Positions 1 through 64,000 of a DNA stretch of 64,000 nucleotides are shown piece by piece; the stretch's first letter is position 1; every line of letters starts with the position of its first letter. The stretch spans positions 124,001 to 188,000 of the forward strand of contig CAJTDN010000007.1 in NCBI GenBank assembly GCA_910574865.1. Reading direction: 5' to 3'. The notes beneath the pieces were generated by a model, which worked only from the letters and a program-made list of their open reading frames with translations, had not been told where the DNA came from and did no database searches. Source of the DNA: Lachnospiraceae bacterium (GTDB lineage: Bacteria; Bacillota; Clostridia; Lachnospirales; Lachnospiraceae). The position numbers and the translations under genes were made by a program.

Positions 1-648
1 CGCTTCTATTGCGTGACGCGGGAAGAATTCGACTTGCTGGAATCATGGTGGCCGGGACGGTATACGATTGAATATGACCGGGACGCGGCCGACTATGTTT
101 ATGAACGGGAAAAGCTGGCCACGCTTTCGGGCAAGAAGCTGCACGGGAAGCGCAACCATATCAACCGGTTCCAACAGACGCATGAAAATTGGAGTTATGA
201 AACACTGGACGACGGAAACGTGGAGGATTGTTTCCAGATGGCGCTCACATGGCGCAACCAGAACGGTTGTGACGATGACCCGGAGAAAAATGCGGAGCTG
301 TGCGTGGCGATGAACGCGTTGCGGCTTTACAAGGAATTGGAACTGACCGGCGGCGTCCTCAAGGTGGATGGCCAGGTGGTGGCATTTTGCGTGGGCGAGC
401 CGGTCGGGACGGACACGTTTGTCGTGCACGTCGAGAAGGCGCTCGCGGAAGTAGACGGGGCCTATCCGATGATTAACCAGCAGTTCGTCATACGTGAATG
501 TGAAGGTTACCAGTACGTCAACCGGGAGGAAGACATGGGGCTGGAAGGCCTGCGCCAGGCCAAGCTGTCTTACAAGCCGGCCTTCCTGGTGGAAAAAGGG
601 ACGGTGACCAAAAGCAACTTAATGAAAGCGAGCGCAAGCGAAGCTTGA
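1..648 (+). CDS. DUF2156 / phosphatidylglycerol lysyltransferase-like C-terminal domain protein (5' truncated)
   Basis: The reading frame is open from base 1 (R-F-Y-C before the first possible GTG at 13), so the true start lies outside the window and about 215 C-terminal codons are seen. The motifs GKKLHGKRNHINRF and YVNREEDMGLEGLRQAKLSY resemble the GNAT-like acyltransferase fold of DUF2156, the domain also found at the C-terminus of aminoacyl-phosphatidylglycerol synthases. By family knowledge it would transfer an acyl or aminoacyl group; its substrate is unknown. The last eight or so residues (MKASASEA) run into a palindromic repeat starting near 624, so the C-terminus may have been altered by that element. 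The family call is fairly sure, the function is not. Confidence 0.75.
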   Translation, partial: RFYCVTREEFDLLESWWPGRYTIEYDRDAADYVYEREKLATLSGKKLHGKRNHINRFQQTHENWSYETLDDGNVEDCFQMALTWRNQNGCDDDPEKNAELCVAMNALRLYKELELTGGVLKVDGQVVAFCVGEPVGTDTFVVHVEKALAEVDGAYPMINQQFVIRECEGYQYVNREEDMGLEGLRQAKLSYKPAFLVEKGTVTKSNLMKASASEA

Positions 649-735
649 ATTTAGTGCGAGGTCGTTCTTTGAGATTAATGAGACCGAAGGTCGAATTTAG
701 CGAAAAGAACTTCCTTGTTGAAGTATCGGGTGAGA
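624..735. repeat. Palindromic intergenic repeat after the DUF2156 gene
   Basis: This stretch contains GCGAGCGCAAGCGAAGC, the octamer GAATTTAG twice, the arms GGTC and GACC, and the inverted pair GTTCTTT (664-670) and AAAGAAC (705-711). It overlaps the stop codon of the upstream gene. It resembles the GAGTTTCGC...TTTGTT elements at 4411 and 54751. No long U-tract follows, so it is not a classical terminator. Confidence 0.5.
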
Positions 736-769
736 GCAGTTTCATAAGAGAAAAGGAAGGATAATTACG

Positions 770-1957
770 ATGATATCGAAAAAGATGGAAAACATGGTTG
801 CCAACAGTTCGGCCATCCGCGCGATGTTCGAGGAGGGAAACCGCATGGCCAAGCTGTACGGGGCGGAGAACGTTTATGATTTTAGCCTGGGAAACCCCAA
901 CGTCGCGGCACCGGAGTCGGTAAAAGAGGCGATTCGCCGCATTTTGGAGGAGGAGGATCCGATTGCCCTGCACGGCTACACGAACAGCAACGCCGGTTAC
1001 GAGGACGTGCGCGCGGCGGTGGCGGAGTCCTTGAACGGGCGGTTTGGCACGGCCTTTTCGGCGAAGAACATCACGATGAGCGTGGGTGCGGCCGGGGGCT
1101 TGAACGTGATTTTGAAAGCCTTGCTAAATCCCGGGGACGAGGTGGTGACATTCGCCCCCTATTTCGGGGAATATCGGAGTTACGTGGACAATTATGACGG
1201 CGTGCTGGTCGAGGTGTCGCCGAACACGGCGGATTTCCAGCCCAAATTGGGTGAATTTGAGGAAAAAATAACGAAAAGGACGCGGGCGGTCATCGTGAAC
1301 ACCCCGAACAATCCGACGGGCGTCGTGTATTCAGAGGAGACCATCTTGAAACTGGCGGCCATTTTGGAAAAAAAGCAAAAGGAATACGAAACGGACATTT
1401 ATTTGATTTCTGACGAGCCGTACCGGGAACTGGCCTATGACGGGGTGGAAGTCCCGTATTTGACGAAGTATTATGCCAACACGATTGTCGGTTATTCCTA
1501 CAGCAAGTCCTTGTCCCTGCCAGGAGAGCGGATTGGCTACCTGGTGATTCCCGACGAGGCGGCGGACAGCGGGAACTTAATCGCGGCGGCTAACGTGGCG
1601 ACACGTATCCTCGGGTTCGTAAACGCGCCGACGTTGCAGCAAAAGGTGGTCAAGGCATGTTTAAACGAGCGCACGGACATTTCATACTATGACAGAAACC
1701 GGGAGACGCTGTACCAGGGACTTGCCAAGCTTGGTTTCGAGTGCGTCAAGCCGCAGGGGGCGTTCTACTTGTTCGTGAAGTCCCCCGTCGCCGATGAAAA
1801 GGCGTTCGTGGCGGCGGCGAAAAAGCACAACATCTTAATCGTGCCGGGAAGCTCGTTCGGTTGTCCGGGATACGTGCGAATCGCGTATTGCGTGGCGTAT
1901 GAGACAATCGTGAATTCCCTGCCGAAGTTTGCACTTCTGGCGGAAGAGTACAAGTGA
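770..1957 (+). CDS. Class I/II pyridoxal-phosphate aminotransferase (aspartate aminotransferase-like)
   Basis: The 395-residue protein has the fold-type I aminotransferase signatures: NTPNNPTG near residues 177-184, the cofactor-binding Asp in SDEPYRE near 215, and the Schiff-base lysine K246 in SYSKSLSLPGERIGY. A C-terminal Arg in YVRIAYC would bind the substrate carboxylate. It is a cytosolic PLP enzyme moving an amino group between an amino acid and a 2-oxo acid, probably an aspartate-type substrate, but specificity cannot be read here. An AAGGAAGG ribosome site precedes the ATG. A HisC-like aminotransferase follows after a short gap, so the two may be co-transcribed. Confidence 0.85.
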   Translation: MISKKMENMVANSSAIRAMFEEGNRMAKLYGAENVYDFSLGNPNVAAPESVKEAIRRILEEEDPIALHGYTNSNAGYEDVRAAVAESLNGRFGTAFSAKNITMSVGAAGGLNVILKALLNPGDEVVTFAPYFGEYRSYVDNYDGVLVEVSPNTADFQPKLGEFEEKITKRTRAVIVNTPNNPTGVVYSEETILKLAAILEKKQKEYETDIYLISDEPYRELAYDGVEVPYLTKYYANTIVGYSYSKSLSLPGERIGYLVIPDEAADSGNLIAAANVATRILGFVNAPTLQQKVVKACLNERTDISYYDRNRETLYQGLAKLGFECVKPQGAFYLFVKSPVADEKAFVAAAKKHNILIVPGSSFGCPGYVRIAYCVAYETIVNSLPKFALLAEEYK

Positions 1958-2019
1958 CGGAAGACGGGCGTGGTTGGCGTGGCAGGAATGATGCAATACG
2001 AATGATGGGAGTGGAAAAC

Positions 2020-3087
2020 ATGCAGTTGCGATCAGAACTTATGCAATATGTCCGAAAGGTGGAACCTTACGTGCCCGGCGAACAGCCGCAGACCAGGGTC
2101 ATCAAGTTAAATACAAATGAGAACCCGTATCCCCCCGCCCCGCAGGTGGCGGAGGCGCTCCGGGATTTGGACGTGGAAGGGCTTCGCCTCTATCCAGATC
2201 CGGCGGCGGCGGATTTGACGGAAGCCTTGGCCGGTTATTACGGGGTGGGAAAGGACCAGGTGTTCGTCGGGGTCGGTTCCGACGACGTGTTGTCCATGTG
2301 CTTCCTTACCTTTTTCAATTCGGACAAACCAATCCTTTTTCCCGACATTACCTATTCGTTTTACAAGGTGTGGGCGGAGCTTTACCGGATTCCTTACGAG
2401 TGTCCCCACCTGGACGCGGAGTTTCGGTTGGTGAAGGAGGATTATCATAAAGAAAACGGCGGAATCATTTTTCCCAATCCCAACGCGCCGACGGCCATTT
2501 ATGAGGAATTGGACTTCGTGGAGGACATTGTCGCCCACAACCGGGACGTGGTCGTCATCGTGGACGAAGCCTACGTGGATTTTGCCGGTCCCTCGGCCGT
2601 CGCCTTGACGAAAAAATATGACAACCTGCTCGTGGTGCAGACCTTTTCCAAGTCGCGTTCCATGGCGGGAATGCGGATTGGTTTCTGTATCGGCCATCCG
2701 GCCTTGATCCGCTGCCTGAACGACGTGAAATTTTCGTTTAATTCTTACACGATGAACCAGGCCGCGTTGGTCTGCGGGGTGGAGGCCGTGAAGGCGGACG
2801 GGTATTTCCGGGAAGCGGTACGAAAAATTGTCGACACGCGGGAATGGGCGAAGAAAGAACTGGCCCGGTTAGGTTTTTCGTTTACCGATTCTAGGACAAA
2901 CTTCCTTTTTGCCAGGCATCCCGAGAAGGATGCGGGGGAATTGTTCGAGATGTTGAAAAGGGAACAGATTTACGTGCGTTATTTTGGCGGCGGGCGCACC
3001 TCGCGGTACCTGCGGATTACCGTCGGCACGAGGGAAGAAATGGAGGCCTTGTTCGCCGCGTTGGAGCGTCTCGTACAAAAGGTATAA
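2020..3087 (+). CDS. hisC: Histidinol-phosphate aminotransferase-like PLP enzyme
   Basis: The protein (355 residues from this start) begins with LKLNTNENPYPP-type HisC sequence (VIKLNTNENPYPPAP) and carries NPNAPT near 153-159, DEAYVDF near 182-188 and the PLP lysine near residue 211 in TFSKSRSMAGMRIG. Family members convert imidazole-acetol phosphate and glutamate to histidinol phosphate. The ATG at 2020 is preferred over a GTG at 1954 because GGGAGTGG lies at the right distance before it and the HisC-like sequence starts there. No other his gene is nearby, so a different aromatic or phosphate substrate is possible. It directly follows another aminotransferase. Confidence 0.8.
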   Translation: MQLRSELMQYVRKVEPYVPGEQPQTRVIKLNTNENPYPPAPQVAEALRDLDVEGLRLYPDPAAADLTEALAGYYGVGKDQVFVGVGSDDVLSMCFLTFFNSDKPILFPDITYSFYKVWAELYRIPYECPHLDAEFRLVKEDYHKENGGIIFPNPNAPTAIYEELDFVEDIVAHNRDVVVIVDEAYVDFAGPSAVALTKKYDNLLVVQTFSKSRSMAGMRIGFCIGHPALIRCLNDVKFSFNSYTMNQAALVCGVEAVKADGYFREAVRKIVDTREWAKKELARLGFSFTDSRTNFLFARHPEKDAGELFEMLKREQIYVRYFGGGRTSRYLRITVGTREEMEALFAALERLVQKV

Positions 3088-3117
3088 GAAGACATAGCAG
3101 GGAAACGAGAAGGACAC

Positions 3118-3164
3118 GAGAAACAAGAAAGATAGGAGAAACAAGAAAGATAGGAGAAACAAAG
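3118..3164. repeat. 18-bp direct repeats before the COG2426 gene
   Basis: The unit GAGAAACAAGAAAGATAG occurs at 3118-3135 and 3136-3153, followed by a partial third copy to 3164. Its GGAG element lies about 12 bases before the ATG at 3169, so copy number could affect the ribosome site of the next gene. Confidence 0.7.
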
Positions 3165-3168
3165 GGAC

Positions 3169-3678
3169 ATGAAAGAAGCATTGATAGAGTGGTTCGTGAG
3201 CAATCTGGGCGGAAAGGTGGGGAAGGAAGTCATCGTATTTCTTATTTCCATGGTGCCGATATTGGAACTTCGCGGCGGCTTGATCGCGGCGGGACCGGCA
3301 TTCCTGGACGTGCCGATGTGGGAGGCGATTCCGATTTGCATCATCGGGAACATCATCCCGGTGCCGTTCATCCTTTTACTGATTACGAAGATTTTTGACT
3401 GGCTCAAGCATACGAAGGCGTTCCGCCCGATGGTGGAAAAGTTGGAAAAAAAAGCGATGAGCAAGAGCGCGAACATTGAGAGGTATGAATTCTGGGGATT
3501 GGTAGCCTTTGTCGGGATTCCCTTGCCAGGAACCGGGGCGTGGACGGGTTCCCTGATTGCCGCGTTGCTTGGCGTGAAGTTCCGCAAGGCGTTTCCGGCG
3601 GTCGTGCTCGGCGTGTTGCTGGCGGCGTTTATCATGACATTGTTTTCCTATGTCGTGCTGGGCGGGGTATTTTCCTGA
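3169..3678 (+). CDS. COG2426 small multidrug export-like membrane protein
   Basis: This 169-residue protein has three to four hydrophobic segments and the family signatures MVPILELRGGLIAAGP (N-terminal third) and FVGIPLPGTGAWTGSLIAALLG (centre), typical of the Sm_multidrug_ex / COG2426 family. The family name is historical; transport activity is poorly established, and the fold resembles DedA-type membrane proteins. The ATG is preceded by AAAGGG two bases away and a GGAG about 12 bases away, so translation initiation looks suboptimal. It lies 81 bp after the hisC-like gene. Confidence 0.75.
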   Translation: MKEALIEWFVSNLGGKVGKEVIVFLISMVPILELRGGLIAAGPAFLDVPMWEAIPICIIGNIIPVPFILLLITKIFDWLKHTKAFRPMVEKLEKKAMSKSANIERYEFWGLVAFVGIPLPGTGAWTGSLIAALLGVKFRKAFPAVVLGVLLAAFIMTLFSYVVLGGVFS

Positions 3679-3748
3679 TAAACCGGCCACTATCGCGGCC
3701 GCAGGACGTGAAAAGTAACATAAACCGCGGCCCACGTCATGTTGGGCG

Positions 3749-3777
3749 TTGACAGAATGGTACAAAATATTTATAAT
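3749..3777 (+). promoter_or_regulatory. Consensus sigma-A promoter
   Basis: A perfect TTGACA (3749-3754) is followed by a 17-base spacer and a perfect TATAAT (3772-3777). It would drive the membrane protein gene starting at 3869 and possibly the downstream ispG-polC genes. Confidence 0.85.
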
Positions 3778-3868
3778 AAAGGTAAAATAAATGGCATGGG
3801 GCGTATGGCGGCCCGTCAACTGCATACCATAGTAATGGAATACAATGTCAAGAGGGAAGTGGCATAAT

Positions 3869-4360
3869 ATGGGTCTCATTCAAAACGGAGAACAAAACAA
3901 CGAACAATACGAAGCGCAAAAGGAAGAGCGGAAAAATGTTTTTTGGAAGGCACTGATTGGGGTGTCCTCCATTTTGCTGATTGCAATCGCGGCCTACTTC
4001 ATTTTTCAGCTATTCACGGCAAATCCCCTGGAAGGAACGTGGGTTAACGCGGACAGTGACATGCAGATGACGATTAAGGACGTGCAGACGGCGGAATTCA
4101 TGCTGGTGGAATCTGAAAGCGGCGAGGTGGTGGTTACCATGTATTACAAGGTGGATGTCGACCAGAAGACGTTGAGCCTTTATTTAAGTGACGAGGAAGC
4201 CGCGAAGATTGCAAAAAGCACGAATGGAGGGCTTTCCGTCGAGGAGGTAAAGCTGGCTTTTGATTCGATGGAAGGGACGTACGATTATAACATCGAGCAG
4301 AACCAGTTGACGTTGACGGAGCGTGAGTATGGAGAACAATTGGTTTTTGACAAGAAGTGA
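3869..4360 (+). CDS. Single-pass membrane protein with extracellular beta-rich domain, function unknown
   Basis: The protein (163 residues from ATG 3869) has a charged cytoplasmic N-terminus, one transmembrane helix at about residues 24-46 (ALIGVSSILLIAIAAYFIF) and an outside domain beginning NPLEGTWVNADSDMQMTI. The GTW...DSDMQMTI pattern resembles lipocalin-like DUF domains of small lipoproteins, but I do not recognise a named family. An in-frame ATG at 3845 has a poor ribosome site, while AAGAGGGAAG sits about 10 bases before 3869. A consensus promoter lies upstream. Confidence 0.65.
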   Translation: MGLIQNGEQNNEQYEAQKEERKNVFWKALIGVSSILLIAIAAYFIFQLFTANPLEGTWVNADSDMQMTIKDVQTAEFMLVESESGEVVVTMYYKVDVDQKTLSLYLSDEEAAKIAKSTNGGLSVEEVKLAFDSMEGTYDYNIEQNQLTLTEREYGEQLVFDKK

Positions 4361-4404
4361 GCCGGTCGGCGTGACGTCAACCGGCATACTGGGATGGTGA
4401 AAGG

Positions 4405-4480
4405 AGCAGGGAGTTTCGCAGGCGTAAAGGTATCGCAGGCGGAACTCTTTGTTTTCGGACGTGCGCCTGCCGGGGCACGC
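4405..4480. repeat. Dispersed GAGTTTCGC-family palindromic repeat
   Basis: GAGTTTCGCAGGCG (4411-4424) and GCAGGCGGAACTCTTTG (4435-4451) form an imperfect inverted repeat, followed by TTTTCGG and a small GTGC/GCAC hairpin. The same GAGTTTCGC...GAACTCTTTGTT layout occurs at 54751-54784. It lies in the 174-bp gap before ispG, where no clear promoter is visible. Confidence 0.55.
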
Positions 4481-4534
4481 TCCTAACTGTTGAAAGTTCG
4501 AAATCTGTCCGATATTGGGAAGGAGTGAAGGCAA

Positions 4535-5590
4535 ATGTATAGGGAACAGACGAAAGAAGTACGGATTGGGAACGTGGTGATTGGCGGCACGCGTCCGATT
4601 GCCATCCAGTCGATGACGAACACGGGGACGGAGGACGTGGAGGCGACGGTGGCCCAGATTTTGAGCCTGGAGGCGGCGGGATGCGAAATCGTGCGCAGCA
4701 CGGTGCCGAACATGGCGGCGGCGAGTGCCTTGTCGGAAATCAAGAAAAGGATTCACATCCCGCTGGTGGCCGACATCCATTTTGACTATAAGATGGCAAT
4801 CGCGGCGATAGAGAACGGGGCGGACAAAATCCGCATCAACCCGGGAAACATTGGTTCCAGGGAGAATGTCAGGGCGGTGGTCGAGAAGGCGAAAGAATAC
4901 GGCGTGCCGATTCGCGTCGGGGTCAACGGCGGCTCGCTGGAAAAGCAGCTGCTAAAAAAATATGGCGGGGTGACGGCAGAGGGAATCGTGGAGAGCGCGC
5001 TGGACAAGGTGCGCATGATCGAGGACCTGGGATATGACAACCTGGTCGTGAGCATCAAGTCCTCGGACGTGCCGACATGCGTGAAGGCACACGAACTGAT
5101 TGCGAGGGCATGCCCATACCCGTTGCACGTGGGCATCACGGAGGCAGGGACGCTCTATTCGGGCAACATCAAATCCTCCGTGGGGCTTGGCATCATTTTG
5201 AACGGGGGAATCGGCAACACCATCCGTGTGTCGCTGACCGGCGACCCGGTGGAAGAAATCCGCACGGCGAAGATGATTTTGCGCACGCTGGGGCTTCGTA
5301 GGGGCGGCATCGAGGTCGTTTCTTGTCCGACTTGCGGCAGGACGAAGATTGACCTGATTTCACTGGCAAACAAGGTGGAGCAGATGGTTGAGGAATTTCC
5401 GCTGGACATCAAGGTGGCCGTGATGGGATGTGTGGTCAACGGGCCGGGCGAGGCGAAGGAGGCGGATCTTGGAATCGCCGGCGGAGACGGGAAGGGCGTG
5501 CTGATTAAGAAGGGCGAGGTCGTTCGCACGCTGGACGAAGGGGAACTGTTGGGAGCGCTTAGGCAGGAGTTGTTAAATTGGGACAAATAA
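4535..5590 (+). CDS. ispG: 4-hydroxy-3-methylbut-2-en-1-yl diphosphate synthase (MEP pathway)
   Basis: IspG converts methylerythritol cyclodiphosphate to HMBPP, the penultimate step of isoprenoid synthesis, using a [4Fe-4S] cluster. The 351-residue protein shows the N-terminal TIM-barrel motifs IQSMTNT and LVADIHFDYKMA, and the C-terminal cluster ligands C264 and C267 (CPTCGRT), C299 and E306 (GCVVNGPGEAKEADLGIAGG). The length matches the bacterial type without the plant insertion. GGGAAGGAG precedes the ATG. It overlaps polC by 13 bases, so the two are probably translationally coupled. ispH, the next enzyme of the pathway, is at 47455. Confidence 0.97.
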   Translation: MYREQTKEVRIGNVVIGGTRPIAIQSMTNTGTEDVEATVAQILSLEAAGCEIVRSTVPNMAAASALSEIKKRIHIPLVADIHFDYKMAIAAIENGADKIRINPGNIGSRENVRAVVEKAKEYGVPIRVGVNGGSLEKQLLKKYGGVTAEGIVESALDKVRMIEDLGYDNLVVSIKSSDVPTCVKAHELIARACPYPLHVGITEAGTLYSGNIKSSVGLGIILNGGIGNTIRVSLTGDPVEEIRTAKMILRTLGLRRGGIEVVSCPTCGRTKIDLISLANKVEQMVEEFPLDIKVAVMGCVVNGPGEAKEADLGIAGGDGKGVLIKKGEVVRTLDEGELLGALRQELLNWDK

Positions 5591-8500
5591 AAGAAGCGGG
5601 TAGTAACGCGAAACCATTTTTTGAGGTGTTTCCGACGCTGAAGGCGGCGGAGCAGTTAAGGCGGTTGTTTGACGACGTGCAGGTGATGAAAATCTGCACG
5701 AATCCGGAGCATGATTTTTTACATGTCCACACGTTTTGCCGACACCTGATTCAGAAGAAGGACGTCTGGCAGATGGAACGCGCCATCAAGGAGCAGTTGT
5801 TTTCCACCGCCCCGGTGTCCGTCCGCCTGAAAGAAGAGTATGCCTTGTCGGAGCAGTACACGCCCAAGGCGTTACTTTTGGAGTACAAGGACAGCGTCGT
5901 TTTGGAACTGGAGCGGGAAAGTGTTTTGTCGGCCAACACGTTCAAGCAGGCGGACATAAGTTTCGAGGGGGAGGACGTCGTTTGTCTGCAACTGGAAGAG
6001 GGCATCATTTCCGAGGGGCGGAAGGAACAGATTGTCGGGCTTCTGCAGGAAATATTGGAAGAACGGTTCCACATTCCGGCCAGGATCGTCGTTTCTTATA
6101 AACAGCGGGAGAAGAGCGGTACCCGAAAGTTCGAGGAGCAACGCCTGCAGCGGGAAATCGAGGCCATTTTTGCCCGCAGCAAGAGGGCGGGCGGACCAGG
6201 CGAAGGGAAACGGCTTGGCGAGGGGCATGACGATCCGGCTTCGGCCGACGGGGACGTGCCCGGCACCGTCAAAGCGGAACCGGCGGGAAAGGATTCCGAA
6301 AGCCATAGGGGCGCGAACGGGCCGGGAGGACGTAAGGAGAATGGAAAGGACTTTGGTAAGGACGCGAAAGGCGGCTTCAGGGGCGGCTTCAAGAAGAATT
6401 TTAACAGGGACTTTGCGCGCCCGTTGAAAATGGGCGACGATCCGAACTTGATTTATGGAAAGCCGTTTGACGATTCGCCAATCACCTTGGACCAGGTGGT
6501 GGGTGAGATGGGCGAAATCTGTGTCCGCGGCAAGATTATTAATTTTGAGACGCGGGAAATCCGCAACGAGAAGACGATTTTGATGTTTGCGGTGACGGAT
6601 TTCACGGATACCATCACCGTCAAAATGTTTACGCGCAACGACCAGCTGGCAGAACTTCTTGGGGACTTGAAGAAAGGCGCTTTCATAAAAATCAAAGGAG
6701 TCACGACGATTGACAAGTTCGACGGGGAACTGACGCTTGGTTCCATCGCAGGAATTAAAAAGACCGGTGACTTCAGCGTGACGCGGGAGGATTTGAGTCC
6801 CATCAAGCGCGTGGAACTGCATTGCCATACGAAAATGAGCGACATGGACGGCGTTTCCGAGACGCAGGACATTGTCAGGCGGGCGCACGAGTGGGGGCAC
6901 GCGGCGATTGCCATCACAGATCATGGCGTGACACAGGCATTTCCGGACGCGAACCATTTTATCGAACGGCTGGACGCGAGCGACCCATTCAAGGTTCTCT
7001 ACGGAGTGGAAGGCTACGTGGCAGACGATTTGACGGAAATCGCCATCGGGGCCACGGGCGAAACGCTCGACGACACTTACGTGGTATTCGACCTGGAGAC
7101 GACGGGCTTTAGCGCCATCAAGGACAAAATCATCGAGATTGGGGCGGTAAAGGTGGTGGGCGGCGAAATCGTGGATAAATTCAGCACGTTCGTCAATCCA
7201 GGGCGGCCGATTCCGTTTGACATCACGCAACTGACAAGTATTACCGACGAGATGGTGATGGAATATGACGGCATTGATACGATTTTGCCAAGGTTCCTGG
7301 AATTTGTCGGGGACGCTGTGCTGGTTGCCCATAACGCCAGCTTTGACGTGGGTTTTATCGAGCAGAACTGCCGTTACCAGGACATCGAGCCGCATTTTGT
7401 GTCGCTGGACACCGTGGCCCTGGCGCGCGTCCTGATGCCGACGTTGTCAAAGTATAAGCTGAACGTTGTGGCGAAGGCCTTGAACATTTCATTGGAAAAC
7501 CACCATCGGGCGGTGGATGACGCGGGCGCGACGGCGGAAATATTTTTGAAATTCGTGGAAATGCTTAAGGGACGGGGGATTGACACGCTAAAGGGCGTCA
7601 ACCAGTTTGGCAGCATGAACGTGGGCGCGATTCGCAAGTTGCCTTTGCACCATATCATCATCCTGGCCAAGAATGACATCGGCCGTTATAATTTGTACCA
7701 GCTGGTAAGCGCCTCGCACATCGAGTATTACGCGCGGCGCCCGCGGATTCCCAAGAGCCTCCTGAACAAACACCGGGAGGGCCTGGTGATTGGCAGCGCC
7801 TGCGAGGCGGGAGAGCTTTACCAGGCGATTTTGAACAAGAAGTCGCCGCAGGTATTGGCCCGTCTGGCGGAGTTTTATGATTATTACGAGATACAGCCGC
7901 TTGGCAATGACACGTTCATGTTGGAAAGCGAAAAATATCCAGACATCAACTCGACAGAGGATTTGATGGAAATCAACCGGAAAATCGTGGAACTTGGGGA
8001 ACAGTTCAAAAAGCCGGTGGTGGCGACGTGCGACGTCCATTTCCTAGATCCGCAGGACGAGGTGTACCGGCGTATTATCATGGCCGGGAAGGGCTTTGCC
8101 GATGCCGACAGCCAGCCGCCCTTGTTCCTTCGCACGACCGAAGAAATGCTTGCGGAGTTCGAGTATTTGGGTTCGAAAAAGGCGTGGGAGGTCGTCATCA
8201 CGAATCCGAACAAGATTGCCGACATGATTGAGAAGATTTCCCCCGTCAACCCGAACAAATGCCCGCCGGTCATTCCGGATTCCGACAAGGAGCTTCGCAG
8301 GATTTGTTATGAAAAGGCGTACGAGATGTACGGGAAGGATTTACCAGAGCAAGTTTCCTCACGCCTGGAGCGGGAGTTGAATTCCATCATATCCAACGGT
8401 TATGCCGTCATGTACATCATCGCCCAGAAACTGGTGTGGAAGTCCGTGGACGACGGCTACCTGGTGGGATCGCGGGGATCGGTGGGTTCGTCTTTCGTGG

Positions 8501-10194
8501 CGACGATGGCGGGAATCACCGAGGTGAACCCGTTAAGTCCGCATTATTATTGCAGCGAATGTCATTACAGTGATTTTGAATCGGACGAGGTAAGGGCGTT
8601 TGCCGGCGGCTGCGGGTATGACATGCCGGACAAAAATTGTCCAAACTGCGGCAAGCCCTTGGTAAAGGCCGGGTTCGACATCCCGTTTGAGACGTTCCTC
8701 GGCTTCAAGGGAAACAAGGAGCCGGACATCGACCTGAACTTTTCCGGCGAGTACCAGTCGAAGGCGCACAAGTACACGGAGGTCTTGTTTAGCAAGGGAC
8801 ATACGTTCAAGGCGGGCACCATCGGCACGCTGGCGGACAAGACGGCCTACGGCTACGTGCGCAATTATTTCGAGGAGCGGGGAACCAGGAAGCGCAAATG
8901 CGAAATCGAGCGCGTCAGCCAGGGGTGTACCGGCATCCGGCGCAGCACGGGGCAGCATCCGGGGGGCATCGTGGTCTTGCCGCGCGGCCATGACATCAAC
9001 GAGTTCACGCCCATCCAGCACCCGGCCAATGACATGACGACGGACATTACGACCACGCATTTTGATTACCATTCCATTGACCACAACCTTTTGAAATTGG
9101 ACATTCTCGGGCACGACGATCCGACGATGATCAAGATGTTGGAGGAGTACATTACTTCGGACGCGCTGCCGAACGAATATAATGGGGAAAACCCGTTCGT
9201 GGCCACGGAGATTCCGCTGGATGACAGGCGGGTCTTGTCGTTGTTCCATGACACGAGCGCGCTGGGAATCAAGCCGGAGGACATTGAGGGGTGCAAGATT
9301 GGCAGTCTGGGAATCCCCGAATTTGGCACGGATTTCACGATACAGATGGTGCAGGACGCGAACCCCCAGACATTGTCCGACTTGATCCGCCTCTCCGGCC
9401 TCTCGCACGGCACGGACGTGTGGTTGGGCAACGCCCAGGAACTGATTAAGACGGGGAAAGCGGTGCTTTCCACTTGTATCTGCTGTCGCGACGACATCAT
9501 GGTGTACTTGATCAACAAGGGCATGGACAGCTCGCTGGCTTTCACCATCATGGAGAGCGTGCGCAAGGGCAAGGGCCTGAAGCCGGAGTGGGAAGAGGCG
9601 ATGAAGGAGAACGACGTGCCGGACTGGTACATGGACTCCTGCAAGAAGATTAAGTACATGTTCCCGAAGGCGCACGCGGCCGCCTACGTCATGATGGCGT
9701 ACCGCATCGCCTATTGCAAGATCAATTACCCGCTGGCCTATTATGGGGCGTATTTCAGCATCCGCGCCGACGCGTTTTCCTATGAGCTGATGTGCCAGGG
9801 CAAGGACAAGCTCAATTATTACATGAAAGATTATAAGCGGCGTGCGGATGACCTGACGAACAAGGAACAAGACACTTTGAAGGACATGCGGCTCGTGCAG
9901 GAAATGTACGCGCGGGGGCTGGAGTTTTTGCCGCTTGACTTGTACCAGGCGCGGGCGAAACAGTTTCGCATCATCGACGGGAAGCTGATGCCGTCGTTTG
10001 CCAGCGTGGACGGGCTTGGGGAGAAGGCGGCGGAAGCGGTGGAGCTGGCCGCCAAGGACGGGAAGTTTCTCTCGCTCGATGATTTTCGCGAGCGCACGAA
10101 GGTGAGCAAGACCGTCATCGACCTGATGAAAGATTTGGGGATTTTCGGGGATTTGCCGCAAAGCAACCAGTTGTCATTGTTCGAGGTGTTTTAG
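5578..10194 (+). CDS. polC: DNA polymerase III alpha subunit, PolC type
   Basis: This is the Gram-positive replicative polymerase with built-in proofreading. In the 1538-residue protein, a basic glycine/lysine-rich linker spans about 202-282, an OB-fold follows (about 300-400), the PHP domain starts at VELHCHTKMSD near 412, the DEDD exonuclease is inserted from VFDLETTGF near 502 to about 665, a Cys4 zinc finger starts at CSECHY near 992 (CPNCG near 1020), and the polymerase active site is PDIDLNFSGEYQ near 1050. It is about 100 residues longer than the Bacillus protein, mainly from the linker. The start is TTG at 5578, with AGGAG 8 bases upstream inside the end of ispG. Confidence 0.97.
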   Translation: MGQIKEAGSNAKPFFEVFPTLKAAEQLRRLFDDVQVMKICTNPEHDFLHVHTFCRHLIQKKDVWQMERAIKEQLFSTAPVSVRLKEEYALSEQYTPKALLLEYKDSVVLELERESVLSANTFKQADISFEGEDVVCLQLEEGIISEGRKEQIVGLLQEILEERFHIPARIVVSYKQREKSGTRKFEEQRLQREIEAIFARSKRAGGPGEGKRLGEGHDDPASADGDVPGTVKAEPAGKDSESHRGANGPGGRKENGKDFGKDAKGGFRGGFKKNFNRDFARPLKMGDDPNLIYGKPFDDSPITLDQVVGEMGEICVRGKIINFETREIRNEKTILMFAVTDFTDTITVKMFTRNDQLAELLGDLKKGAFIKIKGVTTIDKFDGELTLGSIAGIKKTGDFSVTREDLSPIKRVELHCHTKMSDMDGVSETQDIVRRAHEWGHAAIAITDHGVTQAFPDANHFIERLDASDPFKVLYGVEGYVADDLTEIAIGATGETLDDTYVVFDLETTGFSAIKDKIIEIGAVKVVGGEIVDKFSTFVNPGRPIPFDITQLTSITDEMVMEYDGIDTILPRFLEFVGDAVLVAHNASFDVGFIEQNCRYQDIEPHFVSLDTVALARVLMPTLSKYKLNVVAKALNISLENHHRAVDDAGATAEIFLKFVEMLKGRGIDTLKGVNQFGSMNVGAIRKLPLHHIIILAKNDIGRYNLYQLVSASHIEYYARRPRIPKSLLNKHREGLVIGSACEAGELYQAILNKKSPQVLARLAEFYDYYEIQPLGNDTFMLESEKYPDINSTEDLMEINRKIVELGEQFKKPVVATCDVHFLDPQDEVYRRIIMAGKGFADADSQPPLFLRTTEEMLAEFEYLGSKKAWEVVITNPNKIADMIEKISPVNPNKCPPVIPDSDKELRRICYEKAYEMYGKDLPEQVSSRLERELNSIISNGYAVMYIIAQKLVWKSVDDGYLVGSRGSVGSSFVATMAGITEVNPLSPHYYCSECHYSDFESDEVRAFAGGCGYDMPDKNCPNCGKPLVKAGFDIPFETFLGFKGNKEPDIDLNFSGEYQSKAHKYTEVLFSKGHTFKAGTIGTLADKTAYGYVRNYFEERGTRKRKCEIERVSQGCTGIRRSTGQHPGGIVVLPRGHDINEFTPIQHPANDMTTDITTTHFDYHSIDHNLLKLDILGHDDPTMIKMLEEYITSDALPNEYNGENPFVATEIPLDDRRVLSLFHDTSALGIKPEDIEGCKIGSLGIPEFGTDFTIQMVQDANPQTLSDLIRLSGLSHGTDVWLGNAQELIKTGKAVLSTCICCRDDIMVYLINKGMDSSLAFTIMESVRKGKGLKPEWEEAMKENDVPDWYMDSCKKIKYMFPKAHAAAYVMMAYRIAYCKINYPLAYYGAYFSIRADAFSYELMCQGKDKLNYYMKDYKRRADDLTNKEQDTLKDMRLVQEMYARGLEFLPLDLYQARAKQFRIIDGKLMPSFASVDGLGEKAAEAVELAAKDGKFLSLDDFRERTKVSKTVIDLMKDLGIFGDLPQSNQLSLFEVF

Positions 10195-10224
10195 AAATAT
10201 GGATTGTTACAATTTATATTTAAT

Positions 10225-10253
10225 TTGTAATCAAGGAGATTCTATGTTATACT
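10225..10253 (+). promoter_or_regulatory. Sigma-A-type promoter of glyA
   Basis: TTGTAA (10225-10230), a 17-base spacer and TATACT (10248-10253) lie 30 bases before the glyA start, in an AT-rich gap. GGAGG before the ATG at 10284 gives a strong ribosome site. Confidence 0.65.
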
Positions 10254-10283
10254 ACGTAGTAAATTTTATAGGAGGATTAAATC

Positions 10284-11519
10284 ATGTACGGATTTGAGGA
10301 AATTGAAAAAGTTGACGCGCAGGTGGCCCGGGCGATTCAGGACGAGATGGAGCGCCAGAATTCCCACATCGAGCTGATCGCGTCGGAAAACTGGGTGAGC
10401 AAGGCCGTGATGGCGGCGATGGGAAGCCCCCTGACCAATAAATACGCGGAAGGGTATCCCGGAAAACGGTATTATGGCGGTTGCCAGTGCGTGGACGTGG
10501 TGGAGGACTTGGCGCGGGAGCGCGCGAAAAAGCTGTTTGGCTGCGAGTATGCCAACGTACAGCCGCATTCCGGGGCACAGGCCAACATGGCCGCGATGTT
10601 CGCGATGCTTGAGCCGGGCGACAAGATCATGGGCATGAACTTGGATCACGGCGGACATTTGACGCATGGTTCACCGGTCAACATGTCCGGGAAATATTTC
10701 CAGGTGGCGGCCTACGGGGTCAATGGCGACGGCGTGATTGATTATGACGACGTGCTTCGAATTGCCAGGGAGGAACGTCCGAAGCTGATCGTGGCGGGTG
10801 CCAGCGCGTATGCGAGGACGATTGACTTCAAGCGGTTTCGTGAGATTGCGGACGAGGTGGGTGCTTATTTGATGGTGGACATCGCGCACATTGCCGGCCT
10901 GGTGGCGACCGGCCTGCATCCGAGTCCGATTCCGTATGCCCACGTGACGACCACGACGACGCACAAGACGCTTCGCGGGCCGCGCGGCGGCATGATCATG
11001 AGCAGCGAGGAAGTGAACAAGAAGTTCAACTTTAACAAGGCCGTGTTCCCGGGCATCCAGGGCGGCCCGCTGATGCACGTCATCGCGGCCAAGGCGGTTT
11101 GCTTCGAGGAGGCTTTGCAGCCGGAATACAAGGCATACATGGGACAAGTGGTGAAGAATGCCGCGGCTTTGGCGGATGCCTTGATGAAACGTGGCGTGCA
11201 AATCGTTTCCGGCGGGACGGACAACCATTTGATGCTTGTTGACCTGACGGAAAAGGACGTTAGCGGAAAGGAACTGGAGAAACGGTTAGACGACGCGCAC
11301 GTGACCTGTAACAAGAACACGATTCCGAACGACCCACGTTCCCCGTTCGTGACCAGCGGCGTGCGCCTTGGCACCCCGGCGGTAACGACGCGCGGCATGG
11401 TGGAAACGGACATGGAGAAAATCGCGGAAATCATCGCCATGGTCATAGAGGGAGAGGACAACGTGGAGAAGGCGAAGGCGATGGTGGCCGGGTTGACGGA
11501 GAAATACCCGCTCTGCTGA
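10284..11519 (+). CDS. glyA: Serine hydroxymethyltransferase
   Basis: GlyA interconverts serine plus tetrahydrofolate with glycine plus 5,10-methylene-tetrahydrofolate, feeding one-carbon metabolism. The 411-residue PLP protein has the family N-terminus ([13 protein letters not shown]), the [15 protein letters not shown] motif, HSGAQANMA, and the cofactor lysine at about K228 in [14 protein letters not shown]. Full length for the family. It has its own promoter and is closed by a terminator shared with the convergent csp gene. Confidence 0.97.
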
Positions 11520-11558
11520 TATAGGTGTCTTGATAAAAGGCGTGGGATGGAAGAGGGG

Positions 11559-11586
11559 GGCATGGGGAACAAAGTTCCCCATGGCA
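11559..11586. repeat. Hairpin repeat CATGGGGAAC/GTTCCCCATG
   Basis: A 10-bp perfect inverted repeat with a 3-base loop lies between glyA and the terminator. The reverse complement of 54652-54678 matches it at about 22 of 27 positions, so this is a dispersed element rather than a unique structure. Confidence 0.6.
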
Positions 11587-11587
11587 C

Positions 11588-11622
11588 AAAAAAAGAACTG
11601 GCAGGAAGCCAGTTCTTTTTTC
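11588..11622. terminator. Bidirectional terminator between glyA and csp
   Basis: AAGAACTGGC (11593-11602) and GCCAGTTCTT (11608-11617) form a 10-bp stem with loop AGGAA. It is flanked by an A-tract on the left and a T-tract on the right, so it works as an intrinsic terminator on both strands. Confidence 0.9.
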
Positions 11623-11704
11623 TTAATCTCGTTTCTTGTGTATTACTTTAAAATATGAAAATCTGTTGGAATTTATATTTTAAAAGGTACATTCAAAAAT
11701 CTGA

Positions 11705-11902
11705 TTAAAGTTTTACTACGTTTGTTGCCTGCGGTCCTTTGGATCCCTGGGTAACTTCGAACTCTACGGCTTGGCCTTCTTCAAGGGACTTGAATCCGTC
11801 CGTAACGATTCCCGAGTAGTGAACGAATACGTCGTTGCCTTCTGAGTCGGAAATAAACCCGTAACCCTTTTGGTTGTTAAACCACTTTACTGTACCTGTC
11901 AT
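11705..11902 (-). CDS. csp: Cold-shock protein (CspA family)
   Basis: This 65-residue single-stranded nucleic-acid-binding protein is a five-stranded OB-fold with both RNA-binding motifs, KGYGFI (RNP1) and DVFVHY (RNP2), and the usual start TGTVKWF. Cold-shock proteins act as RNA chaperones. The ATG at 11902 is chosen because GGAGGG stands 7 bases before it; the ATG five codons earlier overlaps that ribosome site. The gene is convergent with glyA, and a promoter on the same strand lies about 80-100 bases upstream, leaving an AT-rich leader. Confidence 0.95.
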
Positions 11903-11977
11903 TGTGTTGCCCTCCATAAAAATAAAAAATAATATTGTGTCCGCGTCTGTCTGTGACCTGCGAACTGGTACTCAATT

Positions 11978-12006
11978 AGAGTAGCATATTTAACAAGGAA
12001 AGTCAA
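11978..12006 (-). promoter_or_regulatory. Promoter of csp
   Basis: Read on the - strand, TTGACT (12006-12001) and TACTCT (11983-11978) are separated by 17 bases. The transcript would have an untranslated leader of about 70 bases, as is common for cold-shock genes. Confidence 0.65.
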
Positions 12007-12064
12007 TCATTTTCTGTTAGAAGTTGTCCATTTTTCTTGTACATGTCGCCGAATTAAACGGATA

Positions 12065-12102
12065 TTCGAACATGTTTAAAAGAAAACAAAAATTTGTTCG
12101 AA
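12065..12102. promoter_or_regulatory. Perfect 8-bp inverted repeat upstream of the repair operon (possible operator)
   Basis: TTCGAACA (12065-12072) and TGTTCGAA (12095-12102) are exact inverted copies separated by 22 bases, ending six bases before the -35 box at 12109. Each arm contains CGAACA, the half-site of the Gram-positive LexA (DinR) box, but the full box is not present. The regulator is therefore a guess. Confidence 0.5.
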
Positions 12103-12108
12103 AAAGGC

Positions 12109-12137
12109 TTGCAAATAAGTGAGGAATGTAGTAAAAT
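12109..12137 (+). promoter_or_regulatory. Promoter of the radical-SAM repair operon
   Basis: TTGCAA (12109-12114), 17 bases, TAAAAT (12132-12137). Transcription would begin near 12144, which excludes the GTG at 12119 as a start codon and supports the ATG at 12185. Confidence 0.7.
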
Positions 12138-12184
12138 CAGAAAGAACAAAGGTTCTGGTCATGAATGGGATGGAGGAAAAACGG

Positions 12185-13537
12185 ATGGCTGCTGACAAAA
12201 TTGGCATCGGGATGCCGATATTTGAAAAATTGAAGATCTTGTCGGACGCGGCGAAGTATGACGTGTCCTGCACTTCCAGCGGGGTGGATCGCCAAGGAGA
12301 TGGAACCGGCATCGGAAATTGCCATGCCGCGGGCATCTGCCATAGTTTCGCGGCAGACGGGCGGTGCGTGTCCCTCCTTAAGATTCTTTTTACGAATGAA
12401 TGCATTTTTGATTGCAAGTACTGCGTCAACCGTTCTTCCAATGACGTGGAGAGGACATCGTTCACGCCGGACGAGGTCTGTACCCTGACGATTGAGTTTT
12501 ACCGCCGCAATTATATCGAGGGGCTATTTTTAAGCTCCGGCATACTGAAAAGCCCGAACTACACGATGGAGTTGATTTACGCCACCCTTTACAAGCTGCG
12601 CCATACGTATCATTTTCAAGGCTACATCCATGTCAAGGCGATACCGGGGACGGATGCGGAGCTGATACGCAGGATTGGCTTTTTGGCGGACAGGATGAGC
12701 GTGAACCTAGAACTGCCGACGGCGGAAAGCCTGCGCCTGCTCGCACCGCACAAGACGCGGAAGAACATCCTTGCCCCGATGCGACTGGTGCAAAACGCCA
12801 TGGCGGAGAACAAGCAGGAGGTGGCACTTTATCGAAACGCCCCGCATTTCGTGCCGGCGGGACAGAGCACGCAGATGATTATCGGGGCAACCCCGGAAAA
12901 TGATTACCAGATTTTAAACGTCGCCGAATCGCTATACCAGAAGTTCGGGCTGAAGAGAGTCTTTTACTCGGCCTACGTCAGCGTCAACAAGGATGCGGCC
13001 CTTCCCGTCAAATACCAGGAAGGTGCGGGAGGGGGACCGCCCCTTTTGCGGGAGCACAGGCTTTACCAGGCGGACTGGCTGCTTCGTTTTTACCGGTTCG
13101 AGGCCCATGAACTATTGGATGAGAAGAACCCCAATTTCAACGTGCTGCTTGACCCGAAGTGCGACTGGGCCATCCGCCATTTGGAGCAGTTTCCGGTGGA
13201 GGTGAACAAGGCGGGGTATGAGATGTTGTTGCGCGTGCCGGGAGTGGGCGTGAAATCCGCGTTGCGGATTGTCAAGGCAAGAAGGATGGGGAACGTGAAA
13301 TTCGAAGATTTGAAGAGGATGGGGGTGGTACTCAAGCGGGCAGTGTATTTCCTGACTTGTAACGGCAGGATGATGTACCCTTCCGTCAAAATTGACGAGG
13401 ACTATATCACGCGGAACCTTTTGAACGTGGGAGAACGCCTGCCGGACTCGGTGACGGGATTGAGTTACCGCCAATTGTCCTTGTTTGACGATCAGAATTT
13501 CACGCCGCGGACGCTCCAAAACATCGTGGCCGGATAA
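12185..13537 (+). CDS. Putative DNA modification/repair radical SAM protein (TIGR03916 type)
   Basis: The 450-residue protein has the radical-SAM cluster motif CIFDCKYC (C73, C77, C80), an extra Cys set just before it (C29, C46, C52, C61) that could hold a second Fe-S cluster or zinc, and a helix-hairpin-helix DNA-binding motif LLRVPGVGVKSALRIVKAR near residues 348-366. By family knowledge this protein is always linked to a DUF4130 partner, which is the next gene, or to a uracil-DNA-glycosylase fusion of it; a DNA repair or modification role is inferred, and the reaction is unknown. GGAGG lies 8 bases before the chosen ATG. Confidence 0.88.
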   Translation: MAADKIGIGMPIFEKLKILSDAAKYDVSCTSSGVDRQGDGTGIGNCHAAGICHSFAADGRCVSLLKILFTNECIFDCKYCVNRSSNDVERTSFTPDEVCTLTIEFYRRNYIEGLFLSSGILKSPNYTMELIYATLYKLRHTYHFQGYIHVKAIPGTDAELIRRIGFLADRMSVNLELPTAESLRLLAPHKTRKNILAPMRLVQNAMAENKQEVALYRNAPHFVPAGQSTQMIIGATPENDYQILNVAESLYQKFGLKRVFYSAYVSVNKDAALPVKYQEGAGGGPPLLREHRLYQADWLLRFYRFEAHELLDEKNPNFNVLLDPKCDWAIRHLEQFPVEVNKAGYEMLLRVPGVGVKSALRIVKARRMGNVKFEDLKRMGVVLKRAVYFLTCNGRMMYPSVKIDEDYITRNLLNVGERLPDSVTGLSYRQLSLFDDQNFTPRTLQNIVAG

Positions 13538-13615
13538 AGGCCTGAAGGGATGGGAGGGTGGATGGATGAAAGCCGGGAGGATGAAGGCTAAAAGAATGAA
13601 AGGCGGTGGCGCGAG

Positions 13616-14401
13616 GTGAGGAAGGTATACTTGTGTGGCCAGACGATGAATGGCATCTATTCCGCGCTTTATGATGCGTGGAAATCAAGTCGCGACGAGG
13701 AGGCGGGAATCGCGTTTACGGACACGGTGGAGCACCAGCTTTTTTGTGAATATGTCGAGGTGGTGGAGGACAGGCGAAAAGGCGTGGCCGTGGACAAGTT
13801 GATACGGGACCACCTGGGGGAAAAGGCATATTGGGACATTTACCATGCCTTGTTGTCAGAGGACGCAAAACGGGCAGATGCCGTATTTCACGTCCTCCAG
13901 GATGCAAGGGCGGTAAAGGACAGCAAAAGAATCATGGAGCATTTGACGAACCCGGCCGTGGGAAAGGTGTTCGAGTTAAAACGCCGCGTGGCGAACGAGG
14001 CACACCTTTTTCTGGAATTCATTCGATTCCGAGAACTGGAAGGCGGCGTGATGTTTTCTGAAATCTCGCCGAGGAACCGCGTCCTTACGTGCTTCGGGGA
14101 TCATTTTGGCAACCGTTTCCCATTGGAAAACTGGATGATTTATGACAAGACGCACAAGGAAGCCTTGCTGCACAGGGCGCGCGCGCCCTGGATTTTGATA
14201 AGCGGGGAGGAGTTGGACGAAGAGTTGACGAAAAGGGTGACGGAGCGGGAGAAAGAGTTCGCGTGTTTGTGGAGGGGGTTTTTCCAGGCAATCGCCATCG
14301 AGGAGCGGAGGAACCCGTCGTGCCAACGAACGCACCTGCCGCTCCACTTTCGAAAGGATATGCTGGAATTTGATGATATGGGTGGGGTTGAGGTGTTTTA
14401 G
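13616..14401 (+). CDS. DUF4130 / TIGR03915-type putative DNA repair protein
   Basis: The 261-residue protein begins VRKVYLCGQTMNGIYSALYDAW, matching the start of the DUF4130 family, and has the conserved HLTNPAVGKVFELKRRVANEAHLFLEFIRFRELEGGVMFSEISP and HFGNRFPLENWMIYD blocks. In other bacteria this domain is fused to a uracil-DNA glycosylase; here it stands alone, 78 bp after its radical-SAM partner. The start is GTG with a weak AAAGGCGG ribosome site; a later ATG at 13646 would remove conserved sequence. The stop codon is the first part of a GGATTG...CAATCC hairpin. Confidence 0.85.
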   Translation: MRKVYLCGQTMNGIYSALYDAWKSSRDEEAGIAFTDTVEHQLFCEYVEVVEDRRKGVAVDKLIRDHLGEKAYWDIYHALLSEDAKRADAVFHVLQDARAVKDSKRIMEHLTNPAVGKVFELKRRVANEAHLFLEFIRFRELEGGVMFSEISPRNRVLTCFGDHFGNRFPLENWMIYDKTHKEALLHRARAPWILISGEELDEELTKRVTEREKEFACLWRGFFQAIAIEERRNPSCQRTHLPLHFRKDMLEFDDMGGVEVF

Positions 14402-14433
14402 GATTGTGGGAGTGCGTTAGCGCGGAGCAATCC
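14401..14433. repeat. GGATTG...CAATCC palindromic repeat
   Basis: GGATTG (14401-14406) pairs with CAATCC (14428-14433) around GGGAGTGCGTTAGCGCGG. It overlaps the stop codon of the DUF4130 gene. A related sequence is at 45358-45389, also just after a stop codon. Confidence 0.5.
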
Positions 14434-14500
14434 GTATATCGACATTTGTTGAAAAAACAAATTTAATACAAAAAACACTGCATTCACGCAAAAAGTATTG

Positions 14501-14506
14501 TATAAT
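14501..14506 (+). promoter_or_regulatory. Perfect -10 box before the nfeD operon
   Basis: TATAAT at 14501-14506 sits in an AT-rich gap; no good -35 hexamer is found 16-18 bases upstream. It is the best candidate promoter of the four-gene operon starting at 14587. Confidence 0.5.
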
Positions 14507-14586
14507 GGATGAAAAGAGAATAAGATAGAATCAACATCCAGATAAGAAGAGGATGCAAAAATTTTTACGGAAAGGAGAGGACGTAC

Positions 14587-15030
14587 ATGGAGAGAGAGGC
14601 GATCCTTTGGCTGGGACTGTTGATTGTTTTTTTACTCATCGAGATTCCGACCGTGGGACTTACGACCATCTGGCCGGCGGGAGGAGCCTTAGCCGCATTG
14701 CTTGCGCAGCTCGTGGGATTGAACTTCTGGTGGCAGTCTGGAATCTTCGTCGCGGTGACGTTTTTGCTGATTGTCTTTACACGCCCATTCGCGGTGAGGC
14801 ACATAAACTCCCATCATGAAAAGACGAATTATGAGGGAGTGATTGGAAAAGTGGTTAGAATCACCGAAAAGGTAGATAATATCCAAGGAACAGGCACGGC
14901 CGTCGTGAACGGTTTGGAGTGGACCACGCGGGCGGTGGCGGACACGCAGACGCTGGAGCCGGGAACGCTGGCAAAGGTGGTCAACATCTCGGGAGTAAAG
15001 CTTATTGTCGAAAAATTTGAGGAGGAATAG
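14587..15030 (+). CDS. NfeD family membrane protein
   Basis: The 147-residue protein has three transmembrane segments in its first 66 residues (about 5-24, 26-45 and 48-66) and a C-terminal OB-fold domain (GVIGKVVRITEKVDNIQGTGTAVVNGLEW...). This is the short NfeD type without the ClpP-like protease domain. NfeD proteins typically pair with SPFH (slipin/flotillin) proteins in membrane microdomains, and the next gene, four bases on, is such a protein. AAGGAGAGG precedes the ATG. Confidence 0.93.
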   Translation: MEREAILWLGLLIVFLLIEIPTVGLTTIWPAGGALAALLAQLVGLNFWWQSGIFVAVTFLLIVFTRPFAVRHINSHHEKTNYEGVIGKVVRITEKVDNIQGTGTAVVNGLEWTTRAVADTQTLEPGTLAKVVNISGVKLIVEKFEEE

Positions 15031-15033
15031 GGT

Positions 15034-15972
15034 ATGTTCTGGTTTATTATTATTTTAATCGTATTAATCATTCTTATTTGGCTTTTGATGTCAAATATCC
15101 GAATCGTGCCGCAGGCACACGCGTACATCTTGGAGCGGTTGGGCGGATACAAGGAGACGTGGGGCGTGGGCCTTCATTTCAAGATTCCAATTCTGGACAA
15201 GGTGGCCAAGAAGGTTTCCTTGAAGGAGCAGGTGGTTGACTTTGAACCGCAGGCCGTGATCACGAAGGATAACGTAACCATGCAGATAGACACAGTCGTG
15301 TTCTTCCAGATTACGGATCCGAAAAAATATGCGTATGGTGTGGAAAGCCCAATCGCGGCAATTGAGAATTTGACGGCCACCACCCTGCGTAACATCATCG
15401 GTGACTTGGAATTGGACGAGACGCTGACTTCCAGGGAGACTATCAATACGAAGATGCGCACGATTCTTGACATTGCCACGGACGAGTGGGGAATCAAGGT
15501 CAACCGTGTGGAATTGAAGAACATCATGCCTCCGAAGGCGATTCAGGACGCCATGGAGAAGCAGATGAAGGCTGAGCGTGAGCGAAGGGAGGCCATCCTG
15601 CGTGCGGAAGGCGAGAAGAAGTCCACGATTCTGGTCGCGGAAGGTGAGAAGGAGTCCGTGATTTTGGAAGCCGAGGCGGCAAAGCAGGCAGCCATCCTGA
15701 AGGCGGATGCCGAGAAGCAGAGAAAGATTAAGGAAGCGGAAGGCCAGGCGGAGGCGATTCGTGCCGTGCAGAAGGCGACCGCGGAAGGTATCGAGTTCAT
15801 CAAGGCGGCGGGTGCGGACGACACGGTGCTGACGCTCAAGAGCCTTGAAGCGTTTGCGAAGGCCGCGGACGGAAAGGCAACCAAGATTATCATCCCGTCC
15901 GAACTGCAATCGATTGCCGGTTTGACGAAGACGATCGCGGAAGTAGCGCGAACGGATGGAAAAGCGGAGTAG
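15034..15972 (+). CDS. SPFH/band 7 (paraslipin-like) membrane protein
   Basis: The 312-residue protein has one N-terminal membrane anchor (about 2-20), the SPFH domain (about 21-180, with VPQAHAYILERLGGYKETWGVGLHFKIPILD) and a long Glu/Ala-rich coiled coil (about 165-260: AEGEKKSTILVAEGEKESVILEAEAAKQAAILKAD). It would assemble into large membrane-bound rings and partner with the preceding NfeD protein. Close relatives are QmcA/HflC-like paraslipins. The alanine-rich repeat of the coiled coil is normal for the family. Confidence 0.93.
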   Translation: MFWFIIILIVLIILIWLLMSNIRIVPQAHAYILERLGGYKETWGVGLHFKIPILDKVAKKVSLKEQVVDFEPQAVITKDNVTMQIDTVVFFQITDPKKYAYGVESPIAAIENLTATTLRNIIGDLELDETLTSRETINTKMRTILDIATDEWGIKVNRVELKNIMPPKAIQDAMEKQMKAERERREAILRAEGEKKSTILVAEGEKESVILEAEAAKQAAILKADAEKQRKIKEAEGQAEAIRAVQKATAEGIEFIKAAGADDTVLTLKSLEAFAKAADGKATKIIIPSELQSIAGLTKTIAEVARTDGKAE

Positions 15973-15981
15973 GAGCACGTT

Positions 15982-16704
15982 ATGCTTAGAATCTTGGTGC
16001 TGGAAGATGAGACGTACAGCAGGGAGGCTCTGACGAAGATACTCCGGGAGATTTCAGAAGAGATAACGGTGGACGCGGCGGCAGACCTGGCTTCGGCCAG
16101 GCTGCTACTTGGGCGCACCGTTTCTTTTGATTTATTCCTTTTGGACGTGAACCTGAATCCGAACAATGCAAGCGACAGTTCCGGGATGGAATTTGCCAAG
16201 GAAATCCGTTGCCTTCGGCAATACGAATTCACGCCGCTCGTCATGGTGACGAGCGTGGCAGGGATGGAGATGGAAGCCTACCGCGGGCTTCATTGCTACC
16301 AGTATGTCATGAAGCCATACGTTCGCAAGGAGATTGAGGACTTGGTGCGCAAGTTGCTTTTTCACAAGCAGGCGGTGGAGCATCCCTCGATTATAGTGAA
16401 AAAAAGTGGAATCAACTATAAGATAAGCTGTGACGAAATTCTTTGTTGCAAGGTGGTACAGCGGGGAGTCCGCCTATATCTCAAAGGGGAACAGCTGGAC
16501 GTGCCCTACGTGAGCATCCGGCAGCTCTTGGAAAAGCTTCCCGTCGAACAATTTTTTCAATGCCATCGCATGTACGTGGTAAACCGCGACGCGGTGAAGT
16601 ATTATGACTTGGTGAACCAGATGATTCAGGTAGAGGGCTGCCCGGAGCAAATCGACATCGGCGTGACCTTTAAATCGGAAGTGAAAAGGAGAATGAATGG
16701 ATAG
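15982..16704 (+). CDS. LytTR-type response regulator
   Basis: The 240-residue protein has a receiver domain with the acidic pocket (E8, D9), the phosphoacceptor D55 (LFLLDVNLNP) and the switch lysine in VMKPY near 110, then a LytTR DNA-binding domain (about 136-238, with QCHRMYVVNRDAV). Such regulators (AgrA type) bind repeated promoter elements. It follows the slipin by nine bases and overlaps the kinase gene by eight bases, so it is the partner of that kinase. No agrB/agrD-type peptide genes are nearby, and no target is known. Confidence 0.93.
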   Translation: MLRILVLEDETYSREALTKILREISEEITVDAAADLASARLLLGRTVSFDLFLLDVNLNPNNASDSSGMEFAKEIRCLRQYEFTPLVMVTSVAGMEMEAYRGLHCYQYVMKPYVRKEIEDLVRKLLFHKQAVEHPSIIVKKSGINYKISCDEILCCKVVQRGVRLYLKGEQLDVPYVSIRQLLEKLPVEQFFQCHRMYVVNRDAVKYYDLVNQMIQVEGCPEQIDIGVTFKSEVKRRMNG

Positions 16705-17548
16705 GAACATACGCAAAATCCTCTACCGGGTGTTTTGCATGTTGTCTTTTTTGGTTGGGGTTTACTTGATCGTGGACTTGAAAGTCAGCGGCACGCTGGA
16801 CGTTAAAATGATTATCGTCTTTTGCCTATTTATCGTCTTGATTTTTTGGGGGATTGCGGACTGGAAATTGAATAGTGACCTGATACAGAACCAGGAGAAG
16901 GAACTGATGATGTATCAGCTTTATATACAGCCGTTGGAGGAACTGGTAAAAGAAATCCGTGCCAGCCAGCATGACTTTGACAATCACCTCAACGCGATTC
17001 TCAACATGCATTTGACGGTGGACACATATGACGAACTGGTACGGCGGCAGTTGGAGTACATTCACGAGGTGCGTTCAGACAATGCCAGCCGCTACTTGTC
17101 CCTTTTGCGCATCAGCGACAAAGTGTTGGCAGGATTCTTGTACAGCAAGATTATCAACTCCCCGGAAAATGTCGAGACAGACGTTGAAGTCCGTAATTGG
17201 AAAGTCATTTCGGGCGTTTCCGAACATCATCTGATTGAGATGGCGGGCGTGCTGGTGGACAATGCCTATGAGGCGACGGCAAAGGAGGGCGGAAAGGTGA
17301 AAATATTTCTGGATTCCGAGGACGACCACTTGGTTCTGGACGTGTTCAACCAGTATCCGAAACAGTCCCTGGAGGAAATAAGCCGCTTTTTCGAGTCCGG
17401 TTATACGACGAAACAAAGAGATGGGCAAAAGCACGGGATTGGCTTGGCGAAGGTGAAAAAACTGACGAGGAACCTGGGCGGCGAACTGGTAGTCGGACAA
17501 GAAGAAATCGAGGGCGTCAATTACATGCATTTTATGTTGTATATATGA
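16697..17548 (+). CDS. GHKL sensor histidine kinase
   Basis: The 283-residue kinase has only two transmembrane helices (about 8-27 and 37-55) and no sizeable sensor domain, then a linker coiled coil, the dimerisation motif QHDFDNHLNAI with candidate phosphohistidine H92, and a GHKL ATPase domain with N-box N189 (VLVDNAYEAT) and G-box KHGIGLAKVKK. It is like the kinase half of AgrC without the five- to six-helix sensor. With so little sensor, it may read the state of the membrane or of the adjacent slipin/NfeD pair; that link is inference from the operon. Confidence 0.9.
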   Translation: MDRNIRKILYRVFCMLSFLVGVYLIVDLKVSGTLDVKMIIVFCLFIVLIFWGIADWKLNSDLIQNQEKELMMYQLYIQPLEELVKEIRASQHDFDNHLNAILNMHLTVDTYDELVRRQLEYIHEVRSDNASRYLSLLRISDKVLAGFLYSKIINSPENVETDVEVRNWKVISGVSEHHLIEMAGVLVDNAYEATAKEGGKVKIFLDSEDDHLVLDVFNQYPKQSLEEISRFFESGYTTKQRDGQKHGIGLAKVKKLTRNLGGELVVGQEEIEGVNYMHFMLYI

Positions 17549-17568
17549 TGAGATACCAGGGTCAAAAG
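17549..17568. repeat. Short repeat after the kinase gene
   Basis: TGAGATACCAGGGTCAAAAG directly follows the stop codon. A near copy (one insertion and one substitution) directly follows the stop of the hybrid kinase at 23965-23985. Confidence 0.5.
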
Positions 17569-17591
17569 CACGTAGTGTGAAAAATCCGTGG

Positions 17592-17597
17592 TATAAT
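17592..17597 (+). promoter_or_regulatory. -10 box before the helicase gene
   Basis: A perfect TATAAT lies 42 bases before the helicase ATG. The -35 region is poor, so the promoter may be weak or activator-dependent. Confidence 0.45.
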
Positions 17598-17638
17598 TGA
17601 GGTCAAAATTCGTTTTGGCCTTATGGTGGAAGGGACAT

Positions 17639-20020
17639 ATGGAATCACAAGTGATTAGAATTTCCGTCCGCAACCTGGTGGAGTTCATTTTGCGGGAGGG
17701 GGACATCGATCGTCGCGTGGCGGGCGGCATGGACAAGGATGCCATGTTGCAGGGGGGCAGAATCCATCGAAAAATACAGAAGCGGATGGGTTCCGCTTAT
17801 CATGCGGAAGTTCCCTTGAAAATCGAGTGTCCGTGCGAGGATTTCGTACTCCAGGTGGAAGGACGGGCAGACGGCATCCTGGAGGATGGCTCCATGGTGG
17901 TGGTTGACGAGATTAAGAGCGTGTTAAGCAGTTTGGAGCACATTAAGAGTCCAATCGGCATCCACCTCGCGCAGGCGAAATGTTACGCATATATTTACGC
18001 CAGGCAGCAAGGGCTGAAGCAGGTTGGCATACAGATGACTTACTGTCAGATTGATACGGAGGAAATCAAACGGTTTCGCGAACTTTATGACTTCCAGAGT
18101 CTGGAAACGTGGTTCCTGGATCTGGTAGGGGCATACGAGAAATGGGCCGTCTTCCAAATTCGGTGGAGGGAGGCACGTAACCGTTCCATTAAGAAATGTG
18201 AATTTCCCTTCGATTATAGGGAAGGGCAGAGGGACTTGGTATCATCCGTGTACAGGACCATTTTGCACAAAAAGAAGTTGTTCATTCAGGCGCCTACCGG
18301 TGTCGGGAAGACGATGGCGACCGTGTTCCCGGCCGTACGCGCAGTCGGGGAGGGATTGGGCGAGAAGGTTTTTTACCTCACGGCCAGAACCATCACGCGC
18401 ACGGTGGCAGAGCAGGCATTCGAAACGTTACATAAGAACGGGCTGTCCTACAAAATCATCACGCTGACTGCAAAGGAGAAAATCTGTTTTTGCGAGGAGG
18501 CGGACTGTAACCCGGATGCCTGCCCTTACGCGAAGGGACATTACGATCGGGTAAATGACGCGGTATTTGACATGTTGCAGACGGCGGACAAGATGACCCG
18601 CGAGGCATTGAAGGCACAAGCCATGAAATACCGGGTATGCCCGTTCGAGATGGCGTTGGACGTGTCCATGTGGGTGGATGCCGTCATCTGTGACTACAAT
18701 TATGTCTTTGACCCGGACGCGCATCTGAAACGTTTTTTCTCCGAAGGAGTGAAAGGGGACTACATTTTTTTAATTGACGAGGCACATAATTTGGTGGAGC
18801 GCGGGCGTAAGATGTATAGCGCGCAGCTTGTCAAGGAGCAGGTGATGGAAATCCGCCGCCTGGTAAAGGCTTCGGACGCGAAGCTGGCAAAGCGTCTGGA
18901 GGAATGCAACAAGCAGTTGCTGGCATTAAAAAAAGAATGTGAAACGTATCAGGTGCTTGACGGCGTATCCCATATCGCGTTAAAATTAATGAACGTCGTG
19001 TCGGAACTGGAACGGTACTTGGATGAGCCGCGGGAACAAGAAAAAAGGGACGCGGTGCTGGATTTTTATTTCCAGGCGCGCTCGTTTTTGAACATTTATG
19101 AAGCGTTGGATGAAAATTACAAGATTTATACGGAACTGGGTGCGGACGGCCGTTTCCGGCTGAATTTGTTCTGTGTGAACCCGGCGGCGAATCTTGACCA
19201 CTACATGAGCCAGGGAAACAGCACGGTATTTTTCTCGGCGACCCTGCTTCCAATCTATTACTACAAGAAGCTGCTCAGCGTGGGGGCGGATGATTACGCG
19301 ATTTATGCGCAATCATCCTTTCCGCGGCAAAATAGGCTTTTGCTGGTGGGAAATGACGTGAGTACTAAGTATACCCGCAGGGGAATTGAAACCTATGAAA
19401 AAATCGCGGAGTACATTTTGCGTATGGCCGGTGGCCGTATAGGCAATTACATGGCCTTTTTCCCTTCCTATCGATTCATGCAGGACGTGTATGCGTGCAT
19501 ACAATCCAAGATTGACGCGATGGAAGCACCTAATCGGATAGAAATCGTCCTGCAGTCGCAGTTCATGGGCGAGGAGGCGCGGGAAATTTTTCTGGAAACC
19601 TTTGAGGAGGAGCGGACGAACACGTTGATTGGATTCTGCGTGATGGGAGGCATTTTTTCGGAGGGGATTGACCTGACGGCGGAGCGCCTGATTGGAGCGG
19701 CCATCGTGGGGACGGGACTGCCGCAGGTATGTAATGAACGAGAGATTTTGAAGCGGTGGTTCGACGAGGGCGGGATGTCCGGCTTTGATTACGCTTACCT
19801 TTATCCAGGCATGAACAAGGTCCTGCAATCAGCCGGGCGGGTAATCCGCACGGAGGAGGACGCGGGAGTCATCATGTTGTTGGATGACCGTTTTTTGGAC
19901 AGACGGTATTTGGAGACGTTCCCACGGGAATGGAGCGACTTCCAGGTTTGCGGGTTAAAAACGGTGGGACGGGCATTGGGCGCGTTCTGGTCGAGAAAAT
20001 TGACGGAGGAAATGAAATGA
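17639..20020 (+). CDS. XPD/DinG-type Fe-S helicase with N-terminal PD-(D/E)XK nuclease domain
   Basis: The protein is 793 residues from ATG 17639 (GGAAGGG five bases upstream). The N-terminus looks like a Cas4/RecB-family nuclease: GGRIHRKI with H43, GRADG with D78, and DEIKS with E91 and K93. A superfamily 2 helicase follows: Walker A APTGVGKT near 218-226, four cysteines near 283-296 (CFCEEADCNPDACPY) and a further CPFE, giving an XPD-like Fe-S cluster, DEAH box (LIDEAHN) near 378, and motif VI QSAGRVIRTEEDAG near 722. It should unwind and possibly cut branched or damaged DNA. greA overlaps its end by four bases. Confidence 0.88.
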   Translation: MESQVIRISVRNLVEFILREGDIDRRVAGGMDKDAMLQGGRIHRKIQKRMGSAYHAEVPLKIECPCEDFVLQVEGRADGILEDGSMVVVDEIKSVLSSLEHIKSPIGIHLAQAKCYAYIYARQQGLKQVGIQMTYCQIDTEEIKRFRELYDFQSLETWFLDLVGAYEKWAVFQIRWREARNRSIKKCEFPFDYREGQRDLVSSVYRTILHKKKLFIQAPTGVGKTMATVFPAVRAVGEGLGEKVFYLTARTITRTVAEQAFETLHKNGLSYKIITLTAKEKICFCEEADCNPDACPYAKGHYDRVNDAVFDMLQTADKMTREALKAQAMKYRVCPFEMALDVSMWVDAVICDYNYVFDPDAHLKRFFSEGVKGDYIFLIDEAHNLVERGRKMYSAQLVKEQVMEIRRLVKASDAKLAKRLEECNKQLLALKKECETYQVLDGVSHIALKLMNVVSELERYLDEPREQEKRDAVLDFYFQARSFLNIYEALDENYKIYTELGADGRFRLNLFCVNPAANLDHYMSQGNSTVFFSATLLPIYYYKKLLSVGADDYAIYAQSSFPRQNRLLLVGNDVSTKYTRRGIETYEKIAEYILRMAGGRIGNYMAFFPSYRFMQDVYACIQSKIDAMEAPNRIEIVLQSQFMGEEAREIFLETFEEERTNTLIGFCVMGGIFSEGIDLTAERLIGAAIVGTGLPQVCNEREILKRWFDEGGMSGFDYAYLYPGMNKVLQSAGRVIRTEEDAGVIMLLDDRFLDRRYLETFPREWSDFQVCGLKTVGRALGAFWSRKLTEEMK

Positions 20021-20523
20021 TAAGGGAAAAATTGACAAGAAGCGACGTGGAAAAAATCGAGTCGGAAATTGAGCACCGCAAGCTGGTCGTGCGAAAGGAA
20101 GCGATTGCGGCGGTCAAGGAAGCGAGGGCGCATGGAGACCTGAGTGAAAATTTCGAGTATCACGCGGCGAAAAAGGACAAGAACAGCAACGAAAGCCGGA
20201 TCCGCTATTTGGAAAAGATGCTGAAGAACGCGGAAATCGTGGACGAGCGATCTGGTGCGGACGAGGTGGGGATTAACAATACCGTGGAACTTTACATGGA
20301 AGACGATGACGAGACGGAATGCTACCGCCTGGTCACTTCCGTGCGTGGAAATTCCATCAACGGGCTCATCAGTATCGACTCCCCATTGGGAAAGGCCGTT
20401 TTGGGCCGTAAATTGAACGAGCGCGTGTATGTCAAGGTAAATGATTCTTATGGCTATTACGTGGTCATCAAGGGCATTGTAAAGACGAATGATGAAAATG
20501 GCGACCAGATACGCAGGTTCTAG
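20017..20523 (+). CDS. greA: Transcription elongation factor GreA
   Basis: GreA rescues backtracked RNA polymerase by stimulating transcript cleavage. The 168-residue protein has the N-terminal coiled coil with the acidic tip signature (EARAHGDLSENFEYHAAKKDKNSNESRIRYLEKML) and the C-terminal FKBP-like domain, ending with a serine/glycine-rich SIDSPLGKAVLGRKLNERV stretch. Start ATG 20017 overlaps the helicase stop (ATGA) with GGAGG upstream, so it is coupled to the helicase. The C-terminal domain is somewhat divergent and about 10 residues longer than usual. Confidence 0.9.
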   Translation: MIREKLTRSDVEKIESEIEHRKLVVRKEAIAAVKEARAHGDLSENFEYHAAKKDKNSNESRIRYLEKMLKNAEIVDERSGADEVGINNTVELYMEDDDETECYRLVTSVRGNSINGLISIDSPLGKAVLGRKLNERVYVKVNDSYGYYVVIKGIVKTNDENGDQIRRF

Positions 20524-20586
20524 CGTGCTGGCAGGCCGGGCAGCCGGCAATTGGCCATTGGGGCCGGGGACATGGGAGGTCGAGTG

Positions 20587-21285
20587 ATGAAAAGGATATT
20601 TGAAGAAGGAGGGTTCTGTGTGCTGTTCGACTTGGACGGGACGGTCACGGATTCCGCGGAAGGTATTATCAACAGCGTGGGCTACGCATTGGAAAAATAT
20701 GGACGAAAGGTGCAGGACAAGGAGGAATTGAAATGTTTCGTCGGCCCACCGTTGCAAAGGCAGTTCGAACTGTATACGGGCGTTTCGGACAAGGAAGGGG
20801 AGAAGCTGGTCGCCATGTATCGGGAATATTACACGACGAAGGGAATTTTTGAAAATAGGGTGTACGAAGGTATCCTGGAGGTCGTGATAAAATTGCGGGA
20901 GAAAGGCGTGCGCACTTGTGTCGCCACTTCAAAGCCGGAAATTTTCGCCCGCCAGGTTGCAGGGCATTTCGGGTTTGAGTCCTGCTTCGACTTTATTGGC
21001 GGAAGCTTGTTGGACGGCGGCAGGGTGAAAAAGGCGGAGGTCATTGAATACGTGCTGGAAAGTTGCGGCGTGAAGGACAGGCAACGCGTTTTGATGGTGG
21101 GTGACCGTGAACACGACATATTGGGCGCGAAGGAGGCGGGCGTTTGCTCCGTCGGGGTTCTTTATGGGTATGGGAGCCGCCGTGAATTAGAGGAGGCCGG
21201 GGCGGATTATATTGCAAAACGCCCACAAGACATTTTAGGTATCGTGGAACATTACATTTTAAATTTTGGCCAGCCGTCACGCTGA
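20587..21285 (+). CDS. HAD-family hydrolase (phosphoglycolate phosphatase-like)
   Basis: The 232-residue protein has HAD motif I DLDGTVTDS (D15, D17), motif II in CVATSKPE, and motif III/IV MVGDREHDILGAKEAG. A helical cap domain between motifs I and II (subclass IA) makes it similar to Gph/PpaX phosphatases. The physiological substrate is not evident. ATG 20587 is preceded by GGGAGG seven bases away. It follows greA after 63 bp. Confidence 0.88.
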   Translation: MKRIFEEGGFCVLFDLDGTVTDSAEGIINSVGYALEKYGRKVQDKEELKCFVGPPLQRQFELYTGVSDKEGEKLVAMYREYYTTKGIFENRVYEGILEVVIKLREKGVRTCVATSKPEIFARQVAGHFGFESCFDFIGGSLLDGGRVKKAEVIEYVLESCGVKDRQRVLMVGDREHDILGAKEAGVCSVGVLYGYGSRRELEEAGADYIAKRPQDILGIVEHYILNFGQPSR

Positions 21286-21319
21286 TTGGCCGAGATAATG
21301 TACTGCCATCAAAAAAAGG

Positions 21320-21347
21320 TTGTTTTTGTGGAAAAAACTGATATAAT
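21320..21347 (+). promoter_or_regulatory. Promoter of the hybrid kinase gene
   Basis: TTGTTT (21320-21325), 16 bases, perfect TATAAT (21342-21347), 56 bases before the ATG. Confidence 0.6.
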
Positions 21348-21402
21348 GTTGTTGGGACTAAAGACATTTTGCACCCATGCGGTTTAAGGAGGAAAAATAT
21401 AC

Positions 21403-23964
21403 ATGGATATCCGAAACAAGAGTAGGGGCAGTACCACGCGTTTTTTGATTGGCAGCTTTTTGATTCTTTTGATTATCAGCGCGGGCGCGTTTTTATGCCT
21501 GGGATATTATATGAGCATCGTGAGCAAGGATGCCATCGACAAGGTGGGCGACCTATACATGGAAGGCATAAACGAGCAGATTACCTCGCATTTTCAAACA
21601 CTCATGGAGTTGAAACTGGAACAGGCGGAGACGGCCAAGGAAGTCGTTTCCGTTGACATAAATGACGTGGACGTGTTATATGACGAGCTGGTTTACAGGG
21701 TTCATGTCAGGAACTTCAACTATCTGGCACTTTGTTCGGAGGACGGCGAATTGCAGATGCTTTACGGAGAGCAGATCAAGCTTGCGGACCCGGATTCCTT
21801 TTTTGAGTCTATAAGGCGTGGGGATAAGAAGGTGGCGGTGGGTACGGACGCGTCAGGGAACGAGGTGGTCTTGTTCGGCATCATCGCCGACTATCCGATG
21901 AAGGACGGGGAAAGGTGCATTGCGATGGTGGCCGCCCTTCCCATAGACTATATCAGCACGATGTTGGAGACGGAGGAAGAGAACTCGCTGATGTCCTCCC
22001 AGATTATCCGAAAGGACGGCAGCTTCATCGCAAGCGACCTAAGTACGGAGTATCCGGATTATTTCACCAGCTTGTATGAGCGGTATCAGAAAGACGATCC
22101 GAAAAATATTGACAAGTTCGTGCGGGAAATGTCGGATGCCATGGAGAAAAAGGAGAATTTCTCGACGATTCTAAGTTTCGACGGGAGCCGGCAGCAATTG
22201 TACTGCACGACGTTGCCATATTCGGAGTGGCACCTGGTGACGATATTGCCATTCGGCATACTGAGCGAGACCGTGAACGGATTGAACCAGAACAGGACGT
22301 TAGCCACGCTTGCCATTTTTGGCATCATTCTTGTCGCACTATTGCATATTTTCTATAGATACTATAAAATGACCTGCCAGCAGCTGGATGATTTGGAGGC
22401 GGCCCGCCAGGAGGCGTTACAGGCGAACAAGGCGAAGAGCGAGTTCCTCTCGAACATGAGCCATGACATCCGTACCCCGATGAACGCAATCGTGGGCATG
22501 ACCGCAATCGCAACGGCGCATATTGACGACAAAGAGCAGGTACAAAACTCCCTCAAGAAGATTTCGCTGTCCAGCAGGCACTTGCTAGGGCTTATTAACG
22601 ACGTGCTGGACATGTCAAAAATCGAAAGTGGCAAGATGACGTTGACGGCGGAACGGATTTCCCTGCGGGAAGTGGTCGAGAGCATTGTCGGCATCGTACA
22701 GACGCAGGTTAAGGGAAAAGGGCAGCATTTCAACGTGCACATAGACAACATCGTGGCGGAGAACGTGTATTGTGACAGCGTGCGTTTGAACCAGGTGTTG
22801 ATGAACTTGCTGTCAAATGCGGTCAAGTACACGCCGGAGGGCGGTAGCATCCAGTTGTCCTTGTACCAGGAGGATGCCCCATCTTCGAAGGGTGAGATGT
22901 TCGTTCGGACACATGTCGTGGTCAGGGACAACGGAATCGGCATGACCGAGGAATTCATGGAACATATTTTTGATTCTTATTCAAGGGCGGACAGCAAGCG
23001 GGTCCAGAAAACGGAAGGAGCCGGGCTTGGCATGTCAATCACGAAGTACATCGTGGACGCGATGGGGGGAACCATTACCGTGGACAGCGAGTTGGACATG
23101 GGAACCGAGTTCCATGTCGTGTTGGACATGGAAAAGGCCGACGTGGAGGAAATCGACATGGTTCTTCCGGCGTGGAAGATGCTGGTGGTGGATGATGACG
23201 AGGTGCTTTGCCGTACGGCGACGGAGGCTTTGGAGTCCATCGGCCTGCAGGCGGAGTGGACGTTGAGCGGGGAGAATGCGATTGAACTGGTGACGAGGCA
23301 TCACCAGATGAGGGACGATTACCAAATCGTCTTGCTGGATTGGAAGCTTCCAGGCATGGACGGCCTGATGGTGGCTCGGCAGATTCGAAAAATCGTGGAC
23401 AAGGACATGCCGCTCATCCTGATTTCAGCATATGACTGGAGCGAGTTCGAGGCCGAAGCAAGGAAGGCCGGCATCAGCGGCTTTATTTCAAAGCCATTGT
23501 TTAAATCGACATTGTTTTACGGATTAAGGAAATACATGGGCGTCGAGGAGGCCCATTGCGAGACGGAAACGGACACGGGGCTGTCTGGGCGGCGCATTCT
23601 GGTGGCCGAGGATAACGAACTGAACTGGGAAATATTGGCGGAACTGTTGTCCGATGTCGGTTTGGAACTGGACTGGGCGGAAAACGGGAAGATTTGTTTG
23701 GAAAAATTCCAACAATCGTCCAACGGATATTATGACGCGGTGCTGATGGACGTTCGCATGCCGGTCATGAATGGTTATGAGGCTACCAGGTCGATTCGCG
23801 CGTCGGGGCATCCAAACGCCGTGGACATTCCGATTATTGCCATGACTGCGGACGCCTTTTCCGAGGATATCCAGCGTTGCCTGGAAAGCGGCATGAACGC
23901 GCATACAGCCAAGCCGATTAACCTTGACGAAGTGCTTTCCCTGCTGAAAAAGTACATATTGTAA
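21403..23964 (+). CDS. Hybrid sensor histidine kinase with two receiver domains
   Basis: The 853-residue membrane kinase has a signal-anchor helix (about 13-35), an extracytoplasmic Cache-like sensor (about 36-293), a second helix (about 298-318), a HisKA domain with phosphohistidine H354 (FLSNMSHDIRTPMNAIVGMT), an HATPase domain (N-box NLLSNAVKYTPEGG; G-box GAGLGMSIT) and two receivers with phosphoacceptors near D646 (LLDWKLPGMDG) and D783 (LMDVRMPVMNG). No DNA-binding output domain or HPt is present, so a partner must receive the phosphate. The ligand is unknown. The gene appears monocistronic. Confidence 0.92.
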   Translation: MDIRNKSRGSTTRFLIGSFLILLIISAGAFLCLGYYMSIVSKDAIDKVGDLYMEGINEQITSHFQTLMELKLEQAETAKEVVSVDINDVDVLYDELVYRVHVRNFNYLALCSEDGELQMLYGEQIKLADPDSFFESIRRGDKKVAVGTDASGNEVVLFGIIADYPMKDGERCIAMVAALPIDYISTMLETEEENSLMSSQIIRKDGSFIASDLSTEYPDYFTSLYERYQKDDPKNIDKFVREMSDAMEKKENFSTILSFDGSRQQLYCTTLPYSEWHLVTILPFGILSETVNGLNQNRTLATLAIFGIILVALLHIFYRYYKMTCQQLDDLEAARQEALQANKAKSEFLSNMSHDIRTPMNAIVGMTAIATAHIDDKEQVQNSLKKISLSSRHLLGLINDVLDMSKIESGKMTLTAERISLREVVESIVGIVQTQVKGKGQHFNVHIDNIVAENVYCDSVRLNQVLMNLLSNAVKYTPEGGSIQLSLYQEDAPSSKGEMFVRTHVVVRDNGIGMTEEFMEHIFDSYSRADSKRVQKTEGAGLGMSITKYIVDAMGGTITVDSELDMGTEFHVVLDMEKADVEEIDMVLPAWKMLVVDDDEVLCRTATEALESIGLQAEWTLSGENAIELVTRHHQMRDDYQIVLLDWKLPGMDGLMVARQIRKIVDKDMPLILISAYDWSEFEAEARKAGISGFISKPLFKSTLFYGLRKYMGVEEAHCETETDTGLSGRRILVAEDNELNWEILAELLSDVGLELDWAENGKICLEKFQQSSNGYYDAVLMDVRMPVMNGYEATRSIRASGHPNAVDIPIIAMTADAFSEDIQRCLESGMNAHTAKPINLDEVLSLLKKYIL

Positions 23965-23985
23965 TGAGGATACCGGGGTCAAAAG
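23965..23985. repeat. Short repeat after the hybrid kinase gene
   Basis: TGAGGATACCGGGGTCAAAA begins directly after the stop codon and is a near copy of 17549-17568. Confidence 0.5.
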
Positions 23986-24073
23986 GTCATGTGCTTCGTG
24001 CCTGCATGGAAAAGCATGGCCTTTCGGTTTATAGATGAGATAGAATATCCATGGACCAAGAAGGAGTAAAAAG

Positions 24074-26044
24074 ATGTCGGATGCGACGAAAGAGAAGACG
24101 CAGGTCGTGGCGGAAGAGATGGCGCGTCTGCCAGCGATTGTTTATGACTTTTACCGGCCGAGGCCGGAAAGCGCGAAGCCAGGAGAGAGCGGAGCCGACG
24201 GCGCAGGGGAAAAGCCGAGGCAGAAAACCCCGTTGCTGCAGAAGAAGGCGGTTCAAAAAGCCAAATGGTTCATAGGGGTTGTGTTCCGCAAACTGCAGGA
24301 AATTTATTGCCACAACATTTGTACATATAGTAACATGGTGCTGATTGGGGCGGTCTTTTTATTGTGCATTAGCGGGGCATTTTCCCAGGCGGCGTTTGGC
24401 ATCCTTGTTTTTTTGAACCTTGTCATTTCCATTTTCTCCGACCGAAAGGAAAGGAAACGGTTGGAGAAGGTGTTGTGGAAAGAAGGCGGCGAAGGGGAAC
24501 TGGACGAGGTGGTCGTAAGGCGCCGGAAGTCAAAGCTGGAGAAATCATTGGACGCTTATGGCAGGCGGATGGGGGCGGTTGCCGGCGTGTTTGGCCTGGT
24601 TTTATTCGTACAGGCCTTTATGTTTCGTAATGAAAGCTTTCGAGGCAGTGTGGTTTCCATGTGTTCTGCCTTCGTGGCGGCCATGCCCATCGGGATGTAC
24701 GTTTTGAATCATTTCGCGAATTTTGTCGGCGCGGCGCGGCTTTCCAAGAAAGGCCTGAAAGTTCAGGATAAGAGGGCGATCATGCGCCTGGCGGGAACGG
24801 ATGTGCTTTGCGTTGGGGATTCCTCGCTATTTGGGGAGTTCGATTCGCCCGTCATGGAAGCGCTTCGGGCGTTTCAAGATGACGGCGTGCGCGTCATCTT
24901 GATTTCTGGGGAGGAACCGGAAGCACTTTTGGAAAAGGCAAAAAAGGCGGGAATCGTGGAGGACGGACGGTGCGTGGATGCCGCCACGCTGAACGACATG
25001 GACGCGATGCGCAAGGCGGTGCTTCGTTCCACGGTGATTGGAAATGCGACGTCACTACAGAAAAGTATCTTTGTCAACATCCTTCGGGAGTCGGGAAACA
25101 TGGTGACGATGGTGGCAAAAGGCGAGGATGATTGTGCCGCCGTCCAAAATGCCGACGTCAGCGTCGGATTTGCCCCACGGGAAGGGGACACGGCAGGTTT
25201 GTCCGACATGTATGCAAAAAGTGGCGGATTTGACTTGCTTGCCACGGCCTACGAGGAAAGCGGCGCGTTGAACCAGAACCTGCGCAATTTGTCAAGTTTG
25301 TTTTTCATGAAAAACGTCACCGCGCTTTTGCTGGCGTTGTACGCCGTCGTCTGTTCGATTCCGTACCCCGTCACATTGTCGATGTGGACGTTGCTTGGTA
25401 TTTTTACAATCGGTATCCCTTCCCTCCCCTTGTTTTTATATACCTTGTCGGACGCGAAGCGTCCGCTGGCGCGTAGCGCGTCAAATACGGGGTGCCCGGA
25501 TGGGTATACCTTGTCGGACGCGAAGCGTCCGCTGGCGCGGAGCGCGTCAAATACGGGGTGCCCGGATGGGTATACCTTGTCGGACGCGAAGCGTCCGCCG
25601 GCGCGGAGCACGTCAGATGTGGGGTGCCCGGATGGGAACGGGGATAAAAAACACGAGGAACGGTTCTTGCTGAAATCGATAAAAAATGGGCTGCCGGCGG
25701 CGTTGGCCGGTACGGTGGCAGTAATTGTCTTGTTGCGTTATGGCATCATGTTTGATTTGGATACGGACGGAACGGTCACTGCGGCCGTCCTTTTGTTGGC
25801 GTTTGCGGGATTCCTCATGTTGGGAAAGCTTTGTCTGCCAATATCTTCGTTTGATGTCATGTTGCTTGCAATTTGCGTGGCAGGCTTTCTTTGCTGTTTC
25901 GTGTTTTGCGGACCATTGTTCGGCATGGCGGTAATGAACATGCGAATCGCCATGTTGCTGGTACTTTTCCTGATTGCGGAAGAATCCTTGTATCGCCTGC
26001 TTTGTTTCCTTGTTCAAAAGGCATGGCACGGAAATTCGGCGTAG
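24074..26044 (+). CDS. Degenerate P-type ATPase-like membrane protein with an in-frame repeat array
   Basis: The 656-residue protein has paired transmembrane helices near 80-120 and 165-215, a reduced cytoplasmic domain, then several helices to the C-terminus. The segment from about 240 follows the P-domain of cation ATPases (GTDVLCVGDSSLFGE; ALRAFQDDGVRVILISGEEPEALLEKAKKAGI; VTMVAKGEDDCAAVQNADVSVGF), but the DKTGT phosphorylation motif is replaced near D249 and the GDGxNDxPAL motif is replaced by KGEDDCAAV. The actuator TGE loop and most of the nucleotide domain are missing. Residues 456-521 are three 22-residue repeats. It cannot pump by the normal cycle; function unknown. Confidence 0.7.
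   Translation: MSDATKEKTQVVAEEMARLPAIVYDFYRPRPESAKPGESGADGAGEKPRQKTPLLQKKAVQKAKWFIGVVFRKLQEIYCHNICTYSNMVLIGAVFLLCISGAFSQAAFGILVFLNLVISIFSDRKERKRLEKVLWKEGGEGELDEVVVRRRKSKLEKSLDAYGRRMGAVAGVFGLVLFVQAFMFRNESFRGSVVSMCSAFVAAMPIGMYVLNHFANFVGAARLSKKGLKVQDKRAIMRLAGTDVLCVGDSSLFGEFDSPVMEALRAFQDDGVRVILISGEEPEALLEKAKKAGIVEDGRCVDAATLNDMDAMRKAVLRSTVIGNATSLQKSIFVNILRESGNMVTMVAKGEDDCAAVQNADVSVGFAPREGDTAGLSDMYAKSGGFDLLATAYEESGALNQNLRNLSSLFFMKNVTALLLALYAVVCSIPYPVTLSMWTLLGIFTIGIPSLPLFLYTLSDAKRPLARSASNTGCPDGYTLSDAKRPLARSASNTGCPDGYTLSDAKRPPARSTSDVGCPDGNGDKKHEERFLLKSIKNGLPAALAGTVAVIVLLRYGIMFDLDTDGTVTAAVLLLAFAGFLMLGKLCLPISSFDVMLLAICVAGFLCCFVFCGPLFGMAVMNMRIAMLLVLFLIAEESLYRLLCFLVQKAWHGNSA
25439..25636. repeat. Three tandem 66-bp repeats inside the ATPase-like gene
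   Basis: Units at 25439-25504, 25505-25570 and 25571-25636 each encode YTLSDAKRPxARSxSxxGCPDG. The first two are nearly identical and the third has a few changes. The same sequence, in opposite orientation, makes up the intergenic repeat at 27176-27313, which shows that this is a mobile or dispersed repeat that inserted in frame. Confidence 0.85.
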
Positions 26045-26338
26045 CCGTCAGGCCGCGCCGAATGGAAAAGATTTCCGGCCGTATGGTGAGGCGTATGGCC
26101 TCACGAATAGAAATGTTACTTTCGGTCAATCGGGGTGGCAACGGGTTTGCCGTCCTGATCGACCAAGACGGTCATTTCGGTGCCCGTTTGTTTATTATGG
26201 GAGCCCAATATGTAATTCACACTAGTTTCTGGTTCAGCATATCAAAACTACCAACGTCACCATCAGCAGGTAGTTATCAAAGCATTTCCAATTTAAGACG
26301 GCAAGGATAAAGTAACCGTTTTTCGACAAATAGTTTCC
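26045..26338. other. Gene-free stretch with a possible - strand coding remnant
   Basis: No convincing gene lies here. On the - strand an open stretch of about 34 codons from a GTG ends in TEMTVLVDQDGKPVATPIDRK and a TAA near 26128; the sequence before it reads in other frames as GDVGSFDMLNQKLV. This looks like a broken gene remnant, but no ribosome site or family was recognised. Confidence 0.3.
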
Positions 26339-26367
26339 TTGATTTTTTTCTCATATTGGCGTAAAAT
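26339..26367 (+). promoter_or_regulatory. Promoter of the J-domain gene
   Basis: TTGATT (26339-26344), 17 bases, TAAAAT (26362-26367), 79 bases before the ATG at 26446. Confidence 0.65.
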
Positions 26368-26445
26368 AACTTCATGTGGGAATGGTGTGGCGTCGTCGGA
26401 CGCATCCCCCCAGATTATTTGTGATTGATATACAAGGAGATTTTT

Positions 26446-27156
26446 ATGGCAGCTCGTACATATTATCAAATTTTGGGCGTTTCCCGGGACGCTACATTGG
26501 AAGAGATTAGTAACGCCCGCACCGCGTTGGCGAAGATGTACCACCCGGATGCCAACATGCAAAACGGCATCGACACGACCAGCCGGATGCAGGAAATTTT
26601 GGAGGCGTATCGTGTGCTTTCCAATCCGGAAACAAGGAAAGAATATGATTTGCAACTGGGCGGAGGGGTGCACCGTGTCTTTAAGACGTTCAGCTTCAAG
26701 GACGAGATTCTCGCCCAGAACGCGGAACGGGAGGAGATATTCGTCCATTGTTGGAATGCCGCTTCCGGATTGCAGGAAATCGTGAAGCGGAGCAACCGCC
26801 TTCTTGCAAGACAGTCCCGAAGCAAAACATTTTTCACGAAACTGCGGGAGAGGATCGAGCACCAGGAATATATGGAGGCGGATTTGAAAGAAGAGCTGGA
26901 AGAACTTGCCATGCAGGCGTTGGAACAAATCAAGGTCCTGCAAAATGCCGAAATTCCGATGGAATATTGGCGACCCGAGAGCATGAATTGGATTTTGATT
27001 CATTGGGGACAAAATCCTGCGATTGATTACCATACGTTGGTCGCCCAGTACGACGCGGAACAAAACCAGCATGCCACCGCCGCGGAGCGTCTAAAAAACC
27101 ATGTCAAAAACCGGCAATTCCAGCAAAGCCTGAAAAAGCTGCTGACCTACGCGTGA
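26446..27156 (+). CDS. J-domain (DnaJ-like) protein
   Basis: The 236-residue protein has an N-terminal J domain (about 3-70) with the Hsp70-stimulating HPD motif at residues 33-35 (MYHPDANMQ) and the ending RVLSNPETRKEYDLQLGG. It lacks the Gly/Phe region, zinc-finger and C-terminal substrate domains of DnaJ, so it is a class III J protein that should recruit DnaK to a specific client. The remaining 160 residues are mostly helical and unrecognised. ATG 26446 has AGGAG six bases upstream. Confidence 0.85.
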   Translation: MAARTYYQILGVSRDATLEEISNARTALAKMYHPDANMQNGIDTTSRMQEILEAYRVLSNPETRKEYDLQLGGGVHRVFKTFSFKDEILAQNAEREEIFVHCWNAASGLQEIVKRSNRLLARQSRSKTFFTKLRERIEHQEYMEADLKEELEELAMQALEQIKVLQNAEIPMEYWRPESMNWILIHWGQNPAIDYHTLVAQYDAEQNQHATAAERLKNHVKNRQFQQSLKKLLTYA

Positions 27157-27175
27157 CAGTCAAGGAGTGCCGCTT

Positions 27176-27313
27176 CATACCCTCCAGGTATCCCTTAATG
27201 CATGTCCCAGCGGGGCGGGCGGACTCTTTGAGCCCGTCAAGGTATATCCTCCGGGTATCCCTTTTTCTGATGCGCTTCGCGCCAGCGGACTCTCCGAATC
27301 CGTCAAGTATAGA
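27176..27313. repeat. Two copies of the dispersed 66-70 bp repeat
   Basis: Read on the - strand, both copies (about 27313-27246 and 27245-27176) begin TATAC(C)TTGACGG, continue with AGTCCGC and end in GGGATACC(T/C)GGAGG. The first copy also has TGGCGCGAAGCGC. This matches the units inside the gene at 25439-25636. The 346-bp gap 27157-27502 holds these repeats and the carboxypeptidase leader, and no other gene is seen. Confidence 0.7.
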
Positions 27314-27502
27314 ATGAAAGCAATCAAATTTTACAAGGGTTAGAGCCAGGGCCTGCGACCAATGGGCATTTCCATTGACCGTAAGTCCTGTTTTTCGTTT
27401 TCCGATTGCATTCCCTCGTGCCATTATCCCTCTTGGAAGGTTCTAAAGAAACCGTGGTGGGAGTATATTAATAATGGAACAAATTCACGGGGAGCGTGTC
27501 AG

Positions 27503-28738
27503 ATGAAAACTTTTCCCAGATTTCGTGTAAAAATGGTTTTGGTGTTTTTACTGGGCATGATGATAAGCGTGCAGCTGTTTGGCGTAAGCTTTGCCAAGGC
27601 GGCCGCCGCTGAGGGACAAATGCGAAATGAAACGATACCGCAGGAGGAGACGTCCGCGGGTCCGCAGATTAGCGCCCCGTCGGCAGTGCTGATGGAGGTT
27701 TCCACGGGAACCATCATTTATGAAAAGGACGCGGACACGGCAAGACCGCCGGCCAGCGTGACGAAGGTCATGACCATGCTTCTCATTTTCGACGCGCTTG
27801 ACACCGGGAAAATCAGCCTGACTGATGAGGTGACGGTCTCGGAATTCGCCGCCTCCATGGGCGGCTCCCAGGTGTTTTTGGAGCCGGGGGAGACACAGAC
27901 GGTGGAGACGATGTTAAAATGCATTTCAGTTGCCAGCGCGAACGATGCCTGCGTGGCGATGGCAGAGTACATATGCGGGAGCGAGGAGGAATTCGTCCGG
28001 CAAATGAATGAACGGGCGAAAGGATTGGGCATGACGAACACGCATTTTGTCAATTGCAACGGCCTGGACACGGACGGGCATGAGACGAGCGCGAGGGACA
28101 TCGCGCTGATGTCGCGGGAGTTGATTACGAAATATCCACAAATCCATGATTATTGCACGATTTGGATGGAAAATATCACGCATACCACCAAGAAAGGAAC
28201 CTCTGAATTCGGATTGACCAACACGAACAAATTGATACGCCAGTACGAGTATGCCACGGGATTGAAGACGGGCTCCACGGGGCTTGCCAAATTCTGCGTC
28301 TCGGCGACGGCAAAGAAGGACGACGTGGAGCTTATCGCGGTCATCATGGCGGCGGACGACTCGAAGAAACGATTCAAGGACGCAACCACGCTTTTGGGGT
28401 ATGGGTTTAGTAAATGCCAATTGTATCACGACCAGGAACCTCCCAAGCTTGGGAAATTGAAAATTGACGGCGGCGTAAAAGAAGAAATTGAGATTGTATA
28501 CAAGAATACATTTTCTTACTTGGACACGAGTGGCGGAAATTTGTCCCAGATTACGGCCAAAATCGAATTGGCCGGAGCACTGCCCGCGCCAATCGAGGAA
28601 GGGGCAGTGGTGGGAAGGCTCAAGTACGAATGGAACGGAAATGAAATCGGAAGCGTGGACATCGTGGCGGGCGAGGCGGTGGAAAAGGCGAAGTTCGTGG
28701 ATTTTCTAAAGAAAATTCTTGGGAATATGCGGGTGTAA
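27503..28738 (+). CDS. D-alanyl-D-alanine carboxypeptidase (PBP5/DacF family)
   Basis: The 411-residue exported enzyme trims the terminal D-Ala of peptidoglycan pentapeptides. It has a signal peptide (about 1-33, ending SFAKA), catalytic serine S85 and K88 (SVTK), the SAN motif at about 145-147 and KTG at about 255-257 (GLKTGST), then a beta-rich C-terminal domain with a terminal basic/amphipathic segment (KFVDFLKKILGNMRV), as in PBP5. ATG 27503 is chosen since GGGGAG is eight bases upstream and the signal peptide starts there. A second such enzyme is at 31255. Confidence 0.93.
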   Translation: MKTFPRFRVKMVLVFLLGMMISVQLFGVSFAKAAAAEGQMRNETIPQEETSAGPQISAPSAVLMEVSTGTIIYEKDADTARPPASVTKVMTMLLIFDALDTGKISLTDEVTVSEFAASMGGSQVFLEPGETQTVETMLKCISVASANDACVAMAEYICGSEEEFVRQMNERAKGLGMTNTHFVNCNGLDTDGHETSARDIALMSRELITKYPQIHDYCTIWMENITHTTKKGTSEFGLTNTNKLIRQYEYATGLKTGSTGLAKFCVSATAKKDDVELIAVIMAADDSKKRFKDATTLLGYGFSKCQLYHDQEPPKLGKLKIDGGVKEEIEIVYKNTFSYLDTSGGNLSQITAKIELAGALPAPIEEGAVVGRLKYEWNGNEIGSVDIVAGEAVEKAKFVDFLKKILGNMRV

Positions 28739-28761
28739 GGTGCGGAATGGACAGTTTCACC

Positions 28762-28790
28762 TTGAATTTGAGAGGAAAAGGTGATAGAAT
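28762..28790 (+). promoter_or_regulatory. Promoter of the metallophosphoesterase-scpAB genes
   Basis: TTGAAT (28762-28767), 17 bases, TAGAAT (28785-28790), 112 bases before the ATG at 28902. The GTG/ATG codons between 28800 and 28901 lack ribosome sites. Confidence 0.55.
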
Positions 28791-28901
28791 AGGCAAGGAT
28801 TGTTCATGGGTTTTGTTTTGAATACGTGTATACAATCCTTGCAGGAAACGAAAATGTTTCGGGTGGATTTGGCCGCCCGGGAAAATCGGGAGTTTGTATT
28901 T

Positions 28902-29765
28902 ATGAAATGGTTCGTTATGGGTGGCGCGTTCCTTCTGGCCGTATTTTTGGAAATATGCCGCGAATTGCATGGCTTTCGGATGACGCATTATACAATTTCC
29001 TCGGTCAAATGGCCGAAGGACACGGGAGAGGACAAGGTCTTGTTCTTGAGTGACCTCCACAACCACATGTATGGGGAGCGGAACGAAAAGTTGTTGAAGG
29101 CCATCGCCAGGGAGCGTCCGGCAGCGATTTTGATTGGCGGGGACATGCCCGTCGCGAAGGTGGAGACATCGTTTGCCGAAGCGGCCGATTTCGTGGAAAG
29201 ACTGTGCAAGATTTGCCCCATTTATTATGTAAACGGAAACCATGAGCAGCGGCTTAAAGAATATAAGGAGCGGTTCGGGGACACGTATGGGCGTTATCGG
29301 AGGCGCATTTGCAGGGCAGGCGTCATTTTGTTGGAAAATGACAGCGTCTGCCTCGAAATCGGCGGAAAACGGATGCGCGTAAGCGGTTTGGAGCTTCCGT
29401 TGGACAGTTATAAAAAGCTGCGCCATTCCAAGGTACGCGTTTCAGACGTCGAGGATAGGCTGGGAGAGTGCCCTCGTGGGGAATACGAGATTTTGCTCGC
29501 GCATAACCCCGAGTATGCGGACAGCTACCTCAAGTGGGGGGCGGACCTTGTCCTTAGCGGACATTTGCACGGGGGACTTGTCTGCCTGCCGAACGGTAAG
29601 AGTGTGATTACCCCGCAATTCCACTTGTTTCCCCGCCATGCGGGCGAGATGACGTGGGTGGGGGAACAGGCCGTGATTGTCAGCAGGGGACTTGGCACGC
29701 ACACGATCCACGTGCGGTTGTTTAATCCGGCCGAAGTGGTCGTGCTGCATTTGAAAGGCGAGTGA
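28902..29765 (+). CDS. Membrane-anchored calcineurin-like metallophosphoesterase
   Basis: The 287-residue protein has one N-terminal helix (MKWFVMGGAFLLAVFLEI) and the five metal-binding motifs of calcineurin-like phosphoesterases: DLHNH, GGDMPV, GNHEQ, AHNPEY and GHLHGG. It resembles YkuE/YaeI-type enzymes that act on membrane-proximal phosphodiesters or pyrophosphates; the substrate is not known. ATG 28902 has GGGAG nine bases upstream. scpA starts four bases after its stop, so the three genes form an operon. Confidence 0.87.
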   Translation: MKWFVMGGAFLLAVFLEICRELHGFRMTHYTISSVKWPKDTGEDKVLFLSDLHNHMYGERNEKLLKAIARERPAAILIGGDMPVAKVETSFAEAADFVERLCKICPIYYVNGNHEQRLKEYKERFGDTYGRYRRRICRAGVILLENDSVCLEIGGKRMRVSGLELPLDSYKKLRHSKVRVSDVEDRLGECPRGEYEILLAHNPEYADSYLKWGADLVLSGHLHGGLVCLPNGKSVITPQFHLFPRHAGEMTWVGEQAVIVSRGLGTHTIHVRLFNPAEVVVLHLKGE

Positions 29766-29769
29766 GAAA

Positions 29770-30516
29770 ATGGCGATACCAGTAAAGCTGGAGGTGTTCG
29801 AGGGGCCTCTGGATCTCCTTTTGCACCTTATTGATAAAAACAAAGTGGATATTTATGACATTCCAATCGTGGAAATCACGAACCAGTACATGGAGTACAT
29901 CCGTAACATGCAGGAGGCGGATTTGAACGTCATGAGCGAATTTTTGCTGATGGCCGCCACGCTCCTGGACATCAAGTGCCGGATGTTGCTGCCGAAGGAA
30001 GTGAACGAGGACGGTGAGGAGGAAGACCCGCGCCAGGAACTGGTGGAACAGCTGCTGCAGTATAAAATGTACAAATATATGGCGTACGAGCTTCGGGACC
30101 GGCAGGTGGAGGCGGAATTCATCCTTTACCGGAACGAGCCAATCCCGCAGGAAATCCAAGACTACGTGGAGCCGGTTGATTTAGGGGCGTTGCTTGACGG
30201 CCTGACGCTTGCCAAATTGCACAAGGTGTTCAAGGAAGTGATGAAGCGGCAGGAAAACAAGATTGACCCGGTGCGCAGCAAGTTCGGTAAAATCGAGAAA
30301 GAGGAAGTGCCGTTACAGCTACGACTTGCCTACGTGCAGGATTACGCCAGGAAGTACCGCCTTTTCAGCTTTCGCCAGCTTCTCATGGAGCAGAAGAGCA
30401 AGACGCACGTCGTCGTGACGTTTCTGGCGATTTTGGAATTGATGAAGGATGGGACGATCCATGTGACGCAGGACGAGACTTGCGGGGAAATCATGATACA
30501 GTCCCTTTTGGAATAG
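29770..30516 (+). CDS. scpA: Segregation and condensation protein A
   Basis: ScpA is the kleisin of the bacterial SMC-ScpAB condensin. The 248-residue protein has the family N-terminus (VKLEVFEGPLDLLLHLIDKNKVDIYDIPIVEIT), which binds the SMC neck, and a C-terminal winged helix (SFRQLLMEQKSKTHVVVTFLAILELMKDGTIHV) that binds the SMC head. It lies between the metallophosphoesterase and scpB. Confidence 0.96.
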   Translation: MAIPVKLEVFEGPLDLLLHLIDKNKVDIYDIPIVEITNQYMEYIRNMQEADLNVMSEFLLMAATLLDIKCRMLLPKEVNEDGEEEDPRQELVEQLLQYKMYKYMAYELRDRQVEAEFILYRNEPIPQEIQDYVEPVDLGALLDGLTLAKLHKVFKEVMKRQENKIDPVRSKFGKIEKEEVPLQLRLAYVQDYARKYRLFSFRQLLMEQKSKTHVVVTFLAILELMKDGTIHVTQDETCGEIMIQSLLE

Positions 30517-30604
30517 GCGCGGGCGCCAGAACGCAAAAGGCGCGCGGGCGGCCGAAAAAGGCGGCCATGTGCAAGGCGGGCGAATGACATAGGGGGAGTG
30601 CGGG

Positions 30605-31174
30605 ATGGAAATTGAAAAACTACAGGGAATTATAGAGGGAATCTTGTTCACGATGGGGGATTCCGTGGAGTTGTCCAAGATTGCCGCGGCAATCGAGCAT
30701 GACGAGGACACGACGAGGAAAATCATCCACCTGATGATGGACAAGTATGAGGCGCAAGATCGTGGGGTGCGCATCATCGAACTGGAGCACGCGTTCCAGA
30801 TGTGCACCAAGAAGGAAATGTACGAATACTTGATACGTGTGGCGAAACAGCCACGGCGGTACGTTTTGACGGACGTGATGCTTGAGACGTTGTCCATCGT
30901 CGCCTACAAGCAGCCGGTCACGCGCCTGGAAATTGAAAAGATACGGGGCGTCAAGTCGGACCACGCGGTAAACCGTCTGGTGGAGTTCGGGCTGATTGAG
31001 GAGGCGGGGCGTTTGGACGCGCCGGGACACCCGATTTTGTTCCGCACCACGGAAGAGTTCTTGCGCAGGTTCTCGGTGCAGACGTTGGACGAATTGCCCA
31101 CGATTGACCAGGAGCAGATTGAGTCGTTCAAGGCGGAAGCCGAGGACGAGGCGCAGCTCAAATTGGACATTTAG
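30605..31174 (+). CDS. scpB: Segregation and condensation protein B
   Basis: ScpB dimers bind the middle of ScpA and complete the SMC complex. The 189-residue protein has two winged-helix domains, with signatures LQGIIEGILFTMGDSVELSKIA and LETLSIVAYKQPVTRLEIEKIRGVKSDHAVNRLVEFGLIEEAGRLDAPGHPILF. GGGGGAG precedes the ATG. The 88-bp gap to scpA is GC-rich with a GGCGGCC-type hairpin. Confidence 0.96.
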   Translation: MEIEKLQGIIEGILFTMGDSVELSKIAAAIEHDEDTTRKIIHLMMDKYEAQDRGVRIIELEHAFQMCTKKEMYEYLIRVAKQPRRYVLTDVMLETLSIVAYKQPVTRLEIEKIRGVKSDHAVNRLVEFGLIEEAGRLDAPGHPILFRTTEEFLRRFSVQTLDELPTIDQEQIESFKAEAEDEAQLKLDI

Positions 31175-31254
31175 GATTGATTATCCAGGCCAGTCATACG
31201 CCGCCTTACGCCGTCATACATATAAAAACAAGAACACATGGCATCGAGGAATGG

Positions 31255-32565
31255 ATGAATCGGAAAAGAAGAATGGGAAGGCGGTTGGCGGCGTTTGCCT
31301 GCGCGGTCACGTGCCTTGTATTATGTTGCGTTTGGCCGGCCCGGGCGGCGGGTTTCGTAATCCCGGAAGCGGTCGGGGCGGAGCCCGGAAAGGATTTTGT
31401 GATTCCGGAAACGGAAGGGACGGCCGACGGGTCGGGGCTGGAAATCAAGGAACCCGGCCAGTTATACGCCCAGTCGGCAGTATTGATGGATGCGGACAGC
31501 GGGCGTATTTTGTTTGCCAAGGATGGTCAGGTGGAACGACCGATGGCGAGCACGACGAAAATCATGACCTGCATTTTGACACTGGAGCATGCGGATTTGG
31601 ACGCGCAGGCGGAGGTGAGCGGCAAGGCCGCATCCCAGCCGGAAGTGCACCTGGGCGTCCGGGCCGGGCAAAAGTTCCGGGTGGGAGACCTTTTGTATTC
31701 CCTGATGCTCGAGTCCCACAATGACGCCGCGGTCGTTTTGGCGGAATACGTGGGCGGGAGCACGGAAGAGTTTGCCAGGATGATGAACGACAAGGCGAAA
31801 GAGATTGGCTGCGAGCATACATATTTCATCACCCCCAACGGGCTGGACTCTCAAAACGACGAGGGGACGCACCACACGACGGCCGAGGACCTGGCCAGGA
31901 TCATGAAATATTGCATCATGGATTCCTCCAAGGCCGGGGAATTCTTGGAAATCACGCGGACGGATTCTTACGCTTTTACGGATCTTGAGGGGAAGTCGTC
32001 CTATTCGTGCAACAACCACAATTCCTTCTTAAAAATGATGGACGGGGCGTTGTCAGGCAAGACGGGCTTCACGAACGGCGCCGGATATTGTTATGTGGGG
32101 GCGTTAAAGCGGGATGACCGTGTCTTCATCGTGGCACTGCTTGCCTGCGGGTGGCCAAACCACAAGACGTACAAATGGCGCGACACGAGGGAACTGATGG
32201 AGTACGGGCTTTCATCGTTTGAGTATGTCGAATTAACCGAACGGCCCGACTTGCGGCCGATCGTGGTGCACGACGGGATTGCCTCCGACAATCAACCCGA
32301 CACGCAGGCAAAGGTGGAAGTCGAGATGGAGGACGGACTGGAGGGTTACAAGGCACTTTTGCGAAAAGATCAGCGGATTGAAATGCGCACGGAGGTGGAA
32401 GAAGCCTTGACGGCTCCCGTCGAGAAGGGGAGCGTCGTGGGCAAGGTGCAATATTTCTGTGATGGCAACTTGCTCTACGAGACGGAGATAAAGACTTGCG
32501 AAAGCATAAGAGAACGGACGTTTTCCTGGTGCCTTGGCTGGATTTTCCGTAAGATTGCCTGCTAA
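31255..32565 (+). CDS. D-alanyl-D-alanine carboxypeptidase (PBP5 family)
   Basis: The 436-residue exported enzyme has a signal peptide ending near PARAA (residue 32), a short imperfect repeat GFVIPE.../DFVIPE..., catalytic S99 and K102 (STTK), SHN at about 154-156, a KTG motif (GKTGFTNG) near 262, and a C-terminal beta domain. It is a paralogue of the enzyme at 27503, with a clearly different sequence. ATG 31255 with GAGGAATGG upstream is preferred over the earlier in-frame codons because the signal peptide starts there. It follows scpB by 80 bp. Confidence 0.92.
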   Translation: MNRKRRMGRRLAAFACAVTCLVLCCVWPARAAGFVIPEAVGAEPGKDFVIPETEGTADGSGLEIKEPGQLYAQSAVLMDADSGRILFAKDGQVERPMASTTKIMTCILTLEHADLDAQAEVSGKAASQPEVHLGVRAGQKFRVGDLLYSLMLESHNDAAVVLAEYVGGSTEEFARMMNDKAKEIGCEHTYFITPNGLDSQNDEGTHHTTAEDLARIMKYCIMDSSKAGEFLEITRTDSYAFTDLEGKSSYSCNNHNSFLKMMDGALSGKTGFTNGAGYCYVGALKRDDRVFIVALLACGWPNHKTYKWRDTRELMEYGLSSFEYVELTERPDLRPIVVHDGIASDNQPDTQAKVEVEMEDGLEGYKALLRKDQRIEMRTEVEEALTAPVEKGSVVGKVQYFCDGNLLYETEIKTCESIRERTFSWCLGWIFRKIAC

Positions 32566-32669
32566 GTTCGTCTGTTGAAGGCGGCAAACGGCGATGGCTT
32601 TCTTCCCGTTCCGTGCGCAGGCGGGAAAGAAGAGATTAAAATATATCAATGAATCTGATTAAATTTACC

Positions 32670-32700
32670 ACTAGATTAATTGCGCCGTATGTGCTAGTAT
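32670..32700 (+). promoter_or_regulatory. leuA promoter region with ACTAG...CTAGT inverted repeat
   Basis: ACTAG (32670-32674) and CTAGT (32694-32698) are inverted copies; they overlap a possible promoter TAGATT (32672-32677), 17 bases, TAGTAT (32695-32700). The rnf promoter at 49515-49545 has the same ACTAGATT...CTAGTA layout. No T-box or attenuator was seen. Confidence 0.4.
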
Positions 32701-32753
32701 AGGAAAGGATAAAATACGACAACCGAATTGATAAAATATAAGGAGATGCAATC

Positions 32754-34754
32754 ATGAAAAACTTTGAAAAGTATAAAAGAGCCTATTTTATGCCACCCGA
32801 GCCATGTTACGACTGGGTCAGGAAGGACTATATCAACAAGCCGCCCATCTGGTGCAGCGTGGATTTGCGGGACGGGAACCAGGCACTGATCGAGCCGATG
32901 AGCCTGGAAGAGAAGGTGGAGTTTTTCAAGTTGCTCGTGTCCGTCGGATTCAAGGAAATCGAGGTCGGCTTCCCGGCCGCTTCGGAGACCGAGTACCAGT
33001 TCATGCGCACCTTGATTGAGCAGGACATGATACCGGACGACGTGACGGTGCAGGTGCTGACACAGGCCCGTGAGCACATCATCAAGAAGACGTTCGAGGC
33101 GGTAAAAGGAGCCCCACATGCGGTTATACATGTATACAATTCCACGTCCGTCGCCCAGCGCGAGCAGGTGTTCAAGAAAGATAAGGAGCAGGTGAAGCAA
33201 ATCGCCATCGACGGGGCGAAGCTGTTAAAGGAGCTGGCCGAGCAAACCGAGGGGAATTTCACGTTCCAGTACAGCCCCGAGAGCTTTCCGGGAACCGAGG
33301 TAGAGTACGCGCTCGACGTGTGCAACGCCGTGCTGGAAATATGGAAGCCGACGGCGGACCAAAAGGCCATCATCAACCTGCCGACCACCGTGGAAATCGC
33401 CATGCCGCACGTGTTCGCCAGCCAGGTGGAATATTTCAACAAGCATTTGTTATATCGTGACAACGTAATCCTCTGCCTGCACCCGCACAATGACCGCGGT
33501 TCGGGCGTCAGCGACGCGGAGCTTGGCATTTTGGCCGGGGCGGACCGCATCGAGGGGACATTGTTCGGGAACGGCGAGCGCACGGGCAACGTGGACGTCA
33601 TCACGCTGGCAATGAACATGTTCTCACATGGCGTGGACCCGGGGTTGGATTTTTCCAACATGACGGAAATCTGCGAGGTCTACGAGAGGCTGACCCGCAT
33701 GAAGGTTTCCCCGCGCCAGCCTTATGGGGGCGAGCTGGTGTTTACCGCGTTCTCTGGTTCCCACCAGGACGCGATTGCCAAGGGAATGGCCTGGCGGGAG
33801 GAAGGAAAGAGCGAGAAATGGACGGTTCCATATTTGCCGATTGATCCCAAGGACGTGGGACGGCGTTATGATTCGGACGTGATTCGCATCAACAGCCAGT
33901 CCGGCAAGGGCGGCGTGAACTATATTCTGAAGCAGAATTATGGCATCAGCCTTCCGGAAAAAATGCGCGAGGAGGTCGGCTACCTGGTCAAGGACGTGTC
34001 TGACAAGGCACACAAGGAATTGAGCCCGGAACTGGTGTACCAGATTTTCGAGGACCATTACATTACCGCCAAGTCGGTGTTTTCGATTGACGAGTGCCAT
34101 TTCAAACAAGAGGACGGCATCGTGGCCTCGGCCACGGTAAGCCACGCGGGCAACCGGCACGTCATCACGGGAGTCGGGAACGGCCGCCTGGACGCGGTCA
34201 GCAACGCCCTGAAGCATTATTTCGACATCAGCTACGAACTGGCGGTATATGAGGAGCATTCTTTGACGCGCGGGTCGTCTTCCAAGGCGGTGGCCTATGT
34301 GGGCGTGAACTGCAACCAGAAGAAGTACTGGGGCGTCGGCATTGACGCGGACATCATCAAGGCTTCCATCGCGGCGCTCGAGGTGGCGGTGAACAAGATT
34401 GACGAGGTGAAAGGCGCGGCCCTCGGCAAGGACGCGCGGCTTTTGGAAATCACGAATTATATCCACGAACATTACAAGACGGTGACGCTCGACGAGCTCT
34501 CGGAAAAGTTCTTCCTTTCCAAGCCATACATCTCCAAATATATCAAGGAGAAATCCGGCATGACGTTCGGAGACATCGTGCAGAAGATCCGCCTGAAAAA
34601 GGCACGGGCGATGTTAAAGAGCGGAAACGCCAGCGTGGAGAGCATTTCCGACTCGGTCGGATACCAGAACGTGGAGCATTTTAACCGGCTGTTCAAGCGG
34701 GCTTACCAGATGACCCCGATACAGTTTCGGAATCAGGAAAATAAAAGGAACTGA
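32754..34754 (+). CDS. leuA: 2-isopropylmalate synthase fused to an AraC-type DNA-binding domain
   Basis: LeuA makes 2-isopropylmalate from 2-oxoisovalerate and acetyl-CoA, the first step of leucine synthesis. Residues about 30-320 are the TIM barrel ([43 protein letters not shown]), and about 430-560 the leucine-sensing regulatory domain. The frame then continues without a break into a typical AraC family double helix-turn-helix (about 566-663: [20 protein letters not shown] and [20 protein letters not shown]...MTPIQFR). The usual protein ends near 560, so this is a true C-terminal fusion in the sequence given. AAGGAG precedes the ATG. A chemoreceptor gene follows after 29 bp. Confidence 0.93.
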
Positions 34755-34783
34755 ATTACTGTGGTGAATGGAGGAAATAAGAA

Positions 34784-36460
34784 ATGGAAGGATTACGGAT
34801 GACAAATGGCGGCAAGGATAAAAAATATAGAAGTATCGGAGTGAAAATCGGCATCGTCGTGGCGGCCATGCAGGTGCTTTCCGTCGTGCTGGCGATGACC
34901 ATCTGCGTTTTTATGTTCAATTCCCTTGTCGTGAGAATGCAAGAGGAGCGTTGTACGAATGGCACCAACATGTTGGCCAATGAACTCGAGCGGGCATCCG
35001 AAGGGGAGGATTTAAACGAGGTTTTGGATAATCTGAAAGAACGCATGGGATGTGAATTTACCATTTTTGAAGGGGATACCAGGGCGTACAGTACCGTAAC
35101 CCAGAACGGCGAACGGGTGGTTGGCACCAAGCTTTCTTCGAAATTGACCAACATCGTGCTTCAACAAGGCCAAAGTTATGTGGGCGAGGCGGAAATCCTG
35201 GGAGAACGCTATCTCTGTTCCTACGTTCCGACAAAAGGGGAAAACGGTCAAATTAACGGACTGATTTTTGCGGGTATCTCTACGGCCGCGGCAAGGCAGG
35301 AGACGTTTTTCGTCATTGTTTTGGCCGTCGTGGTGAGTCTGGCTCTCATTGTGGTCTGCGTCGTTCTCATGGCGGCGTATTTACGGCGGCAGGTTTCCGG
35401 GCCTTTGGGCGAGATTACGAAAATGGCCAACAGGCTGGAAAGGGGAGAGCTTGGGCTGGCAGGCGGCGAGGAAGCCAAAGCCGGCGTTTACTCCAACGAC
35501 GAGGTTGGCGTATTGGGGCGGATATTCGAGGATACCATTTGCCGTTTACGGGCTTATATTGGTGAAATTGACGACGTGCTGGGTTCCATTGCCAATGGTG
35601 ATTTGACTCGGGTTACCAGCCAGGATTATCTGGGAGATTTCCAGTCCGTCAAAAAGTCTTTGGACGGCATCCATGCGGCGTTGAATAGCACCATGGGACA
35701 GATTACGGCCAGTGCAGGCCAGGTCACTTCCGGCTCAAGCCAGGTCGCGAGCAGCGCGCAGGCCCTGGCCCAGGGCGCCACGGAGCAGGCCAGTGCCGTT
35801 CAGGAAATTTCCGCCACCATTACCGAAATTTCTGAGAGTGCGCGGCGTACGTCGGCCGCGGCGGTGGAGGCGGGGCAATTTGTCGACCAGGCCGGCGCGC
35901 AGCTGGGAATCAGCATAGATTATGTAAAGGAACTAAACGTGGCCATGGAGAATATCTCCGGTTCGTCAAAAGAAATTAGCACGATTATCGACACGATTGA
36001 AAATATTGCGTTCCAAATTAATATACTTTCCTTGAACGCCGCCGTGGAAGCCGCGCGGGCGGGAACTGCCGGCAAGGGGTTTGCCGTGGTCGCCGACGAG
36101 GTGAGGAATTTGGCGGCCAAGTCCGACGAGGCGGCCAAAGCCACACGGGACTTGATCGAGGGTTCCATCACGGCCATCACCGAGGGTGGCATCGCGGTAG
36201 AAAAGGTGAACGAGTCTTTGGAGCGAACAGGCCAGATTGCCGGCAACGTGACTTCCAAGATGTCCGTCGTCGTGGAAGCCGTGGAGAAACAAACCGACGC
36301 CATCGCCCAGGTTACCGATGGCATTGGACAGATTTCAGCCGTGGTGCAGACAAATTCCGCCACCAGCGAGGAATGTGCGGCGGCCAGTGAAGAATTGTCC
36401 TCCCAGGCCGGCCTATTAAATGGATTGACAAGTTCTTTCAAGTTGAAAGGCATGCGCTGA
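34784..36460 (+). CDS. Methyl-accepting chemotaxis protein
   Basis: The 558-residue receptor has a transmembrane helix at about 22-44, an extracytoplasmic single-Cache-like domain (about 45-165, with YSTVTQNGERVVGTKLSSKLTN), a second helix (about 168-195), a HAMP domain (about 196-265) and a signalling domain with the hairpin tip ENIAFQINILSLNAAVEAARAGTAGKGFAVVADEVRNLA. The cytoplasmic domain would bind CheW and CheA. It starts 29 bp after leuA with no terminator between, so both may be on one transcript. Its stop codon lies inside the loop of a terminator. Confidence 0.93.
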   Translation: MEGLRMTNGGKDKKYRSIGVKIGIVVAAMQVLSVVLAMTICVFMFNSLVVRMQEERCTNGTNMLANELERASEGEDLNEVLDNLKERMGCEFTIFEGDTRAYSTVTQNGERVVGTKLSSKLTNIVLQQGQSYVGEAEILGERYLCSYVPTKGENGQINGLIFAGISTAAARQETFFVIVLAVVVSLALIVVCVVLMAAYLRRQVSGPLGEITKMANRLERGELGLAGGEEAKAGVYSNDEVGVLGRIFEDTICRLRAYIGEIDDVLGSIANGDLTRVTSQDYLGDFQSVKKSLDGIHAALNSTMGQITASAGQVTSGSSQVASSAQALAQGATEQASAVQEISATITEISESARRTSAAAVEAGQFVDQAGAQLGISIDYVKELNVAMENISGSSKEISTIIDTIENIAFQINILSLNAAVEAARAGTAGKGFAVVADEVRNLAAKSDEAAKATRDLIEGSITAITEGGIAVEKVNESLERTGQIAGNVTSKMSVVVEAVEKQTDAIAQVTDGIGQISAVVQTNSATSEECAAASEELSSQAGLLNGLTSSFKLKGMR

Positions 36461-36486
36461 TATGCGCATGTCTTAATTTTTTTTTG
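36451..36486 (+). terminator. Intrinsic terminator overlapping the chemoreceptor stop codon
   Basis: CATGCGC (36451-36457) and GCGCATG (36464-36470) form a 7-bp stem whose loop TGATAT holds the stop codon. A run of T follows (36471-36485). Confidence 0.75.
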
Positions 36487-36495
36487 TTTTATGAA

Positions 36496-36524
36496 TTGAA
36501 ATTTCGGGAAAGATAGTATATACT
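36496..36524 (+). promoter_or_regulatory. Promoter of the Na+ decarboxylase operon
   Basis: TTGAAA (36496-36501), 17 bases, TATACT (36519-36524), 65 bases before the first gene. Confidence 0.75.
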
Positions 36525-36589
36525 ACAATAGGCGAAAATTTTTGGTTATAGTCATAATTTTAGTACAAATGTATATGGAGGGCTAAAAG

Positions 36590-38026
36590 ATGAGCTACAA
36601 TGCAACAAAAAACCCGGCGGGCAGGAGAATTGCCACACTGCTTGACGCGGGCAGCTTTGTTGAAATCGGCGGCGCGGTCACCGCGAGGAGCACGGATTTC
36701 AACTTGCGGGCAACGGATACTCCTTCTGACGGCGTCATCACCGGGTACGGGGTAATCGATGGGAACCTTGTGTATGTTTACAGCCAGGACGCGACCGTGT
36801 TAAAAGGAAGCGTCGGCGAGATGCATGCAAAAAAGATCGTGAACGTCTACGACATGGCCATGAAGATGGGGGCACCCGTCATTGGCCTGGTGGATTGCGC
36901 GGGACTGAGACTGCAGGAGGCGACGGACGCGTTGGAAGCTTTCGGAAGCCTTTATCAGAAGCAGGCACTGGCTTCGGGCGTGATTCCGCAGATTACGGCG
37001 ATTTTCGGAACGTGCGGCGGCGGCCTGGCGATTATCCCGGGATTGACCGATTTCACGTTCATGGAAAGCGAGAACGGCAAATTGTTCGTGAATTCCCCGA
37101 ACGCGCTCGACGGCAATGAGAAGTCCAAGTGCGACACCGCAAGCGCCAAGTACCAGAGCGAGACGGCGGGGCTGGTGGACGTCGTTGGCACGGAGGAAGA
37201 AATCCTTTCCCAAATCCGTTCCCTCGTCTGCATGATTCCGGCGAACAACGAAGACGACCTCTCCTATGCCGGGTGCGACGACGATTTGAACCGTGCGTGC
37301 GGGACGATCGCGAACGCGGCGGAAGACACCGGCATTGCCTTGGCGGAGATTTCCGACGACCGCGTGTTCTTCGAGACGAAGAAGAACTATGGCAAGGAGA
37401 TGGCGACCGGGCTGATTCGATTAAACGGCATGACGGTCGGCGCGATTGCCAACCGTTCCAAGATTTATGACGTGGAAGGCAATGCAAAGGAGCTTGGCAC
37501 GGTGCTGACGGTGGACGGCTGCAAGAAGGCCACGGACTTCATCAATTTCTGTGACGCGTTCGGCATTCCGGTGCTGACGTTGACCAGCGTGACCGGTTAC
37601 GAGGCGACGAAGGCGGCGGAGAAGGACATGGCAAAGAGCGTTGCCAAGATGACTTACGCGTTTGCGAACGCGACCGTCCCGAAGGTGAACGTGGTAGTCG
37701 GCAAGGCTTACGGCAGCGCCTACGTGGCGATGAACAGCAAGTCCGTCGGCGCGGACATGGTGTACGCGTGGCCGCAGGCGGAAATCGGCATGATGGACGC
37801 CACGATGGCGGCCAAAATCATGTACGCAGAATCCGACGCGCAGACGATGAAGGAGAAGGCGGCAGAGTATAGGCAGCTGCAGTCGAGTCCTATTTCAGCG
37901 GCGAGAAGGGGCTACGTGGATGCCATCATCGAGCCGGCGGACACGAGAAAATACGTGATAGGGGCATTCGAGATGCTCTTCACAAAAAGAGAGGACCGTC
38001 CGAACAAGAAACATGGTACGGTTTAG
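36590..38026 (+). CDS. CoA-type carboxyltransferase (methylmalonyl-CoA decarboxylase alpha-like)
   Basis: The 478-residue protein is a crotonase-fold biotin-dependent carboxyltransferase (12S/MmdA type): N-half DGVITGYGVIDGNLVYVYSQDATVLKGSVGEMHAKKI and FGTCGGGLAIIPGLTDF, C-half GSAYVAMNSKSVGADMVYAWPQAEIGMM. It would move a carboxyl group between an acyl-CoA and the biotin carrier encoded two genes on. It lacks about 30 residues at the N-terminus compared with usual MmdA proteins. The acyl-CoA is not certain (methylmalonyl-, malonyl- or glutaconyl-CoA). GGAGGG precedes the ATG. Confidence 0.85.
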   Translation: MSYNATKNPAGRRIATLLDAGSFVEIGGAVTARSTDFNLRATDTPSDGVITGYGVIDGNLVYVYSQDATVLKGSVGEMHAKKIVNVYDMAMKMGAPVIGLVDCAGLRLQEATDALEAFGSLYQKQALASGVIPQITAIFGTCGGGLAIIPGLTDFTFMESENGKLFVNSPNALDGNEKSKCDTASAKYQSETAGLVDVVGTEEEILSQIRSLVCMIPANNEDDLSYAGCDDDLNRACGTIANAAEDTGIALAEISDDRVFFETKKNYGKEMATGLIRLNGMTVGAIANRSKIYDVEGNAKELGTVLTVDGCKKATDFINFCDAFGIPVLTLTSVTGYEATKAAEKDMAKSVAKMTYAFANATVPKVNVVVGKAYGSAYVAMNSKSVGADMVYAWPQAEIGMMDATMAAKIMYAESDAQTMKEKAAEYRQLQSSPISAARRGYVDAIIEPADTRKYVIGAFEMLFTKREDRPNKKHGTV

Positions 38027-38040
38027 TGAGGTGAGGCGAA

Positions 38041-38817
38041 GTGAAGAATAAAATCAGTGTATTAGGACTCGTCCTTATGCTCGTGCTCAGCCTCGTGGGC
38101 TGTGGAAGTGGCAAGGAGGACGAGGCAGGTTATAATGAAGAGGTACTCAAACAACAGGCCGACTTTATGTTAAGCACGTTCCAGAGTGCGCCGAAGGAAG
38201 AATTGGAGGGATTGATTGAGCAACCGGACATGGTGATCGATGTCACGTTCCTCAACTATGGCCTTCGTCTTGGTGCAAGCGAGTTCCGTGAAATGACCAA
38301 TGCCTGGATCGCAGGTCTGGAAGAGTGTGGCGAAATCAAATCGTATAATTGGACGGAGACGAAGGTGACGAACGAGGGTATCACCCTGATTGCCGAGTTC
38401 GAGGCAGAGAAGCGAGCCGGTACCCTGGAGTTCGCGTTCAACCAGAAGACGGACATGGAAAGCATGACGATTAACGCCCAATATAGTATTTCCGAGATTT
38501 TGACCAAGGCGGCCTTAAACACCGTTTTGGGAATGGGAACCGTGTTCGTGGTGTTGATTTTCATCGCGTTCATCATTTCCTTGTTCGGCTTTATTCCCGC
38601 CCTGGAGAAGAAGCTCTCCGGCAAGAGGGAAGTGCCGGCGGCGAAGACCCTGGTGGAGAAGGAAATCGTGCAGGCGAAGGTTCCTGCTCCGGCGGCGACG
38701 GACGATACCGAACTTGTCGCGGTCATCTCGGCGGCCATCGCGGCGGCCACTGGAACGAGCACGGACGGGTTCGTGGTTCGCTCGATTAAGAGAAGAAAAA
38801 CCAATAGATGGAATTAA
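38041..38817 (+). CDS. OadG-like Na+ pump gamma subunit with N-terminal lipoprotein domain
   Basis: The 258-residue protein starts at GTG with a lipoprotein signal (lipobox LVGC, residues about 18-21), followed by an extracytoplasmic domain of about 130 residues, then one transmembrane helix (about 165-187: LGMGTVFVVLIFIAFIISLFGF) and a Lys/Ala/Pro-rich tail ending ELVAVISAAIAAATG...FVVRSIKRR, which is the OadG signature. Typical OadG subunits are under 130 residues and lack the lipoprotein domain. In the complex, gamma holds the carboxyltransferase to the membrane beta subunit. Confidence 0.8.
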   Translation: MKNKISVLGLVLMLVLSLVGCGSGKEDEAGYNEEVLKQQADFMLSTFQSAPKEELEGLIEQPDMVIDVTFLNYGLRLGASEFREMTNAWIAGLEECGEIKSYNWTETKVTNEGITLIAEFEAEKRAGTLEFAFNQKTDMESMTINAQYSISEILTKAALNTVLGMGTVFVVLIFIAFIISLFGFIPALEKKLSGKREVPAAKTLVEKEIVQAKVPAPAATDDTELVAVISAAIAAATGTSTDGFVVRSIKRRKTNRWN

Positions 38818-38835
38818 TTTAGGAGGAAGCAAAAA

Positions 38836-39204
38836 ATGAAAAATTATACCATTACAGTGAACGGCAGCGTATATGACGTGACAGTGGAAGAGAAGGGCGC
38901 GGGCGCGGCTCCCGTGGCCGCGAAGGCTCCGGTCGTGACCCCGGTCGCGGCAAAGGCCCCGGCAGCCCCGAAAGCGGCGGCAGGCGCGGGCAGCATCGAA
39001 GTAAAGGCGGGCGCGGCAGGCAAGGTATTCAAGATTGAGGCGAGCGTGGGCCAGAGCGTGCAGGCCGGCGACACGGTCGTCATTATCGAAGCGATGAAGA
39101 TGGAAATCCCAGTAGTTGCCCCGGAGGCGGGAACCGTTGCCAGTATTGATGTAGCAGTAGGCGACGCCATTGAGTCAGGAGCGGTTTTGGCTACATTAAA
39201 CTAG
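38836..39204 (+). CDS. Biotin carboxyl carrier protein of the decarboxylase
   Basis: The 122-residue protein has a short N-terminal region, an Ala/Pro/Lys-rich flexible linker (about 22-50) and a biotinyl domain with the modified lysine K88 in IIEAMKMEI. It carries CO2 between the carboxyltransferase(s) and the membrane decarboxylase. GGAGG precedes the ATG; it is 18 bp after the gamma gene. Confidence 0.95.
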   Translation: MKNYTITVNGSVYDVTVEEKGAGAAPVAAKAPVVTPVAAKAPAAPKAAAGAGSIEVKAGAAGKVFKIEASVGQSVQAGDTVVIIEAMKMEIPVVAPEAGTVASIDVAVGDAIESGAVLATLN

Positions 39205-39224
39205 GTTACCAGGAGGTTTGACAA

Positions 39225-40376
39225 ATGGAATATATTTCAAATACATTAGGAAACCTCATCCAGCAAACGGCGTTTCTGAACCTGACGGTCGGAAACCTGC
39301 TGATGATTGCTGTCGCATGTTTTTTCCTATATTTAGCGATCCGGCATGGCTTTGAGCCTCTGTTGCTTGTCCCGATTGCGTTCGGCATGTTGCTGGTAAA
39401 TATTTACCCGGACATCATGATGCACGCCGAGGACTCGTCAAACGGAATTGGCGGACTTTTGTATTACTTTTTCATATTAGATGAGTGGGCGATACTGCCG
39501 TCCCTGATTTTCATGGGAGTCGGCGCGATGACGGACTTCGGCCCCCTGATTGCAAATCCGAAGAGCTTCCTGCTCGGCGCGTCGGCACAGTTCGGTATTT
39601 TTGCCGCTTACCTTGGCGCGATGGCGATGGGCTTTTCCGACAAGGCGGCGGCGGCAATCTCCATCATCGGCGGCGCGGACGGCCCGACGTCCATTTTCCT
39701 GGCTGGAAAGCTTTCCCAGACGGGACTGATGGGTCCGATTGCGGTGGCGGCATACTCGTACATGGCGCTGGTGCCGATTATCCAGCCGCCAATCATGAAG
39801 CTCTTGACCACGGAGAAAGAACGTAAGATTAAGATGGAGCAGCTGCGCCCGGTTTCCAAGTTGGAGCGCATCCTCTTCCCCATCGTGGTGACCATCGTGG
39901 TATGTATGATTCTTCCGACCACGGCCCCGCTTGTCGGCATGCTGATGCTTGGCAATCTCTTTAGGGAGAGCGGCGTGGTAAGGCAGTTGCAGGAGACGGC
40001 GTCCAACGCGCTCATGTACATCGTCGTCATCTTGCTGGGAACGAGCGTCGGCGCGACGACGAGCGCGGAAGCGTTCCTTACATGGGACACGATTAAGATT
40101 GTCGCCCTCGGCCTGATCGCGTTCGCGTTCGGCACGGCGGCGGGCGTCCTTTTCGGAAAGCTGATGTGCAAGGCGACCGGCGGCAAGGTGAACCCGCTGA
40201 TTGGTTCGGCAGGCGTGTCGGCAGTGCCGATGGCGGCCCGGGTGTCGCAGAAGGTCGGCGCGGAAGCGGATCCGACCAACTTCCTTTTGATGCATGCCAT
40301 GGGACCGAACGTGGCGGGCGTTATCGGTACGGCGGTCGCGGCCGGAACGTTCATGGCGATTTTTGGCGTGAAGTAG
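39225..40376 (+). CDS. Na+-translocating decarboxylase beta subunit (OadB/MmdB)
   Basis: The 383-residue polytopic membrane protein decarboxylates carboxybiotin and exports Na+. The family motifs are present: LLVPIAFGMLLVNIYP, IFMGVGAMTDFGPLIANPKSFLLGA, the IIGGADGPTSIFLA loop with the essential Asp, and GSAGVSAVPMAARVSQKVG...NFLLMHAMGPNVAGVIG. About nine transmembrane segments, full family length. CAGGAGG lies before the ATG. The operon reads alpha-like, gamma, carrier, beta, second alpha-like. Confidence 0.95.
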   Translation: MEYISNTLGNLIQQTAFLNLTVGNLLMIAVACFFLYLAIRHGFEPLLLVPIAFGMLLVNIYPDIMMHAEDSSNGIGGLLYYFFILDEWAILPSLIFMGVGAMTDFGPLIANPKSFLLGASAQFGIFAAYLGAMAMGFSDKAAAAISIIGGADGPTSIFLAGKLSQTGLMGPIAVAAYSYMALVPIIQPPIMKLLTTEKERKIKMEQLRPVSKLERILFPIVVTIVVCMILPTTAPLVGMLMLGNLFRESGVVRQLQETASNALMYIVVILLGTSVGATTSAEAFLTWDTIKIVALGLIAFAFGTAAGVLFGKLMCKATGGKVNPLIGSAGVSAVPMAARVSQKVGAEADPTNFLLMHAMGPNVAGVIGTAVAAGTFMAIFGVK

Positions 40377-40474
40377 ATTACTGGTACCTTGCCGTTACCA
40401 TGAGCGGCCGAAGGCCGTGAATGACGGTTTACCCCGTAACGAGCCATGGGGAATAAAAATGGAGGAATAGATAA

Positions 40475-41890
40475 ATGGCAGAAATAGTGAAAAAACCGGT
40501 TAAAATTACAGAGACCATCCTGCGTGACGCGCACCAGTCGCTGATTGCCACCCGAATGACGACGGAGCAGATGCTGCCCATCGTCGAGAAGATGGACAAG
40601 GTCGGCTACCACGCGGTGGAGTGCTGGGGAGGCGCGACGTTTGACGCTTCCTTGCGTTTCTTGAAGGAAGACCCGTGGGAGCGTCTGCGCAAGTTTAAGG
40701 ATGGATTTAAGAACACGAAGCTGCAGATGCTCTTCCGCGGCCAGAACATCTTGGGTTATCGTCCGTACGCGGACGACGTGGTAGAATATTTCGTACAGAA
40801 GTCCGTGGCCAACGGAATCGACATCATCCGTATTTTTGACTGCCTGAACGACATCCGCAACCTGCAGACGGCCGTGACCGCAGCCAACAAGGAAGGGGCC
40901 CACGCCCAGGTGGCGATGTCCTATACTTTGGGAGACGCTTACACGATGGAGTATTGGATGGATTTGGCAAAGAGGATTGAGGACATGGGCGCGGGTTCTA
41001 TCTGCGTCAAGGACATGGCGGGTCTCCTTTGCCCTTACCAGGCGACGGATTTGGTGACGGCTCTCAAGGAAGCGGTCAACATTCCAATTGAAATGCACAC
41101 ACATTATACTTCTGGCGTGGCTTCCATGACATATTTGAAATCGATTGAGGCGGGCGCCGACATCATCGACACGGCCATGTCGCCGTTTGCGCTTGGCACG
41201 TCCCAGCCGGCGACGGAAGTGATGGTGGAAACGTTCAAGGGCACCCCGTACGACACGGGACTTGACCAGGCGTTGTTGTCCGAAATCGCCGATTACTTCC
41301 GCCCGATTCGCGACCAGGCGTTAGAGAGCGGACTCTTGAACCCGAAGAACATGGGCGTCAACATCAAGACATTGTTGTACCAGGTACCCGGCGGCATGCT
41401 TTCCAACCTGACTTCCCAATTGGCGGAGCAGGGCGCGGCAGACAAATTTTACGACGTGCTCGAGGAAGTTCCGCGCGTGCGCAAAGACCTGGGAGAACCG
41501 CCGCTCGTTACGCCGTCGTCCCAAATTGTCGGCACGCAGGCCGTGTTCAACGTGTTGATGGGCGAACGTTACAAGATGGCGACCAAGGAGACGAAGGACA
41601 TCTTGTCCGGGAAATATGGCGCGACCGTCAAGCCGTTCAATCCGGAAGTGCAGAAAAAGGTTATCGGCGAGGACGCGGAAATCATCACCTGCCGTCCGGC
41701 GGACTTAATCGAGAACGAGCTGGACACGCTGCGCAAGGAATGCGAGCAGTACATGCAACAAGACGAGGACGTGCTGTCCTACGCGTTGTTCCCACAGGTG
41801 GCGATGGACTTCTTCAAATATCGTGAGGCGCAGCAGACGAAAGTCGACGCGGCCGTCGCGGATACGGAAAACGGGGCTTATCCGGTATAG
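40475..41890 (+). CDS. Pyruvate/oxaloacetate carboxyltransferase (OadA / 5S-like, no biotin domain)
   Basis: The 471-residue protein has an HMGL-like TIM barrel (ITETILRDAHQSLIATRM; VECWGGATFDASLRFLKEDPW; MHTHYTSGVASMTYLKSIEAGADIIDTAMSPFALGTSQPATE), then the PYC/OADA conserved domain (about 300-455). It ends without the biotinyl domain found at the C-terminus of many OadA proteins, so it must use the separate carrier at 38836. It would transfer carboxyl between oxaloacetate/pyruvate and biotin. GGAGG precedes the ATG. A 98-bp gap with a GCGGCC/GGCCGT hairpin separates it from the beta gene. Confidence 0.92.
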   Translation: MAEIVKKPVKITETILRDAHQSLIATRMTTEQMLPIVEKMDKVGYHAVECWGGATFDASLRFLKEDPWERLRKFKDGFKNTKLQMLFRGQNILGYRPYADDVVEYFVQKSVANGIDIIRIFDCLNDIRNLQTAVTAANKEGAHAQVAMSYTLGDAYTMEYWMDLAKRIEDMGAGSICVKDMAGLLCPYQATDLVTALKEAVNIPIEMHTHYTSGVASMTYLKSIEAGADIIDTAMSPFALGTSQPATEVMVETFKGTPYDTGLDQALLSEIADYFRPIRDQALESGLLNPKNMGVNIKTLLYQVPGGMLSNLTSQLAEQGAADKFYDVLEEVPRVRKDLGEPPLVTPSSQIVGTQAVFNVLMGERYKMATKETKDILSGKYGATVKPFNPEVQKKVIGEDAEIITCRPADLIENELDTLRKECEQYMQQDEDVLSYALFPQVAMDFFKYREAQQTKVDAAVADTENGAYPV

Positions 41891-41922
41891 GAGGCTCACG
41901 GGGATACAAAACGAATCCAAGG

Positions 41923-41946
41923 AACGTCCCCCAACCCAGGGACGTT
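41923..41946 (+). other. Hairpin with CCAACCCA loop after the decarboxylase operon
   Basis: AACGTCCC (41923-41930) and GGGACGTT (41939-41946) form an 8-bp stem. No T-tract follows, so it is not a standard terminator. Its loop sequence matches the loops of the tandem hairpins at 42004-42297. Confidence 0.6.
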
Positions 41947-42003
41947 ACAAAGGACGAGTGAATGATGACCTTTTCGTGGAGAATGTTTAAGACTCAATCA
42001 TCC

Positions 42004-42297
42004 GAAAGTTGAAAAACCAACCCGTTTCGACTTTCGTAAAAAAAGAACGTGACATTCGAAGGCCGGAAACTAACCCCTTTTGGCTTTCGTTAAAAAGAAC
42101 ATGACATTTGAAGGCCGGAAACTAACCCCTTTTGGCTTTCACTAAAAAAGAACGTGACATTCGAAGGCCGGAAACTAACCCCTTTTGGCTTTCGTTAAAA
42201 AAACATGACATTTGAAGGCCGGAAACTAACCCCTTTTGGCTTTCACTAAAAAAGAACGTGACATTGAAAGTCGAAAACCAACCCCTTTCGACTTTTA
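42004..42297 (+). repeat. Tandem array of six ~52-bp units, each with a conserved hairpin
   Basis: Units start at 42004, 42058, 42110, 42163, 42214 and 42266 (lengths 54, 52, 53, 51 and 52, the last partial). Each has a stem of 10-11 bp around a C(C/T)AACCC-containing loop, then an A-rich spacer with GAAC(A/G)TGACATT. Units 2 and 4, and units 3 and 5, are near-identical pairs, so a two-unit block was duplicated. Outer units use AAAGTCG/CGACTTT-type stems; inner units use AAGGCCGG/TTTTGGCTT stems that pair on the + strand RNA only with G-U pairs. Lengths are not multiples of three, so it is not coding. Confidence 0.85.
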
Positions 42298-42307
42298 TCA
42301 GAAAAGA

Positions 42308-42505
42308 CAGGCGTGGGCGGCAGGGAGCGTATCCCTGCCGTCCGTTTATATCAGATGAGGGAATGACTCCGGCGGGCGCTGGATGTCCAGTGGACATCCG
42401 TTTAGCGCCGACCGTAACGGAGTGAAGAGGCAGGCGCACAAAGATGTATTTTGTCAGCATAGCTGACTTGTGCGCCGCCGCATGAACGCTGGTGGCGTTC
42501 TTGAA
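42308..42505. other. Highly structured non-coding region upstream of the aminopeptidase gene
   Basis: Four strong stem-loops follow one another: GGGCGGCAGGGA/TCCCTGCCGTCC (12 bp, near 42315-42343); a nested set with ACTCCG/CGGAGT outside, GGCGCT/AGCGCC in the middle and GGATGTCC/GGACATCC inside (about 42366-42423); GGCGCACAA/TTGTGCGCC enclosing GTCAGC/GCTGAC (about 42433-42476); and GAACGC/GCGTTC (42484-42500). The gap 41891-42525 contains only these and the hairpin array. It may be a structured RNA or a leader of the next gene, or a dispersed palindromic element. Confidence 0.6.
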
Positions 42506-42525
42506 TAGGGAAGGAGTTGAAAAGA

Positions 42526-44325
42526 ATGGAAGTGACGGAGAAAATCGCGGCATTGCAGTCGTTGATGGCCGAACAGGGGATGGACGCCTACATCGTGCCG
42601 ACGGCGGATTTCCATCAGAGCGAGTACGTGGGCGAGCATTTCATGGCCCGGGCGTTTTTGACAGGGTTTACCGGTTCGGCCGGTACGGCGGTGGTGACTC
42701 GGACGAAGAGCTATCTGTGGACGGACGGACGTTATTTTTTACAAGCGGCCGCGCAGCTTGAAGGCAGCGGAATCATCCTGATGAAAAGCGGGGAGGAGGG
42801 AGTGCCGGAAATTGCCGAACTTTTGGAAAAGGAACTCGGCGACGGAGCGGTGATTGGCTTTGACGGACGCACGGTAGGCATTCGCCAGGGAAAAGAGTAT
42901 GAGGAAATCGCCCGCAGGAAGGGCGGGAAAATCATCTGCCAGGAAGACCTCGTGGATAAAATCTGGCAAAATCGCCCTCCATTGCCACAAAACCCGGCGT
43001 TTTCCCTGGACGTGCGTTATGCTGGGGAGGATGTTTCATCCAAGCTGAAGCGCGTCCGGGAAAAAATGGAGGAATACCAGGCGAGCGCGTTGCTTTTGAC
43101 GGGACTTGACGACATTGGATGGATGCTGAACATCCGTGGACGGGACGTGGAATATTTTCCATTGCTTTTATCCTATGCGGTGGTGACGATGGATGGAGTG
43201 GAATTGTACGTGGATGCCCGGAAGCTGGATTCTTCCATAAAGAAACATCTCTTGCACAATTGTATACAGGTGTACAATTATGATTCCATCTATGGGAGGA
43301 TGAAAAAGTTTACAAAAGATGAGCGGATCTGGCTGGACGAGGCGCAGGTAAATTACGCGTTGTCCCAAAATCTCGCCCCCGACGTGCCGGTCGTAATCGG
43401 GGAGAATCCCTTGATTTTGATGAAGGCGGTGAAAAATGACATCGAGGTTGAGAATATTCGCAAGGCTCATCTCAAAGATGGCGTGGCACACACGAAATTT
43501 ATGTATTGGTTAAAGCAAAATGTCGGAAAAATCCAAATCACGGAAATGAGTGCCTCGGAGAAGCTGGAAGAACTGCGTGCCGAACAAGGCGACTTCATTT
43601 CTCCCAGCTTCGGGCCGATCAGCGCATATAAGGAACATGCGGCAATTGTCCATTATTCATCCTCGCCGGAGACGAACGTGGAGTTGAAGCCGGAAGGGCT
43701 CTTTTTGACTGATACGGGCGGGAATTATTTCCAGGGATCCACGGACATCACGAGGACGGTGGCCCTTGGCCCCGTCACGGACGAGGAGCGGGCCCATTTC
43801 ACGACGGTCGTCGCCAGCATGCTGAATTTGGCGGACGTGGTGTTTTTGCATGGCGCGACCGGGATGAACCTGGATTATGCGGCAAGGGAGCCGTTCTGGC
43901 GGCAGCGTCTGAATTACAACCATGGCACCGGACACGGCGTGGGATATCTCGGCAACATCCACGAGCCGCCGCAGCGGTTCATGTGGAAGCCGCCCGTAAA
44001 CGGAAGTGCCGCCCCGGCATTGGAAAAGAACATGGTGATTACCGATGAGCCGGGTATTTATATAGAGGGTTCGCACGGCATCCGCATTGAAAACGAACTT
44101 CTGGTTTGCGAGGACGAGAAGAACAAATACGGGCAGTTCATGCGTTTCGAGCACCTCACGTTCGTGCCGATTGACCTGGACGCGCTGGAACCCGGGTTGT
44201 TGACGGAGCGGGAACTCGGGCTTTTGAACGCGTACCATGGGCAGGTTTATGAGAAAATCTCGCCGTACCTTGACGAGGAAGAGCGCGGGTGGCTGAAGAC
44301 GTATACCCGGGAAGTCACGGTTTGA
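42526..44325 (+). CDS. Xaa-Pro aminopeptidase (M24B, three-domain type)
   Basis: The 599-residue protein has two creatinase-like N-terminal domains (about 1-310) and a C-terminal pita-bread metallopeptidase domain with the five metal ligands: Asp in LFLTDTGG, Asp in GSTDITR, His in NHGTGHGVGYLGNIHE, Glu in VITDEPGIYIEG and Glu in HGIRIENELL. It resembles the larger aminopeptidase P of eukaryotes and many Clostridia. It removes N-terminal residues before proline. ATG 42526 has AAGGAG 9 bases before it; the TTG at 42517 is too close to that site. Confidence 0.93.
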   Translation: MEVTEKIAALQSLMAEQGMDAYIVPTADFHQSEYVGEHFMARAFLTGFTGSAGTAVVTRTKSYLWTDGRYFLQAAAQLEGSGIILMKSGEEGVPEIAELLEKELGDGAVIGFDGRTVGIRQGKEYEEIARRKGGKIICQEDLVDKIWQNRPPLPQNPAFSLDVRYAGEDVSSKLKRVREKMEEYQASALLLTGLDDIGWMLNIRGRDVEYFPLLLSYAVVTMDGVELYVDARKLDSSIKKHLLHNCIQVYNYDSIYGRMKKFTKDERIWLDEAQVNYALSQNLAPDVPVVIGENPLILMKAVKNDIEVENIRKAHLKDGVAHTKFMYWLKQNVGKIQITEMSASEKLEELRAEQGDFISPSFGPISAYKEHAAIVHYSSSPETNVELKPEGLFLTDTGGNYFQGSTDITRTVALGPVTDEERAHFTTVVASMLNLADVVFLHGATGMNLDYAAREPFWRQRLNYNHGTGHGVGYLGNIHEPPQRFMWKPPVNGSAAPALEKNMVITDEPGIYIEGSHGIRIENELLVCEDEKNKYGQFMRFEHLTFVPIDLDALEPGLLTERELGLLNAYHGQVYEKISPYLDEEERGWLKTYTREVTV

Positions 44326-44368
44326 ATGGCCGATTTGTTTTTATGGGTACGTGTTTTAAATATGGCAC

Positions 44369-44397
44369 TTGAAAAACGACCGCGCCTAGGGTATACT
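44369..44397 (+). promoter_or_regulatory. Promoter of the RpiR-type regulator
   Basis: TTGAAA (44369-44374), 17 bases, TATACT (44392-44397). Confidence 0.75.
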
Positions 44398-44437
44398 AAT
44401 ACAACAGAATCGAAGTCATGAAAAAGAGGATTTGAAC

Positions 44438-45340
44438 GTGGGGGAAAGTAGTACGAACAAGCTTTTGCAGCATATTGAGGAGAAATACCAGGGACTTAGC
44501 AAGGGGCAGAAGCGTCTGGCGGATTATGTGGTGGAGAATTACGACAAGGCGGTCTTTTTGACCGCCGCCAAACTGGGCGAGGTGGTCGGGGTCAGCGAGT
44601 CCACGGTCGTGCGTTTCGCGACGCAGCTTGGTTACAAAGGGTATCCGGGATTCCAGAAAGCCTTGGAGGAACTGGTGCGGAACCGCCTGAATTCCATCCA
44701 GCGGATGGAGGTGACGTTCGGCCGTGTCAGCCAGTCGCAGATATTGGAAACCGTGCTGCAATCGGACATTGAAAAAATCAAGTTGACGTTAGGCACGATT
44801 GACCACGACGCATTTGACGTGGCGATTGACACGATACTCGCGGCCCGCAAGATTTATGTCGTGGGAATCCGCAGCTGCGCGCCGCTCGCGTCCTTTTTGG
44901 CCTTTTATTTGAACCTTATCTGCGAGAACGTGGTGACGGTCAACACAAATAGCGCCAGCGAGGTGTTCGAGCAGCTCATCCGCATCAACGAGCAGGACGT
45001 GATTATTGGAATTAGTTTTCCGCGCTATTCCATGCGCACGCTCAAGGCGTTGGAATTTGCCAGCAACCGTCAGGCGAAGGTCATTACACTAACGGACAGC
45101 ACGCATTCGCCGATGAACCTCTATTCCTCCTGCAACCTGATTGCCAGGAGCGACATGGCTTCCATCGTGGACTCACTGGTGGCGCCATTAAGCGTCATCA
45201 ACGCTCTGGTCGTGGCACTGTGCATGAAAAAGAAGAAAGAAGTCGTGACCACGCTGGAAATGTTGGAGCGGTTGTGGGGCGAATACCAAGTTTACAGCGC
45301 GGACGAGCTGAACCCGTTGTCAGACCTGGGGGAAGAGTAA
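44438..45340 (+). CDS. MurR/RpiR family transcriptional regulator
   Basis: The 300-residue protein has an N-terminal HTH_6 domain (about 1-78, with GQKRLADYVVENYDKAVFLTAAKLGEVVGVSESTVVRFATQLGYKGYPGFQKAL) and a SIS sugar-phosphate-binding domain (about 122-250, with IYVVGIRSCAPLASFLAFYL). Such regulators respond to phosphosugars; no sugar gene is adjacent, so the target is unknown. GTG 44438 has AGAGGA seven bases upstream; the TTG at 44432 is too close to it. Confidence 0.88.
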   Translation: MGESSTNKLLQHIEEKYQGLSKGQKRLADYVVENYDKAVFLTAAKLGEVVGVSESTVVRFATQLGYKGYPGFQKALEELVRNRLNSIQRMEVTFGRVSQSQILETVLQSDIEKIKLTLGTIDHDAFDVAIDTILAARKIYVVGIRSCAPLASFLAFYLNLICENVVTVNTNSASEVFEQLIRINEQDVIIGISFPRYSMRTLKALEFASNRQAKVITLTDSTHSPMNLYSSCNLIARSDMASIVDSLVAPLSVINALVVALCMKKKKEVVTTLEMLERLWGEYQVYSADELNPLSDLGEE

Positions 45341-45389
45341 GTCCGTACGGACGTGGTGGATTGCGGGAGCGCGAAGCGCGGGCGATTTG
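45341..45389. repeat. Palindromes after the RpiR gene
   Basis: GTCCGTACGGAC (45341-45352) is a perfect 12-base palindrome directly after the stop codon. It is followed by GGATTGCGGGAGCGCGAAGC and CGGGCGAT (45358-45387), related to the element at 14401-14433. Confidence 0.5.
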
Positions 45390-45436
45390 TGGTATTCATG
45401 GAAACCCAAAGCGAATCGAGAACGGGAGAGTGAACA

Positions 45437-46687
45437 TTGGACAGGGTCATCATTATCGGCGGTGGGGCCGCCGGAAGCCTGGCAGCCATCTTCGCGGCCA
45501 GGAACGGGCGGGAAGTGTATTTACTGGAAAAAAATGACAAGATTGGGAAGAAGCTTTACATCACGGGGAAGGGACGGTGCAATTTGACGAACGCGGGAGA
45601 CATGGAGGACTTGTTCGCGGCGGTGTCCACGAACCGAAAGTTTCTATACAGCGCGTTTTACGGCTTTACGAACTGGCAGGTGATGGGCTTTTTCGAGGAA
45701 CTCGGGGTCGGGTTAAAGACGGAGCGGGGGAACCGCGTGTTCCCGGCATCGGATCATTCTTCCGACATTATCCGGGCGATGCAGAAGGAAATGGAACGCC
45801 AAAACATCCACGTCCGTTTCCGCACGGCCGTCAAGGAAGTCTTGGTGGAGAATGGAAAATTTTGCGGCGTGCGGCTGGCGAACAAGGAAGTTTTGACCGG
45901 GAATGCCTGCATCGTGGCGACCGGTGGGCTTTCCTATCCTTCCACCGGTTCCACCGGGGACGGGTACCGTTTTGCCAGAAAGGCCGGACACGAAGTGGCG
46001 GAACCCATTCCCTCCCTCGTGCCGATGACGGTGAAGGAAACCTACGTGAAAGAGCTGCAAGGGTTGTCCTTGAAAAACGTGTCCGCGTCCATTTATGACG
46101 GGAAGAAAAAATTGTTCGAGGAGTTCGGGGAAATGCTGTTCACCCACTTCGGGGTCAGCGGTCCTTTGATGCTTGGTGCCAGCAGCGTCGTGGGGCGGAC
46201 GTTGGCCAAGAAGGAATTGACACTTTGCATCGACTTGAAGCCGGCGCTTTCCAAGGAACAATTGGACCAGAGGATTTTGCGGGACTTTGCGGCAAACAAG
46301 AACAAAAAGTTCAAGAACGTGTTGGACGGGCTGTTTCCCGCCAAGTTGAGGCCGGTCATGACAAGGCGGGGCGGCATTGCCCCGGACAAGCCGGTCAACG
46401 AAGTCTCGCGCGAGGAACGGACGCGGTTCGTTGAACTTGTCAAAGATTTCAAGATGACGCTCATCGGCCTGCGCGGATACGACGAGGCGGTGATTACCAA
46501 AGGCGGGGTTTGCGTAAAGGAAGTCAATCCCCAAACAATGGAGTCGAAGCATGTCAAGGGGCTTTACTTTGCCGGCGAGGTCTTGGACTTGGACGCGAGG
46601 ACGGGCGGCTTTAATTTGCAGATTGCGTGGTCCACCGGATATTTGGCGGGGACACACGCGGGAGGAGGAAAAGTTCATGGGATATAA
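45437..46687 (+). CDS. HI0933/BaiN-family FAD-dependent oxidoreductase
   Basis: The 416-residue flavoprotein has the N-terminal dinucleotide-binding motif VIIIGGGAAGSLAA, the family motif KLYITGKGRCNLTNAGD, the VATGGLSYPSTGSTGDGYRFA block, and the C-terminal FAD motif LYFAGEVLDLDARTGGFNLQIAWSTGYLAG. The substrate is not known for most members; BaiN acts on bile-acid intermediates in some gut Clostridia, but that cannot be assumed. The TTG start has GGGAG 8 bases upstream. cmk overlaps its end by 11 bases. Confidence 0.88.
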   Translation: MDRVIIIGGGAAGSLAAIFAARNGREVYLLEKNDKIGKKLYITGKGRCNLTNAGDMEDLFAAVSTNRKFLYSAFYGFTNWQVMGFFEELGVGLKTERGNRVFPASDHSSDIIRAMQKEMERQNIHVRFRTAVKEVLVENGKFCGVRLANKEVLTGNACIVATGGLSYPSTGSTGDGYRFARKAGHEVAEPIPSLVPMTVKETYVKELQGLSLKNVSASIYDGKKKLFEEFGEMLFTHFGVSGPLMLGASSVVGRTLAKKELTLCIDLKPALSKEQLDQRILRDFAANKNKKFKNVLDGLFPAKLRPVMTRRGGIAPDKPVNEVSREERTRFVELVKDFKMTLIGLRGYDEAVITKGGVCVKEVNPQTMESKHVKGLYFAGEVLDLDARTGGFNLQIAWSTGYLAGTHAGGGKVHGI

Positions 46688-47333
46688 CGTGGCGGTGGAC
46701 GGCCCGGCCGGAGCCGGGAAGAGTACGATCGCGAAACTGGTGGCAAAGGAGAAGAACTATATTTACGTGGACACGGGGGCGATGTACCGCGCCATGGCCA
46801 TTCATTTCCTGGGAAAGGGGATTGCCCCGGAAAACGTGGCGGACGTGGCAGGAGCCTGCCAGGACGCGGACGTGACGATTGACTACGAGGACGGTATCCA
46901 GCAGGTTTACCTGAACGGGGAAAACGTCACCGACAGGCTGCGCACGGAGGAAGTGGGCAACATGGCTTCGAAGACCTCGCAGATTCCGGCCGTGCGGGAA
47001 AAATTGCTGGAATTGCAGCGGGGACTGGCGAGGGAGAAGGACGTCATCATGGACGGGCGCGACATCGGGACATGCATTTTGCCGGATGCCGACGTGAAAA
47101 TTTATTTGACGGCGAGCGTGGAGACGCGAGCCAGGCGCAGGTTCGAGGAATTAAAGGAAAAGGGCATTCTTTGTGACTTTGACGAGATTGCCAGGGACAT
47201 CAAGGAGCGCGACGAGCGTGACATGAATCGCGCTACGGCACCGCTTCGCAAGGCCGACGACGCACACCTGGTCGACAGTTCCCACATGACGATTGAGGAA
47301 GTCGTAAGTGCAATCTGCGGATATTGCAAGTGA
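46677..47333 (+). CDS. cmk: Cytidylate kinase
   Basis: Cmk phosphorylates CMP and dCMP. The 218-residue protein has the P-loop GPAGAGKSTIAK (about 9-20), YVDTGAMYRA, the CMP-binding VGNMASKTSQIPAVR and MDGRDIGTCILPDADVKIYLTAS. ATG 46677 with GGAGGAGG upstream lies inside the end of the flavoprotein gene. cmk-ispH-rpsA is a conserved order in Clostridia. Confidence 0.96.
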   Translation: MGYNVAVDGPAGAGKSTIAKLVAKEKNYIYVDTGAMYRAMAIHFLGKGIAPENVADVAGACQDADVTIDYEDGIQQVYLNGENVTDRLRTEEVGNMASKTSQIPAVREKLLELQRGLAREKDVIMDGRDIGTCILPDADVKIYLTASVETRARRRFEELKEKGILCDFDEIARDIKERDERDMNRATAPLRKADDAHLVDSSHMTIEEVVSAICGYCK

Positions 47334-47454
47334 AAGAATGCCATGAAAGGCCAACTTTGCGCAATCCGGGATTTGCGTGGTTTGAAATTGGCGGGGGCGG
47401 ATTTTGACGGTGGGCGGGCAAGGGTGGATATATAAGGACGAGGGAGGTGGCAAG

Positions 47455-48309
47455 GTGAGAGTGGTGAGGGCGAAAACCGCCGGGTTTTGTCCCGGCGTGA
47501 AACGCGCGGTGGAGATGGTCTACGAGCAGGTGAGAAAAAACGGCGGGACGAAGATATATACTTATGGCCCTATTATCCATAACGAGGAGGTCGTCAAAGA
47601 CCTGCGGTCGAAGGGTGTCCTCGTCATCGAGGACGAGGAAGGGCTTGACCGTGTGGATGAAGGAATCATCGTCATCCGCTCCCATGGCGTGGAACGGCGG
47701 ATTTATGAAAAATTGAAGTCTAAGGACCTGACAATCGTGGACGCGACCTGCCGGTTCGTCAAGAGGATCCATGACATCGTGAGGGAAGAAAGCGAAAGCG
47801 GACGGTTCATTCTGATTATAGGCAACCCCGGCCATCCCGAGGTGATCGGCATCCGGGGCTGGGCGGGGGAACGCTCGGCGGTCGTCCAAAATGTGGAAGA
47901 TGTCGAAAATTTCCCCATAAATAGAGGGGAAAAAGTGTGTGTCGTCTCGCAAACGACATTTAATTACAATAAATTTAAAGATTTAGTTGAAATTATTTCA
48001 AAAAAGAGTTATGATGTTAATGTTGTAAACACCATCTGTAATGCGACGAAGGAGCGTCAGGCAGAAGCTCTCGACATCGCAAGACATGCGGATGCCATGA
48101 TTGTGATTGGCGACAAGCATAGCTCCAACACCCAGAAGCTGTACGAGATATGCGAAAGGGAATGTAAGGCTACGTACTACATACAGACACTTGACGATTT
48201 GAATTTGAATCAATTAAGGTCCGTGGAAACAGTAGGTATTACAGCAGGGGCATCCACGCCCAACAATATAATTGAGGAGGTTCAAAATAATGTCAGAATT
48301 ATCATTTGA
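47455..48309 (+). CDS. ispH: 4-hydroxy-3-methylbut-2-enyl diphosphate reductase
   Basis: IspH is the last MEP-pathway enzyme, reducing HMBPP to isopentenyl and dimethylallyl diphosphate with a [4Fe-4S] cluster. The 284-residue protein has the three cluster cysteines: C12 (GFCPGVKRAV), one in VDATCRFVKRIH near 98, and one in NTICNATKERQ near 192, plus the catalytic Glu region near 125. GTG 47455 is chosen because GGGAGG lies 7 bases upstream and the protein then begins at VRVVRAKTAGFC. It overlaps rpsA by 20 bases; the two are fused in some relatives. Confidence 0.95.
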   Translation: MRVVRAKTAGFCPGVKRAVEMVYEQVRKNGGTKIYTYGPIIHNEEVVKDLRSKGVLVIEDEEGLDRVDEGIIVIRSHGVERRIYEKLKSKDLTIVDATCRFVKRIHDIVREESESGRFILIIGNPGHPEVIGIRGWAGERSAVVQNVEDVENFPINRGEKVCVVSQTTFNYNKFKDLVEIISKKSYDVNVVNTICNATKERQAEALDIARHADAMIVIGDKHSSNTQKLYEICERECKATYYIQTLDDLNLNQLRSVETVGITAGASTPNNIIEEVQNNVRIII

Positions 48310-49351
48310 ACAGATGCTAGACGAGTCAATTAAGACGATCCACAATGGCGAGGTCGTGGAAGGGACGGTTATCGACGTGAAACCGGAGGAGGTCATCCTG
48401 AACATCGGGTACAAGTCGGACGGTATCCTTTCCAAGGGCGAGTATACCAACGACCAGTCCGTTGACTTGACCCAGGCGGTGCACGTTGGCGACACGATGA
48501 CCGTTAAGGTATTGAAAGTAAACGACGGGGAAGGGCAGGTGCTTCTGACCTACAAACGTCTTGCAATGGAAAAGGGGAACGAGAAGCTTCGGGAGGCCTT
48601 TGAGAACAAGGAGAAGCTTCGTGCGACCGTGACGCAGATTCTGGGCGGCGGTCTTGGCGTTGAAGTGGAGGGCGCGAGGGTGTTCATCCCGGCCAGCCTG
48701 GTTTCCGATACGTACGAGAAGGACTTGGGCAAGTTCGCGGACCAGGAAATCGAGTTCGTGATCAGCGAGTTCAATCCGAGAAGGAACCGCATCATCGGCG
48801 ACAGGAGGCAGCTTTTGGTGGCCGAGAGGGCGGAAAAGCAAAAGGAATTGTTCGCAAGGCTCAACATTGGCGACACCATCGAGGGAACCGTGAAGAACGT
48901 GACCGATTTTGGCGCGTTTGTCGATTTGGGCGGCGTGGACGGCCTGCTCCACATTTCCGAGATGTCCTGGGGCAGGGTGGAGCACCCGAAGAAAGTGTTT
49001 AAGACGGGACAACCTTTGAAAGTGTTGGTAAAGGACATCCGTGACACGAAGATTGCGCTGAGCTTGAAGTTCCCGGAGACCAATCCGTGGGTAGACGCCG
49101 ACGAGGAGTTCGCGGTTGGTTCCACCGTGACGGGCAGGGTTGCCCGCATGACGGATTTCGGCGCGTTCGTGGAATTGAAGCCGGGCGTGGACGCGTTGCT
49201 CCACGTGTCACAGATTTCCCGGGCGCATGTCGAGAAACCGTCGGACGTTCTTTCCGTCGGCCAGGAAGTGACGGCGAAAATCGTGGATTTGAACGTGGCG
49301 GACAAGAAAATCAGTCTGAGCATGAAGGCTCTGGAATTGTCAGACGAGTAA
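48290..49351 (+). CDS. rpsA: Ribosomal protein S1-like protein
   Basis: The 353-residue protein has four S1 RNA-binding domains (about 15-85, 100-165, 185-255 and 270-342); the last two have the sequence TDFGAFVDLGGVDGLLHISEMSW and TDFGAFVELKPGVDALLHVSQIS. This matches the four-domain S1 homologues of Firmicutes rather than six-domain proteobacterial S1. It binds mRNA on the small ribosomal subunit. ATG 48290 has GAGGAGG upstream inside ispH, so the genes are coupled. Confidence 0.93.
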   Translation: MSELSFEQMLDESIKTIHNGEVVEGTVIDVKPEEVILNIGYKSDGILSKGEYTNDQSVDLTQAVHVGDTMTVKVLKVNDGEGQVLLTYKRLAMEKGNEKLREAFENKEKLRATVTQILGGGLGVEVEGARVFIPASLVSDTYEKDLGKFADQEIEFVISEFNPRRNRIIGDRRQLLVAERAEKQKELFARLNIGDTIEGTVKNVTDFGAFVDLGGVDGLLHISEMSWGRVEHPKKVFKTGQPLKVLVKDIRDTKIALSLKFPETNPWVDADEEFAVGSTVTGRVARMTDFGAFVELKPGVDALLHVSQISRAHVEKPSDVLSVGQEVTAKIVDLNVADKKISLSMKALELSDE

Positions 49352-49367
49352 GGGACATGGTAAAACG

Positions 49368-49420
49368 GGGCCGCTACACTGGTGATTTGTAAAATCGAAA
49401 GGTGTGGCGGCCCTTTTCTT
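49368..49420 (+). terminator. Intrinsic terminator after rpsA
   Basis: GGGCCGCTACAC (49368-49379) pairs with GTGTGGCGGCCC (49402-49413) over 12 bp with one G-U pair, followed by TTTTCTT. Confidence 0.85.
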
Positions 49421-49514
49421 GTGACATGGGAAACCTTGTCCCCAAATGTTTTATATTTAACGTTAAAATATCGACAAGATGTTCGACAAAAGATACAAAA
49501 AATATACTTCTTAG

Positions 49515-49545
49515 ACTAGATTTTCTGCATATGGTCTAGTAAAAT
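49515..49545 (+). promoter_or_regulatory. rnf operon promoter with ACTAGA...TCTAGT inverted repeat
   Basis: ACTAGA (49515-49520) and TCTAGT (49535-49540) are exact inverted copies overlapping a possible promoter TAGATT (49517-49522), 17 bases, TAAAAT (49540-49545). The start codon of rnfC is 36 bases on. The leuA promoter has a similar arrangement. Confidence 0.5.
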
Positions 49546-49580
49546 AGAAAAGTATGAGACGTAAAGAAAGGAGAGCACAA

Positions 49581-50900
49581 ATGGCATTGTTTACATTTAA
49601 AGGCGGAATCCATCCCGACGATGGCAAAAGCCTTGCCAAGGACCAGCCCATCAGGAAGATTTTGCCCACGGGAACGTTGATTTACCCGCTTTCCCAGCAT
49701 ATCGGGGCACCCGCGGTGGCGTTGGTCAAGAAGGGGGATCACGTCCTCAAGGGACAAAAGATCGCGGATGCCGGCGGATTCGTGTCCGCCCCGATTTATG
49801 CCTCGGTATCGGGGCAGGTGAAGTCGGTTGAAAAGCACCTGAACCCGACCGGGAGCAGCGTGGATTGCATCCTGGTTGAAAACGACGGCGATTATAAAGA
49901 GGTTGAGTACCCGCCGGTCAAGCCGCTTGACAAGATGTCGCGCGATGAAATCATCGGACAGATTGGGGAAGCGGGCATCGTCGGCATGGGCGGGGCCGGG
50001 TTTCCCACCCGCGTGAAGCTGTCGCCAAAGGAACCGGAAAAGATTGACTACATCATCGCCAACTGCGCGGAGTGCGAGCCTTACATCACGGCAGACTACC
50101 GCAGGATGTTGGAACATACGGGGGAACTGGTCAGTGGCATGCGGGTCGTGTTGTCCTTGTTCGAACATGCCAAAGGCGTGTTCGCCGTGGAGGACAATAA
50201 AAAGGACTGTATCGCCAAACTTCGGGAGGCCATAAAAGACGAGCCGCGCATGGAGGTTTGCGAGCTGGTGACAAAGTACCCGCAGGGGGCGGAGCGCCAG
50301 TTGATTTACGCCGTCACGAAGCAGGCCATCAATTCCACGATGCTTCCGGCAGACGCGGGCTGCATCGTGGACAACGTGGAGACGCTCATTGCCATCCACC
50401 ATGCAGTGATAGAGGGAAGGCCGTTGACGGAGCGCATCGTGACCGTGAGCGGGGACGCGGTGAAGGCGCCAGGCAATTTCCGGGTGCTTTTGGGAACGAA
50501 CCATGAGGAACTGGTCGCGGCCGCGGGCGGCTTTGTGACGGAACCGGAAAAAATCATTTCCGGCGGCCCGATGATGGGATTTGCCATGATCACGACCGAC
50601 ACGCCGGTCACCAAAACTTCCTCGGCGTTGCTCGCCTTCGCGAAGGACGTCGTGGCGCAGAGTGCGGAGAGCGCCTGCATCAACTGCGGCCGTTGCGTGG
50701 AGGTGTGCCCGAGCCGCATCATTCCTTCCCGGCTGGCGGATTACGCCAAGCGTCAGGACGAGGCGGCTTTCGTCGCACAAAACGGCCTGGAGTGCGTGGA
50801 ATGTGGTTCCTGCAGTTACGTGTGTCCGGCCAAGCGGCAGTTGAAGCAGGCCATCGGTTCCATGCGGAAGACCGCGCTGGCAAACAAAAAGAAGAAATAG
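49581..50900 (+). CDS. rnfC: Rnf complex subunit RnfC
   Basis: Rnf couples ferredoxin-NAD+ oxidoreduction to Na+ or H+ export. The 439-residue RnfC subunit is the NADH side, with the N-terminal KGGIHPDDGK, the NADH/FMN-binding region (GIVGMGGAGFPTRVKLSP; NCAECEPYITADYRRML) and two [4Fe-4S] motifs near the C-terminus (CINCGRCVEVCP and CVECGSCSYVCP). AAAGGAG lies 9 bases before ATG 49581. First gene of rnfCDGEAB. Confidence 0.97.
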   Translation: MALFTFKGGIHPDDGKSLAKDQPIRKILPTGTLIYPLSQHIGAPAVALVKKGDHVLKGQKIADAGGFVSAPIYASVSGQVKSVEKHLNPTGSSVDCILVENDGDYKEVEYPPVKPLDKMSRDEIIGQIGEAGIVGMGGAGFPTRVKLSPKEPEKIDYIIANCAECEPYITADYRRMLEHTGELVSGMRVVLSLFEHAKGVFAVEDNKKDCIAKLREAIKDEPRMEVCELVTKYPQGAERQLIYAVTKQAINSTMLPADAGCIVDNVETLIAIHHAVIEGRPLTERIVTVSGDAVKAPGNFRVLLGTNHEELVAAAGGFVTEPEKIISGGPMMGFAMITTDTPVTKTSSALLAFAKDVVAQSAESACINCGRCVEVCPSRIIPSRLADYAKRQDEAAFVAQNGLECVECGSCSYVCPAKRQLKQAIGSMRKTALANKKKK

Positions 50901-50914
50901 AGAGGTGAGAGACA

Positions 50915-51847
50915 GTGAATAATAAATTGAAAGTATCATCTTCGCCCCACGTCCGGGACAAGGCGACCACCGGCAGCATCATGTTGATGGTAGTGATTGC
51001 GCTCTTGCCCGCTACCTTCTTCGGGATTTATAATTTCCGCCATGAGCATGCATGGCTCCTCGTCCTTGTCACGACGGCGGCCGCCGTCCTGACGGAGTAC
51101 ATATATGAGCGCGCGCTGCACAAGCCCATCACGGTCAGGGACTGCAGTGCACTCGTGACGGGACTTTTGCTGGCCTTGAACCTCCCGCCGACGTTGCCGG
51201 TCTGGATGGGGGCGCTGGGGTCGATATTCGCGATACTGGTCGTGAAGCAGTTGTTTGGCGGCCTGGGGCAGAACTTCATGAATCCCGCGCTGGGGGCGCG
51301 CTGCTTCCTCCTGATATGCTTTACGGGACGGATGACGACGTTTACCTACGACACCGTGACGGGGGCGACGCCATTGGCCGCGTTAAAGGCAGGGGAGTCC
51401 GTCGACACCATGAGCATGCTGCTCGGCAACACGGCCGGAACGATTGGTGAGACTTCGGTCATAGCGCTTTTGGCCGGTGCCATCATTTTGCTGTGGACGG
51501 GAATCATCGACTTGCGGATTCCCGGCACGTACATCGTGACATTCGTGGTTTTCATTCTTTTATTTGGCGGGCACGGGTTCGATTTGCAGTACGTCACGGC
51601 CCACCTTTGTGGTGGTGGCCTGATGCTTGGGGCATGGTTCATGGCGACGGATTACGTGACTTCCCCGATTACGAAGCGGGGACAGATCGTATACGGAATC
51701 TGTCTTGGCATATTGACGGGGTTGTTCCGGCTTTTCGGCGGCTCCGCCGAGGGCGTGTCCTACGCCATCATCATCAGTAACCTTCTGGTTCCATTGGTTG
51801 AAAAGGTTACTCTTCCAAAACCATTTGGTAAAGGAGGAGAGAAATAA
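50915..51847 (+). CDS. rnfD: Rnf complex subunit RnfD
   Basis: The 310-residue polytopic membrane subunit carries covalent FMN on the threonine of the TGAT motif (TVTGATPLAAL, near residue 152), attached by ApbE; the apbE gene is at 54727. Family motifs SPHVRDKATTGSIMLMVVIALLP and QNFMNPALGARCFLL are present. Start is GTG at 50915 with GAGAGGTGAG upstream. Its stop overlaps the rnfG start. Confidence 0.96.
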   Translation: MNNKLKVSSSPHVRDKATTGSIMLMVVIALLPATFFGIYNFRHEHAWLLVLVTTAAAVLTEYIYERALHKPITVRDCSALVTGLLLALNLPPTLPVWMGALGSIFAILVVKQLFGGLGQNFMNPALGARCFLLICFTGRMTTFTYDTVTGATPLAALKAGESVDTMSMLLGNTAGTIGETSVIALLAGAIILLWTGIIDLRIPGTYIVTFVVFILLFGGHGFDLQYVTAHLCGGGLMLGAWFMATDYVTSPITKRGQIVYGICLGILTGLFRLFGGSAEGVSYAIIISNLLVPLVEKVTLPKPFGKGGEK

Positions 51848-52458
51848 TGAATAAGATTATAAAGAACGCAATGATTTTGACGGCCATCACCTTGATATCC
51901 GGGTGCCTTCTGGGACTCGTCTACGAGATTACCAAGGAGCCGATTGCCCAGGCGCAGGAAAATGCCAAGCAGGCCGCGTATAAGACGGTTCTCGCCGAGG
52001 CGGATTCGTTCGAAGACGTGGAAGTGGACGAGGAAGCCGCCTTTGAGCCGCTCGTGGCGGCCGGATACGACGCGGATTCCATTATGGAGGTCGCCGTGGC
52101 CAAGGATGCGAACGGCAAGGAGATTGGTTACGTCATCACCGTGGCCTCGCACGAGGGGTACGGCGGCGACATCGAGATTTCCGTGGGCATATTAAACGAC
52201 GGGACGGTGAAGGGCATCGAGATGCTTTCCATCGGCGAAACGGCGGGACTGGGCATGAAAGCCAAGGAGCCGGAGTTCAAGAACCAGTTCCAGGATAAGC
52301 AGGTGGACGTGTTTTTCTATACCAAGAGCGGCGAGGAAGGGGAGGACAAAATTGACGCGCTAAGCGGCGCGACGATTACCACGAACGCCGTGACGAACGG
52401 AGTAAATTCCGCGCTTGTATATTTCCGCGAGGTGTTAGGAGGTGGCAGTGGTGAATAA
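51847..52458 (+). CDS. rnfG: Rnf complex subunit RnfG
   Basis: The 203-residue subunit has one N-terminal membrane helix (about 7-28) and a periplasmic-side FMN-binding domain with the attachment motif SGATITTNAV near residue 177. The Thr is flavinylated by ApbE. GGAGG precedes the ATG. rnfE overlaps its end by eight bases. Confidence 0.96.
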   Translation: MNKIIKNAMILTAITLISGCLLGLVYEITKEPIAQAQENAKQAAYKTVLAEADSFEDVEVDEEAAFEPLVAAGYDADSIMEVAVAKDANGKEIGYVITVASHEGYGGDIEISVGILNDGTVKGIEMLSIGETAGLGMKAKEPEFKNQFQDKQVDVFFYTKSGEEGEDKIDALSGATITTNAVTNGVNSALVYFREVLGGGSGE

Positions 52459-53188
52459 GTATATGGAACGGCTGTATAACGGCCTGGTAAAGGAGAACCC
52501 CACCTTCGTGCTGATGTTGGGAATGTGCCCGACGCTGGCGGTCACGACCTCCGCCATCAACGGCGTCGGCATGGGACTTTCCACGACGGTGGTGCTGGTG
52601 CTCTCCAACATGTTGATTTCCATGCTGCGCAAGATTATTCCGAATTCCGTGCGCGTGCCGGCATTCATCGTGGTCGTGGCATCGTTCGTGACCATCGTGC
52701 AGTTTTTAATGGAAGGGTTCGTCCCGAGCTTATATGATTCCCTCGGAATCTACATTCCGCTTATCGTGGTAAACTGCATCATCCTCGGCAGGGCCGAAAG
52801 TTACGCCTCGAAAAACCCCGTCGTCCTCTCCATCATGGACGGCATCGGCATGGGACTCGGGTTTACCGTGGGACTGACCGCGATTGGCTTCGTCAGGGAA
52901 TTGATTGGGGCCGGAACGGTGTTTGGCTTCCGTGTGATGCCGGAAGCGTACGAGCCGCTGACGATATTTATCCTGGCACCGGGCGCGTTCTTCGTCCTCG
53001 CCGCGTTAACGGCCCTGCAGAACGTGTTTAAAAACCGCGCGAAGACAAAAGGGGCCGCCGTGAACGGCGCGGGTGCGGAGTGTGCGGGCGGCACGGGGTG
53101 CGAGTCTTGTGCAAGCCGCGAGACGTGCGGCGGCAAGATGGTATTTTCCGGTATGACGGAACAAGAGAAGGGAGGGGAAGCGAAATGA
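52451..53188 (+). CDS. rnfE: Rnf complex subunit RnfE with Cys-rich C-terminal tail
   Basis: The 245-residue polytopic subunit has the family motifs NPTFVLMLGMCPTLAVTTSAINGVGMG and IPLIVVNCIILGRAESYASKN, including the conserved membrane cysteines that hold an Fe-S cluster with RnfA. After the last helix it has an added tail with C211-x5-C217-x2-C220-x5-C226 and a charged end. The tail is not a normal part of RnfE as I know it. Three GTG codons are candidates (52442, 52448, 52451); AGGAGG at 52437-52442 favours 52451. Confidence 0.93.
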   Translation: MNKYMERLYNGLVKENPTFVLMLGMCPTLAVTTSAINGVGMGLSTTVVLVLSNMLISMLRKIIPNSVRVPAFIVVVASFVTIVQFLMEGFVPSLYDSLGIYIPLIVVNCIILGRAESYASKNPVVLSIMDGIGMGLGFTVGLTAIGFVRELIGAGTVFGFRVMPEAYEPLTIFILAPGAFFVLAALTALQNVFKNRAKTKGAAVNGAGAECAGGTGCESCASRETCGGKMVFSGMTEQEKGGEAK

Positions 53189-53760
53189 AAGAATTGCTAT
53201 TGATCGCGATAGGATCCGCGCTGGTAAACAACGTCGTGCTCAGCCAGTTCCTTGGCATTTGCCCGTTCCTGGGCGTTTCCAAGAACGTGAAGACGGCGGC
53301 CGGCATGGGCGGGGCCGTGGTGTTCGTCATCACGATTGCCTCCTTCGTGGCAAGCGTGATTTATAAGTTCATCCTCGTCCCGACCGGGTTTGAATACTTG
53401 CAGACCATCGTGTTCATCCTCGTGATTGCGGCGTTGGTACAGTTCGTGGAAATGTTTTTGAAGAAGGCGATGCCCCCGCTTTACAACGCGCTGGGCGTGT
53501 ACCTTCCCCTCATCACGACCAACTGCGCGGTACTCGGCGTGGCGCTTACGAACGTACAGAAGTCCTACGGCATCTTGGAGAGCGTGGTGAACGGAATCGC
53601 GGTGGCGGTCGGTTTCCTTGTCGCCATCGTGCTGATGGCGGGCATCCGTGAAAAAACGGAGCACAACGACATTCCAAAGGCGTTCCAGGGAACCCCGATC
53701 GTGCTCGTGACGGCCGGACTGATGGCAATCGCGTTCTTCGGGTTTTCCGGGTTAATTTAG
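53185..53760 (+). CDS. rnfA: Rnf complex subunit RnfA
   Basis: The 191-residue membrane subunit, paired with RnfE, has the motifs ALVNNVVLSQFLGICPFLGVS and YLPLITTNCAVLGVAL with the two conserved membrane cysteines. Six transmembrane helices are visible. ATG 53185 overlaps the rnfE stop (ATGA) with GGGAGGGGAAG upstream. Confidence 0.96.
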   Translation: MKELLLIAIGSALVNNVVLSQFLGICPFLGVSKNVKTAAGMGGAVVFVITIASFVASVIYKFILVPTGFEYLQTIVFILVIAALVQFVEMFLKKAMPPLYNALGVYLPLITTNCAVLGVALTNVQKSYGILESVVNGIAVAVGFLVAIVLMAGIREKTEHNDIPKAFQGTPIVLVTAGLMAIAFFGFSGLI

Positions 53761-53781
53761 TTGACGGGAGGAAAAAAATAG

Positions 53782-54591
53782 ATGGTAACAGGAATTATTA
53801 TAGCGGCAGCGATTGTCGGCGGAGTCGGACTGTTCATTGGTATTTTCCTCGGTTTTTCGGGAAAAGCGTTCGCGGTGGAAGTCGATGAGCGCGAGGAGGC
53901 GATTCTTGGCGTATTGCCTGGCAACAACTGCGGTGGCTGCGGCTACGCGGGATGTTCCGGCCTGGCCGCCGCCATCGTGGCGGGTGAGGCGGAGGTCGGC
54001 GCGTGTCCTGTCGGCGGCGCGCCGGTGGCGGCGAAAATCGGCGCCATCATGGGGCAGGAGGCCGGCGAACAGAAGCGCATGGTGGCTTTCGTGAAATGTG
54101 CCGGGACCTGCGAGAAGGCACAAAACGAATATGAATATTATGGAATCAAAGACTGCGCCATGGTGAACATGATGCAGGACGGCGGCCCTAAGGGATGCGA
54201 CTACGGGTGCCTGGGCTTTGGAAACTGCGTGAAGGCCTGCCCGTTTGACGCCATCCACATCATGGAGGGGATTGCCGTTGTTGACAAAGAAAAGTGCAAA
54301 GCTTGTGGAAAATGCATCGCCGCTTGCCCGAAGAAACTGATTGAGCTTCTTCCGTATGACCAGAAGACGTTCGTACAGTGCAATTCCCATGACAAGGGCA
54401 AGTCATTGATGGACGTCTGCCTGGTGGGATGCATCGGCTGCCGCATGTGCGTGAAGAATTGCGAGGCGGGAGCCATCACGGTGACGGACTTTTTAGCCCA
54501 CATCGACCCGTCGAAGTGTACGAATTGTGGCGTGTGCGCAGATAAATGCCCGCGGAAGATTATTACGCCGCGGAAGATACCGGTATCGTGA
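53782..54591 (+). CDS. rnfB: Rnf complex subunit RnfB (ferredoxin-oxidising subunit)
   Basis: The 269-residue subunit has an N-terminal membrane helix (about 4-26), a Cys4 cluster motif (NNCGGCGYAGCSGLA...CPVGG) and several ferredoxin-type motifs: CLGFGNCVKACP, CKACGKCIAACP, CIGCRMCVKNC and CTNCGVCADKCP. It accepts electrons from reduced ferredoxin. GGGAGG precedes the ATG. Last gene of the operon, followed by a terminator. Confidence 0.96.
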   Translation: MVTGIIIAAAIVGGVGLFIGIFLGFSGKAFAVEVDEREEAILGVLPGNNCGGCGYAGCSGLAAAIVAGEAEVGACPVGGAPVAAKIGAIMGQEAGEQKRMVAFVKCAGTCEKAQNEYEYYGIKDCAMVNMMQDGGPKGCDYGCLGFGNCVKACPFDAIHIMEGIAVVDKEKCKACGKCIAACPKKLIELLPYDQKTFVQCNSHDKGKSLMDVCLVGCIGCRMCVKNCEAGAITVTDFLAHIDPSKCTNCGVCADKCPRKIITPRKIPVS

Positions 54592-54608
54592 CGTTTTAGG
54601 TATTGAAG

Positions 54609-54649
54609 GCCATGCTTTTTATTGGAAACAAAGAAGCATGGCTTTTTTA
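54609..54649 (+). terminator. Intrinsic terminator after rnfB
   Basis: GCCATGCTT (54609-54617) and AAGCATGGC (54634-54642) form a 9-bp stem, followed by TTTTTT. Confidence 0.85.
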
Positions 54650-54651
54650 TG

Positions 54652-54678
54652 TCATAGGAAACTTCGTTCCCCATGCCA
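54652..54678. repeat. GGCATGGGGAAC-type dispersed repeat
   Basis: Read on the - strand, GGCATGGGGAACGAAG followed by TTTCCTATGA matches the hairpin at 11559-11586 at about 22 of 27 positions. It lies between the rnfB terminator and the apbE stop. Confidence 0.55.
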
Positions 54679-54726
54679 TAAAAACCCTCCGGGAGGATGC
54701 GTACAAGCGCGAAAAGAAACGTGTCG

Positions 54727-55785
54727 CTAAAGCGGCCGCGCTTGGCGCGAGAGTTTCGCAAGCGAAACTCTTTGTTCTTTTCGCTTTCCGGCATAATGCA
54801 GTTCATAATCTTTCGTGATAAAGACGGCCTCCACGTTTTCCAAGGATTCTATAAGTTTCGTTCCTTCCTCGAGTCCCAGCGCGAAGCAACAGGTGCTTAA
54901 CGCGTCCCCGCTCACGGAGTCGTCGGAAATGACGGTGACTTGCAACAAGTCATTTTCGAAGGGCATCCCGGTTTCCGGGTTTAGGATATGGTGGTATAGT
55001 TTCCCATCCTTTTCAAAATAGCGTTGGTCGATGCCGGAGGAGACGATGGAACAGTCGGCCGCCTCGACCGAGGTAATTGCTTGCCCGCTTTTGTCAAACG
55101 GCCGTTGGATGCCGATGCGGTAGTTGCTCCCGTCGTACTTTTTCCCAATCAGGAGGACATTCCCACCAAGGTTGATATACCCGTGTTCCACGCCTTCGCC
55201 GACCAAATATTCCTTGAGCCGGTCGGCGATGTAACCTTTGGCGATGCCGCCAAGGTCCAGTTTCATGCCGGGAACGAGGAGGGTGACTTCGTTCCCCTCG
55301 ATAAGCACGTTCTTGTAGTTTACGAGGACGCGGGCTGATTCCCTTGCCTCCTTGGATGGAATGGAGGGATTTTGCGTGTCGTGGAAATTCCATAAATCGC
55401 TTACCGGGGCAATCGTGACATCAAAATTTCCATCTGATAACTCGCCATAATAAAGTCCTTGCCTGATTAAGCCGGCCGTCTCGGGGGAAACTTCCACCGC
55501 GACTTGCGGCGAAGCGTTGACGCGCGAAATCTCGCTGGTTGGAATTTCCTTGCTGAGCAGTCCCTCATAGTAGGAGCACATTTCTTTGCATGTCTCCAGC
55601 ATTTCCGGCGTCCCTCCCTGGATGCGGATTTGCACGACCGTGTCAAAATAGATTTCCGTCATCGCCAATTCCTCGGGTTCCCCGGCACGGCATCCACAAA
55701 GAAGCACCATGGCGGCTACCAAGAGGAAAGGTGGCAAAAGGCGGAGCATGGGGAGGGTGGAAAAAATTTTTTTCATTATTTTCAT
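54727..55785 (-). CDS. apbE: FAD:protein FMN transferase (ApbE)
   Basis: ApbE attaches FMN through a phosphoester bond to Thr of RnfD and RnfG. The 352-residue lipoprotein has a signal with lipobox LLCGC (residues about 28-32), the FAD-binding motif MKLDLGGIAKGYIADRL, the HHILNPETGMP motif and the metal-binding SGDALSTCCFALG region. The gene converges on the rnf operon. Conserved ApbE sequence ends near ITKDYELHYAGK; the last 18 or so residues (RKEQRVSLAKLSRQARPL) are encoded by a palindromic repeat, so the C-terminus seems to have been changed by insertion. GAGG lies just before the ATG. Confidence 0.94.
   Translation of the reverse strand: MKIMKKIFSTLPMLRLLPPFLLVAAMVLLCGCRAGEPEELAMTEIYFDTVVQIRIQGGTPEMLETCKEMCSYYEGLLSKEIPTSEISRVNASPQVAVEVSPETAGLIRQGLYYGELSDGNFDVTIAPVSDLWNFHDTQNPSIPSKEARESARVLVNYKNVLIEGNEVTLLVPGMKLDLGGIAKGYIADRLKEYLVGEGVEHGYINLGGNVLLIGKKYDGSNYRIGIQRPFDKSGQAITSVEAADCSIVSSGIDQRYFEKDGKLYHHILNPETGMPFENDLLQVTVISDDSVSGDALSTCCFALGLEEGTKLIESLENVEAVFITKDYELHYAGKRKEQRVSLAKLSRQARPL
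54751..54784. repeat. GAGTTTCGC-family palindrome inside the apbE 3' end
   Basis: GAGTTTCGCAAGCGAAACTC (54751-54770) is a perfect 20-base palindrome, followed by TTTGTTCTTTTCGC. The same layout is at 4411-4456 and more loosely at 624-711. Confidence 0.65.
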
Positions 55786-55846
55786 AATACCTCGTTTCAG
55801 TTAAAATGGTAATCCCTATTATAGCAAGAAATGAGAAAAATACAAT

Positions 55847-55860
55847 CGAACATGTGATTG
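55847..55860. promoter_or_regulatory. LexA (DinR) box upstream of ruvA
   Basis: CGAACATGTGATTG matches the Gram-positive LexA consensus CGAACRNRYGTTYG with one mismatch, and overlaps the -35 box of the ruvA promoter. This agrees with known SOS control of ruvAB. Confidence 0.65.
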
Positions 55861-55886
55861 CATTTGTATAAATTGTGTGTTATGAT
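55858..55886 (+). promoter_or_regulatory. Promoter of ruvAB
   Basis: TTGCAT (55858-55863), 17 bases, TATGAT (55881-55886), 92 bases before the ruvA start. Confidence 0.65.
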
Positions 55887-55978
55887 AATAAGATGTTGGG
55901 GTCAAAATCCAGTGAATTTATATACTGGGGTGTTCGTCATATTACCATATAGGAATGCATTGAAAGGGAAATTTTGTC

Positions 55979-56593
55979 ATGATATCGTATATTAAAGGAG
56001 AACTGGCCGGGTTCGAACAGGACAAGGTAATTGTCGACGTTGGCGGGGTCGGCTATGGGATTTTCATGCCGGAGCGTTCAATGGGGCAGTTGCCGCGGGC
56101 GGGAAGCGAGGTCAAGATTTATACATATTTGAACGTCCGTGAGGACGCGATGCAGTTGTTCGGGTTCCTTTCACAAGACGAGGTACGGCTGTTCAAGCTG
56201 CTAATCGGGGTGAGCGGGATTGGCCCCAAGGGAGGACTTGGCATCCTTTCCGCGTTGTCGGCGGACGACTTGCGCTTTGCCGTGCTCTCGGGGGACACGA
56301 AAGCGATTTGTGCCGCCCCCGGCATCGGGAAGAAAACGGCGGAAAAGCTCATCATCGAATTAAAGGACAAGCTGGACCTGGAGGACGTGCTGGAGCGTTC
56401 CACAAGAGTGGATGAGGGTGTTTTGGCAAGTGCCGGGGGCATGTCCGTTGGCGACATCCAGTCGGATGCCGTGCAGGCACTGGTCGCGCTTGGATATGGC
56501 AGTACGGAGAGCATGAAAGCCGTCAAGAAGGCGGGCGATGCGTATACGACCGTGGAGGAACTGCTCAAGGCGGCGTTGAAAATGATGTTTTGA
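55979..56593 (+). CDS. ruvA: Holliday junction branch migration protein RuvA
   Basis: RuvA tetramers hold four-way junctions for the RuvB motor. The 204-residue protein has the N-terminal OB-fold (MISYIKGELAGFEQDKVIVDVGGVGYGIFMP), two helix-hairpin-helix motifs (LIGVSGIGPKGGLGILSAL and CAAPGIGKKTAEKLIIEL) and the C-terminal domain that contacts RuvB (SDAVQALVALGYGSTESMKAVKKA). Full length for the family. Confidence 0.97.
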   Translation: MISYIKGELAGFEQDKVIVDVGGVGYGIFMPERSMGQLPRAGSEVKIYTYLNVREDAMQLFGFLSQDEVRLFKLLIGVSGIGPKGGLGILSALSADDLRFAVLSGDTKAICAAPGIGKKTAEKLIIELKDKLDLEDVLERSTRVDEGVLASAGGMSVGDIQSDAVQALVALGYGSTESMKAVKKAGDAYTTVEELLKAALKMMF

Positions 56594-56666
56594 TTTGTGG
56601 CGGGGCCGTGAAAAGGCGGCAAGGTCATGATTGTCAGATGAAACGAGGAGTAAATAAGGAAATTAT

Positions 56667-57668
56667 ATGGGCAAGAGAATCATCACGACAGAAAACCTGG
56701 AAGAGGACCAGAAAATTGAAAACCACCTGCGCCCTCAGTATTTGAAAGATTATATCGGGCAGGAAAAGGCAAAAAACATGTTGGACGTCTATATCCGGGC
56801 GGCCAAGGAGCGCAACGACGCGCTCGACCACGTGCTGTTTTATGGCCCGCCCGGGCTGGGAAAGACCACCCTTTCCGGCATCATTGCCAACGAGATGGGG
56901 GTGAACCTGAAAATCACGTCCGGCCCCGCAATCGAGAAGCCGGGGGAGATGGCGGCCATTTTAAACAACCTGCAGGAGCACGACATTTTGTTCGTGGACG
57001 AGATTCACCGCCTGAATAGGCAGGTGGAGGAAGTATTGTACCCGGCCATGGAGGACTTTGCCATCGACATCCTGATTGGCAAGGGGGCGACCGCCCGTTC
57101 CATCCGCTTGGACTTGCCGAAGTTCACGCTGATCGGGGCCACCACCCGGGCGGGGATGCTGACCGCGCCGCTGCGCGACCGCTTCGGGGTCATCCACCGC
57201 CTGGAATTTTATACCGAGCAGGAGTTGACGGCCATCGTGCTCCGTTCGGCAGAGGTGCTGCAGGTTGAAATCGAGGAGAAGGGCGCGAGGGAGCTGGCCA
57301 AGCGTTCACGGGGAACACCGCGCCTGGCCAATAGGCTTTTAAAGCGCGTGCGGGATTTTGCCCAGGTGCAATATGACGGCGTGATTACCGAACGCGTCGC
57401 CAACTACGCGCTCGACCTTTTGGACGTGGACAAATACGGTTTGGACCATACGGACCGCAACATATTGGCCACGATGGTTGAACGTTTCCATGGCGGGCCG
57501 GTAGGGCTTGACACGCTGGCCGCCTCGATTTCCGAGGATGCCGGGACGCTGGAGGACGTTTACGAGCCATATTTGTTAAAGAACGGCTTCCTCCAGAGGA
57601 CGCCGAGGGGACGCGTCGCGACCGAGCTTGCCTACCGGCACCTAGGAATCCCTTGGGAAGAAAAGTGA
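56667..57668 (+). CDS. ruvB: Holliday junction branch migration ATPase RuvB
   Basis: The 333-residue AAA+ motor has the start [19 protein letters not shown], Walker [10 protein letters not shown] (near 54-62), Walker [11 protein letters not shown] (near 108), sensor 1 [18 protein letters not shown] and the C-terminal winged helix ([20 protein letters not shown]). GAGGAG lies upstream. It is 73 bp after ruvA and shares its SOS-type promoter. Confidence 0.97.
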
Positions 57669-57689
57669 TGAAAAATATGTAAAAAACAG

Positions 57690-57718
57690 TTGGTTTTTGC
57701 AAACGGATAGTTTATAAT
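57690..57718 (+). promoter_or_regulatory. Promoter of zapA
   Basis: TTGGTT (57690-57695), 17 bases, perfect TATAAT (57713-57718), 32 bases before the ATG. Confidence 0.7.
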
Positions 57719-57749
57719 GAATAGATAAGAAACGCAAGGAGATGAAGCC

Positions 57750-58160
57750 ATGAGTTCAGCAAAGCACATTACGGAAGTCCTGATCGGGGGAAAAGTCTAT
57801 ACGCTAAGCGGTTTTGAGGGCGAGGAATATTTACAGAAGATTGCCTCTTATTTGAACCATAAGATTACGGAATGCACGAATAGCGAGGGGTATCGGAAAC
57901 AGAGCGCGGACACACGGAACGTACTCCTTGCACTAAACATCGCGGATGACTATTTCAAGGCCAAAAAGCAGGGTGATTCCTTGGAGAGCGACATTGAGCT
58001 GAAGGACAAGGAGATGTACGACTTGAAGCACGAGCTGATATCCGTCCAGATCAAGTTGGAAAATGCAGAGAAGGAACTGGCCAAGATGAAAGAGGAGAAC
58101 AACAACCTGCAGATGCAGATTGTGAAGCTTGAGACAGAAATGAAGAATCGCAGAAAGTAA
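57750..58160 (+). CDS. zapA: Cell division protein ZapA
   Basis: ZapA binds and bundles FtsZ. The 136-residue protein has the globular N-terminal domain (HITEVLIGGKVYTLSGFEGEEYLQKIASYLNHKITE and NVLLALNIADDYFKAK) and a C-terminal coiled coil (about 75-135, ELKDKEMYDLKHELISVQIKLENAEKELAKMK). The coiled coil is longer than in short ZapA proteins. AAGGAG precedes the ATG. Confidence 0.92.
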   Translation: MSSAKHITEVLIGGKVYTLSGFEGEEYLQKIASYLNHKITECTNSEGYRKQSADTRNVLLALNIADDYFKAKKQGDSLESDIELKDKEMYDLKHELISVQIKLENAEKELAKMKEENNNLQMQIVKLETEMKNRRK

Positions 58161-58264
58161 ACGTGCATGGGCTGTCCATATCTGGCAGCCTGTTTTAAAA
58201 ATAGCATGGCATGCCGGAAGCGTCCATGGAAAGGATGCGGGCAGGGAACAGGCAAGGAGCATGA

Positions 58265-60895
58265 ATGGGTAAGGACGTGAAGGGACAAGGAAGGGCAGGA
58301 CGGCTTGTAAACGGGCCGAATGGGCTTGCAAAAGAAGCGGACACGGTTGAAAATGGATTTGGGACGCTTGCAGAAAAGGTGGAGGTGCTTGCACCGGCCG
58401 GGTCTTTCGATAGCTTGAGGGCGGCCGTGGCCGCCGGGGCAGACGCGGTGTACGCCGGGGGGCGGCGGTTCGGCGCCCGCGCTTTCGCGCAGAATTTTTC
58501 ACGGGATGAATTACTGGAAGCCATCGATTATTCCCATCTGCATAGATGCCGTTTTTATTTGACCGTCAACACGCTCTTGAAAAATGACGAGATCCGGGAA
58601 CTTCCAGGTTACCTGAATCCTTTGTACGAACATGGCCTTGACGCGGTCATCGTGCAGGATGTCGGCGTGCTTGGGGTGGTGCGGGAATGTTTTCCCGGAT
58701 TGGACATCCATGCCAGCACGCAGATGACCATCACCGGGGTGCACGGCGCGCGTTTTTTAAAACAAGCGGGCGCGGTACGGGTGGTACCGGCCAGGGAATT
58801 GTCCCTGGAGGAAATTCGCCGCCTGAAAGAACGTACGGGCATGGAAGTGGAGTGCTTCGTGCACGGTGCCTTGTGCTACTGTTATTCCGGGCAGTGCCTG
58901 ATGAGCAGCATGATTGGCGGACGGAGCGGCAATCGCGGACAGTGTGCCCAGCCATGCCGCCTTTTCTACCAGGCAGGGACGCGAGGCGGCCATTTATTGA
59001 GCATGAAGGATATCTGCACGCTGGATTTGATTCCCCGGCTTGTCGGGGCGGGGATTGATTCATTTAAGATTGAAGGACGGATGAAGCGTCCCGAATACGT
59101 GGCGGGCGTGACGGCGGCCTATCGAAAATATGTCGACTTATATTTGGAGCGTGGGAAAGACGGGTTCCATGTGGAGGCGGAAGACAAGGAGCGCCTGCTT
59201 GACTTGTTCAACCGGGGCGGATTCCACAAGGGATATTACATGCAAAAGAACGGGCGGGACATGATTTCCCTGGAGCGTCCCGGCCACGCCGGGGTGGCGG
59301 CGGTCAAGGTGCTTTCACAAAACGGGCGTGAACTAAAGGGAATCGCCATGACGCGAATCTTTGCAGGCGACGTGTTGGATTTTTCCGATGAAAAAAATTC
59401 TCCCGGCGCGGCAGGCAGGAAAGGTGGCGCGCCGGCCAATACGGATAAGGAGGATTCCTGGAAATATACTTGCGGGTTTTCGGCAAGGAAAGGGGATCGT
59501 GTCACGTTACTGGCTCCAAAGGGCAAAAAAATCACGGTGGGACGCGTCCTTTATAGGACGAGAAACCAAAAATTGTTGGATGAAATCCAAGAAACTTATG
59601 TTTTTGGAAAAAAACAAGAAAAAGTTTATGGAATTTTAAACCTTTCTGCCGGAAAACCTGCTACACTAGAAATATCGTGCGGCGAAACCCGCATCCAGGC
59701 GCACACCGCTCTGGACGTGGAAATGGCGACGGGCAGGCCGCTTGAGGAAGCGCAAGTGCGCAGGCAGATGTATAAGACGAAGGACACGGAATTCGTGTTT
59801 GGGAGACTCGACGTCGTGATGGACGGAGAATTGTTTTTGCCCATGCAACAATTTAACGAGCTGAGGCGGAACGCTTTAAGGATTTTGGAAGAACAGATAC
59901 AAGAAAGCTACCGCCGAAAAACGATTCAGACGGCGCGGCCGGGGGATGGCGATGAAGCGGTTTTGGCGGGAGCCGGCGCACCTTCACGAAGCAAGGTTTT
60001 GGCGGCAGGTGGCGCACCTGGCCAAAAAACCGGCCAAACGTCCGGCATTCGCGGGAACAAGGTAAGCGCCCTGGTGGAGACGGTGGAACAATTAAAAGTT
60101 GTTTTAAAATGCTCCCGGGTGGAAAGAATCTATTTAGACTTCGATTTGTTCGCGGAAAAATGGGAGTCGTTGCAAATGTCGTGCCGGCGGCCGTCCTTCG
60201 GGGGCGAGGCGGGCGGAAGCGAAGACAAATCCCATGCCGCCCCCGTTGAAAGAACGCGGCCCCAAATTTACGTGGCGTTGCCCTTTGTCGTGCGAAGCCA
60301 GGCACTAAGGCGGATGGAGGAACTTCATGACTTGTTGGCGGGCGGGCTGGTGGACGGCGTTTTGGCGCGTAACTACGAGAGCGTTTCCTTTTTGCAAGAG
60401 CGCGGTTATGCCAAGGAAATTGTTTTGGATTACCCGCTTTACGTGATGAACAGTCAGGGGCTCGAGTTTTGGAGGCGGCAAGGGTTCGATGCTTTCACGT
60501 TGTCGCCCGAGTTGAACCATCATGAGCTGGCTGAATTTCGCGGCGGCCGTCACGAATTGGTCGTTTATGGCCGTTACCCGGTCATGCTTTCCGCACAATG
60601 CGTCAAAAAAAACATGGGGAGATGCGACCGCGCGGGTGGATTCGTTTCACTCACCGACCGCCATAAAGACCAATTTCCGGTGAAGACATGTTGCCAGGAC
60701 TGCCATACGGTAATTTATAATACGAAGCCATTATATTTATATGATTTGAAGGAAGAACTCGGTAAAATAGCCCCAGAATGGATCCGGTTCCAGTTTACGG
60801 TCGAAGACGGCGCGCAAACGGCCAAAATCCTTGACCCGTGCGGACAATTCGAGGGCGAGTATACGAGGGGGCATTTTTACCGCGGAGTGACATAA
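58265..60895 (+). CDS. U32 family peptidase / RlhA-TrhP-like protein with DUF3656 region
   Basis: The 876-residue protein has the U32 core (about 40-330: VEVLAPAGSFDSLRAAVAAGADAVYAGG; IHASTQMTI; MEVECFVHGALCYCYSGQCLMSSMIGGRSGNRGQCAQPCR; SFKIEGRMKRPEYVA) whose cysteines bind an Fe-S cluster in relatives that hydroxylate rRNA or tRNA. The rest matches the DUF3656 extension. It is longer than most, with low-complexity linkers near 385-400 and 555-605; the latter has an imperfect duplication (VLAGAGAPSRSK and VLAAGGAPGQK). Likely RNA modification rather than proteolysis. AGGAG precedes the ATG. Confidence 0.88.
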   Translation: MGKDVKGQGRAGRLVNGPNGLAKEADTVENGFGTLAEKVEVLAPAGSFDSLRAAVAAGADAVYAGGRRFGARAFAQNFSRDELLEAIDYSHLHRCRFYLTVNTLLKNDEIRELPGYLNPLYEHGLDAVIVQDVGVLGVVRECFPGLDIHASTQMTITGVHGARFLKQAGAVRVVPARELSLEEIRRLKERTGMEVECFVHGALCYCYSGQCLMSSMIGGRSGNRGQCAQPCRLFYQAGTRGGHLLSMKDICTLDLIPRLVGAGIDSFKIEGRMKRPEYVAGVTAAYRKYVDLYLERGKDGFHVEAEDKERLLDLFNRGGFHKGYYMQKNGRDMISLERPGHAGVAAVKVLSQNGRELKGIAMTRIFAGDVLDFSDEKNSPGAAGRKGGAPANTDKEDSWKYTCGFSARKGDRVTLLAPKGKKITVGRVLYRTRNQKLLDEIQETYVFGKKQEKVYGILNLSAGKPATLEISCGETRIQAHTALDVEMATGRPLEEAQVRRQMYKTKDTEFVFGRLDVVMDGELFLPMQQFNELRRNALRILEEQIQESYRRKTIQTARPGDGDEAVLAGAGAPSRSKVLAAGGAPGQKTGQTSGIRGNKVSALVETVEQLKVVLKCSRVERIYLDFDLFAEKWESLQMSCRRPSFGGEAGGSEDKSHAAPVERTRPQIYVALPFVVRSQALRRMEELHDLLAGGLVDGVLARNYESVSFLQERGYAKEIVLDYPLYVMNSQGLEFWRRQGFDAFTLSPELNHHELAEFRGGRHELVVYGRYPVMLSAQCVKKNMGRCDRAGGFVSLTDRHKDQFPVKTCCQDCHTVIYNTKPLYLYDLKEELGKIAPEWIRFQFTVEDGAQTAKILDPCGQFEGEYTRGHFYRGVT

Positions 60896-60989
60896 GAGTT
60901 GACGGACGACGGGATTGTGCATCGTGGAGCCGCACGTGGTATCGGCGATGAATCCATGTCGTGGAATGACATAGGAGTTTATTTGACGA

Positions 60990-62408
60990 ATGGTTAACAT
61001 TATTGTGGAAATGGCAAAATACGTCATCATCTTGTTGATGGCCGCATATACGTTTTCCTGCTTCTCCATTTTTTTACAGAAAGAGGAGCGGGATGAGAAA
61101 CGGGTGTTGCTACGCCAGAACTTCTTGATGTTTGGCGTTCATTTCATGGCGTACGCGGTGCTGTATTTGAAGATCCGGGAAGAGCGCATGGTTCTTTTTT
61201 ACATGGCGCAGGTCGTGTTTTTAGCGGCCGTCGTCGTACTGAACAACGTGATTTATCCCAATGTCTCGCGTCTGGTCGTGAATAACATGTGCATGCTGCT
61301 TTGCATTGGTTTCATCGTTATAGGAAGACTGTCGTTTACAAGTGCCGTCAAGCAGTTCGTGTTTGCCGTGCTGGGGGCGTCCATTGGACTGGTCGTGCCG
61401 GTCATCATCCGTAAAATGAAGATTTTGGTTGACATGACCTACGTTTATGCGGCAATCGGTTTCCTTGCCCTGGCCGTCGTGGCGGTGTTCGCCGTAAGTT
61501 CCGGCGGGGCGAAGCTTGGTTTTGAGATTGCCGGGTTTGGCATCCAGCCATCCGAGTTCGTGAAAATTTTGTTCGTGTTTTTCGTGGCCTCCAGCCTGCG
61601 CGGCGACACCGGTTTCAAGAGGGTGGTGACGACGACCGTAATCGCCGCGGCACACGTGTTGATTTTGGTACTCTCCACCGACTTGGGGGCGGCCTTGATT
61701 TTCTTTGTCGTGTATTTGGTCATGCTTTATGTGGCCACACGGCAGCCATTGTACGCGGTGGCCGGACTGGGAGCCGGCAGCGCGGCGGCGGTGGCTGGCT
61801 ACCACTTGTTTTCCCACATCAAGGTACGCGTCTCCATCTGGCAGGATCCGTTTGCTTCCTACAGTGAGGGGGGATACCAGATTGCCCAGTCGCTGTTCGC
61901 CATCGGTACGGGAGGATGGTTTGGCATGGGGCTTTGCCAGGGAAGTCCGGAGCTCATTCCGGTGCGTGAGACGGATTTCGTGTTCGCCGCGATTTCGGAG
62001 GAACTCGGCTTGATTTTCGCCCTCTGCCTGATTTTGGTGTGCGTGAGTTGCTACGTGATGTTTCTCAATATCGCGATGGAAATTCGCAACCAGTTTTACA
62101 AGCTGGTTGCGTTGGGCTTGGGAACGTGTTACATTTTCCAAGTGTTCTTGACCATCGGGGGGGTGACCAAGTTCATCCCGATGACCGGGGTGACGTTGCC
62201 GCTCGTGAGTTATGGAGGAAGTTCCCTCTTGAGCACCATGATCATGTTTGGCATCATACAAGGGTTGTACATTATCAGGGAAGACGAGGAAAAGAAAAAT
62301 CGGACAAGGGAGAGAAGAGGAAATCATGGCGTGGGAAGAACTGCAGACAGGAAGGCCCAAAAAGCAAAAGGAAGCTTCGAGGAAGTCCCCAAACAAAGAA
62401 TTCGCTAG
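60990..62408 (+). CDS. FtsW/RodA/SpoVE family peptidoglycan glycosyltransferase
   Basis: The 472-residue SEDS protein has about ten to twelve transmembrane helices and the conserved motifs GIQPSEFVKILFVFF, STDLGAALIFFVVYLVMLYVATR with the catalytic Asp (TDLG), ETDFVFAAISEELGL and MTGVTLPLVSYGGSSLL. It polymerises glycan strands with a partner class B PBP, which is the next gene. Its N-terminal extension of about 100 residues (four extra helices) is longer than in FtsW of other groups. Its tail overlaps the PBP gene by 83 bases. Confidence 0.92.
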   Translation: MVNIIVEMAKYVIILLMAAYTFSCFSIFLQKEERDEKRVLLRQNFLMFGVHFMAYAVLYLKIREERMVLFYMAQVVFLAAVVVLNNVIYPNVSRLVVNNMCMLLCIGFIVIGRLSFTSAVKQFVFAVLGASIGLVVPVIIRKMKILVDMTYVYAAIGFLALAVVAVFAVSSGGAKLGFEIAGFGIQPSEFVKILFVFFVASSLRGDTGFKRVVTTTVIAAAHVLILVLSTDLGAALIFFVVYLVMLYVATRQPLYAVAGLGAGSAAAVAGYHLFSHIKVRVSIWQDPFASYSEGGYQIAQSLFAIGTGGWFGMGLCQGSPELIPVRETDFVFAAISEELGLIFALCLILVCVSCYVMFLNIAMEIRNQFYKLVALGLGTCYIFQVFLTIGGVTKFIPMTGVTLPLVSYGGSSLLSTMIMFGIIQGLYIIREDEEKKNRTRERRGNHGVGRTADRKAQKAKGSFEEVPKQRIR

Positions 62409-63798
62409 GGTGACCTATTTCTTCGTGCTCTTGTTTTTGGCACTGATGGTCTACCTGGTATATTTCAATACGGTGCAGGCGAAAGACATCATCAACAGCC
62501 CTTATAATGAAAGGCAGGACAACTTTGCCGACCGCGTCGTCCGGGGGACGATTACCGACCGGAACGGAAACGTCCTGGCAGAAACACAGGTGCAGGAGGA
62601 CGGGACGGAAGTCCGTCACTACCCGCAAGGAGCGTTGTTTGCCCACGTGGTCGGGTACAGCAGTCCGGAGTTTGGAAAAACGGGATTGGAATCGGTGGGT
62701 AATTTTAATTTGCTGACCTCGAACGCTTTTTTCGTGGAAAAAATAAAGAATGAATTCCAAGGCCAAAAGAACCGGGGCGACACGCTCGTGACCACTTTGG
62801 ACCTTCCGATGCAGCAGGCCGCGTCCGACGCGCTGGGCGACAACAAGGGCGCCGTTTTCGTGATGGAGGCCTCGACCGGGAAAATTCTGGTCATGCTCTC
62901 GAAGCCTTCCTATGACCCGAACGATGTGGAAGACTCGTGGTATGTCCTCAATTCGGACGAGGAAAATTCCCCGTTCCTCAACCGGGTGACACAAGGGTTG
63001 TACGCGCCCGGCTCGACGTTTAAAATCGTCACGACTTTGGAATACATGCGCGAGAACGCGGACTACGCGAATTATTCTTTCGACTGCGCGGGAACGTTCG
63101 AACACCAGAACTTTGTCATGACCTGTTGGACCAAATCCGCGCAGGGGCTTTTGGACTTGCGCGGGTCGTTCGCCCAGTCATGTAACTGCTCATATGCAAA
63201 TATCGCCTTGACCCTCGACAGGGCCGCTTACCGCGATACCGCGGAAGAGTTGTTGTTCAACCAAAAGTTGCCGTCCTTATTGGATTATTCCAAAAGTTCC
63301 TTCGTGGTAACGGATGCCACGGGGGATTCGGAGCTGATGATGACTGCCATGGGACAAGGGAACACGCTGGCCAGCCCTTACCACATGGGACTCATCTGCG
63401 CGGCCATTGCCAACGGGGGGACGTTGATGGAGCCGTACCTGGTGGACAAAGTCACGAATTACACGGGCACGGAAATCAGCAAAAACGTACCGCGAAGTTT
63501 CCGCAGGTTGATGAGCGTGCAGGAGGCGGCACAATTGAAGGAATACATGCGCGCGGTGGTGGACGAGGGGACGGCGACGGCCCTTGGCGGCGGAAGCTAC
63601 AACGTGGCGGGCAAGACCGGCACGGCGGAGTACAGCCTGGTTGACGGGGAGAAAATGCATTCCTGGTTTGTCGGCTTCACCAACGTGGACAACCCGGAAC
63701 TGGTCATCTGCGTCACGGTGGAGGGTTACGACGGGAACGCGTCCGCACTGGCCGTGCCGATTGCCAAACAAGTGTTGGACGCATATTATAATCGCTAA
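62326..63798 (+). CDS. Class B penicillin-binding protein (PbpA-like transpeptidase)
   Basis: The 490-residue protein has a cytoplasmic basic tail, one membrane helix (about 28-47: TYFFVLLFLALMVYLVYFN), a dimerisation-like region (FADRVVRGTITDRNGNVLAET), and the transpeptidase domain with the catalytic STFK near 228 (YAPGSTFKIVTT), SCN near 286 (SQSCNCSYANIAL) and KTG near 428 (AGKTGTAEY). It cross-links peptidoglycan together with the SEDS partner. ATG 62326 with GAAGAGGAAATC upstream is well supported, although it lies 83 bases inside ftsW in another frame. Confidence 0.92.
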   Translation: MAWEELQTGRPKKQKEASRKSPNKEFARVTYFFVLLFLALMVYLVYFNTVQAKDIINSPYNERQDNFADRVVRGTITDRNGNVLAETQVQEDGTEVRHYPQGALFAHVVGYSSPEFGKTGLESVGNFNLLTSNAFFVEKIKNEFQGQKNRGDTLVTTLDLPMQQAASDALGDNKGAVFVMEASTGKILVMLSKPSYDPNDVEDSWYVLNSDEENSPFLNRVTQGLYAPGSTFKIVTTLEYMRENADYANYSFDCAGTFEHQNFVMTCWTKSAQGLLDLRGSFAQSCNCSYANIALTLDRAAYRDTAEELLFNQKLPSLLDYSKSSFVVTDATGDSELMMTAMGQGNTLASPYHMGLICAAIANGGTLMEPYLVDKVTNYTGTEISKNVPRSFRRLMSVQEAAQLKEYMRAVVDEGTATALGGGSYNVAGKTGTAEYSLVDGEKMHSWFVGFTNVDNPELVICVTVEGYDGNASALAVPIAKQVLDAYYNR

Positions 63799-63851
63799 TA
63801 TCAGTATTGTTTGCGAGACGAAAATATCTTGACGGATAGGGTGAGGGTAAG

Positions 63852-64000
63852 ATGAGAATCAAATGTTTTTGTGACTTATACGTGAGCGAGGATTTAAAAG
63901 ACAAAAAGGAACAAGTCCTGGAAAATTTGACGGACACTTCCGCCTTCCACATGCCGGTATTCATCCTTACGCTGGCAGGGGGCGGGCATAACCAGTTGGA
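63852..64000 (+). CDS. Unidentified protein, 3' end outside the window
   Basis: An open frame starts at ATG 63852 with GAGGGTAAG directly upstream and reads MRIKCFCDLYVSEDLKDKKEQ..., continuing off the end. No signal peptide or membrane segment is seen in these 49 residues. I do not recognise the family. Its close position after the PBP gene suggests co-transcription. Confidence 0.6.
   Translation, partial: MRIKCFCDLYVSEDLKDKKEQVLENLTDTSAFHMPVFILTLAGGGHNQL

Follow-up and report, generated by a model that had tools for sequence, protein, structure and literature searches.

A 2-isopropylmalate synthase fused to an AraC-type DNA-binding domain probably controls its own production in many Lachnospiraceae gut bacteria

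The leuA-HTH locus and its fused protein

The window, the 64,000-nucleotide stretch of Lachnospiraceae bacterium DNA that we analyzed, contains a 2-isopropylmalate synthase gene (leuA) that carries a DNA-binding domain behind the enzyme. A single frame runs from ATG to stop with zero internal stops, and Pfam places the domains of its product, LeuA-HTH, in the order HMGL-like, IPMS_D2, LeuA_dimer and HTH_18/HTH_AraC (Table 1). The first-pass annotation had described a frame that continues past LeuA into a complete AraC-type double helix-turn-helix (HTH), and the domain searches bear this out: the HTH_18 match scores 69 bits against a cut-off of 33.6 and spans positions 1 to 80 of the 80 in the profile, with HTH_AraC matched as well at residues 621 to 660. 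Its placement of the end of the enzyme at about residue 560 has to be corrected, as the enzyme part stops near residue 548. The linker from the conserved AVNK to the HTH is 11 residues long in 138 of the 141 proteins matching our test pattern.

Table 1. Features of the leuA-HTH locus, in window coordinates.
Feature	Position	Strand	Details and evidence
Operator O1, two direct half-sites (distal 32635-32650, proximal 32656-32672)	32633..32672	+	51.5 bits; 0 mismatches to the pattern
Extended -10 box TGCTAGTAT	32692..32700	+	fixed distance from O1; TGn
Operator O2, second and weaker copy, overlapping the expected start and the ribosome-binding site	32706..32745	+	second-best site of the window, -4.4 bits
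leuA-HTH fusion gene, 666 aa	32754..34754	+	open frame, Pfam, NCBIfam, conservation
Catalytic domain HMGL-like, residues 32-308	32847..33677	+	Pfam, 230 bits
Linker domain IPMS_D2, residues 327-393	33732..33932	+	Pfam
LeuA_dimer, leucine feedback domain, residues 423-549	34020..34400	+	Pfam, 88 bits; pocket-equivalent residues kept
11-residue linker, residues 549-559	34398..34430	+	linker-length comparison
AraC-type double HTH, residues 560-661 (HTH_18 582-661)	34431..34736	+	Pfam, tail conservation, seven model helices

By its score against the NCBIfam model PRK03739 (807 bits, cut-off 455), the protein belongs to the 2-isopropylmalate synthase family, and it narrowly misses the yeast-type equivalog TIGR00970 (673.6 of 697.4). 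LeuA domains alone precede the HTH, with no separate, non-enzymatic ligand domain of the AraC type detected by Pfam. Domains and residues together place an intact enzyme and a DNA-binding domain in one chain, the arrangement by which trigger enzymes are recognized. The gene stands outside any leucine operon; upstream are genes for a metallophosphatase, scpA, scpB and a D-Ala-D-Ala carboxypeptidase, and downstream a chemotaxis receptor is followed by an oxaloacetate-decarboxylase-like set.

Distribution and conservation of the fusion

The first-pass annotation had proposed a search of related genomes for the fusion, and had held that its absence from all close relatives would speak against it. 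It is present in 10 of the 12 genomes of the window's genus (in one of the ten, G010, the gene ends with its contig at residue 639), and therefore the fusion is no chance join. The remaining two are G007, a 69% complete genome in which the HTH alone lies at a contig end, and G004, whose unfused LeuA is 64% identical, clusters with the unfused genes of other genomes and has a T-box leader. A 6S RNA (L012:3763-3941, minus strand) directly precedes this T-box.

Across the family, LeuA was detected at threshold in 270 of the 299 Lachnospiraceae genomes sampled. The HTH is present in 70 of 109 fetched leuA loci, two of them as split genes, so that together with the window's own genome at least 71 of the 299 genomes carry the fusion. 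It was found in none of 80 re-searched genomes with a more distant LeuA (mostly about 50% identity), which were drawn from approximately 121 with a LeuA match but no listed place. A class-wide search returned a LeuA match in 42 of 148 genomes, the fused ones being family members plus G384. This genome, from outside the family, has a fused leuA with an operator beside a second, unfused LeuA (L289), pointing to gene transfer.

When we scanned with the HTH part, a LeuA frame was present in 79 of the best 80 named loci, and in the last one a contig end truncates the locus. The matches listed include Coprococcus comes, Faecalicatena, Mediterraneibacter, Schaedlerella, Hespellia and Claveliimonas bilis. 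An identical LeuA-HTH junction recurs in many genera, including on the complete chromosome of Claveliimonas bilis (L261). At three loci (L069, L098 and L279) leuA terminates at the linker and a different frame carries on into the HTH, with the operator present in all three; the frame change falls at a run of G in L279 and at a run of A in L098. These splits may reflect assembly error, decay or separate translation.

Both halves of the protein look functional by their conservation. D37, E176, H243, H245 and N273, which we take to be catalytic residues of LeuA, are invariant in 142 fused proteins (the three split ones included) and in 40 unfused proteins. We assembled the leucine pocket from what we presume to be the residue list of Mycobacterium tuberculosis LeuA, with numbering that follows a sequence alignment. 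On that list, the equivalents of G531, N532, G533, Y554 and A567 are invariant in the 142 fused proteins and that of L535 is kept in 139; at A536, V551, A558 and A565 the letter differs from M. tuberculosis, in fused and unfused proteins alike. The feedback pocket thus appears to be retained in LeuA-HTH, and feedback inhibition itself is predicted.

The HTH half is under purifying selection. Its dN/dS ranges from 0.019 to 0.065 in the 5 of 10 pairs for which it was computable, and that of the enzyme part from 0.012 to 0.070 in 7 of 10, the remaining pairs in each case having zero or saturated dS. In 41 tails, the recognition regions rank among the best conserved parts. An AlphaFold model of the protein is of modest confidence overall (mean pLDDT 74.6, pTM 0.51, very low at residues 320 to 386); it includes seven HTH helices, with a confidence of 74 to 87 in 10-residue blocks. 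The top structural matches to the model are M. tuberculosis LeuA chains, and no HTH protein appears among the best 50. By sequence, the HTH part matches AraC-type structures such as Rns, MarA, SoxS and AraC.

The operator pair at the leuA promoter

Across genera, fused leuA genes are preceded by a common motif with the consensus aATTAAAATAnATCAAtnAAAaTGATTAAATTTgtCACT, which is built of two direct half-sites within 40 bp. Its copy in the window, O1, is the top-scoring site of the entire 64 kb; the weaker copy, O2, ranks second, ahead of a third site at -19.0 bits, and was recovered by a whole-genome search as well. We compiled a set of 97 distinct operators, which were admitted with at most two mismatches and hence were chosen to resemble O1 (14 of 111 were left out as duplicates or too short). 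A second copy lies 73 to 74 bp downstream of O1 in 68 of the 97 and was not found at that distance in 29. Over all 97, the mean of the best score for this copy is 8.1 bits, compared to -23.8 in shuffles.

The promoter keeps a constant relation to this motif. In 90 of the 97 operators a single spacing separates the -10 box from O1, and in 95 the box is extended (TGn); the best -35 match reaches 2 to 4 of 6 positions (mean 3.0 versus 2.6 in shuffles; n = 91). We infer a leuA transcription start at about 32707. Given the extended -10 and the poor -35, the leuA promoter probably needs an activator, and the tandem half-sites that adjoin it are an arrangement typical of AraC/XylS regulators. In three Dorea/Coprococcus-like loci (L022, L029 and L038) the proximal half-site lies, as judged by eye, within a terminator-like inverted repeat followed by a T run, and therefore the operator may double there as the terminator of the upstream gene.

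The operator occurs exclusively where the HTH is fused or directly adjacent. Among 131 leuA loci, the operator core is present at 59 of the 80 fused loci that were scored (a further one, L026, could not be) and at none of the 50 unfused ones. A T-box pattern occurs at 10 of the 81 fused loci compared with 31 of the 50 unfused; Fisher tests give 2e-19 and 4e-9, respectively, uncorrected for relatedness. The core falls below the set threshold in the other 21 fused loci. With a half-site model, and skipping loci with less than 300 nt upstream, 31 of 40 fused loci withheld from training exceed 99% of shuffles, as do 70 of 79 fused loci overall and 0 of 40 unfused ones; 9 of the 79 have no half-site above threshold. 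Under the same length rule, the core is found in 73 of 77 loci of the named set.

The comparison is less decisive when relatedness is taken into account. The HTH label switches 7 times on the tree, with 3 of these switches on well-supported branches, and an independent-pairs test was not significant (3 pairs, about 2.3 in the same direction, median p 0.5). The operator core is missing from all six unfused leuA genes that branch within fused groups, and four of the six have the T-box pattern. One further locus, L041, combines a degenerate HTH (low score, altered recognition region) with a T-box pattern and no operator. On this comparative evidence, a matching operator accompanies LeuA-HTH at most of the fused loci scored.

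T-box counts rest on the pattern TGGNACCGC; an Rfam search detected a T-box at all 6 loci checked that carry the pattern and at none of the 5 checked that lack it. In five of the T-boxes, the specifier, at what we take to be its position, is CUC (4) or CUG (1), both leucine codons. Since 10 of 81 fused loci keep the T-box pattern, the HTH did not simply replace the T-box. At six loci (L037, L046, L066, L072, L083 and L088) the operator lies upstream of the T-box pattern, and therefore both controls would act in series.

Genome-wide searches point to leuA as the main target. In 11 of 12 genomes, a 17-base version of the motif matches perfectly at leuA and nowhere else. The exception is G243, whose leuA site deviates from it at 2 positions; sites elsewhere with 1 or 2 mismatches number five, in four of the 12 genomes. 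O1 is the sole perfect match in the window's own genome. A short core is perfect at leuA alone in 7 of 8 genomes. Its one-mismatch sites elsewhere number 3 to 15 per genome, well above a reversed-pattern control in G002 and G243, and are only partly annotated; there may therefore be weak further targets. A relaxed search of the own genome returned O1 and O2 together with a single site in front of gdhA, a gene of the glutamate dehydrogenase family. This gdhA half-site is strong in 2 of 10 genus genomes, the own genome (G000) and G008 (L318 and L319, at about position 1501), and weak or absent in the other 8. Elsewhere in the own genome we noted a Clostridiales-1 RNA (RF01699, 115 bits; L194:8786-8948, minus strand, contig C7 at about 296285-296447).

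The first-pass annotation had proposed that the protein controls transcription, which the evidence above narrows to probable control of leuA itself; the leuB and leuC promoters lack the site in most genomes tested. No full operator was found in 28 leuB or leuC/leuD loci of 4 to 13 kb, where the best site per locus scored -9 to -40 bits against at least 26 at leuA; the single exception, at 0.8 bits (L311:4160), falls in an asparaginase frame. Half-sites exceeding the 99% shuffle level precede leuB in 2 of 30 fused genomes, namely G293 (15.5 and 12.5 bits) and G028 (14.6), and in 0 of 10 unfused ones; for leuC the count is 1 of 12 loci (G293, 14.4). These counts exclude L205 and L352, which were unscorable, for leuB, and L303, not found, for leuC. 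The half-site-like elements stand at the leuB and leuC promoters of G293 (L204, 5051, and L309, 2052, both minus strand) and at leuB of G028 (L362). No T-box above the gathering score was detected at leuB-ilvD-ilvB or leuCD in the fused genomes searched, and the one T-box found at such an operon is in the unfused G282. In most genomes, and in the genus of the window, the operator would thus be a leuA element; it may have spread in a few, possibly to leuB and leuC in G293 and to leuB in G028.

Proposed mechanism, alternatives and known systems

We consider it likely that LeuA-HTH is a self-regulating trigger enzyme, one that reads leucine through its feedback domain and has its own promoter as its main target. 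The idea of the first-pass annotation that enzyme and DNA-binding regulator are united in a single protein is well supported by the intact enzyme, the selection on the HTH and the conserved operator that accompanies the HTH at leuA. Binding of the fused HTH to O1/O2-type operators is predicted with high confidence. That leucine is the switch for binding, as the kept pocket and the alternation with leucine T-box leaders suggest, seems to us the better guess, held with some reservation. The direction of the switch, activation at low leucine and shut-off at high, is a tentative preference.

In the proposed mechanism the synthase, a homodimer by family, would bear two AraC-type modules on short linkers behind its leucine feedback domains, and the dimer would contact the two direct half-sites of O1. 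O1 would lie at about -74 to -35, where an AraC-type activator touches RNA polymerase, and O2, some seven helical turns downstream over the start, would allow shut-off by direct block or by O1-O2 bridging. Leucine in the feedback domain would inhibit catalysis and also move the DNA-binding modules. Most likely, the leucine-free protein would activate from O1, and the leucine-bound protein would not, or would repress through O2. The circuit would stand in for, or be layered on, the leucine T-box leader of relatives. Taken jointly, these steps would let one leucine-binding event set both catalytic rate and promoter activity, replacing or stacked in series with the T-box leader across the family and spreading to leuB/leuC in G293 and G028, a reading that we offer as conjecture.

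Activation from O1 with shut-off through O2 fits the geometry best, and its main rival is plain autorepression, in which the protein, bound at both operators with leucine as its co-repressor, would block or loop the promoter, and O1 would have no activating role. End-product repression is usual for biosynthetic genes, and such a repressor would suit both the recurrent O1-O2 spacing and an O2 that, in the window, covers the expected transcription start together with the ribosome-binding site. Autorepression is harder to reconcile with an O2 that is weaker than O1 and was not found at that distance in 29 operators, and the fixed distance from O1 to the -10, together with the poor -35, suggests activation instead; we therefore regard pure autorepression as rather unlikely. 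More improbable is a wider regulon headed by LeuA-HTH, with leuB-ilvDB, leuCD and gdhA as members and leuA merely the best conserved target. The half-sites at leuB/leuC in G293, at leuB in G028 and at gdhA in G000 and G008 are what such a regulon would leave, but we rejected it given their rarity and the lack of a full operator at any of these genes.

Genomes with the fusion encode many AraC-type regulators, and one of these could in principle own the operator, leaving the fused HTH with a different DNA role or none. The restriction of the operator to loci with a fused or adjacent HTH, and the purifying selection on that HTH, make this a very improbable account. The three loci with a frame break at the linker are what an assembly artefact or a read-through pseudogene would look like, but a junction that recurs in many genera and on a complete chromosome refutes that explanation, to which we assign practically no weight.

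If the preferred reading of a self-regulating enzyme is true, enzyme allostery and gene control are joined in one chain in common gut bacteria. As fused, split, degenerate and unfused leuA genes exist side by side, the family would offer a natural case of exchange between RNA and protein sensors, and with one gene and one promoter the link between allostery and transcription would be easy to test. We found no description of a LeuA-HTH fusion in the open-access journal literature searched, also when searching on trigger enzymes in general.

AraC/XylS regulators carry a double HTH of about 100 residues, and AraC itself binds direct half-sites, I1-I2, just upstream of its promoter, with a second operator. 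LeuA-HTH and its promoter share this layout, yet the sensor half of the protein is a whole enzyme with a feedback domain rather than an AraC-type ligand domain. Ada is likewise enzymatic, a DNA methyltransferase that has an AraC-type HTH and switches on its own gene, but it serves DNA repair and differs in domain order and signal. The top structural match is M. tuberculosis LeuA (1sr9, 3fig), an enzyme of the same type that aligns with 509 bits over residues 26 to 518 and whose solved chain ends where the HTH begins in LeuA-HTH. In that enzyme, leucine is reported to bind the regulatory domain and inhibit (PMC10464499).

The T-box leader (RF00230) gives leuA of relatives the leucine-type control that we propose for LeuA-HTH; it is an RNA sensor of uncharged tRNA, whereas LeuA-HTH would be a protein sensor acting at initiation. 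Trigger enzymes offer the nearest functional parallel. Published examples are PutA and also BirA, NadR, PepA and PyrH, enzymes that carry or have gained DNA binding, as predicted for LeuA-HTH, and Escherichia coli PutA is reported to bind at its own gene region alone, putA/putP (PMC8249747). They are described there neither as AraC-type nor as leucine enzymes (PMC8249747). LeuA-HTH differs from them by its AraC double HTH, which follows the allosteric domain in an enzyme committed to biosynthesis, and by a site geometry that suggests activation. Trigger enzymes, AraC regulators and T-box-controlled leuA are thus already known, and what is new here is the likely target of LeuA-HTH, the operator pair at its own promoter.
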